From an uncultured Bacilli bacterium (GTDB lineage Bacteria; Bacillota_I; Bacilli_A; RF39; UBA660), in NCBI GenBank assembly GCA_944332705.1, contig CALVKM010000008.1:1-43254 (forward strand): 43,254 bases of DNA. Reading direction: 5' to 3'. Within the stretch, counting starts at the first letter, position 1. Each line of letters opens with the position of its first letter. Under the pieces are notes generated by a model. The model did not search any database and was not told the origin of the DNA. It saw nothing but the letters and a program-made list of their open reading frames with translations. This document shows positions 1-43,254 of this stretch, piece after piece. The translations under genes and the position numbers were made by a program.

Positions 1-1
1 T

Positions 2-71
2 GATTATTTTAAAAAATTAAAATAATCTATAGTTGGTTTGTCGTGACTTTGTCACTTTTGTTTGACAAACC
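2..71. repeat. AT-rich inverted repeat plus compound hairpin downstream of priA
   Basis: Two adjacent inverted repeats. GATTATTTT (2-10) pairs with AAAATAATC (19-27). GGTTTGTC (35-42) pairs with GACAAACC (64-71) and encloses a second stem, GTGAC (43-47)/GTCAC (51-55). They lie just past the priA stop on the minus strand. Neither is followed by a clean U-tract, so termination is only one possibility; the end of a mobile element or a structured RNA is another. The window edge prevents a decision. Confidence 0.45.
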
Positions 72-100
72 TACATAACTGCTAATTTTTTTAAAAAAAA

Positions 101-2275
101 TTATATTCTTAAAGGATTAAAATCTATTTCTAAATAACTATCTTTTATACCGATAAATATATTATCAAGTTCTTTTAAAGTATTCATAAGTTTATCATCA
201 AATTTATATTTAATAATTATTTGCATCCGGTATTCATTATTAAATTTAAGTATTGCTGCGGTAGTTGGACCTAGAACTATTGTGTCTTTACTCAAATTTT
301 TAGTTAAATAATATTTAGCTTTTTTAGCATTTTCTAGTGTTTTTTCATAATCTTTACCAATTATTTTTATACCAACCATATAGTAATATGGCGGATATTT
401 TAAAGTTTTACGAAACTGCATTTCTCCCAAATAAAATTTATCATAATTATTTTCTTTAACACAATTTAGGCAAAAATTATCCGGATTAAATGTTTGAATT
501 ATAACTTCGCCAGGAATATCACTACGGCCTGCTCTACCTGCCACTTGACTTAATAGTGAATAAGTATTTTCACTACTTTTGTAATCTGGTAAATTTAGGG
601 TTGTATCGGCATTTATTACTCCAACTAAAGAAACTTTAGGAAAATCAAGCCCCTTACTAATCATTTGTGTTCCCAGTAATAAATCATATTTATATTCTTT
701 AAAATCATTTATTATTTTTTCATGAGAACCTTTATTTCTCGTAGTATCTTGATCCATCCTAACAACTCTAATCCCCGGATACATACTATTTAGTGTCTCT
801 TCTAATTTTTCAGTACCTAAACCATAATAATTTAGACCATCTTCACCACAATTTGGACAAACTTCATCCCTTTTTTTCTGATATCCACAATAATGACATA
901 TCAAATTATTTGTTGATTTGTGATAAGTTAAGGTAATATCACAATTAGGGCACTTATATGTATAGCCACAGTTACTACAAGTAATAAATGTTGAGAACCC
1001 TCTTCGGTTAAGTAAAAGTATTATTTGTTCATGTTTTTCTAACCTATCTTTAATTTTTTCTTGTAATACTTCACTAAATATAGTGTTTCTTTTTTTCATT
1101 TCACTTTCCATATCTACTAAATAAACATTAGGTAGTTTTGCAGTACCTATTCTTTTAATAAGCTTAAGCAATTTATATACTCCTTTATCAGCTCTAGCTT
1201 TACTTTCTAAAGAAGGTGTAGCACTACCTAATATAACAGGAACATTATTATATTTTCCCCGATATATAGCTATATCTCTAGCATGATATCTTGGGTTGTT
1301 ATCTTGTTTATAACTTCCACTATCTTCTTCATCAATAATAATAACTCCCAAATTTTTAAGAGGAACAAATACTGCACTACGAGTACCTACAACAACATGA
1401 ACCTCACCACGAAGTATCTTTAAGTATTCATCATATTTTTCTCCTTCAGAAAGTGATGAATGAAATATCGCAACATCTCCCCCGAATGCCTCATAAAATC
1501 TTTTGGCAATCTGCGTAGTTAAACCAATCTCCGGAACCAACATAATCGCAGTTTTACCATTATTTATAACTTTTTCAATCCATTTAATATAAACTTCAGT
1601 TTTACCACTACCAGTAATACCATAAAGTAAATAAGTATCATTTTTAGAAAAATCAACACTATTAAAAACAATTTCTTGTTCTTTAGTCAATTCTTTTTTA
1701 ACTAAAGAAGTATTATCTATATTAATACGATATTTACTAACACGTTCTATTTCTATCAAATCTTCATCTTTTAAACTCTTAAATACATTACTACTAATAT
1801 CTTTTTTATTTAATTTACCACTTTTTAATTTATTTAATACTTCTATTTGTTTTTTTCTATTTTTATATTGATTTATATACTCATCAACTTTATTTATATC
1901 TTTAATAGTTACATATTCATCATATATATTATAATTATGTTTTTGACTTTTTATTTTTAAGCTACTTGGTAACATAGTTTGATAAGCTGTTATTAAATTA
2001 CATAAAGTAATACTTGATAAATACTCACCAACATCCATCAATTCTTTATTTAATACAAGTTCTTCATTATCTATTCTAATAATCTCTTTTAATTCATAAT
2101 CAGTATCATTAGTATCCATTAATTCCATAACAAAACCAAATACTTCTTTTGTTCCAAAGGGTACATATACTTTCATTCCTACTTTAATTACATCTTGTAA
2201 CTTTTCAGGAACTTTATAAATAAACATCTTATTTAAAGATTTAACAGGATATTCTATTATTACATTTGCATACAT
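101..2275 (-). CDS. priA: Primosomal protein N' (PriA replication-restart helicase)
   Basis: A 724-aa protein of the usual PriA length. PriA is the 3'-5' superfamily 2 helicase that recognises stalled forks and reloads the replicative helicase. The N-terminal 3'-DNA-binding domain covers about residues 1-100. The Walker A motif GITGSGKTE is at 219-227, followed by a Walker B-like IIDEEDSG. A zinc-binding insertion has paired Cys (CSNCGY, CPNC, CHYCGY, CPNCGE) in the middle of the protein. The GLGTEKLEE and QVAGRAGR helicase motifs follow. Walker B reads DEED where the family usually has DEEH, a mild variation. It sits alone at the window edge, and all expected motifs are present. Confidence 0.96.
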   Translation of the reverse strand: MYANVIIEYPVKSLNKMFIYKVPEKLQDVIKVGMKVYVPFGTKEVFGFVMELMDTNDTDYELKEIIRIDNEELVLNKELMDVGEYLSSITLCNLITAYQTMLPSSLKIKSQKHNYNIYDEYVTIKDINKVDEYINQYKNRKKQIEVLNKLKSGKLNKKDISSNVFKSLKDEDLIEIERVSKYRINIDNTSLVKKELTKEQEIVFNSVDFSKNDTYLLYGITGSGKTEVYIKWIEKVINNGKTAIMLVPEIGLTTQIAKRFYEAFGGDVAIFHSSLSEGEKYDEYLKILRGEVHVVVGTRSAVFVPLKNLGVIIIDEEDSGSYKQDNNPRYHARDIAIYRGKYNNVPVILGSATPSLESKARADKGVYKLLKLIKRIGTAKLPNVYLVDMESEMKKRNTIFSEVLQEKIKDRLEKHEQIILLLNRRGFSTFITCSNCGYTYKCPNCDITLTYHKSTNNLICHYCGYQKKRDEVCPNCGEDGLNYYGLGTEKLEETLNSMYPGIRVVRMDQDTTRNKGSHEKIINDFKEYKYDLLLGTQMISKGLDFPKVSLVGVINADTTLNLPDYKSSENTYSLLSQVAGRAGRSDIPGEVIIQTFNPDNFCLNCVKENNYDKFYLGEMQFRKTLKYPPYYYMVGIKIIGKDYEKTLENAKKAKYYLTKNLSKDTIVLGPTTAAILKFNNEYRMQIIIKYKFDDKLMNTLKELDNIFIGIKDSYLEIDFNPLRI

Positions 2276-2350
2276 AACTTAATTTTAGCAAATAGACTGG
2301 ATAAAATCAATTATAAGATTTATATTGGGTGCAAAAAATTGTAATTAATT

Positions 2351-2403
2351 CAAAAAAATTAATAAGGCTATCTTTCATATGCATGATTATCACCTTATTA
2401 ATT
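2351..2403 (-). terminator. Intrinsic terminator of the VR2 surface-protein gene
   Basis: AATTAATAAGG (2357-2367) pairs perfectly with CCTTATTAATT (2393-2403). Read on the minus strand the second arm runs directly into a T-tract (plus-strand A-run 2352-2358). It lies about 50 bp past the stop of the minus-strand gene ending at 2454. The 25-nt loop is long for a terminator, but the strand and U-run fit. Confidence 0.65.
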
Positions 2404-2453
2404 ATATGTTATTATACTAATTTGTATTTATGAGGAATAATAAATCAAACAAA

Positions 2454-4721
2454 TCAACCAAGCTCGATAATGAAAACATATTGTTCAGAACTTGATATAA
2501 TATCTGTATAATTTATTGGATTATACTCATGATTACCAACAACATACCCAGGATCCTGATCATAATATATATCATATATATTATCAGAGCGATTTATTAT
2601 CTCTAATCCTAGTGTATTATATTCACTATTTACATACTCTTCCCAAGTCATACCATTATATGCTTGATATTCTACTTCATCAATTGTAAATGTAATTAAT
2701 CCAGTATTATAATTACCATTATTAACAATTAGATCTGTTACAGATACTTTATTACCATCAAGTAATATTTCATAACCACCACTATTTACTACATTACCAG
2801 ATTCATTAATATACATATCATATTTATTATTTGTACTATTTATAAATTCTTCCCATGTTGTATTTTCATTAACACCGAAACTTATACCGTTAACATAGAA
2901 TTCCATAAAAGGAGTAAGTCTAATTGGATTTTCTCTGGTTCCATCTCCTTCGGAATATAGAACCGAAGATGAAAGACTGAAGGACGGGCGCACGCCGAAA
3001 GCGTTGTAAACAATGAGGCTACTGACGAAAACCCCATAGTACACAGTCAAGTCATAGTCCGAATAGACCGAATAGCGGGAAACAGTCCAATCATAAACTC
3101 CAATGTCTAGCCAATTTTCTGTTAGTGTTTCACCAAAATCTATAGTATCATAATTTATTTTTCCCCAATAATTTGGATTCGAACTATAAACAAAATCAGA
3201 TACATACATTAAGCCTATTTTTGCACTATATGGTTCAAATGGAGCTGTAGTTATTTTTCCTTCTCCTAATTCGGCTTCATATATTGTTTTGGCATCTGTT
3301 CTACCATTGTCACTATAAACATAATTAGAATCTATTCCTCCGACATACCATGTTTCCTCTGCTATCATATTTGACCATGTTGTTCCTAGTGAATTTAAAT
3401 AATTTGTATTTAAATTCACTGTATTTAACTGACTATAACTCCATACATTTCTATATCCAGTTTCTTGATTTGCTAAGCTATAATTTACATTGTTCCAATA
3501 ATATGTAGATAAATCACTAGAGTTTCCAATATATACTGGAGGAAATCCATAGCCCCCAGTAACTTCTGCTACTGTACCTGTTCCTGCATAATCTCCATTT
3601 GTTCCAAGTTCTTCACTTGTTGCATAATCTGCTTTGATTAGTTTTATTTGGTCTCCAAATATTCCTATTACTCTATATAAATTTTCTTCAGGACATGGGC
3701 TTTCATTTGAACCAAAACAGACATAGTTTTTGATATTATTATTTGTTAAATATCCGTCACTTACTGCTTGTTCTAATACATTTTTCATCGTAGTATATTG
3801 GGTATTATTTGTATCATAATCTAATGTAAAATAATAGCTTCCATCACAAGCTCCATTTCCAATAGAAGTTACTGCACCTTCGCAATTATAAATAACTAAT
3901 TCATCATATATTTGACTATATGTTCCAAGGTAAGCCTCTGCTATTTTATAGTCTCCACCACTAAAGCGGTATGAATTATCTCCTGCTTCTAGTGTTCCAT
4001 ATGTGCCTTCACCATCATGATAATATATACCATTTTCTCCATCTACTCCAGTATATAACTCATTTGTTATGTAACTAGCAAGTGTATATACGGGTTTTCT
4101 TGATAATATTATTTCTGCTTCTAATGTTTTTCCACCATTTTCTGCTTGATTAGTATCTAAATTTATAAATGATACTGTAAATTCCCATTCTTGGATTGTA
4201 TCTTGGGTACTGGAATTTGATATTATTTCATATAACTCTGCTACTTCATATAATCCAGTTTTTGTTGTTATATCAAATCCTGATACTCCACCACTTGTTA
4301 CATAATCAAGACCACTAATATTTGTTACAGGATTACCTTCTGGATTGGTAATAGTTAATACTATTTCTGGTGTTTGTTCTTCAGTTGTATAAATATAATC
4401 ATTATAATTTATTTGAAAATATACATAATAATTATATGTAGCATTATCATTTGTTGAATTAGCTCTTAATATTGCTGAACCTACTGCAGTATCTGATAAA
4501 TTATCTCCACCTTCAGTAACATTAAATTGAGTTGGATTTAAACTTATGTCTTTATCTATTTCAAACTTAAGTAAATCTACAGTATCACTTGTGACACTAG
4601 CATTGCCTCTTGCTTCATCTTGTAAACTTGCAATGATATATGCTAGAGTTACTCCAACAAATAATATTAACATAGCAATTATTGTTAATATTATTTTTTT
4701 GTTCTTATCCAATTTTTTCAT
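2454..4721 (-). CDS. Surface-displayed protein with camelysin/TasA-like N-terminus and a DGR-type variable C-type-lectin-like domain (remote target, VR2)
   Basis: 755 aa. It has a positively charged N-terminus and one hydrophobic segment (about residues 9-31), then a region resembling camelysin/TasA-type secreted proteins (about 32-215). A C-type-lectin-like/FGE-like domain follows, ending in the GVRPSFSLSS motif typical of DGR targets. The variable stretch (VR2) covers about residues 547-579, rich in Tyr, Ser, Asp and Val at positions where the DGR template has AAY or GAY codons. About 150 further residues contain two TWEE-type repeats, absent from the other target. The first ~230 residues are nearly identical to those of the target at 29049-30878, so the two genes are recent paralogs. 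Shine-Dalgarno AAGGAG precedes ATG. It probably binds a variable ligand at the cell surface; the ligand is unknown. Confidence 0.85.
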   Translation of the reverse strand: MKKLDKNKKIILTIIAMLILFVGVTLAYIIASLQDEARGNASVTSDTVDLLKFEIDKDISLNPTQFNVTEGGDNLSDTAVGSAILRANSTNDNATYNYYVYFQINYNDYIYTTEEQTPEIVLTITNPEGNPVTNISGLDYVTSGGVSGFDITTKTGLYEVAELYEIISNSSTQDTIQEWEFTVSFINLDTNQAENGGKTLEAEIILSRKPVYTLASYITNELYTGVDGENGIYYHDGEGTYGTLEAGDNSYRFSGGDYKIAEAYLGTYSQIYDELVIYNCEGAVTSIGNGACDGSYYFTLDYDTNNTQYTTMKNVLEQAVSDGYLTNNNIKNYVCFGSNESPCPEENLYRVIGIFGDQIKLIKADYATSEELGTNGDYAGTGTVAEVTGGYGFPPVYIGNSSDLSTYYWNNVNYSLANQETGYRNVWSYSQLNTVNLNTNYLNSLGTTWSNMIAEETWYVGGIDSNYVYSDNGRTDAKTIYEAELGEGKITTAPFEPYSAKIGLMYVSDFVYSSNPNYWGKINYDTIDFGETLTENWLDIGVYDWTVSRYSVYSDYDLTVYYGVFVSSLIVYNAFGVRPSFSLSSSVLYSEGDGTRENPIRLTPFMEFYVNGISFGVNENTTWEEFINSTNNKYDMYINESGNVVNSGGYEILLDGNKVSVTDLIVNNGNYNTGLITFTIDEVEYQAYNGMTWEEYVNSEYNTLGLEIINRSDNIYDIYYDQDPGYVVGNHEYNPINYTDIISSSEQYVFIIELG
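2985..3083 (-). repeat. Variable repeat VR2 (remote, diverged DGR variable region)
   Basis: A 99-nt segment inside the gene above. It aligns with the template repeat at 28734-28836 but has a 3-nt gap and roughly a dozen mismatches at bases that are not A in the coding-strand template, including two in the 3' (IMH-like) end. The codon pattern (TAT, GTC, GAC, AGT, TTC in place of AAY/GAY) still looks like adenine mutagenesis. Its 3' flank (gaagatgaaagact) is shared with VR1 and absent from TR. Inference: it was written by a related but different template, or it is an old copy. Confidence 0.75.
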
Positions 4722-4860
4722 AAGCCACTCCTTTTGCCACTATATTATTACTGAAATAATATTATCACATTTTTTTAAAAATAACAATACTATTTTAGTA
4801 ACAAAATAAACCTAGAACACATAGTAGCAAAATGGTAATATATTAGTGAGGAGTGACAAT

Positions 4861-5010
4861 ATGGTTAATAGTCAAATAAGAGTTCCCGAAGAATTATGGG
4901 ATAAACTAAAAGAAATCAGTGAAAAAGAAGAAAGAAGTATAAATGCACAATTAGTTTATATTTTAAAAAAATATATTGAAGAATATGAAAAGGCTCAAGA
5001 TAAAGATTGA
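4861..5010 (+). CDS. Arc-like ribbon-helix-helix DNA-binding protein, 49 aa
   Basis: Starts at ATG 4861 after a GTGAGGAG ribosome-binding site and encodes 49 residues. The beta-strand SQIRVPEELWDKL is followed by two helices with the RSINAQLVYIL core, the classic Arc/MetJ fold layout, and ends in a charged tail. Such proteins dimerise and bind operators as short repressors, often autoregulating or acting as antitoxins. No toxin gene is adjacent. It is divergent from the VR2 surface-protein gene, with about 140 bp between the start codons, so control of that gene is a natural but unproven guess. Confidence 0.85.
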   Translation: MVNSQIRVPEELWDKLKEISEKEERSINAQLVYILKKYIEEYEKAQDKD

Positions 5011-5018
5011 GCCTTTTT
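4991..5018. terminator. Bidirectional terminator overlapping the RHH stop codon
   Basis: AGGCTCAA (4991-4998) pairs with TTGAGCCT (5007-5014), 8-nt loop, followed by a T-run on the plus strand and a TTTTC run on the minus strand. It encodes the last residues and stop of the RHH protein. It can also end the minus-strand SPFH gene that stops at 5035. Confidence 0.8.
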
Positions 5019-5034
5019 AATTTAAAAAACAATA

Positions 5035-5940
5035 CTATTTTTTAGTATCGTTTTTACTATTTTCCATTACTTCTTTTAGGGCTGTACCAAATGTAGCAAC
5101 ACCAGAAAGTTCAGCAGGAACAATTATTTTAGTTGATTTACCATCAGCTAAATGTTCTAGAGCTTCATAACTTTTAAGTCTTAAAACCGCTTCATCAGCT
5201 TTGGCTTCTCTAATGAGTTTAATAGCATCAGCTTCGGCTTGTTTGATTTTAAGCATGGCTTCAGCTTCCCCTTCAGCTACTTTAATTTGACTCATCATTT
5301 GTGCTTCAGCTCTAAGAATTGCACTTTCTTTTTCACCTTCAGCAATTAAAATACTTGATTTCTTTTCACCTTCCGCTTGTAAGATTTTTTCTCTTCTTTC
5401 TCTTTCTGCTCGCATTTGTTTTTCCATAGCATCTTGAATATCTCTTGGTGGCAAAATATTTTTAACTTCAACACGGTTAACTTTAATACCCCAAGGATCA
5501 GTTGCTTCATCAAGTATCGAACGCATTTTAGTATTAATGATATCTCTACTAGTTAATGTTTGATCAAGTTCTAATTCTCCGATAATATTTCTTAGAGTTG
5601 TTGCTGTTAGACTTTCAATAGCATTAATTGGATAATCTACTCCATAAGTATAAAGCTTAGGATCAGTTATTTGAAAATAAACAACTGTATCAATTTGCAT
5701 TGTAACATTATCTTTAGTAATTACTGGTTGTGGAGCAAAATCTTTAACTATTTCTTTTAAAGTAACTTTACTAGCAATTCTATCAATAAATGGGACTTTA
5801 AAATGTAAACCATTTTGCCATGTTGCATAATAAGAACCAAGTCGTTCAATAACATAACTTTGGGCTTGAGGAACAATTTTAATACTAAGTAAAATAACTA
5901 TAGCAACAATTACCAGTATAGCAATTAATATTTCAGGCAT
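5035..5940 (-). CDS. SPFH/stomatin-prohibitin family membrane protein (QmcA-like)
   Basis: 301 aa. One N-terminal membrane segment (about residues 3-20) precedes the SPFH/Band 7 domain (SYVIERLGSY, then the VDTVVYFQITDP and RDIINTKMR regions) and a long Glu/Ala/Lys-rich coiled coil (about 180-265). These proteins oligomerise in membrane microdomains and scaffold or regulate membrane proteases. The start codon overlaps the stop of the NfeD-like gene by one base, the usual SPFH/NfeD pairing, which supports co-translation and joint function. Confidence 0.93.
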   Translation of the reverse strand: MPEILIAILVIVAIVILLSIKIVPQAQSYVIERLGSYYATWQNGLHFKVPFIDRIASKVTLKEIVKDFAPQPVITKDNVTMQIDTVVYFQITDPKLYTYGVDYPINAIESLTATTLRNIIGELELDQTLTSRDIINTKMRSILDEATDPWGIKVNRVEVKNILPPRDIQDAMEKQMRAERERREKILQAEGEKKSSILIAEGEKESAILRAEAQMMSQIKVAEGEAEAMLKIKQAEADAIKLIREAKADEAVLRLKSYEALEHLADGKSTKIIVPAELSGVATFGTALKEVMENSKNDTKK

Positions 5941-6362
5941 TATTTATCCTCCTTTCTAACAACTAATTTAACACCATCGATGGCATCAATTGTGACTTCT
6001 TCACCAACTGCTATTTTTTTATCACTTATAGCACTCCAAGTTTTGCCATCAACTTTTACTTCACCAATTTGGTTTTTCTTAATTTCTTCTGTAACTACCC
6101 CCGTCATACCAATAACCCTATCAATATTTGTTCTTGCTCTTTGGGTTGGTAAAATCTTTTTAAGTAATGGTCTTGTTGTAAATAGTAATATTATACCTAG
6201 AACTGCAAAGACAGTTGAGGTTATTGCACTATTATCAACAAAAAATGATAAAATCATGGCAACTATTCCACTAATTACAAACCAAATGGTGAGTAAATTC
6301 ACTGTAGCTATTTCAATTATCGCTAAAACAATAACTAAAACTAACCAAAAAATCCAATCCAT
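5940..6362 (-). CDS. NfeD-like membrane protein
   Basis: 140 aa. Hydrophobic segments fill about residues 3-68. A short loop leads into a C-terminal OB-fold domain (GMTGVVTEEI, GEVKVDGKTWSA, GEEVTIDAIDGVKLVV), as in short NfeD proteins. NfeD proteins work with SPFH partners in membrane organisation, and the partner gene follows immediately, fused by a TAATG overlap. ATG is preceded by GGAG. Confidence 0.92.
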   Translation of the reverse strand: MDWIFWLVLVIVLAIIEIATVNLLTIWFVISGIVAMILSFFVDNSAITSTVFAVLGIILLFTTRPLLKKILPTQRARTNIDRVIGMTGVVTEEIKKNQIGEVKVDGKTWSAISDKKIAVGEEVTIDAIDGVKLVVRKEDK

Positions 6363-6403
6363 AATACTTCAACTCCACTTAAATTATACAATAAAATTAT
6401 ATG

Positions 6404-6430
6404 AAAAAAAAGTGCTAAATAGCACTTTTT
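6404..6430 (-). terminator. Intrinsic terminator of the DUF1292-like gene
   Basis: AAAAAGTGCT (6407-6416) pairs with AGCACTTTTT (6421-6430), 4-nt loop. On the minus strand it ends in eight Ts. The TAG stop of the minus-strand gene (6415-6417) lies inside the hairpin, separating the cluster upstream in transcription from nfeD-SPFH. Confidence 0.85.
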
Positions 6431-6687
6431 GTAATACCTGCAGCTGTGTTACTTAAATCTATTGTAAATAGATTTACTAACTTTGCAACTGTTGGCTCAT
6501 CTGTTACTTTAATAACATATTCGCCATCATCTTCGATTAATTCTTGTAAAATGACATATTCATCACTAGGTTCTTCGGTATCGGTTAAAACTACTGATAA
6601 AAAGTAATTTTTATCTTCTAGTGTTGCTTTTTCTAAAAGTAAGCAATTGACATCATTTTCTAAAGTAATCACAGTATCAACCTTCAT
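6415..6687 (-). CDS. DUF1292-like small protein
   Basis: 90 aa, acidic, beta-rich. The pattern of a short N-terminal strand (DTVITLENDVNCLLLEKAT), a YFLSVVL strand, then ExxEYVILQEL resembles DUF1292/YrzB proteins of Firmicutes, whose function is not established. GAGGGAG Shine-Dalgarno before ATG, three bases after the stop of the 603-aa gene, so probably one transcript. Family assignment is by eye only. Confidence 0.7.
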   Translation of the reverse strand: MKVDTVITLENDVNCLLLEKATLEDKNYFLSVVLTDTEEPSDEYVILQELIEDDGEYVIKVTDEPTVAKLVNLFTIDLSNTAAGITKSAI

Positions 6688-6690
6688 AAT

Positions 6691-8502
6691 TTATCTCCCT
6701 CTACTAACCATTTCTTCAACTTGTCTGTCTAAATCACCAACATCATCTAAACTTTGTTCTTGATTCTTTTTAGACATTTTTCTTTTGAAGCTGTTAACTA
6801 TATTTTGTCCAAATGCTTTTAATTCAGAAGCATTTTTAGGAATATTGTTTTTATCTAAATTAGGTTCATCGTAATCATCATCTCTAAGTATATTGCCAAT
6901 TGCTGCCACAGATGCCGCAGTAATTGTACCAATAACACCTGCACCTAAAAATGCTGGTCCTAAGAATGTCGCAGCTACGCTAGCTAATCCACCACCAACT
7001 AATATTTTTTTAACTGTTGGGGAAAGGATTGCTCTTCTTGTCTTTGTTACTCTCAACTTTTTACCATCAGGAATTCTACTATTTTCCTCTACTGGTTCTC
7101 CAACTACTTCTGGAGCATTGTTAAGTTTATCTCCTAGCATTTCATCATTAACAGCTTTATTTACGTTTTCATTTATTTCTTCAAATATATCATGTTTAGG
7201 AACTGAATTTATTTCTTCTTTGTTTTCTTCTAAAGCTTCTGGCAAGGCAATTGCTGGAGGTGTTGGAAGTTCATTTTCAATGCTTGGTGCTTCAACTGGT
7301 TGAACACCTTCTACTATAGGTGCCACTTCTTCTACAACTTGAGGTGCAACTCTTTGTTCTTTTAATGTTTTAAACTCAACATTTAATACATTTTCTTCAG
7401 CACTAAATCTATTAGTTATAGAAGTTGAAGTATAATAATAACCATTTGGAAGTCTTAAAGTATTTAATTCTTTATCACAGTTTATTAAAGCATCATATTT
7501 GTAATCTGTTGCATCTTTTAATTCAAAAGTAGCATCAGGATTTAATTTTTTTAATTCATTAACTAACCAATTTAACACGCCTTCTTTAGTTTTAGTCAAA
7601 ATTGGATTTTTAGCTTGTTCTTCTTTTTTGATTACTTCTTCTTTTACTTCTGCTTCTGTTGGGCTAAAAATACTATGAGTGCTATCTATTGTTTCAGAAA
7701 AACTTTCATCTTTATCATTTAAGTGAAGTTCATCTTCATTTAACATTGATTTATCACGACCAACAAATAATAAAGAATATTTATTACATAAGTTTTCAAA
7801 TTCACTCTTACTTTTTACTTTATCTAAGCCATAATAAGCTATGCTATTACGCATTTCACTTATTAAACTTTCAACAGTAGCTTTATTTTCAGAATTCAAA
7901 GCTAAACTTTGTAAAACTGTTCCAAGTTCATTAATTTCTTGTAATAATGGATTTTTAAAAGCATTTAAATCAAAATTTTGCATTTTTTGATTATAATTTT
8001 CTTTTTGTTTATTAAAATAATCAACCGCTTCTAGATAAGTTTTTTCATAGATTTCTTTGGCTTCCATTAATCTAATAGTTTCACGAGTTTTCATTGCTCC
8101 AGATAAATCTTTTCTGAAATCTATAGTATTTAATTCATTTTTTATTTTAAAATATTCATCTTCATGATGTTTATAATTTTTTTCAGCAGCAATATATTCC
8201 GCAACAAAATTAAACTTACTTTTTAAGCTATCTACTAGTTCATGATATCTATTAATATTAGCTTTATCAGATAAATTAGCAAAATTATCGTTCTTAACAA
8301 TATCATCTAATTTTTGAGTAGACTCCATAAAGCTTTTGCTGAAACTTAAAACATCAAAAGGACTATTAGCTCTTTTTTCTAATTGAATTAAATTTTGAAT
8401 TACATCGACCATATTTTGGCCTTCAATTGCCCTTATAAAATCGGTTGATTTATTAATAACAAAACCATTTTCTGATAATAAATTAAAAATTTCTTCATTC
8501 AT
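6691..8502 (-). CDS. Uncharacterised coiled-coil protein with a C-terminal hydrophobic segment
   Basis: 603 aa, not recognised. Residues about 1-260 are Lys/Glu/Asn-rich and helical, with likely coiled coils around 100-190. Residues about 305-385 form a small mixed alpha/beta region (KEGVLNWLVNEL, LRLPNGYYYTSTS). A Pro/Glu/Val-rich linker covers 390-490. A Gly/Ala-rich hydrophobic stretch (about 510-545) is probably membrane-inserted, and the tail is charged. It is upstream of the DUF1292-like gene in the same transcript. No enzymatic motif is seen; a structural or membrane-associated role is only inference. Confidence 0.75.
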   Translation of the reverse strand: MNEEIFNLLSENGFVINKSTDFIRAIEGQNMVDVIQNLIQLEKRANSPFDVLSFSKSFMESTQKLDDIVKNDNFANLSDKANINRYHELVDSLKSKFNFVAEYIAAEKNYKHHEDEYFKIKNELNTIDFRKDLSGAMKTRETIRLMEAKEIYEKTYLEAVDYFNKQKENYNQKMQNFDLNAFKNPLLQEINELGTVLQSLALNSENKATVESLISEMRNSIAYYGLDKVKSKSEFENLCNKYSLLFVGRDKSMLNEDELHLNDKDESFSETIDSTHSIFSPTEAEVKEEVIKKEEQAKNPILTKTKEGVLNWLVNELKKLNPDATFELKDATDYKYDALINCDKELNTLRLPNGYYYTSTSITNRFSAEENVLNVEFKTLKEQRVAPQVVEEVAPIVEGVQPVEAPSIENELPTPPAIALPEALEENKEEINSVPKHDIFEEINENVNKAVNDEMLGDKLNNAPEVVGEPVEENSRIPDGKKLRVTKTRRAILSPTVKKILVGGGLASVAATFLGPAFLGAGVIGTITAASVAAIGNILRDDDYDEPNLDKNNIPKNASELKAFGQNIVNSFKRKMSKKNQEQSLDDVGDLDRQVEEMVSRGR

Positions 8503-8552
8503 ATTAAATCCCTCACTAGTATAATAATATCACAGATAATAATTAAATGCAA

Positions 8553-8578
8553 GAAAAAATAAGTCCAAAATTAGACTT
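8553..8578 (-). terminator. Probable terminator after rpmF
   Basis: AAGTCC (8561-8566) pairs with AGACTT (8573-8578), with one G-U pair on the minus-strand RNA. It is followed on the minus strand by ATTTTTT. The stem is short, so confidence is moderate. Confidence 0.55.
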
Positions 8579-8768
8579 ACTTTGCTTCTTCGTTATCAAT
8601 TTTAATAACTTCTTCACCCTTATAATATCCACATTTAGTACATGCTCTATGAGGTCTAAGAGTTGCTCCACATTTTGGACAAGTTGTAAGTGCTCCAACA
8701 CTCTTTTTTAAGTGAGTACGACGCATTCTTTTCTTTGTCTTACTAGTTCTTCTAAAAGGAACTGCCAT
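8577..8768 (-). CDS. rpmF: 50S ribosomal protein L32 (bL32)
   Basis: 63 aa, the expected size. It starts [19 protein letters not shown], the hallmark L32 N-terminus, and carries a zinc ribbon CPKCGA/CTKCGY (CxxC...CxxC form). It is a component of the large ribosomal subunit near the exit tunnel. It follows the yceD-like gene after two bases, the usual yceD-rpmF arrangement. Confidence 0.97.
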
Positions 8769-8770
8769 AT

Positions 8771-9229
8771 TTATTCACCACCTTTAAATATATCTTTTAA
8801 CTTTGCTAATTCAGGATTAACATCATCTTTTTCCTGATTTAATTCCCATCCTTCACCTTTTAATTTAACTCCAGAACTATTGGTTAAACTAATGGGAACC
8901 TCTAGTACAATATTTTCCCACAAAAACTCAAGTTTATCAAGAGTATTTTGTTCTTTTTTATAATATTTTGCAGTTTTTTCTAGCATTTCATCTATCTCAA
9001 TATCTAAATTTTTAGAAATTTCTTCTAAAGTTATTGCATCTTTTAAAATCATTTTGCCTGTAATGCGAATATTAGCTTCAATTTCATCAGATAAATTATA
9101 ATCAATTTTTCCCGTTATATGAATATCTTCAAGTCTTATAATATCCGTATTTTCATAAAACTCTTCTGGAAATGTGATATCTTCATCTAAATGCTCCGGC
9201 AAAAAGTTTAAATTAATTTCCTTCTTCAT
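8771..9229 (-). CDS. YceD/DUF177 family protein
   Basis: 152 aa, acidic. It contains the DUF177 pattern of an N-terminal strand region, then [23 protein letters not shown]-type strands and a C-terminal [21 protein letters not shown] segment that matches the conserved 'DPRLAKLKDL' end of the family. YceD is associated with 23S rRNA accumulation and is nearly always upstream of rpmF. It overlaps the preceding gene by 17 bases. Confidence 0.9.
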
Positions 9230-10238
9230 TTGGCACCTCCAAAATTACTCTATATCTATGATCTAATTCTTTAATAACTCTTCCATCACGCATACCTATA
9301 ATTACATTTCTAGTAGTATCACCATCTGCTAACTCAGCATAAATGTAATCATCATTAATGCCAAAAGAATTAGTAACTTCTTCATAGCTTAATTGAAAAT
9401 TACGATTAACATCATCATTAATTTCTAAACTATATGTTCTTAAAACATAACCATCTTCAGTATTAATTTGATAGATAAAATAATCTCCCATTAAAGCAAT
9501 AAACAAAGCATCATCATATTCTAAATCATTACTGATACTAGAAATATTACTACTATCTAATTCATAAACAAAATATTCACTATCATTTTGGATTATTAAA
9601 TAATTATCATTAATAGCTATTATATCTTGATTAGTACTAGATCCTTTAATCATAACTAGTCTAGTACTACCATTTTCCATATCATATTCATAAACACCTG
9701 CAGCTACTATATAATATAATTTATTATTTTGATATAAGACCTTTTCACTTACTAAATTTTCATTTACTGTAACTACTTCTTCACTATCAATATCACGATA
9801 ACTTAAAGTATTATCTTCAACCATTATTAAAGTATCACCAGCAACAATTATATCAATATTATTACTATAAAGCGTATCTAGTTCATATAAAGTATATACT
9901 TCATCTTCACTATTATACCTAAGCTCATTAGTGGCATCTGAATAAAATACTAAATGGTTATTTCGCCAGAATAAATTATTGATAGGAAAAAATATTCTTA
10001 TACCTAAATCTTCCTCTGCAAATGAAGCACTTAATCCTTGCAAACGATATGTTCCTTCATCATCATAAGTAACACCATAATAAGGATACACTTCAGGATA
10101 AGGATCATCATATATCACTTCTTCTGTACTGCGACTGTGCATGTATTTAGCTAAATTATACATAATTATAATAACTAATATAACTCCAATTATAGCAACA
10201 ATAGTAAATATTAATTTTTTTCTTCTTTCTGGTAGCAC
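9213..10238 (-). CDS. Membrane-anchored beta-propeller-like protein of unknown function
   Basis: 341 aa with a GTG start (AAGGGTGAT Shine-Dalgarno) at the end of mutL. One N-terminal membrane segment (about residues 9-28) is followed by an extracellular domain of repeated short strands (NNHLVFYSDATNELRY, NDNYLIIQNDSEYFVYEL, GDYFIYQINTEDGYVL). These are suggestive of a beta-propeller of the DUF5050 kind. There are no catalytic motifs. The tight spacing (1 base after mutL, 17-base overlap into yceD) places it in the same operon, but this does not reveal its role. Confidence 0.75.
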   Translation of the reverse strand: MLPERRKKLIFTIVAIIGVILVIIIMYNLAKYMHSRSTEEVIYDDPYPEVYPYYGVTYDDEGTYRLQGLSASFAEEDLGIRIFFPINNLFWRNNHLVFYSDATNELRYNSEDEVYTLYELDTLYSNNIDIIVAGDTLIMVEDNTLSYRDIDSEEVVTVNENLVSEKVLYQNNKLYYIVAAGVYEYDMENGSTRLVMIKGSSTNQDIIAINDNYLIIQNDSEYFVYELDSSNISSISNDLEYDDALFIALMGDYFIYQINTEDGYVLRTYSLEINDDVNRNFQLSYEEVTNSFGINDDYIYAELADGDTTRNVIIGMRDGRVIKELDHRYRVILEVPNEEGN

Positions 10239-10239
10239 T

Positions 10240-11976
10240 CTAAATCACCCTTTTAAACATTTTTTCTAAATCATAACTTGAAAACCGCATTATTGAAGGT
10301 CTACCATGGCAACAATTGTAAGGATTATCACATTTAACTAAATCTTTTAATAATTTATCCATTTCTGCAAAACTTAAGTGTTCATTAGCTTTAACACTCA
10401 TTTTACAAGAAACCATTTTAGCTAAACTATCTAAAAAACGATCCTTATTAAAATTCTTGCCACTCGTAATAACTAAATCAATAATACTTCTTAAGTTGTC
10501 CCCTTCAAAGTTTTTAGTAAGCCAAGTTGGATGAGCTTTTATAACTATTGTGTTAATTCCAAATTCCTCTATTTTAAATCCTAGTTCATCTAAAACACTT
10601 TTATTTTCCATAAATGTATTAAAATCACTTGTAGATAGTTCAATAGATAAAGGAACTAACATTTCAGTTATTGTAACCTCACTATCATGAAACTTCTTCT
10701 TTATCATTTCATAATTAACTCTCTCATGCGCCGCATGTTGATCGAGTATATACATACCATCTTCATCTTCGGCAATAATATAGGTTCCATGAACTTGACC
10801 TATAGGATATAAGTTTAACGTTTTTAATTCCGTATTTTTCTCTTCACTTATATCTTCAATATCCTTAGGAGTTGCAAAATCTAATTTTGTTTGAATAATT
10901 GTAGTATTAGTATTTTCTTCTACTACATATTTATATTCATCAAAATTACTCTTTACAGCATTTAAGGATTCATCAACTAAAGCATTAGGTACTAATAAAT
11001 TATCGTACAATGCTTTCTTAATAGTATTATATAATAATTTTTCTAAGTTTTCAATCTTACTTATCTTAATATCTTGTTTAGTTGGATGAATATTTGGATC
11101 AACTAATGTGGGATCTGTTTCAATATTTATAACCACTACTGGATAAAAACCTTCATGTTTATAAGTGTTATATGCATCATTTATAGCTCTATTTAAATCA
11201 TTGTTTCTTACAACTCTCCCATTAACAATTGTATTTAAATGATTTCTATTTTTCTTTAAAACACTGGGTTTAGAAACAAAACCAGATATTTCAAAGTCAT
11301 CAGAACTAGATGCAATTTCTAACATATTACTAGATGTATTTAAACCGTAAATTTCATGTATGCATTTAAGCAAATTACCACTACCACTACTCTTTACTAC
11401 TACTCTATCATTATTTGTTAGAGTAAATGCAATATCAGGTTTGGATAAAGCTAATTTTTCAATATATCTAATACAGTTATTAGCTTCCGTAATCTCACTT
11501 TTTAAATATTTAAGTCTTGCTGGAGTATTATAAAAAAGATTAGTAATTGTAATAGTTGTACCAATACGAGCCTGGGCATCTTCAACTATATCCATAAGGC
11601 CACCTTTAATATGGACGTGGGTTCCAACTTCCCCGCTACAAGTTAGCATGTTTACTTCGGATACACTTGCAATACTAGCTAGTGCTTCACCCCGAAACCC
11701 TAAAGTTTCGATAAAATATAAATCATCATCTTTATATATTTTACTAGTGGCGTGTCTCGCAAATGCAAGTTTTGCATCATCCCTATCCATTCCAAAGCCA
11801 TCATCAATTACTTCAATTTTTTTAATTCCCCCATCTTCTAAATTAATTTTGATATGAGTAGAGCCCGCATCAATGGCATTTTCAACTAGTTCTTTTACCA
11901 CTGATGCACATTTTTCAACAACCTCACCAGCAGCAATTTTATTAGCTAAGATCTCATCCATTACTCTAATTTTCAT
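10240..11976 (-). CDS. mutL: DNA mismatch repair protein MutL
   Basis: 578 aa. The N-terminal GHKL ATPase has ELVENAIDAG (about 30-39), DDGFGM, RHATSKI and GFRGEAL. The C-terminal endonuclease domain carries the DQHAAHERVNYE metal motif and the CCHGRPSI zinc-site motif, so this is a nicking MutL as in organisms without MutH. It links MutS recognition to strand incision. No mutS is present in the window. It overlaps yqeH by 11 bases. Confidence 0.97.
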   Translation of the reverse strand: MKIRVMDEILANKIAAGEVVEKCASVVKELVENAIDAGSTHIKINLEDGGIKKIEVIDDGFGMDRDDAKLAFARHATSKIYKDDDLYFIETLGFRGEALASIASVSEVNMLTCSGEVGTHVHIKGGLMDIVEDAQARIGTTITITNLFYNTPARLKYLKSEITEANNCIRYIEKLALSKPDIAFTLTNNDRVVVKSSGSGNLLKCIHEIYGLNTSSNMLEIASSSDDFEISGFVSKPSVLKKNRNHLNTIVNGRVVRNNDLNRAINDAYNTYKHEGFYPVVVINIETDPTLVDPNIHPTKQDIKISKIENLEKLLYNTIKKALYDNLLVPNALVDESLNAVKSNFDEYKYVVEENTNTTIIQTKLDFATPKDIEDISEEKNTELKTLNLYPIGQVHGTYIIAEDEDGMYILDQHAAHERVNYEMIKKKFHDSEVTITEMLVPLSIELSTSDFNTFMENKSVLDELGFKIEEFGINTIVIKAHPTWLTKNFEGDNLRSIIDLVITSGKNFNKDRFLDSLAKMVSCKMSVKANEHLSFAEMDKLLKDLVKCDNPYNCCHGRPSIMRFSSYDLEKMFKRVI

Positions 11977-12868
11977 TATTACCTCCTACTATTGATGATC
12001 TAATCTCAATTTCAGAATTATTTATAAAAATACAAGATTCACTACTAAATTTAATAAAGCCCAGACCTTTGATAACTAAATCTTCGTTATTATTTATATT
12101 TAAATTATAATTATATTCTTCTTTTTTTCTTCTTTTTTCTACTGAAATATTATTTGGTAAATACAAAGTTATATTAATATCTTTATCACTTGCTAAAATA
12201 TACTTATCAATCAATAAATAATATTTACTTTTAAGTTGATAAGTTATTGGTTTAATCTCCGTTTTAGCCACCAATACTTTATAGTTACTTACAAATCCTG
12301 GAGCATCAATAAATGATGCAACTTCAATAAATTCTTGAGTTGTATTTTCTTTATTACTTACAGTTATATCACTACCAATCATCTTATTTATTAAACTACT
12401 TTTACCCATATTAGTAAGACCACATAGTATTACCCTAGTATCTTCAGCAATATTTAATAACACATTAATATTTTCTTTTGATAGTGCACTACAAAGTATT
12501 ATATCTTCATTTATTTCATATACTCTTTTAATATTTTCAACTAATTTACTTTTTATAATATTTTTAGGTATTATATCACTTTTAGTAATAACTAAATATT
12601 TAGTATTTTTTATTTTTTTAAAGTATTTAATTACTTCACTATTAATATTTAAAAAATCTACTAAAAATAAGACTGTTCTTTTTTTATTATTAATAAACTT
12701 TATAATATTATCATTATCTTGTACTTTACTATTATTTAAATTTTCGCCATAATGCTTTAATTTAAAACAACGCATGCATAAATCATTACTTAATTTTGGG
12801 GTATAACCCAAAATTCTTGAATCACTATCTTGTAAAGTTGCTCCACAACCTAAACATTTCTTAGTCAT
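11966..12868 (-). CDS. yqeH: Ribosome-biogenesis GTPase YqeH (circularly permuted)
   Basis: About 300 aa. The N-terminal zinc finger (CLGCGATLQ...LCMRCFKLKHYGE) is followed by a permuted GTPase: G4 (TKSD) comes before G1 (GLTNMGKSS) and G3 (DAPGF), the YqeH order. It assists 30S subunit assembly. It is somewhat shorter than the ~366 aa B. subtilis protein, mostly in the C-terminal part. I place the start at ATG 12868 (a GGGTGA site sits six bases upstream) rather than at an upstream in-frame ATG. It overlaps the end of yqeG. Confidence 0.92.
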   Translation of the reverse strand: MTKKCLGCGATLQDSDSRILGYTPKLSNDLCMRCFKLKHYGENLNNSKVQDNDNIIKFINNKKRTVLFLVDFLNINSEVIKYFKKIKNTKYLVITKSDIIPKNIIKSKLVENIKRVYEINEDIILCSALSKENINVLLNIAEDTRVILCGLTNMGKSSLINKMIGSDITVSNKENTTQEFIEVASFIDAPGFVSNYKVLVAKTEIKPITYQLKSKYYLLIDKYILASDKDINITLYLPNNISVEKRRKKEEYNYNLNINNNEDLVIKGLGFIKFSSESCIFINNSEIEIRSSIVGGNNEN

Positions 12869-13379
12869 AATATTCACCCGCAACTAAAATGTTTTCTCGA
12901 GCAAGTTTCTTCAAGAAAAAACGCTCAATAAAACGATTGATTCTGGTAGGAAAAAACTCATATCTAGCCATTCGATTTACTAAGATACTAGTAAATCCCA
13001 TACGATTAGCTCCAAGAATATCGGTAAGTAATTGATCCCCTACACAAGCAACTTCACTTTCTTTAAAGTGATATAATTCTAATATTTTTTTATATTTTTT
13101 CTTAAAAGGTTTTCTACTACTGAAAGCTACATCAACATTTAACTTTTCTTTAAATGGTGTAAGTCTTTCTTTATTACTATTAGATATTATTATTACCTTA
13201 AAATCTTCTTCTAAACAAGCAAATAATTCTTTTAATTTTTGGTCTGGTTCTTTTTCTTTACAAGGCACAATTGTATTATCTAAATCAAATAATAAACATT
13301 TAATGCCATTTTTTTTAAGTTTTTTATAATTAATTGAATAAATACTTTTTTGATAAACATCAGGTATTAATAAATCCAT
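12861..13379 (-). CDS. yqeG: YqeG family HAD-superfamily phosphatase
   Basis: 172 aa. HAD motif I is FDLDNTIV, motif II ISNSN, a motif III Lys region KPFKKKYKK, and motif IV CVGDQLLTDILGAN. YqeG homologs are HAD phosphatases of unsettled substrate, encoded immediately upstream of yqeH in Firmicutes exactly as here. It is the first gene of the yqeG-yqeH-mutL run. Confidence 0.93.
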   Translation of the reverse strand: MDLLIPDVYQKSIYSINYKKLKKNGIKCLLFDLDNTIVPCKEKEPDQKLKELFACLEEDFKVIIISNSNKERLTPFKEKLNVDVAFSSRKPFKKKYKKILELYHFKESEVACVGDQLLTDILGANRMGFTSILVNRMARYEFFPTRINRFIERFFLKKLARENILVAGEYYD

Positions 13380-13420
13380 AGCAAAACCTTCTTTCTAAAT
13401 AATTATAACAATTTTCTTCC

Positions 13421-13450
13421 AAAATAAAAAGGACTAAAGTCCATTTTATT
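13421..13450 (-). terminator. Intrinsic terminator of the 284-aa membrane-anchored gene
   Basis: GGACT (13431-13435) pairs with AGTCC (13438-13442) inside A/T-rich arms. On the minus strand it is followed by TTTTTATTTT. The minus-strand gene stops at 13446, inside the structure. Confidence 0.65.
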
Positions 13451-14300
13451 TAACAATCTCTGATGAATACCAATAGTAATTATCATTACTATCTTTCTTA
13501 AATGTTAATTTATATAATCCTGCTTTATTACCATATATATCAAATATATTATCTGGAGTAACTGGCAAATCATTATCTCCAAGTCTGTTTTGAAGTTTTA
13601 AATCGCTATAAACACCATCAGTTTCTCCAACTAAAAAATTAACATATATCAATAAATCATTACCGTCTTGTTCAGTATGATTATATTTTATATAAGATCT
13701 AAAGCTTAAAGCACCACCAGCATCAGTTGGATAACAAACAAGTTCATTTTCTTCTTTTTCACATTTTAAGAAATTATCAATAATTGCTAAAAACCATTCA
13801 TAATTAACCGATTTATCAGAGCCAAACATTTTATGATAATATTTTTCAAATATGTCTGTCGAAACTTTTTCATAATAACAAGTATACTGATAAGTATTTG
13901 TATCAATACAAGAACTATCATAAGCATCATTGGGATTAAATACCTTTTCACTATTTGGTATTTGCCTATAAACATATTCCAATTTATCTTTATTCGCTAA
14001 ATCATCATATGTTATATCATCTTCTTGATAAAAAACATAATCTCCAGAAGTACTTGTTAACACTATATTTGTTCTGTCAAATAATTCTAATCCTAATTCA
14101 TCCAACTCTTCTTCACTTAATTTATCTTCCTTATTATCATTTTGTTCATTATTTTGATTATCATGGTTTTTATCATTATTTTCTACTATTTCATCTTCTT
14201 TAATGAAATTATCATACACTATATAACCAATGCTACAAAATAATAATATAACTAATATTACTATAATTACAATGAATTTTGTATTCTTCTTTTCTTCCAT
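13446..14300 (-). CDS. Membrane-anchored extracytoplasmic protein of unknown function (paralog A)
   Basis: 284 aa. The N-terminus MEEKKNTKF is followed by a membrane helix (about 8-30), an Asn/Asp-rich linker and a soluble domain with six or so Cys (CIDTNTYQYTCYY, CEKEENELVCYP) that could form disulphides outside the cell. The TM plus YDNFIKEDE linker matches the next gene (YDEFAKEDE), six bases away, so they are tandem paralogs. No known domain recognised. Confidence 0.75.
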   Translation of the reverse strand: MEEKKNTKFIVIIVILVILLFCSIGYIVYDNFIKEDEIVENNDKNHDNQNNEQNDNKEDKLSEEELDELGLELFDRTNIVLTSTSGDYVFYQEDDITYDDLANKDKLEYVYRQIPNSEKVFNPNDAYDSSCIDTNTYQYTCYYEKVSTDIFEKYYHKMFGSDKSVNYEWFLAIIDNFLKCEKEENELVCYPTDAGGALSFRSYIKYNHTEQDGNDLLIYVNFLVGETDGVYSDLKLQNRLGDNDLPVTPDNIFDIYGNKAGLYKLTFKKDSNDNYYWYSSEIVK

Positions 14301-14305
14301 AATTT

Positions 14306-15130
14306 TTATTCTCCTTTACTAAAATCTATTAAAACAAAGTTATTATTATCTTTTTCAAATACATAATTATATGTATCAGTATTTTCTTTAATAATATCTA
14401 AATTATTATTTATATATTCTTTTATTTCTCCAGTTGTATCATCTCCAGAAAAGTAAGAATTTTCATGGTTATAAGCATCACTATAAGAATAATATAAATC
14501 ATAATATGCTGGACCAATATCTGGTGTAATTGTCCAAATATATTTATAAGATATATAGTATAAACCATCCTCATAATAAGCTTCTTTTAATAATGATTCA
14601 TAAGGTTGTATTACACTTGAACCTGAACCAAATATAGCATTGGTATATATTTTTTCATCTTCATTGTAAATAAAACCATCTTCATTGAATACACTTAATT
14701 TAATAAAGGGATGAATCGTCTCATGAGTAAGTGATAAATAACCTATGCTAGTTTGTTTAAAGGCCTCTTCTAAATCAACTGCAGTAAATGTATCTAGATA
14801 AGAATAATGGATAGCATTTAAAAAATCTGCTAATTTAAGTAAGGCTACTTGAAGTCTTTCTTGATTAGTTATTTCATTAATATTTTCTTTATTCCATAAG
14901 ACATATAACTCATTCTCAATTATGCTATTTAAAGAACTTAATGTTTTATCATCAATTTCTTCTCTCTTTACTTGTTCATTTGTTTGATTATTATCATTAT
15001 TTTCTACTTCATCTTCTTTTGCAAATTCATCATATATTAAATAACCTATAGTCCCAAAACATAAAAGTGCTACTATAACTAAAGCAATTATATAAAACCT
15101 ACCCTCTTTTTTTCCAATAAATTTTTCCAT
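14306..15130 (-). CDS. Membrane-anchored extracytoplasmic protein of unknown function (paralog B)
   Basis: 274 aa. It has a short basic N-terminus, a membrane helix (about 12-32), an acidic/Asn linker and an extracytoplasmic domain of about 220 residues, with no Cys pairs like those in paralog A. It shares the anchor and linker design with the downstream gene and probably one transcript. Nothing in the sequence identifies a function. Confidence 0.75.
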   Translation of the reverse strand: MEKFIGKKEGRFYIIALVIVALLCFGTIGYLIYDEFAKEDEVENNDNNQTNEQVKREEIDDKTLSSLNSIIENELYVLWNKENINEITNQERLQVALLKLADFLNAIHYSYLDTFTAVDLEEAFKQTSIGYLSLTHETIHPFIKLSVFNEDGFIYNEDEKIYTNAIFGSGSSVIQPYESLLKEAYYEDGLYYISYKYIWTITPDIGPAYYDLYYSYSDAYNHENSYFSGDDTTGEIKEYINNNLDIIKENTDTYNYVFEKDNNNFVLIDFSKGE

Positions 15131-15319
15131 ACAATAATCACTCCTAATAATAGGATATCAATTAATAAAGTTTTTGTAAATAAATTAATCAAAATTTTAT
15201 TGTTTTTAATGTAAAATGTGTCAAATTTCTTTGGGTATGACTAAATAAAAATAATTGAATTAATTAATTAATAAAAAAACAAAAAAAGAAACAATAATCT
15301 TTATTCTGCTTTAAACATA

Positions 15320-16231
15320 TCATCTTAATTTTTCGAGTACTTCAACAGATAAACCAGTAAGCTCAGCAGTTAAATATAAGCCCATACCTTTTTCTAACAT
15401 TTTCCTTGCCGTAGACATTTTTTCAGACTTAATACCAGCTTTGATTCCAGCTTTTCTTCCAACTTTTTCGCCTTCTTCTCGAGCTATTTCAACATCTAAA
15501 TCATATTGTGATCCATACCCTTTATTTGCATCATTATCTAAATATGATTGTATGTATTTTAATGCTTGTTCCATAAACCAGTTTCCTCCTTTCGCTAAAT
15601 TTTCTAGCTCACTCATTGTCTTTCTATTCATAAAATCCAGTATTCCTAATAACCTTTCATCTTTATTATACACCCCAGTTTCATATGAGTCAACAAATAT
15701 TATATACATTTGTTTATAATCATTTATTTTTTTATATGGTTCTTTTAATGTTTCTAAATCTACTACTCCATATTTTTTTACAAAATTTTTCTTTGTTCCT
15801 TTTTTAGAAACAAAATTAAAACATATTACCTTATTATCTTCTGTAAAATTATCTTTATTATTTTTTTCAAACCTACCTGATGATATTTTATCTAAATATG
15901 CTTCACTTTTTCTATATTGCTTTAATCCAAATGTTGTATATGATTCAAATAATAATATATCTCCAGTATCTGTTGTTATAACAATATCCCGATAGTAATC
16001 TTGTTTTAATATGCTATCTGCCATATCTAATTTCTGTGGTTCACATTTTATACTTCCATATTTTAAATTAATATGTAAATAATCACCTAATGCATCAAGT
16101 AAGTACTTAGCCATTTTCTTATGCCTAAATACGTTCTTAAATATTTGATCATCAAGCATTATAGGATATTTACCACTCAATATTCTATCCCTACGATTTT
16201 GTTTAATTTTAATTTTTCTATTTGTATTCAT
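15320..16231 (-). CDS. PD-(D/E)XK nuclease family transposase-like protein (Rpn/YhgA-like)
   Basis: 303 aa. The N-terminus PIMLDDQIFKNVF is the family's opening. The nuclease core shows YRDIVITTDTGDILLFE followed by a Tyr-rich region, consistent with the D...E-x-Q/Y metal site of PD-(D/E)XK recombination-promoting nucleases. The C-terminal coiled tail (GIKAGIKSEKMSTARKMLEKG) is typical of the family. Homologs promote RecA-independent recombination and are often multicopy. It stands alone between AT-rich intergenic stretches, with an unusual TGTCGA array upstream. Confidence 0.82.
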   Translation of the reverse strand: MNTNRKIKIKQNRRDRILSGKYPIMLDDQIFKNVFRHKKMAKYLLDALGDYLHINLKYGSIKCEPQKLDMADSILKQDYYRDIVITTDTGDILLFESYTTFGLKQYRKSEAYLDKISSGRFEKNNKDNFTEDNKVICFNFVSKKGTKKNFVKKYGVVDLETLKEPYKKINDYKQMYIIFVDSYETGVYNKDERLLGILDFMNRKTMSELENLAKGGNWFMEQALKYIQSYLDNDANKGYGSQYDLDVEIAREEGEKVGRKAGIKAGIKSEKMSTARKMLEKGMGLYLTAELTGLSVEVLEKLR

Positions 16232-16303
16232 ACAAACCTCTTTTCCATGAAGTATCCCACTTCATGGTAATATATCCTAACATAACATGAAAATAACCGT
16301 CAA

Positions 16304-16360
16304 GAGTTTATTTTGTCGAGGCATGTCGATGCATGTCGAATAAACTCAGGATTTGTCGAA
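16304..16360. promoter_or_regulatory. Helically phased TGTCGA repeats within an inverted repeat
   Basis: TGTCGA occurs at 16314, 16324, 16334 and 16354, i.e. 10, 10 and 20 bases apart. GAGTTTATT (16304-16312) and AATAAACTC (16339-16347) form an inverted repeat around the first three copies. It lies between the dnaE-polC terminator and the start of the Rpn-like gene, so it may be a cooperative operator; that role is inference. Confidence 0.5.
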
Positions 16361-16378
16361 AATCTCTAAAAATCAAGA

Positions 16379-16404
16379 AAAAACTGGAAAAATCCAGTTT
16401 TAAA
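16379..16404 (-). terminator. Intrinsic terminator of polC
   Basis: ACTGGA (16383-16388) pairs with TCCAGT (16393-16398), extended by A/T pairs, with an AAAA loop. On the minus strand it ends TTTTTTC. The polC stop codon (16400-16402) sits in the 5' arm. Confidence 0.82.
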
Positions 16405-19400
16405 ACAAGCTTAATTGAGCAGATTCTGGTAACCCTTCAAATACACCAAGTTCTCTTAAAGAATTAACGGTTGTTTGATTTACTTTACCACGGGTTTGAA
16501 AATCTTCAACACAATAAAATGGTTTCTTACTTCTTTCTTCTACTATTTTATTAGCAACTGATTCACCTAGACCATCAACTGCCATAAATGGTAGATACAA
16601 GCATTTATTTTCTTCATCAATATAAAATGTTTTAGCTAAAGATTTTTCAATGTCGATGTTTTTAAATGTAAAGCCTCTAGCAAGCATTTCTAAAGCTACT
16701 GCTAGAGTATCGCCAACAGCTTGTTCTTTGGCGGTAGCTCCAAATCCTTTTTCTTTAATTTCCGCAAGGCGTCTTTTTATGCCATCATAACCACCAAGCA
16801 TCGCGGAAACATCAAAGTCACTTCTTCTAATTGAGAAAAATGCGGAATAATAATAAAGTGGATAATATACTTTAAACCAAGCAACCCGATAAGCCATCAT
16901 AACATAAGCACAAGCATGGGCTTTGGGAAACATATACTCTATCTTACGGCAACATTCAATAAACCATTCAGGCACACTATATTCGCGCATTTGTGAAGCT
17001 AGAGGAATCCAGTTATCAGGTTCTTTCTTAGGTTTTCCTTTACGAACGAATTCACTAATTTTGAAAGCTGCAGATGGTTCCATACCGTAATTCATCAAAC
17101 TAACCATAATATCATCACGACACCCTACAACTTCACTAAATGATGCAACATTATTTACAATTAAATCACGCACATTACCTTGCCATACATTAGTACCATG
17201 AGCAAGACCTGCGATTTTTACTAAATCCGCAAAATGGGTTGGTTTAATTTCTAAAAGCATGTTGATAGCAAAGTTTGTTCCAAATTCGGGAATTCCTAAA
17301 GTACCAGTTTTACATAAAATTTCATCTTCAGTAACTCCTAAGGCTTTTGGGGATGTAAATAAACTAATGACATTTTTATCATCAAAAGGAATATCTAGAA
17401 TATTTACTTTTGTTGTATCACCTAAATACCGAAGCATTGTTGGATCATCGTGTCCGAGAATATCTAGTTTTAGGACATTATCATGGATAGCATGGAAATC
17501 AAAATGTGTTGTATACCAAGTACTATCTGGTTCATCAGCAGGATATTGGTAAGGAGTAAAATCAAAAACATCCATATATTGCGGAATAACGATAATTCCT
17601 CCGGGATGTTGACCAGTAGTTCTTTTAACTCCGGTACAACCAAGAGCAATTCTCTCAATTTCAATATTATTCATAATGATACCTTTATCTTCGCAATATC
17701 CCCGAACATAACCAAAAGCAGTTTTATCAGCAACAGTAGATATAGTTCCCGCACGATAAGCATGATCTTCACCGAATAAGACTTTAACATAATTATGAGC
17801 ATCAGCTTGATTATCTCCCGAGAAATTTAAATCGATATCAGGAACTTTTTCGGCTTTAAAGCCTAAGAATGTAGCAAAAGGCATATCTTGACCTTCTTTT
17901 TTAAGCTTCGTACCACACTCACAAATCCTATCAGGCATATCATAACCGGAATCATAATGTTCTGTTAAAGGGTGGCCCTCTTCATCATCAAAATAAGATT
18001 TCTTACATTTTGGACAAACATAATGCGGAGGAAGGCCATTAACTTCAGTTATTCCCATCATGGTTGCAACAAGTGATGAACCAACAGAACCACGGGATCC
18101 TACAAAGTAACCATCAGCATTACTCTTCTTAACTAATTTTTCAGCAATTAAGTAAATTACATCAAAGCCACCGCCGATGATACCAGAAAGTTCAGCTTCG
18201 AGTCTCTCTTCAATATTTTTAGGAAGGGGATCTCCATATATTTCATGAGCTTTATTATAAACCATTTCTTTAGTAGTCTCAGCAGAATTTTCTAATATTG
18301 GGGTATATAATTTATCATGAATGATTTGTAGTTCTTCGCACATATCAGCGATAATATTCGGATTAGTAACAACTATTTCGCGTCTTAAATCTTCATCTAG
18401 GAATGAAAATGCCTCAAGCATTTCGGAAGTTGTTAAAAAGTACATATTAGGTAGTTCAATATCACTTCTATTTAATGGATGAATTTTACCATTAGTTTTT
18501 TGATGAACAATAATTTTGCGATAAATTAAATCTTCTGGTCTTAAATTATGAACATCCCCAGTAGCTACAACTAATTTACCCATCCTTTTAGCAGTTTTCA
18601 CTAGTCTTGAAACATAGCCATTATATTCTACGATATTATGAAATTTTTTATCAGGTCCAATTAAATGGGAATTGCATGATGCCGGTTGGACCTCAATATA
18701 ATCATAAAAGTTCATAGCATCAACTAATTCATCATCACTCATACCAATACCTTTTTCAAAAATTTCCCCATTGATACAACCACTACCAATAAGGAGTCCT
18801 TCTTGCATACTCATTAAATCAGTTCTTGGCATCTTCGCATCTTTTCCTTTAAATAAATATTTAGTATTAGCTAAACTAATAATTTTAAATAAGTTTTTTA
18901 AACCAACTTTATTTTTAGCAATTACTGTTAAGTGGAAAGGACGAGCAAATTTAATCGCATTTTCTTTATCAGCTAAGCCTTCTAGAGCTATAGTAGTATT
19001 AACATTTTCTCTTTTTAATTGATATAACATTTGATAAAAACATTTACTGGTACCTTCACAGTCATAATCAGCTCTATGGTGTTTATCTTCATCCCATTCT
19101 ACATTTAAGTTTTTAACTAAAGTTGAAAGTTTATGATTGCGCCATTCTGGATACATATTACGAGCCATACCCATAGTATCAATAACAGTATTTTTAAATT
19201 CACCCAGATTATATTTTTTCATCGCACTAGATACAAAAGCGATATCAAATTGGGCATTGTGAGCAACCATTGGCAAGTCTCCCACAAATTCCAGGAACCT
19301 TTTAGTAACATTTTCTTCACTATCTTTACCTTCAAGCATTTCATCAGTTATATTGGTAAGTTCGGTAATAATATTTGGTAGAGGATGATCGCAGGCAATA

Positions 19401-20704
19401 AGTTCATCAAATCTCTCAATAATTTCATCATTTTTAACCTTTACGGCCCCAATTTCAATCATTTGATCAATTCCACTATTAAGTCCCGTTGTTTCCGTAT
19501 CAAATACAACATATTCTTGGTCAAATAGATTATATTCTTTATTATTAAATACTATATTTGCTTCAATATCTACAACATTAAGTTCAGCTCCATATAAAGC
19601 TTTAAATTTATCTTTATCTTCTTTACCTTTATTGAGTTTAGCAACAGTATTATAAACATCAGGATAAGCTTGCAGACAATTGTGATCAGTTATAGCAACG
19701 GCTTTATGTCCAAGTTTTGCGGCAAATTTAACTAAAGAGCTTGCATCAATTAAGCCGTCCATTGCACTCATCATGGTATGAGCATGTAGCTCTACTCTTT
19801 TTTCTTCCTCATTATCGGTAACTTTGACATCTTTACTAGGAATTTCTTCAATATTTTTAGCATTTAGAACCATTTGCTTCAAATAAGCATCCATTTCCAT
19901 ATTACCATGAATTCTAAACCATTTACCTTCTTTGATTTTTTTATTCAATGGTTCAAATTCTTCTTCATCAAATTTAACAATTTTCATAAGATAACTATCA
20001 GTTTTATCACTGATTTTAAGATTCATAATAAATATTGGACCTTTTTTACCTTGTCTTTCGACAACTTCTTTACCAAAGACATATACTTCAACAATAATAT
20101 TACGAACTTCTCCAAGAATGTTATTAAGCTGTGTTACTGCCCCATCCATGTGACGCCCCATAATAACTGGAGAGTCTTCTTCTTTAATTACTGTATTTTT
20201 ATCATGTTTTATTTCTTCTCTTAATGTTTCTCTTAAATCTTCTCTAATTAAAATATCTAATTTGTACTTTCCTAAACCATATCTTTTTAAATTATTTATT
20301 ATAGAGGGAGCTTCATGAAGTAAACCACCGCGTTCAAATTCATTTAGAACTTCAAAATACAAAGTATCCCCATTTATTTCAATTTCACTTGATTTAATAC
20401 CAATCATCGAAGGTCTTCTGATAATTATTTCATCAATAAAATAATCTAAATAGTTTTTTATATCTTCAAAAGTAACATTTTCATAAACTAAATTGACAAC
20501 GCAAGCAAGTTCATTATTAATACCATTACTAGCACACCAAAATAATTGATTAACATTGTTAACACTAATTACATCTTTATTTTTTATATAAACTATAAAT
20601 TTTTCTTCTTTTTTCTTTAAAACAACTTTATCTAAAGTAGCATCTTCAAAGCCTTCGCCAGAAAAACTAATACTATCAAAAAATCTTTTTAAATCTGCAC
20701 TCAT
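16400..20704 (-). CDS. polC: DNA polymerase III alpha subunit, PolC type
   Basis: 1434 aa, normal PolC length. Domain order: N-terminal and OB-fold regions (to about 290), PHP domain (VELHAHTMMSAMDG, AITDH), inserted DnaQ-like 3'-5' exonuclease (FDTETTGLNSG...AHNAQFD, about 400-570), then the polymerase core. The core includes the zinc-binding segment CPKCKKSYFDD/CECGTK, the catalytic PDIDLNFSG and the VKRTTGQHPGG motif. It is the main replicative polymerase of low-GC Gram-positives. It begins four bases after dnaE; the GTAGGTGAT Shine-Dalgarno lies in that junction. Confidence 0.98.
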   Translation of the reverse strand: MSADLKRFFDSISFSGEGFEDATLDKVVLKKKEEKFIVYIKNKDVISVNNVNQLFWCASNGINNELACVVNLVYENVTFEDIKNYLDYFIDEIIIRRPSMIGIKSSEIEINGDTLYFEVLNEFERGGLLHEAPSIINNLKRYGLGKYKLDILIREDLRETLREEIKHDKNTVIKEEDSPVIMGRHMDGAVTQLNNILGEVRNIIVEVYVFGKEVVERQGKKGPIFIMNLKISDKTDSYLMKIVKFDEEEFEPLNKKIKEGKWFRIHGNMEMDAYLKQMVLNAKNIEEIPSKDVKVTDNEEEKRVELHAHTMMSAMDGLIDASSLVKFAAKLGHKAVAITDHNCLQAYPDVYNTVAKLNKGKEDKDKFKALYGAELNVVDIEANIVFNNKEYNLFDQEYVVFDTETTGLNSGIDQMIEIGAVKVKNDEIIERFDELIACDHPLPNIITELTNITDEMLEGKDSEENVTKRFLEFVGDLPMVAHNAQFDIAFVSSAMKKYNLGEFKNTVIDTMGMARNMYPEWRNHKLSTLVKNLNVEWDEDKHHRADYDCEGTSKCFYQMLYQLKRENVNTTIALEGLADKENAIKFARPFHLTVIAKNKVGLKNLFKIISLANTKYLFKGKDAKMPRTDLMSMQEGLLIGSGCINGEIFEKGIGMSDDELVDAMNFYDYIEVQPASCNSHLIGPDKKFHNIVEYNGYVSRLVKTAKRMGKLVVATGDVHNLRPEDLIYRKIIVHQKTNGKIHPLNRSDIELPNMYFLTTSEMLEAFSFLDEDLRREIVVTNPNIIADMCEELQIIHDKLYTPILENSAETTKEMVYNKAHEIYGDPLPKNIEERLEAELSGIIGGGFDVIYLIAEKLVKKSNADGYFVGSRGSVGSSLVATMMGITEVNGLPPHYVCPKCKKSYFDDEEGHPLTEHYDSGYDMPDRICECGTKLKKEGQDMPFATFLGFKAEKVPDIDLNFSGDNQADAHNYVKVLFGEDHAYRAGTISTVADKTAFGYVRGYCEDKGIIMNNIEIERIALGCTGVKRTTGQHPGGIIVIPQYMDVFDFTPYQYPADEPDSTWYTTHFDFHAIHDNVLKLDILGHDDPTMLRYLGDTTKVNILDIPFDDKNVISLFTSPKALGVTEDEILCKTGTLGIPEFGTNFAINMLLEIKPTHFADLVKIAGLAHGTNVWQGNVRDLIVNNVASFSEVVGCRDDIMVSLMNYGMEPSAAFKISEFVRKGKPKKEPDNWIPLASQMREYSVPEWFIECCRKIEYMFPKAHACAYVMMAYRVAWFKVYYPLYYYSAFFSIRRSDFDVSAMLGGYDGIKRRLAEIKEKGFGATAKEQAVGDTLAVALEMLARGFTFKNIDIEKSLAKTFYIDEENKCLYLPFMAVDGLGESVANKIVEERSKKPFYCVEDFQTRGKVNQTTVNSLRELGVFEGLPESAQLSLF

Positions 20705-20708
20705 TATA

Positions 20709-23555
20709 TCACCTACTTCTTTTTATATTATTAACTATAATCTGACATTTGTCAAACCTCTTTGTGACTTTACCAGAAATTAGTATTAAATCTTTTTCTT
20801 TAATTTCTTTAAATTCTGGATATACATTTGGAAACACTGTAAAATCATTAAAACCAGTTTCATCACTACCAACAAAAAAGGCCATATCTTCATTGTTTTT
20901 AGTTTTTATTTTTCTAATTTTATCAACCAAAACCACACAAGTAACATTTTTAAATAAATATTTATTGATACTTGCCATTTTCATATATTTACTACCGACA
21001 TACTTACTTGCGGGGTGATTTGTTATATAAAAACCATAACTATTTACTTCATCAGTCATTAGTATATCTTTAGAGTATTCTGGATACTCGGTTAAAATTG
21101 GTTTTTCTGGGGTATAATCATCACTTGCAAGACTCATATAATTAAAGATATTATCAAGAGCATTAATTAAAGTTTGATGAGTTACATTAAATTCATCCAT
21201 GGCACCTGCTCTAATTAATATCTCCATTAAAGCACTCGTTAAAAACTCTTTATTTTTAATAGCAAAATCAAAGACATCACTATATCCATTACCCCGATTT
21301 TCAATTATTTTTTTAGCAATATCTTTATTTATATTTTTAATAACCCATAAAGGCATTACAAGAATGTTTTCTTCAATATAATAATTATCATAAATATTAT
21401 TAATACTTGGTTTGTATAATTTTACTCCCCCACTTTTTAAATAAGTAAAATAATAAGTATTTTTAGTAGCATCTACTGAATTATTTAACTCTTCTACAAT
21501 AAAATACATTGGATAAAAACATTTTAAATAAGCAAGCTCATATGCAACCCGCGCATAAGCAACGGAATGAGATTTATTAAATCCGTAGCTTGCAAACTTT
21601 ACTATTAAGTTATATATTTCCTCTGCTATATCACTCTTATAACCTCGCTTTATAGATGAAGAGATAAATTTTTCTTTTTCATTTTTTAATGCGTCTTCTT
21701 TTTTCTTCGATATTGCTCTTCTTACTATATCAGCATCAGCTAAAGTGTAACCCGCAAATTTAGTGAGTATGGCTATAATTTGTTCTTGATAAATAATTAT
21801 GCCATAAGTTTCTTTTAAAATTGGTTCTAAATCTGGATGTAAGTAAGTTACACTTTCTATCCCTTCTTTTCTTTTGATATAGCTATTTGCTTGATCTTTG
21901 GGACCAGGTCTACCTAAAGCAATTAATGCAACCAAATCTTTAAAAGAATTGGGTTTTAATTTTAATGCTAAATCATGCATCGCGGGAGTTTCTAATTGAA
22001 ATATGCCATCAGTTTTGCCACTTGATAACATTTTATAAACTTCACTTTTTTCTAAATCAATATCTTTTAAGACATTTTTATGAATTAAATTAAGGATACT
22101 AGCAATAGTTGTCAGATTCTTAAGGCCTAAAAAATCCATTTTTAAAAGACCAATATCTTCTAAATATTCCATAGTTACTCCGGTAAGCACGGTATTATTA
22201 CTCATATGAATTGGTATTACTTCATCAATATCAACACTTGATATAATTACTCCCGCTGCATGAGTCGAAGTATTCTTCTTTAACCCTTCAAGTTTTAAAG
22301 AAATATTATAAACATTTTTTAATTCCGGATAGTTATGTAGATATTTTTTTACAAGTTCATTATTTAAATTAGCATTTAAATTCATACTAGCATTAATTAC
22401 TTTAGCAAATTTATCAACTAAATCTGAATCAATTTTTAGTAACTTTCCTACTTCTCTTATTACGAGTTTACTCTTTAAAGTATTAAATGTTAGTCCTAAA
22501 GCTACCCTTTTTTCACCATATTTACTTCTAACATAATCAATTACTAAATCTCTTTTGGTGGCATCAAAATCAATATCAATATCAGGCATAGTAACTCTTG
22601 ATGGATTTAAGAAACGCTCAAATAACAAATTATATTTAATTGGATCAATATCAGTTATACCTAGGGCAAAGCTTACCAAGGAACCCGCCGCAGAACCTCT
22701 ACCAGGACCAACCATTATATTATTTTTCTTTGCATATAAAACATAATCATAAACTATTAAAAAGTAATCAACAAACCCCATACTTTTAATAACACTTAGC
22801 TCATATTTAAGTCTATTTATATATACATCACTTACTTTGCCATTTAATCTTTTATTTAGTCCAACAATCGCTAACTTCTCTAAAAATGCATCAGAATACT
22901 TATCTAAATACTTAGGAATATATCGATTATTTTTAGGAATTTCTAAATTAATTAAATTAATTATTTCAGCAAGTTTACCTACATCACTAACACTTTCATA
23001 ATAACAACTCTCATTAATACTTATATCATCTTTTCTTAACATATCTAAGTATTTTAAATACTTAGTATCTTCTTTATTTAATACTCTTAAATCTCTCACA
23101 TAAACTACATTATTACTAAGTATTAAAGCATTATTTTTCTCAAATGTATTACTATATCCTAAATATAAATGTTTATAAAAACTTAAACTTTTATATAAAG
23201 TTATACTACTATAAGGAAGTATTACTAGTATACTTTCTTGATACTCTTCTAAATCACTAATATTTATCTCTCTAGTTTCTTTAATTGTATGTATTTTAAG
23301 TAGATTTTGATATCCTTTATAATTCATAGCATATAAATAAATATCTAAATTATCTATTTTGATATTTAGACCAACAATTGGTTTAATATTATTACTTAAA
23401 CAAGCATTATAAAACTCTAATACCCCATATAAGTTTTCATCACATATACCACAAGCATTTATTTTTTTATCACTTAAAAAAGTAATTAAATCTTTAATTT
23501 TAATTAAACTTTTTAAAATACTATAATCTGTTACTACTTTTAGTGGTACATACAT
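20709..23555 (-). CDS. dnaE: DNA polymerase III alpha subunit, DnaE type
   Basis: 948 aa, on the short side for DnaE. An N-terminal PHP-like domain (VVTDYSILKSLIK; metal ligands largely lost) is followed by the polymerase palm with GPGRGSAAGSLV and the catalytic PDIDIDFDATKRD. The fingers carry FQLETPAMHDL and GRPGPKDQ, and a C-terminal OB region ends the protein (KDLILISGKV). In PolC organisms DnaE extends primers before handover to PolC. It is encoded directly upstream of polC here, which suggests a single replicase operon. Confidence 0.97.
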   Translation of the reverse strand: MYVPLKVVTDYSILKSLIKIKDLITFLSDKKINACGICDENLYGVLEFYNACLSNNIKPIVGLNIKIDNLDIYLYAMNYKGYQNLLKIHTIKETREINISDLEEYQESILVILPYSSITLYKSLSFYKHLYLGYSNTFEKNNALILSNNVVYVRDLRVLNKEDTKYLKYLDMLRKDDISINESCYYESVSDVGKLAEIINLINLEIPKNNRYIPKYLDKYSDAFLEKLAIVGLNKRLNGKVSDVYINRLKYELSVIKSMGFVDYFLIVYDYVLYAKKNNIMVGPGRGSAAGSLVSFALGITDIDPIKYNLLFERFLNPSRVTMPDIDIDFDATKRDLVIDYVRSKYGEKRVALGLTFNTLKSKLVIREVGKLLKIDSDLVDKFAKVINASMNLNANLNNELVKKYLHNYPELKNVYNISLKLEGLKKNTSTHAAGVIISSVDIDEVIPIHMSNNTVLTGVTMEYLEDIGLLKMDFLGLKNLTTIASILNLIHKNVLKDIDLEKSEVYKMLSSGKTDGIFQLETPAMHDLALKLKPNSFKDLVALIALGRPGPKDQANSYIKRKEGIESVTYLHPDLEPILKETYGIIIYQEQIIAILTKFAGYTLADADIVRRAISKKKEDALKNEKEKFISSSIKRGYKSDIAEEIYNLIVKFASYGFNKSHSVAYARVAYELAYLKCFYPMYFIVEELNNSVDATKNTYYFTYLKSGGVKLYKPSINNIYDNYYIEENILVMPLWVIKNINKDIAKKIIENRGNGYSDVFDFAIKNKEFLTSALMEILIRAGAMDEFNVTHQTLINALDNIFNYMSLASDDYTPEKPILTEYPEYSKDILMTDEVNSYGFYITNHPASKYVGSKYMKMASINKYLFKNVTCVVLVDKIRKIKTKNNEDMAFFVGSDETGFNDFTVFPNVYPEFKEIKEKDLILISGKVTKRFDKCQIIVNNIKRSR

Positions 23556-23634
23556 AATTTAAACCTCATAATTTATTATATAGCAAATCAAGTTTATAGT
23601 AAACGAAAAAAATTAATATATTATTATTTTTAAA

Positions 23635-24489
23635 TTAAAAATAATAATATATTAATTTTGCATCCATTAAATCGGTGGGATTATCGGGATTTTTAATTTT
23701 AATATCTTCTATTGTTAAAAAAGGATTGTTTTCAATTAGCTCTCTATCTTCTTTATCAAAAGAATTATATTTCGCACTTTTCATTATCAAAAACACATTC
23801 ATTTCTTTATTCTTATCATAAAATTTATCCAATACATAATCAAAAACTTTTCTTGGATTTTCAATATGCCACATTTCTCTAATTCTTAAATCAGTTATAC
23901 CGAGAGGATCAACTTTTTTTAATTTTCCTATTTCATTAGTAGGAACAAACGAATAATCATTTAACTTTTCAATATTATTTTTAATTTTATTTTTAATTTC
24001 AAAGTATACCCCATCAGATGCCGCATAACAATCACCATAAACAATAGTTAAGCATTTTAATTTGTTTTTTTGGACATTACCAATAAAATAAATTATATCT
24101 TTTTCACTCCATCCCCCGATATCATCTTCACAATGTTTACATTTTTTAGTAATCATTGGAGAATCATTATATATTTTTCGCTTTGGGTGTGAGCTATTTA
24201 GCGCAATAGATTTAAATCCCTCTATTTTCTTAACCTCTATTGCATCTCCACCTCTAATAATAATATCTGGTGGATTATTAGCATTTCCTAAATAAGAAAA
24301 TGCATCATTATACTTTTCCATAGCCTCTTCGTCATTAAAGTTAAACGAATCACAAAAAACGTCTTTAACAAATACTTCTAGAGCATCTCCCATATTATTT
24401 GCTCTATTGTTTTGCACATAAAACTTTAATAATTCATTAGAACCATATAATGTTATATTATTCATTGCTTTTAATATATTACTCTTCAT
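23635..24489 (-). CDS. Type II restriction endonuclease, NgoPII-like (probably GGCC-specific)
   Basis: 284 aa. A PD-(D/E)XK-like core is visible as [16 protein letters not shown] (acidic residue, then ExK), followed by [17 protein letters not shown] and a possible zinc site KKCKHCED. This pattern recalls the NgoPII restriction endonuclease family. The overlap (11 bases) with a HaeIII-like cytosine methyltransferase gene makes it the cognate nuclease. Specificity is inferred from the methyltransferase; the family name is from memory of motifs. Confidence 0.8.
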
Positions 24490-25492
24490 TGTCCAAGCCC
24501 TCCAAACTTTCTTTTATTTTTTCTGCTACTGCTTTAGCAAGATTAACTGGTACAGCATTGCCAATCATCTTATATGCGGTAGCAAGATCATTATAATAAA
24601 ATATAAAATCATCAGGAAATGTTTGAATTCTCGCACATTCTCTCACTGATAATCTTCTATATAAATTCTCCTTTCCTGGTTCAAAAATCCTTTTGTTTTC
24701 TCCAACTAAAATCATTTTAGGTGCCTGTGGATGTATTGGTGCGTGCCTTCCTCCAGCTTGTATAGTAAATGATGGCTCATCCCAATTTCTTACTCGATTT
24801 CTTGACATATATATAGTTGAAAATGAACCTGTCATATATTCATGATTTGGAACATTACATTTATTACCATTTGTTTTATTTTTTGATAAAGCTGGAAGAG
24901 CTGAATCTTTCAAATCATATATGGCATCTCTTAAAGTGGGTTTATAATCACAAGGTTTTGGAAATTCAAAATCTATTTTTAAGTCTTTCCTAAAGCCTAC
25001 ATAAAAAACCCTTAGTCTATCTTGAGGAACATTATAATCATTAGCATTCAATAATTTAATGTGCATTTTATATCCAGCTTCTTCAAACAATCTTATAAAA
25101 TTATCTACAGCTTCCTGATGTCTTTTAGATAACATTCCTGACACATTTTCTGCCACAAAAAATTTGGGCTTTTTATCTCTTAATATTCTTATAAAATCAT
25201 AAAATAGTTTCCCTCTTGAATCATTTATTCCTTTTAAAGAACCTGCTTCACTCCAACTTTGACAAGGAGGACCGCCAATTATTCCATCACAATCGGGAAG
25301 TTCACTAGAATCTATTTTTCTAATATCCCTATGATCTAGAGGAGTTTTATGATTTTTTTCATAAGTTTCCCATATGGATTTGTCATATTCATTGGCATAC
25401 ACTATTTCAAATCCAGCATTAGAAAAGCCTAAATCTAGACCACCAGCACCAGCAAATAAACTTAATATTTTAAATTTTTTATTTTCTGTCAT
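24479..25492 (-). CDS. DNA (cytosine-5)-methyltransferase, M.HaeIII-like
   Basis: 337 aa. All main C5-MTase motifs are present in order: [13 protein letters not shown] (I, SAM binding), [10 protein letters not shown] (IV, catalytic Cys), AENVSGM (VI), [11 protein letters not shown] (VIII), the target-recognition region with NHEY...[13 protein letters not shown], then [13 protein letters not shown] (IX) and GNAVPVNLA (X). The target-recognition region closely matches my recollection of M.HaeIII, so GGCC methylation is expected. It protects host DNA from the nuclease encoded next. Confidence 0.93.
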
Positions 25493-25583
25493 TTTTACTC
25501 CTTATATTTTTTCATATTCATTGTACTATTTTTATAACTAAATGTCCATAATGTTTTATAATTAAGCTATAAAAACATATATT

Positions 25584-26342
25584 TTAAAATATTTCCATAA
25601 CCAAAGATTCATATACAGGAAATTCCCTATAACCATCAATTTTAATTTTAAAAACACTTTCTAATATACTTGGATTTAATCCCACTTTTATAAATAAATT
25701 AGATATATATGAATCCATACTTCTTTGAGTTAAAAAATTAATATTTTGATAAAACCCATATAAAGAAACAGTAGAATAATAATAATTACTAGTATTAAAA
25801 GTAATATAAGGAAACTCCCTAGGAATCCATAAATTACTTATATCACAACAATGATTATTTTTAGAAGATCTTGTAATTCTTGGATACCTAGAATAAATAT
25901 TTATTGGACATATTTTAAATATTTCGTTAAAACAATTAAGCAATTCGTTTAATTCATCATATGTTAAACCAAATATTGCTCTAGTTAATTTTTCTTCTAT
26001 TTCTTCTCCTAAATTAGAAATAATATGATATGACATATCACTAGGCATTGGAAAATGCAAATAAGCATCAATTCTTTTACATTTTACTTTTCTTCCACCA
26101 AAAACTTCTTTTTCAAATACTATTCGGCCATCCTTAATACGAAAGAAACCATTAACTTCATGTTGTCTTTTATCTTTATACCAAACTACATTTGGCATAA
26201 AGATAAAACGTTCATCATTAATTAAACCATTATAACAATACACAGTATCATATTCATCAATATAAATTGCTGGAAAATGTCCATCAATAACTATTTCGGT
26301 ACTTAATAACTCTTCTGCATCTACTAAATCATATAATTTCAA
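25584..26342 (-). CDS. Uncharacterised protein between the DGR and the restriction-modification pair
   Basis: About 252 aa, not recognised. No signal peptide or membrane segment. Scattered Cys and a Tyr/Asn-rich second half (SNYYYSTVSLYGFYQN). I prefer the TTG start at 26342, because an AGGTGGTGAT ribosome site sits at the right distance; in-frame GTG codons at 26354 and 26351 are alternatives. It is on the same strand as the DGR genes but about 40 bases after the small ORF, and 92 bases before the methyltransferase. It could belong to either unit or neither. Confidence 0.65.
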   Translation of the reverse strand: MKLYDLVDAEELLSTEIVIDGHFPAIYIDEYDTVYCYNGLINDERFIFMPNVVWYKDKRQHEVNGFFRIKDGRIVFEKEVFGGRKVKCKRIDAYLHFPMPSDMSYHIISNLGEEIEEKLTRAIFGLTYDELNELLNCFNEIFKICPINIYSRYPRITRSSKNNHCCDISNLWIPREFPYITFNTSNYYYSTVSLYGFYQNINFLTQRSMDSYISNLFIKVGLNPSILESVFKIKIDGYREFPVYESLVMEIF

Positions 26343-26393
26343 AGTAATCACCACCTACCAAGATTATACAATAAAACCGAAAAAGAAAAAAGA

Positions 26394-26651
26394 TTATTTA
26401 ATGATTAAATTACATAAAAACTCAATCATTAAATATCTTTTATAATTATTTACTTTATAATCTACTTTAATAATATCAAAATTATTATTTATTATTATAT
26501 AATTAATATCTAAATTATTAATGTATTTCATTAATAATTTATCACAATTAAAAGTTTTTTTAATACCCTTATCTTCTAATATAATTACATAATTTTTATA
26601 TAACTTTTTAAAAAACAAATATTTATTTTTCATAATAAAAATACTTATCAA
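26394..26651 (-). CDS. Small protein downstream of the DGR reverse transcriptase
   Basis: 85 aa from the first Met (79 aa if the Met at 26633 is used), overlapping the RT 3' end. The sequence LYKNYVIILEDKGIKKTFNCDKLLMKYINNLDINYIIINN faintly resembles the MutS domain-I-like accessory protein encoded earlier in the cassette (phe/tyr-rich strand, FN-C/D-D, final strand), but with the central part shortened. It may be a truncated accessory protein of the DGR. Codon use is extremely AT-rich. Weak assignment. Confidence 0.5.
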   Translation of the reverse strand: MISIFIMKNKYLFFKKLYKNYVIILEDKGIKKTFNCDKLLMKYINNLDINYIIINNNFDIIKVDYKVNNYKRYLMIEFLCNLIIK

Positions 26652-27699
26652 TTAAATTTAATACTTTAATATTACTAGCATATTTGTAACAATTACTATA
26701 AGTCATTATAGAACAAAATGCTCTATAATGACTTATCTTATCTTTATCTAACAAATATCTAACCTCTTTTACTCTCCCCTTTATTTTTTCTAAATTACTT
26801 CTTTTTATCTTTATAACTAACTTTTTATTAATTGCTTTAAATACATATCCAAGAAAACTAAAACCTTCCCTACAACTTACTATTTTAGTTTTCTTGGTAT
26901 TTATTTTTAACTTATATTCTTTTTCTAATTTATCTATTATAATATCTCTAACTTTTCTTAACTTTTCTAAATCATTATCCATAATAACAAAATCATTCAT
27001 ATACCTTACATAATATTTAAGTTTTAAATCATGGACGATATAGTGATCTAATTTATATAAATAAAATATAGATAATATCTGGGAGCTGACATTCCCAATT
27101 GGAAGCCCTAGTTCATGATAATAAAGTGGTACTTCCACTTTATTATCTTTTTTTATTTTATTAATTGTTGAATTAATATATTCTTTATTAGTACTATCTA
27201 TTATCTTACAAATTAAATCATATTCATAACCATCTAATTTATCAATTAATAAATTCTTTAATATTTCATGATTTATGGAATAAAAATATTTACTTATATC
27301 TATTTTTAATATATAAAAGTTCTTATTTTTTAACTGTTTTAAATATTTTATTACTAATTTTATTCCATAATCAGTTCCCATGCCTTTTCTCGTTGCAACA
27401 TTTCTTGAATCTAAATACTTAGTAAGTTTTGCCTCAAGTGCATATCTAGTAACAAAATGATTAATTATTTTATCTCTAACACTTAAAGACATAACTAATC
27501 TACATTTAGGTTCATATATTAAAAATATATTATAGTGTTCATGACCTACATTACCACTATTTAACATATCAATTATATTAGTTATATTTTGTACTTTATT
27601 AATTTCAAACTTAATTAATTTCTTTTTATTTTTTACATTCTTAGATATTTCACTTTCATAAATATTAAGCAAATTAACAAAAGTTATATTATCTTTCAT
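26623..27699 (-). CDS. DGR-type reverse transcriptase with altered catalytic motif (YMND)
   Basis: 358 aa. RT motifs are in order: RLVMSLSVRDKIINHFV (motif 2), LKIDISKYFYSI (motif A, D134), GLPIGNVSSQ (199-207, the IGxxxSQ signature of DGR and related RTs instead of QGxxxSP), and YVRYMNDFVIM at 231-240. The catalytic YxDD box thus reads Y233-M234-N235-D236; the Asn codon AAT is at 26995-26997. The first Asp of this box normally binds catalytic magnesium, so activity should be lost or severely reduced. Everything else looks intact. The start overlaps avd by 11 bases. The normal job is error-prone cDNA synthesis from the TR RNA with mutagenesis at adenines. Confidence 0.93.
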   Translation of the reverse strand: MKDNITFVNLLNIYESEISKNVKNKKKLIKFEINKVQNITNIIDMLNSGNVGHEHYNIFLIYEPKCRLVMSLSVRDKIINHFVTRYALEAKLTKYLDSRNVATRKGMGTDYGIKLVIKYLKQLKNKNFYILKIDISKYFYSINHEILKNLLIDKLDGYEYDLICKIIDSTNKEYINSTINKIKKDNKVEVPLYYHELGLPIGNVSSQILSIFYLYKLDHYIVHDLKLKYYVRYMNDFVIMDNDLEKLRKVRDIIIDKLEKEYKLKINTKKTKIVSCREGFSFLGYVFKAINKKLVIKIKRSNLEKIKGRVKEVRYLLDKDKISHYRAFCSIMTYSNCYKYASNIKVLNLIDKYFYYEK

Positions 27700-28033
27700 T
27701 CATACACCATGCATATAACATTTTATTAATATTAACAAGTTCATTTGCTTTACTACTTGCTTGTTTTTCACTAATATATCTAAGTTTATATGCTCTTTCT
27801 AAAAAGAAATCTAATAAATTTACTTTTGCTAAAGCTATAATTTGATATTCTTTCTTTTTATCTGAATTACTCTCATAATTAGCTTTAATAACACTATCAA
27901 GAAGCATTAATGCTTCCTTATAAATAAGTTTTCGAGATAAATAATCTTTTTTGGGTATTGCAACAAGTATTTTCTCCAAAGATATTATAAAACTTTTAAT
28001 ATTTTTAACAATTAAAAATCTATCGTTATTCAT
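27689..28033 (-). CDS. avd: DGR accessory variability determinant (Avd-like four-helix protein)
   Basis: 114 aa, all-helical. Amphipathic helices (LIVKNIKSFIISLEKILVAIP, YKEALMLLDSVIKANY, IIALAKVNLLDFFLERAY, KANELVNINKMLYAW) match the Avd/23S-rRNA intervening-sequence four-helix bundle. Avd forms a positively charged pentamer that binds the RT and the DGR RNA and is needed for cDNA synthesis in the Bordetella phage system. It overlaps both the upstream MutS-like gene (8 bases) and the RT gene (11 bases). Confidence 0.88.
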   Translation of the reverse strand: MNNDRFLIVKNIKSFIISLEKILVAIPKKDYLSRKLIYKEALMLLDSVIKANYESNSDKKKEYQIIALAKVNLLDFFLERAYKLRYISEKQASSKANELVNINKMLYAWCMNER

Positions 28034-28403
28034 ATATTTTACTCTCTAAATTATTGATAATTTCTTCCAATTCATTAGTAGTTAAACTACCTAATTTTTC
28101 TTTAATTCGATTAAGTCTTTTTTCTAAATCATAGTTTTTTAAAGATTCATTTAAAACTTGTTTATAATTTTTATCTATCCCTTTATATTCACTTACTAAA
28201 GTATCTTTTTCATATATACAATAAGATATTTTATCATTTTCTAATTTTACTATTACTTTATTAATAGCTGATTCCGGAAAACCAACAGAATTCTTATATT
28301 CAGTATATTTATAACCTAATAACTCATGCAGAATTATTCCATCATCCCCAAATGCATTATAAAACTTACCAGTTTTATAAAGTCTCAAACAACATTTATT
28401 CAT
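28026..28403 (-). CDS. MutS domain-I-like DGR accessory protein
   Basis: 125 aa. The core LYKTGKFYNAFGDDGIILHELLGYKY...VGFPESAINKVIVKLENDKISYCIYEKD follows the layout of the MutS mismatch-recognition domain I (F-x-x-G-x-F-Y-E/N-x-F-x-x-D-A, G-x-P, final strands). A coiled tail (about 75-125) replaces the rest of MutS. Stand-alone proteins of this kind are reported as DGR accessories. The start ATG 28403 follows GGAG by four bases. A role in handling mismatched cDNA:VR heteroduplex is inference. Confidence 0.72.
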   Translation of the reverse strand: MNKCCLRLYKTGKFYNAFGDDGIILHELLGYKYTEYKNSVGFPESAINKVIVKLENDKISYCIYEKDTLVSEYKGIDKNYKQVLNESLKNYDLEKRLNRIKEKLGSLTTNELEEIINNLESKIYE

Positions 28404-28552
28404 TATACTCCATTAATTCATTTATAAATAATTACTACCTATTCTGCATCTTTTATATAATATTATCCCGTCATACTCGGTCTTGAATAATTAGCATCCA
28501 TCATTAAATCAAAGTTTAGCAATAACTATTTATACTTATATTAGATGCTTTA

Positions 28553-28582
28553 GCATAGTATTATATCCGCTATGCCAGCGGA
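28553..28582 (-). repeat. TR-flanking direct repeat R1 with hairpin
   Basis: 30 nt, 27 of 30 identical to R2 at 28858-28887. Contains tccgct (28566-28571)/agcgga (28577-28582), and the alternative stem gcatag (28553-28558)/ctatgc (28570-28575). Two of its three differences from R2 preserve the alternative stem. Confidence 0.8.
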
Positions 28583-28610
28583 TGATTAACAATATCTAAT
28601 ATGGTGTATA

Positions 28611-28632
28611 GGAGCGTTACGTATAACACTCC
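28611..28632 (-). ncRNA. DGR RNA hairpin with UACG loop
   Basis: On the minus strand, ggagtgtta pairs with taacgctcc around a TACG loop: nine pairs, one of them G-U only on this strand. It is immediately followed by a second hairpin, 28633-28665: ATCCA/TGGAT enclosing GGAC-GAA-GTCC on the minus strand. Located 3' of TR in the transcript, about 100 nt away. Confidence 0.6.
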
Positions 28633-28733
28633 ATCCATATTTCATGTTTGGACTTCGTCCTGGATAATCTTTGTCCTTTATCTCATCCAATATAAAACCT
28701 TAATCTTATACTCCTAGAACTATATAAAGGTCT

Positions 28734-28836
28734 CGGGCGAACACCGATGTCATTGTTGTCGACATCGTTGTTATCAACATCTACCCCATTGTTCACATTC
28801 CAGGCATTGTTCGAATTGTCCGAATTGCGGGAAACG
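28734..28836 (-). repeat. DGR template repeat (TR)
   Basis: 103 nt, aligned without gaps to VR1 (29127-29229). On the coding (minus) strand it contains 30 adenines in 19 codons: 11 AAY, 6 GAY, one GTA and one ATC when read in the VR frame. The 14 coding-strand 3'-terminal bases (TR/VR boundary, cgggcgaacaccga on plus) contain no coding-strand A and are identical in VR1, as expected for the homing-initiation end. GC is far above the surroundings. There are no start/stop signals; it is a template, not a gene. Confidence 0.96.
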
Positions 28837-28857
28837 TTTATCAATAAGATTACCCAA

Positions 28858-28887
28858 GTATAGTATTGTATCCGCTATACCAGCGGA
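28858..28887 (-). repeat. TR-flanking direct repeat R2 with hairpin
   Basis: 30 nt, 21 bases from the 5' (coding-sense) end of TR. Contains tccgct (28871-28876)/agcgga (28882-28887), and the alternative stem gtatag/ctatac, which carries the compensatory C-G to T-A change relative to R1. Confidence 0.8.
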
Positions 28888-28911
28888 AGTGTTGATAACC
28901 ATTTGACCCCA

Positions 28912-28944
28912 CTAGCATGCTTGCACTTCGCGCAAACACGCTAG
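28912..28944 (-). ncRNA. 15-bp hairpin 5' of TR, paired only as minus-strand RNA
   Basis: On the minus strand every base from 28944 to 28930 pairs with 28912-28926 around a GAA loop. Twelve pairs are Watson-Crick and three are G-U. On the plus strand those three would be A-C mismatches, so the structure favours a minus-strand RNA. It lies between the target stop codon and R2/TR. Confidence 0.65.
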
Positions 28945-29008
28945 ATGTTGTTCTACCATAAACTTCTCAACTACTTTTATTCTATCATTCTAGCTAAAGA
29001 AACACCCC

Positions 29009-29042
29009 GCTCGCCTCGCACCGTAAAGGCGCGAAGACGAGC
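29009..29042 (-). other. GC-rich hairpin just past the DGR target stop codon
   Basis: GCTCG (29009-29013)/CGAGC (29038-29042), plus an eight-pair inner stem with two G-U pairs on the minus strand, loop UUUAC, six bases after the target's TAG. No U-tract follows, so it is not a standard terminator. A GC-rich inverted repeat downstream of VR promotes homing in the Bordetella phage DGR; here it is about 85 bases from the VR end, so the equivalence is uncertain. Confidence 0.6.
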
Positions 29043-29048
29043 AATGTC

Positions 29049-30878
29049 CTAACCCTGGATTATGAAAGGGTCATCGGCAGTGCCGCTGCCCCCACTCAAA
29101 GTTATCGAAGATGAAAGACTAAAAGACGGGCGAACACCGAAGTCACCGCTGACGACAACGTCGTTAACAACACCCACCCCACTGCTCACACCCCAGGCAT
29201 TGCTCGAAGCGCCCGAACTGCGGGAAACGGTCCAATCAACAAGTCCTAGATCTAACCAATTAGATGTGAACCATTTTAAAGCTTCTGTTTCTTGACTACT
29301 AGAATCAACTGTTCCCCAATATTCTGGATTCGCTCCGTAAACAAAGTCTGATGCATACATTAATCCGATTTTGGCATTGTATGGTTCAAATGGCGCTGTA
29401 GTTACTTTTCCTTCTCCTAATTCGGCATCATATATTGTTTTTGCACTTGCTCTATTAGAACCACTCATAACAGTATTATAATCTATTCCTCCAACATACC
29501 ATGTCGTATTCTCTATCATATTTTGCCATGTTGTACCTAGTGAATTTAAATAATTTGTATTTAAATTCACTGTATTTAACTCACTATAACTCCATACATT
29601 TCTATATCCAGTTTCTTGATATGCTAAGTTATAATTTGCATCATTCCAGTAATACGATGATAAATCATTGTTTCCTCTATATGGTACCATAGACATATAC
29701 ATATTTAAAGTAGAAGCAGCACTAGAATAATCTCCATTTGTTCCAAGTTCAGCATTTGTTGCATAATTTGCCTTGATTAGTCTTATTTGGTCTCCAAACA
29801 TTCCTATTACTCTATATAAATTTTCTTCTGGACATGGTGTTTCATTTGAACCAAAGCAGACATAATTTCTAATATTATCTCCAGTTAAATACCCATCGCT
29901 CACTGCTTGTTCTAACGCTTCATTTACTGTAGCATATTGTGTATTATTACTATCATACGCTAATTCATAGGTTATATTTCCGGAACATTGTTGTATAAAA
30001 GTTGTATCTTCTACTCCATCACAATATCTTTTTATTACTCCTCCATATATTTGACTATATGTTCCAAGGTAAGCCTCTGCTATTTCATAATCCCCACCAC
30101 TAAAACGGTATGAATTGTCTCCTGCTTCTAGTGTTCCATATGTACCTGTTCCATCATGATAATAAAGACCATTTTCTCCATCTACTCCAGTATATAACTC
30201 ATTTGTTATATAACTAGCAAGTGTATATACGGGTTCTCTTGACAATATTATTTCTGCTTCTAATGTTTTTCCTCCATTTTCGGCTTGATTTGTATCTAAA
30301 TTTATGAATGATACTGTAAATGTCCAATCTTGGATTGTATCAGTTATACTTGATGTTGATGTGATTTCGTAAAGCTCTTCCACTGTATATAATCCACTTT
30401 TAGTAGTTATATCAAATCCTGATACTCCACCACTTGTGACATAATCTAGTCCACTAATATTTGTTACTGGATTATCATTAGGGTCTGTTATTGTAAGTAC
30501 TATTTCTGGTGTTTGTGTCTCTGTTGTATAAATATAATCATTAGAATTTATTTGAAAATAAACATAATAATCATATGTTGCACTATCATTTGTTGAATTT
30601 GCTCTTAGTATTGCTGAACCTACTGCAGTATCTGATAAATTATCTCCTCCTTCAACTACATTAAATTGTGTTGGATTTAAACTTATATCTTTATCTATTT
30701 CAAACTTAAGTAAATCTACAGTATCACTTGTGACACTAGCATTTCCTCTTGCTTCATCTTGTAAACTTGCAATGATATATGCTAAAGTTGAACCAACACA
30801 TAATATTAACACAGCAATTATTGTTAATATTATTTTTTTGTTCTTATCCAATTTTTTGGTACCTATATTTTGTTCCAT
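29049..30878 (-). CDS. DGR target: surface-displayed protein with camelysin/TasA-like N-terminus and variable C-type-lectin-like domain
   Basis: 609 aa. One N-terminal membrane segment (about 13-35), a camelysin/TasA-like secreted domain (to about 215), a linker, and a C-terminal C-type-lectin/FGE-like fold (about 300-609) containing YRVIGMFGDQI, YYWNDANY, GYRNVWSYSEL and the GVRPSFSLSS end. The variable residues (VR1) are about 551-584, near the C-terminus as in other DGR targets. The architecture implies a cell-surface adhesin whose binding face is diversified. Nearest paralog: 2454-4721, which carries an extra C-terminal extension. The Shine-Dalgarno GAAGGAG precedes the ATG at 30878. It is the first gene of the DGR unit. 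Confidence 0.92.
   Translation of the reverse strand: MEQNIGTKKLDKNKKIILTIIAVLILCVGSTLAYIIASLQDEARGNASVTSDTVDLLKFEIDKDISLNPTQFNVVEGGDNLSDTAVGSAILRANSTNDSATYDYYVYFQINSNDYIYTTETQTPEIVLTITDPNDNPVTNISGLDYVTSGGVSGFDITTKSGLYTVEELYEITSTSSITDTIQDWTFTVSFINLDTNQAENGGKTLEAEIILSREPVYTLASYITNELYTGVDGENGLYYHDGTGTYGTLEAGDNSYRFSGGDYEIAEAYLGTYSQIYGGVIKRYCDGVEDTTFIQQCSGNITYELAYDSNNTQYATVNEALEQAVSDGYLTGDNIRNYVCFGSNETPCPEENLYRVIGMFGDQIRLIKANYATNAELGTNGDYSSAASTLNMYMSMVPYRGNNDLSSYYWNDANYNLAYQETGYRNVWSYSELNTVNLNTNYLNSLGTTWQNMIENTTWYVGGIDYNTVMSGSNRASAKTIYDAELGEGKVTTAPFEPYNAKIGLMYASDFVYGANPEYWGTVDSSSQETEALKWFTSNWLDLGLVDWTVSRSSGASSNAWGVSSGVGVVNDVVVSGDFGVRPSFSLSSSITLSGGSGTADDPFIIQG
29127..29229 (-). repeat. Variable repeat VR1 in the DGR target
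   Basis: 103 nt, gap-free against TR. There are 19 differences, all at coding-strand TR adenines (14 A to G, 4 A to T, 1 A to C). None of the 73 other template bases differ. They alter 16 codons, 15 of them non-synonymously (for example AAT to GCT, GAT to GTT). No stop codon is created. Confidence 0.96.
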
Positions 30879-31122
30879 TTTTTTAATTCACTCCTTCATT
30901 TTAGAATATCACATACCCTATTTTTTCCCATTCTACCAAAAAAAAATCAATCTTTCAGGAGAAATTTGTGCAATTTCTTGACAGGAGCCAAAAATTATGA
31001 AATTAAAATTTTATTTTACTTCCATAAGTATGTCCCTATTTAAAACTTTATTTTTCTAATTTTTTCTATTTTAAGTTTTTGAAACTCACTTATCAAAAGT
31101 TATATTCCGTGTTATAATTTTA

Positions 31123-31587
31123 TTGGATAATAAAGTGATAAACATAGATATTAACAATTTAGAAGAATTAGAAAATACTTTTAATAAAAAACACATAAAT
31201 AGAGATTTAGATGAATATATTATGGAATGTGCAAAATTAATGCCTAGAGGAGGAAAAATAGAACTTAAAATAAATTGTAATTTAAACCAAAATGAACAGA
31301 ATAATGCTATTAACTTAATTCATGGATATTATAAGGAAAAATTAAAACAATATCATATAATTGATAAATATGATGATTATGTTAGAATATTTTTACTTAT
31401 ATTAGGTATAGTTTTTATAATAATATCTGAACATTTAATTGATGTTTTAAGTGAATTATTCTTAATAGCCGGCTGGGTAGTCGTTTGGGAAATTATTTAT
31501 GATTTAATATTTACAGGATTCAAAAGAAAAAAAACAAAAAGTATTTATCAAAAACTATCTAAATGTGAAATTTCGTTTAGTGATTGA
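31123..31587 (+). CDS. Small membrane protein of unknown function
   Basis: Up to 154 aa. The soluble N-terminal part (about 1-85) includes RDLDEYIMECAKLMPRGGKIELKI. Two membrane helices (about 88-102 and 107-128) and a basic tail follow. The start is unclear: the longest frame begins at TTG 31123, GTG 31135 is another option, and neither has a Shine-Dalgarno. A promoter-like TTATCA (31090) and TATAAT (31113), 17 bases apart, would put the transcript start almost at the first codon, so a leaderless message is possible. It ends inside the rpmB promoter. Confidence 0.65.
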   Translation: MDNKVINIDINNLEELENTFNKKHINRDLDEYIMECAKLMPRGGKIELKINCNLNQNEQNNAINLIHGYYKEKLKQYHIIDKYDDYVRIFLLILGIVFIIISEHLIDVLSELFLIAGWVVVWEIIYDLIFTGFKRKKTKSIYQKLSKCEISFSD

Positions 31588-31612
31588 CAAAAGTCCGATA
31601 TAATGGTAAAAT
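31584..31612 (+). promoter_or_regulatory. rpmB promoter
   Basis: TTGACA (31584-31589), 17-base spacer, TAAAAT (31607-31612). It is 28 bases upstream of the rpmB start and overlaps the stop codon of the preceding gene. Confidence 0.7.
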
Positions 31613-31639
31613 TTTGAAGTAGAAAAAAGGAGGCAAATT

Positions 31640-31810
31640 ATGGCTACAAAAGTTACAACCAAAAAACCTTTAACAGGAAATAGAAGATCGCATTCTTTAA
31701 GAGCAACTAAAATGAAACAAAAACCAAATTTACAAAAGAAAACTATTAATGGAGAAAAAGTTATCATAAGTGCAAGAGAAGCGAGAACTTTTAATAAAAA
31801 AGCTGCATAA
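31640..31810 (+). CDS. rpmB: 50S ribosomal protein L28 (bL28)
   Basis: 56 aa from ATG 31640 after a strong AAAAAAGGAGG site. It begins MATKVTTKKPLTGNRRSH, followed by ATKMKQKPNLQKKTI and VIISAREART, the L28 pattern of GxxRSHs...NLQ. A large-subunit ribosomal protein. It lacks the Cys-type zinc ligands of some L28 forms. Own promoter and terminator. Confidence 0.93.
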   Translation: MATKVTTKKPLTGNRRSHSLRATKMKQKPNLQKKTINGEKVIISAREARTFNKKAA

Positions 31811-31822
31811 AGCAGTTTTTTT
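31794..31822 (+). terminator. rpmB terminator
   Basis: CTGC (31803-31806) pairs with GCAG (31812-31815), extended by A/T and one G-T pair, then a run of seven Ts. It overlaps the rpmB stop. Confidence 0.75.
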
Positions 31823-31846
31823 GTGTATAAATATCTATTTAATACA

Positions 31847-31917
31847 TATAATATAAGTATCAAAGCAATTAAGCTTTGATGATATAAAAGACGGGTTTTT
31901 TATCCCGTCGTTTTTTT
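31847..31917 (+). ncRNA. Candidate short RNA or double hairpin with terminator
   Basis: A TATAAT box (31847-31852; only a weak -35 upstream) is followed by ATCAAAGC (31859-31866)/GCTTTGAT (31873-31880), then GACGGG (31890-31895)/CCCGTC (31904-31909) with a T-run. This would be a ~60-nt transcript made of two hairpins. It may simply be a bidirectional terminator. No known RNA family recognised. Confidence 0.35.
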
Positions 31918-32089
31918 GTGTTTTTATTCATTTTTTTATGTTTTCGACAAGTATTCGACATAAGCCAAGAATTCATAATCCGGATTTTAATTATGGTAAA
32001 TTCGCCATAATTAAAAAAGCTAGTTTTAAGATATACAAGAAAAATACTCTGTTTTAAAGTCAATAATAAACTTTTTTTATCAATTGCTA

Positions 32090-32118
32090 TTGACAATATC
32101 AAGAATATCAATTATAAT
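32090..32118 (+). promoter_or_regulatory. Consensus promoter of the 90-aa gene
   Basis: TTGACA (32090-32095), exact 17-base spacer, TATAAT (32113-32118). The spacer contains a tandem aatatcaa repeat, which could bind a regulator. Confidence 0.85.
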
Positions 32119-32149
32119 TTACTTATAGTAGATTTAAGGAGATGATATT

Positions 32150-32422
32150 ATGGGCCTACTTCATACATATTTAATAGAAAAATCTGAAGTAATTCAGCTA
32201 GATGATAATGATGAAATCATTAATTTTGTTGATTTATCGAATGATACTTATAATAATTTAGATGAAGCTTTACAAACAGTTGGTCTTTTTGATAGTGATG
32301 ATATAAAGCAATTTTCTAAAAAATTAAAGAAGATGAAATATACTAAATCAGTAAAACGAGAAGAAAAATATATTTACGACTATATATTAGATAAATATAG
32401 TATATTATTTAATGAATTATAA
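32150..32422 (+). CDS. Small acidic protein of unknown function, 90 aa
   Basis: Preceded by AAGGAGATGATATT and a consensus promoter, so it is certainly expressed-looking. No membrane segment; acidic N-terminal half (VIQLDDNDEIINFVDLSNDTYNNLDEAL), basic helical C-terminal half (KQFSKKLKKMKYTKSVKREEKYIYDYIL). Monocistronic, closed by a hairpin terminator. No family recognised. Confidence 0.7.
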   Translation: MGLLHTYLIEKSEVIQLDDNDEIINFVDLSNDTYNNLDEALQTVGLFDSDDIKQFSKKLKKMKYTKSVKREEKYIYDYILDKYSILFNEL

Positions 32423-32454
32423 AACCGAACCATGGTTATTTAATTCGGTTTTTT
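32421..32454. terminator. Bidirectional terminator between convergent genes
   Basis: AAAACCGAA (32421-32429) pairs with TTCGGTTTT (32444-32452), with T-runs on both strands. It serves the plus-strand 90-aa gene and the minus-strand cadherin-like-domain gene ending at 32440. Confidence 0.8.
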
Positions 32455-32862
32455 ATGTTTCTTTTTCTTTTTAAAAAGAAGTAAAAATGTACATAATATA
32501 ATAAAAAAACATATACCTCCGATTAAAGGAGCAACATACTCTGGTAATTCTTCTTCTACTTCTAAAGGCTCTAATAAATAATCATAATTTACTACTGCTT
32601 CACTACTCTCTTTATTAACAAGTAAAGTATATGTATTTATTTCTTCATTTTTGATTACTTGAATGTATACTTCATTTTCTCCAGGAACTAAATCATGATT
32701 ATCAATAACATTAACAACATAACCATCAGTTACTTCATAATCAATTACCAGTTCATCAACATATCCAGCAACACTTACTGAATAAATATTATTATAAATA
32801 TCAAATTCGGGAGTTAACTCACCATTTACTATATTTAAATCTTCTAACACATTTACCACCAT
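32440..32862 (-). CDS. Cadherin-like beta-sandwich protein with C-terminal membrane anchor
   Basis: 140 aa. The pattern LEDLNIVNGELTPEFDIYNNIYSVSV...DLVPGENEVYIQVIKNEEINTYTLLV is that of the cadherin-like beta-sandwich domain (PF12733 type). A Glu/Pro linker and one C-terminal membrane helix (about 112-130) follow, then a KKKKKHKK tail. There is no N-terminal signal peptide from this start, so topology is uncertain: the domain could face outside as a tail-anchored protein, or the true N-terminus may be missing. Confidence 0.7.
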   Translation of the reverse strand: MVVNVLEDLNIVNGELTPEFDIYNNIYSVSVAGYVDELVIDYEVTDGYVVNVIDNHDLVPGENEVYIQVIKNEEINTYTLLVNKESSEAVVNYDYLLEPLEVEEELPEYVAPLIGGICFFIILCTFLLLFKKKKKHKKPN

Positions 32863-32896
32863 TTATAGTGTGGTCAATTTTATTTTAAATAATCTA

Positions 32897-33976
32897 TTAA
32901 ATAATTTTAATTAATATTTCATTCATAATATATATTTTACTAGGATTGATATAAATATAACCTTTTTTCTTTATTAAATCTTTATTTTTATAAAGTGGTG
33001 CTAAATTATAAACAGTCTCTATATCTTCACCATACTTTTCCTTAAATTCTTTTATATTTATACCATCAAGTTTTCTTAAACCTAGCATTATTTCATAATC
33101 CATCTTTTCTTTTTTACCTAATATTTCTTTACTTTTTACATAATTACCAAGTAAATATTCTTTTAAATTTTTAGTGTTTTCATATCTTATATCATCAATA
33201 TATCCTGCAGCACCTAGGCCAAAACCATAGTATTCCTCATTATTCCAATATACTAAATTATGAATTGACTCATAACCTTTAATAGCAAAATTACTTATTT
33301 CATAGTGATGAGCATATTTAAGTCTTTTCTCTATTAATTTAAACATTTCATAATCTAGTTCTTCTGCAATAACTTGAGCATTTATATTATCAAGCTTGGT
33401 ATGCTCTTCAATTATAAGACTATAAGTACTAATATGAGTTGGATTTAGACTCATAAATAAATCTAAATCTTTCTTTAAGTCTTTTAGAGTCTCGCCAGGA
33501 ATTGCATACATTAAATCAATATTGATATTATTAAAGCCATATTCCCGACATAGTTTGATTTTTTCTTTGGCATCCTTATAATCAGCACTACGCTCCATAA
33601 ATTCTAAATTTTTCTTATTAAATGATTCAATACCAATACTAAGTCTATTTACTTTATAGTATTTAAGAAGCAAGAGTAATTCTTTATTTATATCACTTAA
33701 ATTACATTCAAATGTGAATTCCTTTAGGTTTTCAGTCTTAAATACACTTATTATTTCCATAAGTCTTTTGATTTCATCACAACTTAAAGCTGAAGGAGTT
33801 CCTCCGCCGATATAGATTGTGGTAATATCGTCATCCATATAGCGATCTTTAATTTCTCTTTTTAATGCTGTAAGATAAGCTCCAACCCATTTTTCATTGT
33901 ATAAGAACTTACAAAAGTCACAATAAGAACAAATACTTTTACAAAAAGGAATGTGAATGTAAACAGCTTTAGCCAT
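32897..33976 (-). CDS. hemW: Radical-SAM heme chaperone HemW
   Basis: About 359 aa. It starts MAKAVYIHIPFCKSICSYCDFCKF with the CxxxCxxC [4Fe-4S]/SAM site and the extra Cys of the HemW/HemN family. GGGTPSAL, SIGIESFN and DLMYAIPGET follow. The chosen ATG (33976) has GGAG nine bases upstream; a GTG six codons earlier is weaker. It sits in the lepA-hemW cluster as in many Firmicutes, overlapping the preceding 192-aa gene by 8 bases. It is predicted to transfer heme rather than to oxidise coproporphyrinogen. Confidence 0.93.
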   Translation of the reverse strand: MAKAVYIHIPFCKSICSYCDFCKFLYNEKWVGAYLTALKREIKDRYMDDDITTIYIGGGTPSALSCDEIKRLMEIISVFKTENLKEFTFECNLSDINKELLLLLKYYKVNRLSIGIESFNKKNLEFMERSADYKDAKEKIKLCREYGFNNINIDLMYAIPGETLKDLKKDLDLFMSLNPTHISTYSLIIEEHTKLDNINAQVIAEELDYEMFKLIEKRLKYAHHYEISNFAIKGYESIHNLVYWNNEEYYGFGLGAAGYIDDIRYENTKNLKEYLLGNYVKSKEILGKKEKMDYEIMLGLRKLDGINIKEFKEKYGEDIETVYNLAPLYKNKDLIKKKGYIYINPSKIYIMNEILIKII

Positions 33977-34547
33977 GGTGGTGACTCCGTTCACTCTTGT
34001 AATAGATGTTTGCTAGAGTATCATATTCCGCTTGGTACTCTGGATACTTCTCAATTATTACTAATACTCTTCTTTTATAAGATGCATAATTCATATTGAT
34101 TTTAGCACACAATTCTTTAGCATTTAATTGATATTTAATTTGATATTTTAAAATCATCAACATTTCTTCATCTTCTATTTTTTGGCCCTTAACTTTCCTA
34201 GATACAAACTCATTTATATCTTTATCTGATACCTCTCTTAACAAAGACCTAATTTTTTCTACATCTTTATCAATGCAAGCATATGTTAATTCTTTAATAT
34301 ATTCTTTAAATTTCCTGCGAGCTTCTTCTTGATTTATAGCAGGAGAAGAAAATCTTCTATAAAGAGGAGTATTATATTTAATATTATTTTTAACTAATTC
34401 TTGGTATAAAGTTTCTTTATCTACTCCTAAAAGTTCTTCTAAAGAATCTAGACTTAAACCATATTCTAAAGTCACTAAACTCAAAAAGTCTAATCTTTTT
34501 TCTATGCTCGGAAACATTTTATTAATATTATTCATTATTGTTGTCAT
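33969..34547 (-). CDS. Putative helix-turn-helix protein of unknown function
   Basis: 192 aa, helical. The N-terminal part (LSLVTLEYGLSLDSLEELLGVDKETLYQELVK) looks like a helix-turn-helix. A second such element appears near the C-terminus (LNAKELCAKINMNYASYKRRVLVIIEKYP). No enzymatic motif; ends in a His-rich SHHHG. It is translationally coupled to lepA (TAATG overlap) and to hemW, in the position where other genomes have different genes, so it may be lineage-specific. Confidence 0.7.
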   Translation of the reverse strand: MTTIMNNINKMFPSIEKRLDFLSLVTLEYGLSLDSLEELLGVDKETLYQELVKNNIKYNTPLYRRFSSPAINQEEARRKFKEYIKELTYACIDKDVEKIRSLLREVSDKDINEFVSRKVKGQKIEDEEMLMILKYQIKYQLNAKELCAKINMNYASYKRRVLVIIEKYPEYQAEYDTLANIYYKSERSHHHG

Positions 34548-36331
34548 TATTCATCACCACTTAAAACTGCAATAAAAGCTTCCCCCGGTACTTCAACTGA
34601 ACCTACAACTTTCATTCGTTTTTTTCCTTCCTTTTGTTTTTCAAGTAATTTCCTTTTACGAGATACATCGCCACCATAACATTTAGCTAAAACATTTTTC
34701 CGCATGGCACTGATATTTTCCCTAGCAATAACTTTTGAACCAATACTTGCTTGAATTGGAATTTGAAACATTTGGCGAGGTATAAGCTCTTTTAATTTAC
34801 CAACAATTGCTCTACCTTTAGTATAAGCAAAATCCTTATGAACAATAACACTTAAGGCATCAACCACTTCGCCATTTAGCATTATATCCATTTTTACTAA
34901 ATTGCTAGATTTATAGCCGCACAGTTCATAATCAAATGAAGCATAACCTTTAGAAATACTTTTAAGTTTATCATAAAAATCATAAACAATTTCTGATAAA
35001 GGAATTTCATAATGAATATTTACTCTGGTTTGATCAATATATTCCATACTTTTATAAATTCCTCTTTTGTTTTGACATAATTCCATAATTGGTCCAACAT
35101 ACTCGCTTGGAGTAATTATACTTGTATAAATATATGGTTCTGCAATATCACTAATTTTAGCTCTATCAGGCATTTTATTTGGAGAATCAATATCTACAAT
35201 CTCACCACTAGTTAGTGTTACATGATAAATTACACTAGGAGAAGTCGCAATTATACCAATATTAAATTCTCTTTCGATACGAGTCATGATTACATCCATA
35301 TGTAAAAGTCCTAAAAAACCAATACGAAAACCAAAACCTAAAGCAACACTGTTTTCTGGTTCTATAGATAGTGATGCATCATTTAATTTTAGTTTATTTA
35401 AAGCTTCTTTTAGTTCATCATATTTATTTGGTTCGATAGGAAATATTCCAGAAAAAACCATTGGCAACATTTTTTTGTAACCTTTGATTGGTGTGCTTGC
35501 TTGATTACTTACTAAAGTTATAGTATCTCCAACAGCAATAGAACTAATATCTTTAATGGAGGCTGTGATAAAACCTACTTCTCCACTTTTTAGTTCATCT
35601 AGTTTTAAAGCTTTTGGAGTATGTACTCCAAGTTCTGTGACTTCATAGATACTATCCGTTGCCATCATTTTAATTTTATCACCAATTTTTATTTTACCAT
35701 CAACTACTTTAACTAGTAAAACTACTCCACGATATGAATCAAAAAATGAGTCAAATATTAAGGCTCTAGTTGGCAAATCCAGATTTACTTGTGGAGGATT
35801 TATTCTACTAAGTATTGCATCAAGGATATCAGTAACACCCTCACCAGTTTTAGCACTGCAAAGTATTATATCTTCATCGCGAAATCCTAATACTTCGATT
35901 AGTTCTTTTTTAACCTTCGGAATATCCGCATTTGGTAAATCAATTTTATTAATAACGGGAATTATAGTTAAATCATTATCCATAGCAAGATAAAGATTAG
36001 CTAAAGTTTGGGCTTCAATTCCTTGAGCAGCATCAACAACAAGTAATGCTCCTTCACAAGCGGCTAAACTACGAGATACTTCATAAGAAAAATCGACATG
36101 ACCAGGAGTATCAATTAAATTAAGAGTATATCCTTTATAATTTAGCCTTACAGTATTAAGCTTAATTGTAATACCCCTCTCTCTTTCTAAATCCATACTA
36201 TCTAAAAGTTGATCTTTCATTTCCCTTTTTGATACCGCACCAGTTAATTCTAATATTCTATCAGCTAGAGTACTTTTACCATGATCTATATGAGCAATAA
36301 TTGAAAAATTTCTAATCTTTACATCTTGCAT
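34547..36331 (-). CDS. lepA: Elongation factor 4 (LepA, ribosome back-translocase)
   Basis: 594 aa. The GTPase begins with [18 protein letters not shown] (G1); [20 protein letters not shown] (G3), NKIDLP (G4) and CSAKTGEG (G5) follow. The LepA-specific C-terminal domain has [26 protein letters not shown]. Full length. It precedes the HTH-like gene and hemW and follows the yqxA-like gene. Confidence 0.98.
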
Positions 36332-36362
36332 AAAATCACCTGCAACTATTATAACAGAAAAC

Positions 36363-36686
36363 TTAGAAAAATAAAACTTTTATTGCATCCCAAATGCCTC
36401 CGATACCTTCAGTTAACACTTTTTGCACTGATTCGGTTAGTTTATCTCCAGCTTCAGTAAATGTATTACTATAATCTACCCGCTCTTCTAATATATAATC
36501 TTCAACATCAACGGCTTTACCTTCGATTACATCTTGTTCAAACCTTTTGATTGCCTCATCTGTAAGAGCGACTTTATTACCTAGGGAAGCCTCATAATAA
36601 CCACTAATGGATGCAATATATAGGCCAATGAAAATTATAAATAAAATTGTAAGTAATCTTAAAAACCAATTTTTCTTTTTTTTCAT
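36363..36686 (-). CDS. YqxA-like (DUF3679-like) membrane protein
   Basis: 107 aa. A KKKKNW start, one membrane helix (about 8-27) and an acidic extracytoplasmic tail. The name rests mainly on position: spoIIP-yqxA-lepA-hemW is the Firmicutes order, and size and topology fit. Sequence similarity cannot be judged by eye. It overlaps spoIIP by 4 bases. Confidence 0.6.
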
Positions 36687-37627
36687 GATTCTCCTTTCAA
36701 ATAATCATATAAAACTCTTGCAAATACCTTGAGTGAATTATTAACCTCTTCAATATAATTATACTGACCACCAACTTCAATTAAAATGGTATTTGGATCA
36801 AAGTCTTGGTTATAAATACCATTAGCTCCAGCATTATCCTTTTGTAGTACTCCTCTAGTTAAACTTGGATCAATTGCTTTTATTTTTTCATTTAGAGCAT
36901 TAGCTAAATCTAGGTTAGGTTGATAGTTTTCATGTTTAAGACCTACTACAAACATCATTTTTGCATATTTTACACCATCAATTTCTGTTGTAGTCCTCTC
37001 ATAACTTCCGGCATCCCGATGAAGATCAATGAAAAACATTAAACTTGGATTATCTATTTTAGCTTGTTCAAGTAAAATTCGACTTGCTTTATAACTACTA
37101 TTATATTTCCAACCATTAGTATTTAAAACATCTACAATGCTATTATCTTCAACTAAAGCATTAATACCTAAATCACTTAAGTATTCCTTTAAAATATAAC
37201 TTCCTAAATAAACGGTATTATTTATATTAAAAGTATCGGAAAAATCTGAAACATAGCTTTCTGTCTGATGTGAGTTATAAATGTAAACTAAGGGTTCATC
37301 ATTAGTAATTATTTCTTCTTCAATCTCTGAATTAACAGGTGTACTTAACTGAGTATCGTTTATACCACTATTAAATTCTTTAATACCAAAAGAATATTTT
37401 AAAAGAAATTCTGTGCTAGACAAATTAGTAATGTCAGCAAGATTATAATATCCATAAGAAGAACCCACTAAATAATTTAAATAAGTATTATTATTTAATT
37501 CAACATCAATATTATCAAATAATAACTTAAATGAGAGTATAAACGAAGCTATTATTACTATTATTACCCCTAATATTTTAAATCCCCAAATTTGCACTTT
37601 TTTTCTTCCTTTAAATTTTGCTTTCAT
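36683..37627 (-). CDS. spoIIP: Stage II sporulation protein P (SpoIIP)
   Basis: About 314 aa. One N-terminal membrane helix (about 14-35) precedes the SpoIIP domain with VYIYNSHQTESY, FFIDLHRDAGS, MMFVVGLKHENYQPN and ILIEVGGQYN. SpoIIP is the cell-wall amidase/endopeptidase of forespore engulfment, acting with SpoIID and SpoIIM. The ATG at 37627 has AGGGATGAT upstream; another ATG two codons earlier is possible. It is the strongest evidence in the window for sporulation ancestry. Divergent from rpsT, as in Bacillus-type synteny. Confidence 0.92.
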   Translation of the reverse strand: MKAKFKGRKKVQIWGFKILGVIIVIIASFILSFKLLFDNIDVELNNNTYLNYLVGSSYGYYNLADITNLSSTEFLLKYSFGIKEFNSGINDTQLSTPVNSEIEEEIITNDEPLVYIYNSHQTESYVSDFSDTFNINNTVYLGSYILKEYLSDLGINALVEDNSIVDVLNTNGWKYNSSYKASRILLEQAKIDNPSLMFFIDLHRDAGSYERTTTEIDGVKYAKMMFVVGLKHENYQPNLDLANALNEKIKAIDPSLTRGVLQKDNAGANGIYNQDFDPNTILIEVGGQYNYIEEVNNSLKVFARVLYDYLKGES

Positions 37628-37720
37628 AATCATCCCTAAAATATCATACTATATTTATGGTAAATATTATGTCGAACTAAGGAATATAATTAAAAATTTT
37701 TCATGAATATTAAAAATTAC

Positions 37721-37749
37721 TTGATAAAATACCTAATATTTGATAAAAT
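37721..37749 (+). promoter_or_regulatory. rpsT promoter
   Basis: TTGATA (37721-37726), 17-base spacer, TAAAAT (37744-37749), 28 bases before the start codon. Confidence 0.7.
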
Positions 37750-37777
37750 AATGAAGAAAACAAGAAGGGAGCGAATT

Positions 37778-38041
37778 ATGGCAAATATTAAAAGTTCAAA
37801 AAAAGCAATTAAAGTTATAGCTAAGAAAACAGAAAATAATCATGAACTTAAAATGCGTGTACATAACCTTATTAAAAACTGTGAAAAAGAAATTGCTGCT
37901 AATAACAAAGAAGCAGCAGACAAATTGCTTAAAGACTTTCAAAAATATATGGATAAAGCAGTTAGTAAAGGTTTAGTTAAGAAAAATACTGCTGATCGTG
38001 AAAAATCTAGATTGACACAAAAAATAAAAAATATGAAGTAA
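37778..38041 (+). CDS. rpsT: 30S ribosomal protein S20 (bS20)
   Basis: 87 aa from ATG 37778 (GAAGGGAG site). MANIKSSKKAIK start, then the HELKMRVHNLIKNCEK and KGLVKKNTADREKSRL segments that define S20. The reading frame is open 25 codons further upstream, but that part crosses the promoter and is not coding. Confidence 0.96.
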   Translation: MANIKSSKKAIKVIAKKTENNHELKMRVHNLIKNCEKEIAANNKEAADKLLKDFQKYMDKAVSKGLVKKNTADREKSRLTQKIKNMK

Positions 38042-38089
38042 CAATTGTTTACTTTATTTTTTTTTGATATTATTATTATAGGTGATAAA

Positions 38090-39067
38090 ATGAAAAAAAT
38101 AGTTGTTCCCATAATTTGTATAGTATTGCTTGCTATAACTTTTATTTATTTGAATCCTATAACTGATGCTCTTGCATCTTTTATTAGTAATGAAGCGGTT
38201 GTAGTTATAAAAAATAATAATAAATATACTAAAGACATAGATTATTTATTTGCTCAAAGAAGTGATGATTATATCCCTTATAGTTATCAGGATTTATTGA
38301 ATATTTATTATAGTGTTATTAATAATGGTTGGAATGAGTTTACTTTTTATTGTCCAGATGAATATAGTGATTGCTTAGATGATGTATCAACTATTAGTAG
38401 TGATGATTTAATACTAACTCATTTAAATAATTATGTTCATCCTTTTAATAGTTTTACTAATATAAAAACAAGTATAAATACTAATGGGGAAATTACTTTG
38501 AAAATAGATTATTTATACACAGATGAAGAAATAATAGAGATTGATAAAGAAGTTGATAGAATAATTGCAGAAATTATTAATGATAAAATGGATAATAAAA
38601 ACCAACTAAAAACAATTCATGATTATATAATTAATAATACTAGATATGATACAACAAGAAACGAATATGAAGATAGTGAATATGAATCTAACACAGCATT
38701 TGGTCCCTTATTTCAGGGATATGCTACGTGTAATGGTTATACCGATTTAATGGCAATATTTTTAACTAAACTAGGATATAATAACTATAAAATAGCTACT
38801 ACTCCTGAAGATTTAGGAAGTGAAACTGAGACTGGTCATATTTGGAATGCCATATATCTTGATGGTACTTGGTTACATATTGATTTAACTTGGGATGATC
38901 CTGTACCAAATCCCGATGTTAGTGACCAAACAGATTTTTTACTCGATACCTACTTTTTAGTTACAACTGAAAAAATGCATGAAGAAGATACATCCGGAGA
39001 AGTATTAATAAAACATACCTTTAATCCATTATACTATCTTGAATTCAATGAACAAAAGTCAAAATAA
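38090..39067 (+). CDS. Secreted/membrane-anchored transglutaminase-like protein
   Basis: 325 aa from ATG 38090, which follows ATAGGTGAT; an upstream in-frame ATG has no ribosome site. N-terminal signal-anchor (about 3-22). Transglutaminase-like core with the Cys in GYATCNGYTDLMA, the His in GHIWNAIYLDGTW and the Asp in HIDLTWDD, the complete Cys-His-Asp triad. It probably acts on extracytoplasmic proteins or peptides as a protease or crosslinker; the substrate is unknown. Its 3' end abuts the right end of the tnpB element, so the last residues may have been altered by that insertion. Confidence 0.88.
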   Translation: MKKIVVPIICIVLLAITFIYLNPITDALASFISNEAVVVIKNNNKYTKDIDYLFAQRSDDYIPYSYQDLLNIYYSVINNGWNEFTFYCPDEYSDCLDDVSTISSDDLILTHLNNYVHPFNSFTNIKTSINTNGEITLKIDYLYTDEEIIEIDKEVDRIIAEIINDKMDNKNQLKTIHDYIINNTRYDTTRNEYEDSEYESNTAFGPLFQGYATCNGYTDLMAIFLTKLGYNNYKIATTPEDLGSETETGHIWNAIYLDGTWLHIDLTWDDPVPNPDVSDQTDFLLDTYFLVTTEKMHEEDTSGEVLIKHTFNPLYYLEFNEQKSK

Positions 39068-39073
39068 ATTTTT

Positions 39074-39180
39074 GACTATCCTTGTATCACTACAAGGCAT
39101 TTCTGCTTCACCAAGTCCTTTAGACTCTCCACAGACCAACTTCGGATGGTCGCCACCCTACTATTTTCATTTTATTTATA
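39074..39180 (-). ncRNA. Probable omega-RNA (reRNA) at the tnpB 3' end
   Basis: In minus-strand order after the tnpB stop: stem GACCA/TGGTC (39134-39151), stem AGTC/GACT (39114-39126), then a terminal hairpin CCTTGTA-GTGA-TACAAGG (39080-39097) with a GNRA loop. The layout matches the 3'-end guide RNAs of TnpB elements, in which bases beyond the right end form the guide. The 5' end inside tnpB is not determined. Confidence 0.6.
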
Positions 39181-40327
39181 TTAAACTTTGCATATATATT
39201 TTTAATCCTTCAAACATTATATTGATACTAGCATTGATATCACGATCATGTATATATCCACATTTAGGACATTCCCAACTCCTTATACTTAAATCTTTTA
39301 ATTTCTTGTTTTGATATTCACATACTGAACAAACTTGGCTACTTGGATAATATCTATTTACTTTATATAATTTTTTGTTTTTCCAAAGACATTTGTATTC
39401 CAAGACTCGTTTTATTTCTGCAAGTGGGATATTCACTAAATGTTTTGCTATACTTTTTGTTTGATACATTGCTTTAATATCTAAATCTTCCATTACGATA
39501 ATATCATTATCTTTAACTATTTTATTTGTTATATCATGGATTAAATGCTTGCGGATATTTTTAAGTTTCATATATGCTCGTTTTATTTTTAATTTTATTT
39601 TTTCTCTATTTTTACTTCCTTTTTGACATCTTGCAAGAGCCTTTTGTAATCCCTTAATTCTTTTATTAATATTTGCGCATTCTAGGGTGTTTTCTATCTT
39701 TTCATTATGACTAGTTATTATTAAATCTTTTATACCTAAATCTAATCCTACAATACTTCTAGGTTGAAATGGTTGCTCTATTAGTGGCTCTTCCACTAAT
39801 ACACTAACATAATACTTAAGCCCTTCTCTTCTTATAACTGCACTTTTGATATTACCGACAAAGACTTCTTTATTTCTATATCCTCTGATAGGTACTTCTT
39901 TTAACTTTGGTAATGTTATTGTTCTATTTTTTAAATCTACTCTAATACTTTCGTAGTTTTTATCTTTATAAGTACTTTTAATATTATTGGTTTTATAACT
40001 ATTACCTATATCTTTATTTTTAAATTTAGGAAATCCATTATTTTGACTAAAATATCTATGATATGCATTTTCCAAATCAAATACAGGATTTCTTAAACTG
40101 CAACTATCTACTTCTTTTAACCAGGGATAACTTTTACATAATTGTGGTATTTCTTTTATTTGTTCATAACAAGTTTTTGATATACCTGTTTTTTTATATT
40201 CATTTATTCGTTCTTCTAAAAAATGATTATATATAAATCTAGAACAACCAATAGTTTGATTGATTAACTTTTTTTGTTCATTGTTAGGATATAATCTAAA
40301 TTGATAACCATTTAAAATAGTAGTCAT
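39176..40327 (-). CDS. tnpB: RNA-guided endonuclease TnpB
   Basis: 383 aa. N-terminal YQFRLYPNNEQKKLI opening. RuvC-like catalytic residues are in place: D196 in VGLDLGIKDL, E280 in IIVMEDLDI, and Asp in HDRDINASINI (361-363). A CxxC...CxxC zinc ribbon is present (C333, C336, C353, C356). All motifs are intact, so an active nuclease is likely. TnpB cuts DNA at guide-matched sites next to a short motif and helps keep the element in place. AAGGAGG lies nine bases before ATG. Confidence 0.93.
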   Translation of the reverse strand: MTTILNGYQFRLYPNNEQKKLINQTIGCSRFIYNHFLEERINEYKKTGISKTCYEQIKEIPQLCKSYPWLKEVDSCSLRNPVFDLENAYHRYFSQNNGFPKFKNKDIGNSYKTNNIKSTYKDKNYESIRVDLKNRTITLPKLKEVPIRGYRNKEVFVGNIKSAVIRREGLKYYVSVLVEEPLIEQPFQPRSIVGLDLGIKDLIITSHNEKIENTLECANINKRIKGLQKALARCQKGSKNREKIKLKIKRAYMKLKNIRKHLIHDITNKIVKDNDIIVMEDLDIKAMYQTKSIAKHLVNIPLAEIKRVLEYKCLWKNKKLYKVNRYYPSSQVCSVCEYQNKKLKDLSIRSWECPKCGYIHDRDINASINIMFEGLKIYMQSLI

Positions 40328-40351
40328 ACCAAATTTCCTCCTTGTAAATCA

Positions 40352-40381
40352 AGTATACCAAAACAGTTGTTTTGATGTCAA
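40352..40381 (-). promoter_or_regulatory. tnpB promoter containing the left-end palindrome
   Basis: Minus-strand TTGACA (40381-40376), an 18-base spacer, then TATACT (40357-40352). The palindrome CAAAACA-AC-TGTTTTG fills the spacer, so whatever binds or folds it could affect transcription. Confidence 0.7.
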
Positions 40382-40420
40382 TAATTTTATTTAAAAAAAG
40401 TATAACTTTCCTATTATACA

Positions 40421-40447
40421 AAAAAGCTCACAAAATGTGAGTTTTTT
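40421..40447 (-). terminator. Intrinsic terminator of the NAGPA-domain gene
   Basis: CTCACA (40427-40432) pairs with TGTGAG (40436-40441), extended by A/T pairs, with T-runs on both strands. The minus-strand gene stops at 40447. Confidence 0.8.
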
Positions 40448-41667
40448 TATTCCACTACTTTAAATATCGTTGGTATTCCCCGAGTTTTATGTCTTAGGGC
40501 TGAATCAATTGGGTCATTTATTAGTTCATTATTGATAACTAACGCACTAGATGTTCCCCCATCTAAGTTGGCGGCATTAATAGCACCATAGTTTTGCATA
40601 ATTTCAGCAAGATCACGAATTGAAGCTCCAGCAGTACGAAATTCATTAGAATCAACAACAAGCATTAGAACTATACCATCTTTTCTTTGTCCTATCGCAG
40701 TCCTAGCGGCATAACCCCAACCACCATTACCACCCATTTCAACCATTTTTCCATTAACAATTAAAAATGGGCCCATAGTTACAGCATCTCTTATACCATA
40801 ATCAAGAGCATCTCTAGCTGAGGCATCACGAAGTAAAACTAGTCTATTTTCTAAATCAAAGCCAATTATTCCGCCGTTATTAGTACTGTAGATGTTATCA
40901 GTTATTATTTTACCATCAGCAATAGTTACTCCCAAAGGATTGGCACCATTACTATTATAATTTGGATCATAAAAACCTCCGCCATTAATAGCTAAAACAG
41001 CTCCTTGTTCCTCGGCCATATCATAAATATATTGGCCACTTACACCAAGACGTTTACTAACCCCCACCCTTATTTTACTAGCATCATATATAACTGCAAG
41101 GTATGCATCACAACCATTAACTTCAAATTCAATTATTTTATATAAAGCATCTTCATCTCTTTCAAGTACTGCTCTTTCGAATTCATTTTCATATACTACT
41201 TCTTCATCAAAAGTTATCAAATTAGGGTCAGTATCACTATCACTTCTACCAACATAATTATTAGCTAAAACTTCATTTATCGTATCATCATTATAAAACC
41301 ATTTACAATAATGTTGATGATTCATTGTAGCCATGGCTGTTGTAATTAACCAAGTACGAAAATTATCTACTGGACCATATAAAATAAATAAAAATACAGA
41401 ACATCCGACAGCATAAATTCCTATAAAAGTAGAAAATATAATTGTTTTTGTTTTTTTTAATCCGCGACTATACTTAAATCTAATAAGTAAAAATATACTA
41501 TATATTAAAAGAATAACACTAAGTATTAAAATAGTTAAAGATAATCTTCTATTAATATCACTAATTAAATAATCACTATTACATCCTATTATAAAGAATA
41601 CTAAACTAGTAAATATTAAAAACAAACTACTAAGTAATAATATTATCCCCTTTTTCTTTGAATGCAT
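40447..41667 (-). CDS. Membrane protein with phosphodiester glycosidase (NAGPA) domain
   Basis: 406 aa. Three or four N-terminal membrane helices (to about residue 115) precede an extracytoplasmic NAGPA domain: AINGGGFYDPNY, GVTIADGKI, TMGPFLIVNGK, ARTAIGQRKDGIVLMLVVD and NLDGGTSSALVIN. The family removes or trims sugar-1-phosphate linkages, often in exopolysaccharide or wall-polymer metabolism. The substrate here is unknown. It follows miaA on the same strand after a short gap. Confidence 0.88.
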   Translation of the reverse strand: MHSKKKGIILLLSSLFLIFTSLVFFIIGCNSDYLISDINRRLSLTILILSVILLIYSIFLLIRFKYSRGLKKTKTIIFSTFIGIYAVGCSVFLFILYGPVDNFRTWLITTAMATMNHQHYCKWFYNDDTINEVLANNYVGRSDSDTDPNLITFDEEVVYENEFERAVLERDEDALYKIIEFEVNGCDAYLAVIYDASKIRVGVSKRLGVSGQYIYDMAEEQGAVLAINGGGFYDPNYNSNGANPLGVTIADGKIITDNIYSTNNGGIIGFDLENRLVLLRDASARDALDYGIRDAVTMGPFLIVNGKMVEMGGNGGWGYAARTAIGQRKDGIVLMLVVDSNEFRTAGASIRDLAEIMQNYGAINAANLDGGTSSALVINNELINDPIDSALRHKTRGIPTIFKVVE

Positions 41668-41689
41668 AATTAATTCACCACTTTAATAT

Positions 41690-42565
41690 TTATACCATAT
41701 TTTGTTTATTATTACAAGCTTCTATATATTTTTTTACTTCATTTATTGTTTTATTAAAATTAGCAAAATCAACATTAAACCAAGTTATGTCCATTTTATT
41801 ATTAAACCAAGTATATTGTCTTTTGGCATAATGTCTAGAATTTTTCTTAATTAATTCCTTAGCTTCTTCTTCATTTATTTCTCCATTTAAATAACTTATA
41901 ACCTCTTTATAACCTATTGCTCTATTAAGTATTTTAGAAGTTTTATCTTTATTATATAGATTCTTTACTTCTAAAACTAATCCATCATTAAACATTTTAT
42001 CAACTCGTTCATTAATTCTTGCATATAATTTATCTCTACTTGTTGTAAGACCAATAAATAATGTGTTTGGATAAAGTAGTTTAGGTTCAACTGTATCAGT
42101 TATTTTCTTATTTAAAAAACGAACCATTCTAACTCTGTTGTTTTTATCAATTTTACTATTTTTATTTTTCTTTAAAACCATTTCATATAATTCTTCATTA
42201 CTATATTCTTCATAAGTTTCACTATTTTCATCTTCATAAAAACGATAATCCATTAAAGCAGCACTAACATACAATCCAGTTCCACCACAAATAATAACAT
42301 TTTTATTTTTGTATTCTTCAAGTATTTCTCTTACATCTTTTTGATATTCACAAACACTATATTCTTCATCTATATTTTTTATATCAATTAAATAATGTTT
42401 AATACCTTCTTTTTCATCTTCAGTTACTTTAGCACTACCAATATCAAGGCCTTTATATATTTGAACAGCATCTGCATTAATAACTGGAGCATCTAAATAT
42501 TTAGCAAGTTCAATACTCATTTTAGTTTTACCTACTCCTGTTGGACCAACAATTACTACAATCAT
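41690..42565 (-). CDS. miaA: tRNA dimethylallyltransferase MiaA
   Basis: 291 aa. GPTGVGKTKMS (P-loop), NADAVQIYKGLDIGSAK, HYLIDI, VIICGGTGLYVSAAL and SRHYAKRQYTWFN are all diagnostic. It prenylates A37 of tRNAs reading UNN codons. I chose ATG 42565, which has AGGTGAT upstream, over a GTG three codons earlier. Confidence 0.96.
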   Translation of the reverse strand: MIVVIVGPTGVGKTKMSIELAKYLDAPVINADAVQIYKGLDIGSAKVTEDEKEGIKHYLIDIKNIDEEYSVCEYQKDVREILEEYKNKNVIICGGTGLYVSAALMDYRFYEDENSETYEEYSNEELYEMVLKKNKNSKIDKNNRVRMVRFLNKKITDTVEPKLLYPNTLFIGLTTSRDKLYARINERVDKMFNDGLVLEVKNLYNKDKTSKILNRAIGYKEVISYLNGEINEEEAKELIKKNSRHYAKRQYTWFNNKMDITWFNVDFANFNKTINEVKKYIEACNNKQNMV

Positions 42566-42611
42566 GAAAATCACCTAAGAATATTATATAGAAAAATGTA
42601 TTAAAAAACAA

Positions 42612-42640
42612 TTGTAATATTTTAAAATTTTTGGTATATT
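42612..42640 (+). promoter_or_regulatory. Promoter of antisense RNA 1
   Basis: TTGTAA (42612-42617), 17-base spacer, TATATT (42635-42640), followed by atatatgtaagtgtta. The same arrangement recurs at 42956-42984. Confidence 0.65.
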
Positions 42641-42646
42641 ATATAT

Positions 42647-42717
42647 GTAAGTGTTACCCGCATTGGGTAGCATCGATTGTGTTTCGACGCTACATTTTAC
42701 TTGTTGGCGTCTTTTTT
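42647..42717 (+). ncRNA. Candidate antisense antitoxin RNA 1
   Basis: About 70 nt: a 5' hairpin (TGTTACCC 42652-42659 / GGGTAGCA 42665-42672) and a 3' terminator (GACGCTA 42686-42692 / TGGCGTC 42705-42711, then six Ts). Its 3' part is antisense to the end of the small hydrophobic peptide gene on the other strand. Ends are inferred from promoter and terminator. Confidence 0.55.
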
Positions 42718-42780
42718 CTGGTTACCATAAATAATGATAACTAAAATTATAATTACTTGAAGAAAAATATCTTCGTTCAT
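42697..42780 (-). CDS. Candidate type I toxin: 27-aa hydrophobic peptide
   Basis: The peptide reads MNEDIFLQVIIILVIIIYG then NQKKDANK: acidic N-terminus, one membrane-spanning stretch, basic C-terminus. This is the general shape of Firmicutes type I toxins. AAAGGAG lies 13 bases upstream, a long spacing, with an out-of-frame ATG-CAA-TGA between. A minus-strand promoter is visible upstream (TTGCAA, 16-base spacer, TATAAT, transcript start near 42872). The overlapping antisense RNA strengthens the case. No sequence family assigned. Confidence 0.5.
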   Translation of the reverse strand: MNEDIFLQVIIILVIIIYGNQKKDANK

Positions 42781-42870
42781 TGCATTATCACACTCCTTTA
42801 CAGGATAACCTTCCTAACCCCCAAAGAAGGAGGAAAGTTGGACAACACGATGCCTCACCAATACAGGTAA

Positions 42871-42908
42871 CAGTTATCTATTATAATGGTTATATTTTTA
42901 TTTGCAAG
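42871..42908 (-). promoter_or_regulatory. Promoter of the hydrophobic-peptide mRNA
   Basis: On the minus strand, TTGCAA then a 16-base spacer then TATAAT (plus-strand attata, 42880-42885). The predicted mRNA starts AGATAACTGTTAC, a sequence shared with the second unit at 43103-43115. Confidence 0.5.
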
Positions 42909-42955
42909 CGATTCAACACGCATCGACAAAACAAGCCAAAATTCGACATAATAAG

Positions 42956-43135
42956 TTGCAATTTTAGTAAACTTGTGATATATTGTATATGTAAGTATTA
43001 TTGTAGATAATGCTTATATAAATCTTTTATAATTATCATGAATAAAGGATTTATTAATCATAAGCGGCCTCCTTAACCTTGGATTAAAGGTTATTGGCAC
43101 TCCGTAACAGTTATCTTGTATAACTGTTATTTTTT
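42956..43135 (+). ncRNA. Second antisense-RNA unit (homolog of unit 1)
   Basis: Promoter TTGCAA (42956-42961), 17 bases, TATATT (42979-42984), then gtatatgtaagtatta as in unit 1. The 5' hairpin is AAGTATTAT (42993-43001)/ATAATGCTT (43007-43015). A middle hairpin TAACCTT/AAGGTTA (43074-43093) and a terminator AACAGTTAT (43106-43114)/ATAACTGTT (43120-43128) with a T-run follow. Predicted length is about 145 nt. Confidence 0.5.
43014..43061 (-). CDS. 15-codon ORF with strong ribosome-binding site in unit 2
   Basis: ATG 43061 is preceded by TTAAGGAGGCCGCTT, one of the best Shine-Dalgarno sites in the window. It encodes MINKSFIHDNYKRFI, which is not membrane-spanning. It occupies the position of the hydrophobic peptide gene of unit 1, so it may be a decayed toxin or a regulatory leader peptide. 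Very short; coding status unproven. Confidence 0.35.
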   Translation of the reverse strand: MINKSFIHDNYKRFI

Positions 43136-43142
43136 AAGGAGT

Positions 43143-43171
43143 TCGACAAATATTTTAAATCATGTTATAAT
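43143..43171 (+). promoter_or_regulatory. Promoter reading out of the window
   Basis: TCGACA (43143-43148), 17-base spacer, TATAAT (43166-43171). The -35 element is part of the recurrent TTCGACA motif. No gene begins in the remaining 80 bases. Confidence 0.5.
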
Positions 43172-43254
43172 AACTTGGTAGACCAACTATAATGTGTCAA
43201 GAGAAAATTGAACATTAATGAAAAATAATATGAAATAGTAAAAGTTGGCATGAC

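Follow-up and report, generated by a model that had tools for sequence, protein, structure and literature searches.

We find that the window (the whole 43,254-nucleotide stretch of DNA analyzed, from an uncultured Bacilli bacterium) carries a genuine diversity-generating retroelement (DGR) with an adenine-only signature. Most likely, this is a chromosomal DGR cassette in which the variable repeat VR1 arose by mutagenic retrohoming, the cassette's own reverse transcriptase (RT) has by now lost all or nearly all activity, and VR1 was rewritten either just before that loss or in trans. The cassette runs from a target gene with VR1 through the template repeat (TR), a structured template-RNA spacer, the MutS domain I-like accessory MSL, Avd, and the RT to a second MSL, with the following features in the window:

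2454..4721, minus strand: paralogous target with VR2 (2982-3084)
26394..26633, minus strand: second MutS-domain-I-like protein, 79 aa (ORF 26394-26651, 85 aa), overlapping the RT stop
26623..27699, minus strand: DGR RT, 358 aa, SQ motif IGNVSSQ, catalytic motif YMND (profile matches, RT alignment)
26995..26997, minus strand: RT codon 235, encoding Asn (AAT) where siblings and relatives have GAT for the first Asp of YxDD
27689..28033, minus strand: Avd, 114 aa (NF033474, 8e-9; PHROG "Avd protein of DGR", 3e-9)
28026..28403, minus strand: MSL, 125 aa (PF01624, 5.4e-7, above the Pfam cut-off)
28591..28745, minus strand: structured RNA (template-RNA scaffold or spacer), model R1, 36 pairs, directly 3' of TR
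28734..28836, minus strand: TR, 103 nt, 30 adenines
29009..29042, minus strand: GC-rich stem-loop just past the target stop codon
29049..30878, minus strand: target gene, 609 aa, bearing VR1, with a putative N-terminal membrane anchor
29055-29873, minus strand: predicted C-terminal CLec/FGE-like domain of the target, with VR1 (structure model, pLDDT 85)
29076..29090, minus strand: GGCAG-cggca-CTGCC hairpin within the reading frame, 36 nt from VR1 on its 3' side
29127..29229, minus strand: VR1, 103 nt

Profile matches located MSL, Avd, and the RT where the earlier note had placed them, and the gene order that it gave (target-TR-MutS-like-avd-RT, differing from that of the Bordetella phage BPP-1) was found as described. 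Its term "complete DGR" stands for the DGR, as evidenced by the adenine-only TR/VR1 pair, Avd, and the RT, but not for completeness, since the RT reads YMND and parts of the system are dispersed across the genome.

The repeats and the variable target

The recomputed alignment of TR and VR1 was ungapped over 103 nt, with 84 matches and 19 mismatches, identical to what had been claimed. Every mismatch (19/19) occurred at a plus-strand T, i.e., at a coding-strand (minus) A, with 14 T>C, 4 T>A, and 1 T>G changes on the plus strand, such that 19 of the 30 template adenines were changed and 0 of the 73 other positions. The probability that all 19 mismatches fall on the 30 TR adenines by chance is 2.2e-13. 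The reading frame of VR1 is open within the 609-aa target, in line with the earlier claim that no stop codons result. A de novo scan of 43 loci from siblings and relatives also turned up adenine-only TR/VR pairs at 21 of them, as compared to 0 of 10 shuffled loci.

The target had been called C-type-lectin-like, and the model of its C-terminal domain indeed has a C-type-lectin/FGE-like fold: TvpA, PvdO, Lcl, and CTLDs matched it at Z 4.5-7.1, and VR1 lies on the C-terminal side of this predicted CLec-fold variable protein. The match at Z 7.1 is Treponema denticola variable protein 1 (TvpA, 2y3c), itself a DGR variable protein of the same fold. A closer match among solved structures, and the closest of all (Z 16.4), came from the IgA peptidase of Thomasclavelia ramosa, in its N-terminal part. 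By sequence, the domain reached DUF6273 at best, in 4 of 29 members. The in-frame hairpin 3' of VR1 has a stem of only moderate strength and is weak taken by itself (z -2.0, p 0.04), whereas it is clear in sibling targets (z -4 to -5); most targets with such a post-VR hairpin have a matching TR in the genome. The stem-loop past the stop codon is common to four TR-matched targets and relatives. VR2 was ruled out as a second live target of the window TR, as it differs at 21 of 73 non-A positions and lacks the hairpin; judged from its sequence, this paralogous target is probably retired.

Template RNA and accessory proteins

Directly 3' of TR, we found a structured RNA of ~140 nt in which 23 of the 36 pairs are compensated (covariation score of 0.380 versus 0.159 for shuffled alignments). 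The model was recovered blind beside TRs in cassettes of other gene order, and the RNA is conserved with covariation in all cassettes as well as beside the RT-less TR of contig C5; it has no entry in Rfam.

MSL proteins have been described as DGR accessories (PMC10053308), and the 125-aa protein resembles them by its PF01624 match; what differs from known MSL is the presence of a second, shorter relative 3' of the RT. This 79-aa protein has no Pfam match, MutS_I included, and no significant Foldseek match, but it resembles MutS domain I/MSL in both fold and profile: in the structure comparison, the top 13 VIA rows were all MutS/MSH3 (Z 5.1-5.7, the next at 2.4), and hhalign against MSL gave 3.9e-9. 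A second MutS-domain-I-like protein follows the RT in 32 of 32 assessable cassettes of the genus. The earlier note did not recognize the ORF of the 79-aa protein as part of the cassette, nor did it report the YMND motif, the hairpin 3' of VR, the structured RNA beside TR, or the related cassettes and targets elsewhere in the genome.

The catalytic site and the source of RT activity

The RT (phrog_1423, 4e-63; among solved structures closest to the 8ub7 reverse transcriptase, 9e-25) carries the DGR-clade (I/V/L)GxxxSQ motif as IGNVSSQ. At the catalytic site, it alone among 33 RTs reads YMND rather than YxDD; all 32 relatives retain the first Asp. By established RT chemistry, an Asn at this Asp, found in no relative, makes it probable that the window RT is now inactive or almost so. 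The assembled gene is intact apart from this clean GAT>AAT change, which is read from a single assembled base in a metagenome assembly that is 84% complete with 5% contamination. Because the RT is otherwise under purifying selection (dN/dS 0.16-0.22), the loss of the Asp looks recent. YMND weakens the case for an active, self-sufficient element but leaves DGR membership by descent unaffected.

The window element is not self-contained, since sibling cassettes, RT-less TRs, and remote targets are spread across the genome: we counted four cassettes with an RT, two TR loci that lack one, and about 35 target paralogs, where paralogs outside the retrieved loci were assessed by search only. Each assembled RT-bearing cassette carries a lesion. 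In the C3 sibling, a group II intron (with canonical, Rfam-supported ends, and 99% conserved in G019) sits inside the YMDD codons of the RT, and the joined exons read YMDD; one sibling cassette has an IS21-like insertion together with an altered SQ motif, and one has a recombinase-trio insertion inside a TR. Few of the target paralogs still match a TR; most match none and lack the hairpin. Several VRs are nevertheless near-perfect matches to TRs outside the adenines, some of them far from any RT: non-A mismatches in remote or RT-less targets were 0/71 for C16, 2/68 for C46, and 6/68 for C44. C16 and C52 have 360 nt in common at 99.7% identity and may represent a single locus in two alternative structures, in which case the count of independent cassettes could fall by one. 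A phage origin was rejected: the closest phage RTs among the matches listed were <35% identical, chromosomal neighbors (polC, dnaE, and lepA by sequence) lie on both sides, and viral contigs yielded one distant relative.

VR1 is an adenine-mutagenized copy of TR, and there is no damage to TR, the scaffold RNA, Avd, MSL, or the reading frame of the target. In the proposed working, TR would be transcribed together with its 3' scaffold, the scaffold RNA would recruit the RT and Avd, and VR1, beside its hairpin, would be replaced by A-mutagenized cDNA. With the window RT inactive, this rewriting would have occurred shortly before the Asp-to-Asn change or would proceed in trans, through a different RT encoded in the genome. 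Since the cassette's RT has lost a catalytic residue and the other assembled cassettes are interrupted or mutated, an RT from another locus is probably required for any VR1 rewriting. The sibling RT on contig C3 is the best candidate, although its intron would have to splice.

We also considered that the DGR may be dying, with all RTs of the genome nonfunctional, the C3 intron splicing poorly, and the VRs being frozen records of the past, as the lesions in every assembled RT-bearing cassette and the many target paralogs without TR match or hairpin would suggest. This is possible, yet we doubt it: VR1 and the C16 VR show zero non-A divergence from their TRs, which calls for very recent activity; the scaffold RNA is unbroken in C8, C3, C52, and C5; the C3 intron retains its canonical ends and its conservation; and an intact RT may be missing because the assembly is incomplete. 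Conversely, YMND might be an artifact of sequencing or assembly, or else a minor allele, in a fully active, self-sufficient DGR acting in cis like BPP-1, consistent with a VR1 without any non-A change, an RT dN/dS without relaxation, and remaining parts that are all intact. We regard this as unlikely given the clean GAT>AAT in a gene otherwise undamaged, and loss of RT function would not be unusual in this genome, since the siblings C3, C52, and C17 carry lesions too. That the YMND RT is kept for a noncatalytic role, e.g., template RNA binding or regulation, while another RT does the synthesis, would fit the low dN/dS up to the present but is highly improbable: no relative has a catalytic-site change, so nothing points to an inactive lineage that has been maintained. 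Finally, a repeat arising by chance or gene conversion, for which we found no supporting point, is refuted by the adenine confinement (p about 2e-13), by the presence of Avd, an SQ-motif RT, the scaffold RNA, and the post-VR hairpin, and by recurrence of the signature at 21 other loci in independent cassettes.

Known systems and a dispersed gene set

The cassette resembles that of BPP-1 (mtd/avd/TR/brt) in its adenine-only TR/VR pair, Avd, and RT with SQ motif, in the structured spacer 3' of TR (PMC12875486), and in an inverted repeat 3' of VR (PMC3240598), which is clear in sibling targets but weak in the window. Unlike BPP-1, it is chromosomal rather than phage-borne, TR precedes MSL-avd-RT, and it has two MutS-I-like proteins, a YMND RT, and dispersed TRs and targets; the hairpins here are in frame, at 36-39 nt from VR, and their loops of 3-5 nt do not conform to GRNA. 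A permuted order of parts is itself known from DGR cassettes (PMC3521204, PMC6642488). The closest precedent is the DGR set of Thiohalocapsa PB-PSB1 (PMC10907252), with several loci per genome, some of them degenerate, transposon damage, and targets matching a TR elsewhere (trans activity). What differs here is a small-genome bacterium, probably of the Bacillota as judged from its having both PolC and DnaE, with about 35 paralogous targets, lesions of the RT catalytic codon of two kinds (a substitution and a group II intron), an MSL pair, and a defined scaffold RNA family. The Trichodesmium group II twintron was rejected as a DGR RT precedent, as it sits in an RNase HI-associated gene (PMC4649490).

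DGRs are usually described cassette by cassette. What we observe is a fresh-looking template and target beside an RT that should not work, together with TRs without RTs and targets without TRs. Tentatively, and with low confidence, these may form a dispersed network of separate templates, targets, and RT, where cassettes with a dead or absent RT would retain intact templates and be served in trans by the RT interrupted by a self-splicing group II intron, splicing would gate the hypermutation of several surface proteins, and the two MutS-I-like proteins would handle mismatched cDNA/target with Avd and the scaffold. Because the sequence separates the parts of the DGR, RT supply in trans is directly testable. 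Template RNAs away from any RT are missed by surveys that look only next to an RT, and Roux et al. (PMC8144416) state that their own survey method would miss remote targets; the covarying spacer RNA offers a search model for template RNAs remote from an RT. The MutS-I-like pair, present in every assessable cassette of the genus, likewise offers a handle on the role of the little-studied MSL accessory.

A templated repeat beside a substituted reverse transcriptase

The following features of the window are referred to below.

26394-30878, minus strand: diversity-generating retroelement (DGR) cassette, in the order target, template repeat (TR), scaffold RNA, MutS domain I-like protein (MSL), Avd, reverse transcriptase (RT), 85-aa ORF
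29049-30878, minus strand: target, with variable repeat VR1 at 29127-29229
28734-28836, minus strand: TR
2454-4721: second target, with VR2 at 2982-3084

Upon realignment, TR and VR1 bore out the adenine-only signature claimed in the earlier note: along 103 ungapped positions, 19 differences fell at coding-strand TR adenines and 0/73 elsewhere (hypergeometric p = 2.2e-13), and the target reading frame was open, in line with the claim that no stop codons result. The named parts were likewise recovered, namely the MutS-like protein by a match to Pfam MutS domain I, Avd by matches to NF033474 and the PHROG Avd family, and the DGR-type RT by a PHROG RT family match (4e-63), its best solved relative being the 8ub7 reverse transcriptase chain, which we take to be the Bordetella DGR enzyme. 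A model of the target C-terminal domain (29055-29873, pLDDT 85) found its closest solved fold in the Thomasclavelia ramosa IgA peptidase, N-terminal domain (9qa6, Z 16.4, 17% identity), far above the remaining matches to Treponema denticola variable protein 1, PvdO, Lcl and C-type-lectin-like domains (Z 4.5-7.1), and these folds support the predicted C-type-lectin-like target.

The catalytic metal in RTs is bound by the first Asp of YxDD. In the window RT, motif C reads YVRYMNDFVIM, with codon 235 (26995-26997) changed from GAT to AAT in the assembled base. All 32 relatives with a readable motif (same genome, genus and family) retained this Asp, YMDD being unbroken in 30 and intron-split after YMD in 2; in studies of the Bordetella phage BPP-1, YMDD>SMAA serves as the catalytically inactive control (PMC12875486, PMC3240598). 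Catalytic motif aside, the gene looks maintained, with a dN/dS of 0.16-0.22 in comparisons with siblings and relatives, so the loss of the Asp would be recent, provided that the base call is correct.

A short way downstream of the DGR, 23635-25492 encodes a restriction endonuclease of NgoPII type (PF09521, 2e-96) together with a C5-cytosine methyltransferase (PF00145, 5e-108). Elsewhere in the window, a 383-aa ORF at 39176-40327 is, judged by eye, a candidate TnpB/OrfB-family protein.

Sibling cassettes and dispersed targets

The genome assembly (1.43 Mb, 81 contigs, 84% complete, 5% contamination) holds three further RT-bearing cassettes, on contigs C3, C52 and C17. The C3 RT (locus L049), 89% identical to the window RT over its first 239 residues, is interrupted by a group II intron (L049:6473-8335; Rfam RF02005 and RF00029) whose first bases, GTGCGAC, follow TATATGGATG and whose end precedes ATTTCATT; once joined, the exons read Y-M-D-D-F-I-I-M-D, which restores YMDD. 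The same insertion in the YMDD codons occurs in a relative's genome (G019, contig C1, L100; 99.1% over 1,960 nt). On C52 (L048), an IS21-like element with a 7-bp direct repeat cuts the RT near its 3' end, and the SQ region reads GISISN versus GLPIGN in other RTs. The C17 RT (L050) is 43% identical and belongs to a second layout, in which TR separates RT from the last ORF; this TR is disrupted by three tandem tyrosine-recombinase-like genes flanked by a CTTGAA direct repeat (L050:5285-9012). With YMND in the window, each assembled RT-bearing cassette therefore carries its own distinct lesion. Two loci, on C16 and C5, have target and TR and lack an RT, the C16 TR being identical to that of C52.

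The target family has ~35 members genome-wide, and we scored every VR against every resident TR, ignoring template adenines. Non-A mismatches were 0/73 for VR1 against the window TR; 1/68, 2/68 and 6/68 for the C3, C46 and C44 targets against the C3 TR; and 0/71 and 7/72 for the C16 and C9 targets against the C52 TR. No TR adjoins the C46 and C44 targets in the contig sequence examined, and most remaining paralogs matched no resident TR. The second window target, with 21/73 non-A mismatches, is probably retired, although it still diverges more at template-A positions than at the remaining ones (p = 0.002).

Structured RNA and a second MutS-like protein

The targets with an in-frame hairpin ~36-39 nt 3' of the VR are the window target carrying VR1, the one on C16, one of those on C5 and all three that match the C3 TR; the other paralogs lack it at that position. 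It was found in 5/6 targets matched to a TR (≤10% non-A mismatch) versus 1/28 unmatched ones (Fisher p = 1.3e-4, with independence overstated, as the members are related). The stems vary while pairing is kept (AGCGGC/GCCGCT, CAGCGGA/TCCGCTG, TACTGG/CCAGTA; ACTGGC/GCCAGT in relatives), consistent with BPP-1, in which the stem matters for its structure rather than its sequence (PMC3240598). Against synonymous codon shuffles, the hairpin reached just z = -2.0 (p = 0.04) in the window target, compared with -4 to -5 in those of C3, C44, C46 and C16. Past the stop codon, four of these targets have a further GC-rich stem-loop, which recurs in relatives; second-layout targets (L017, L018, L024, L031, L050) have a different conserved GC hairpin soon after the stop, e.g., CCTCCGCCGGCGGC...GCCCGGAGG. 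Between the post-stop stem-loop and TR, ~28857 is a common start or end point of many matches in relatives and siblings, which suggests from alignment that target-end and TR modules join or separate there.

The window's template RNA is intact. The ~140 nt 3' of TR are the widest-matched of the window's non-coding sequence within the genus, and in an alignment of 24 copies form 36 pairs, of which 23 show compensatory double changes; pairing holds in 96.7% of cells, versus 85.6% shuffled and 37-51% slid, with a covariation score of 0.380 versus 0.159 shuffled. Rfam gave no match. This alignment excluded second-layout cassettes, and a covariance model built on it was searched only against loci outside it; the second-layout RNAs were recovered at 67-86 bits, and other genera gave weaker matches at 25-37 bits. 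In nine cassettes, all but one identified blind, the RNA begins ≤15 nt from the 3' end of TR; this genome has six copies, one truncated. Because the corresponding BPP-1 spacer folds and recruits bRT-Avd (PMC12875486), we read it as a putative template-RNA scaffold. Another relative, G028 (contigs C47, C43), has two copies but yielded no match to a DGR RT at E 1e-20, so its RT is unassembled or its templates lack an RT in the genome.

The 85-aa ORF, which begins the interval of the earlier note and was not named there as a cassette part, directly follows the RT (in the second layout, the TR) in 32/32 genus cassettes whose contig reaches there. It has no Pfam MutS match; its profile matched the MSL profile (probability 96%, E 3.9e-9). 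Foldseek alone gave nothing significant for its model (pLDDT 94), and on a second look the top thirteen rows were all MutS/MSH3 domain I (Z 5.1-5.7; next row 2.4). On profile and model, we call it a putative second MSL. No paper on MutS-like proteins in DGRs came up in a full-text literature search, and MSL was mentioned just in passing in the papers found (PMC10053308).

Origin of VR1 and precedents

VR1 would have been made by retrohoming, and the RT in cis would now be dead. Either activity stopped very recently or RT is supplied in trans, the spliced C3 RT being the most plausible source. Alternatively, everything may be frozen, with no rewriting now in this genome.

A DGR network is not new per se: in Thiohalocapsa PB-PSB1, one genome already combines several DGR loci, degenerate ones among them, with damage by transposons and activity in trans (PMC10907252). 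As far as we have checked, what is new is a catalytic substitution next to a perfectly templated VR, a group II intron within DGR RT YMDD codons, paired MutS-I-like proteins in DGR cassettes, and a spacer RNA family with covariation support. The likeness of the scaffold RNA across cassettes would allow several TRs to be served by a single RT.
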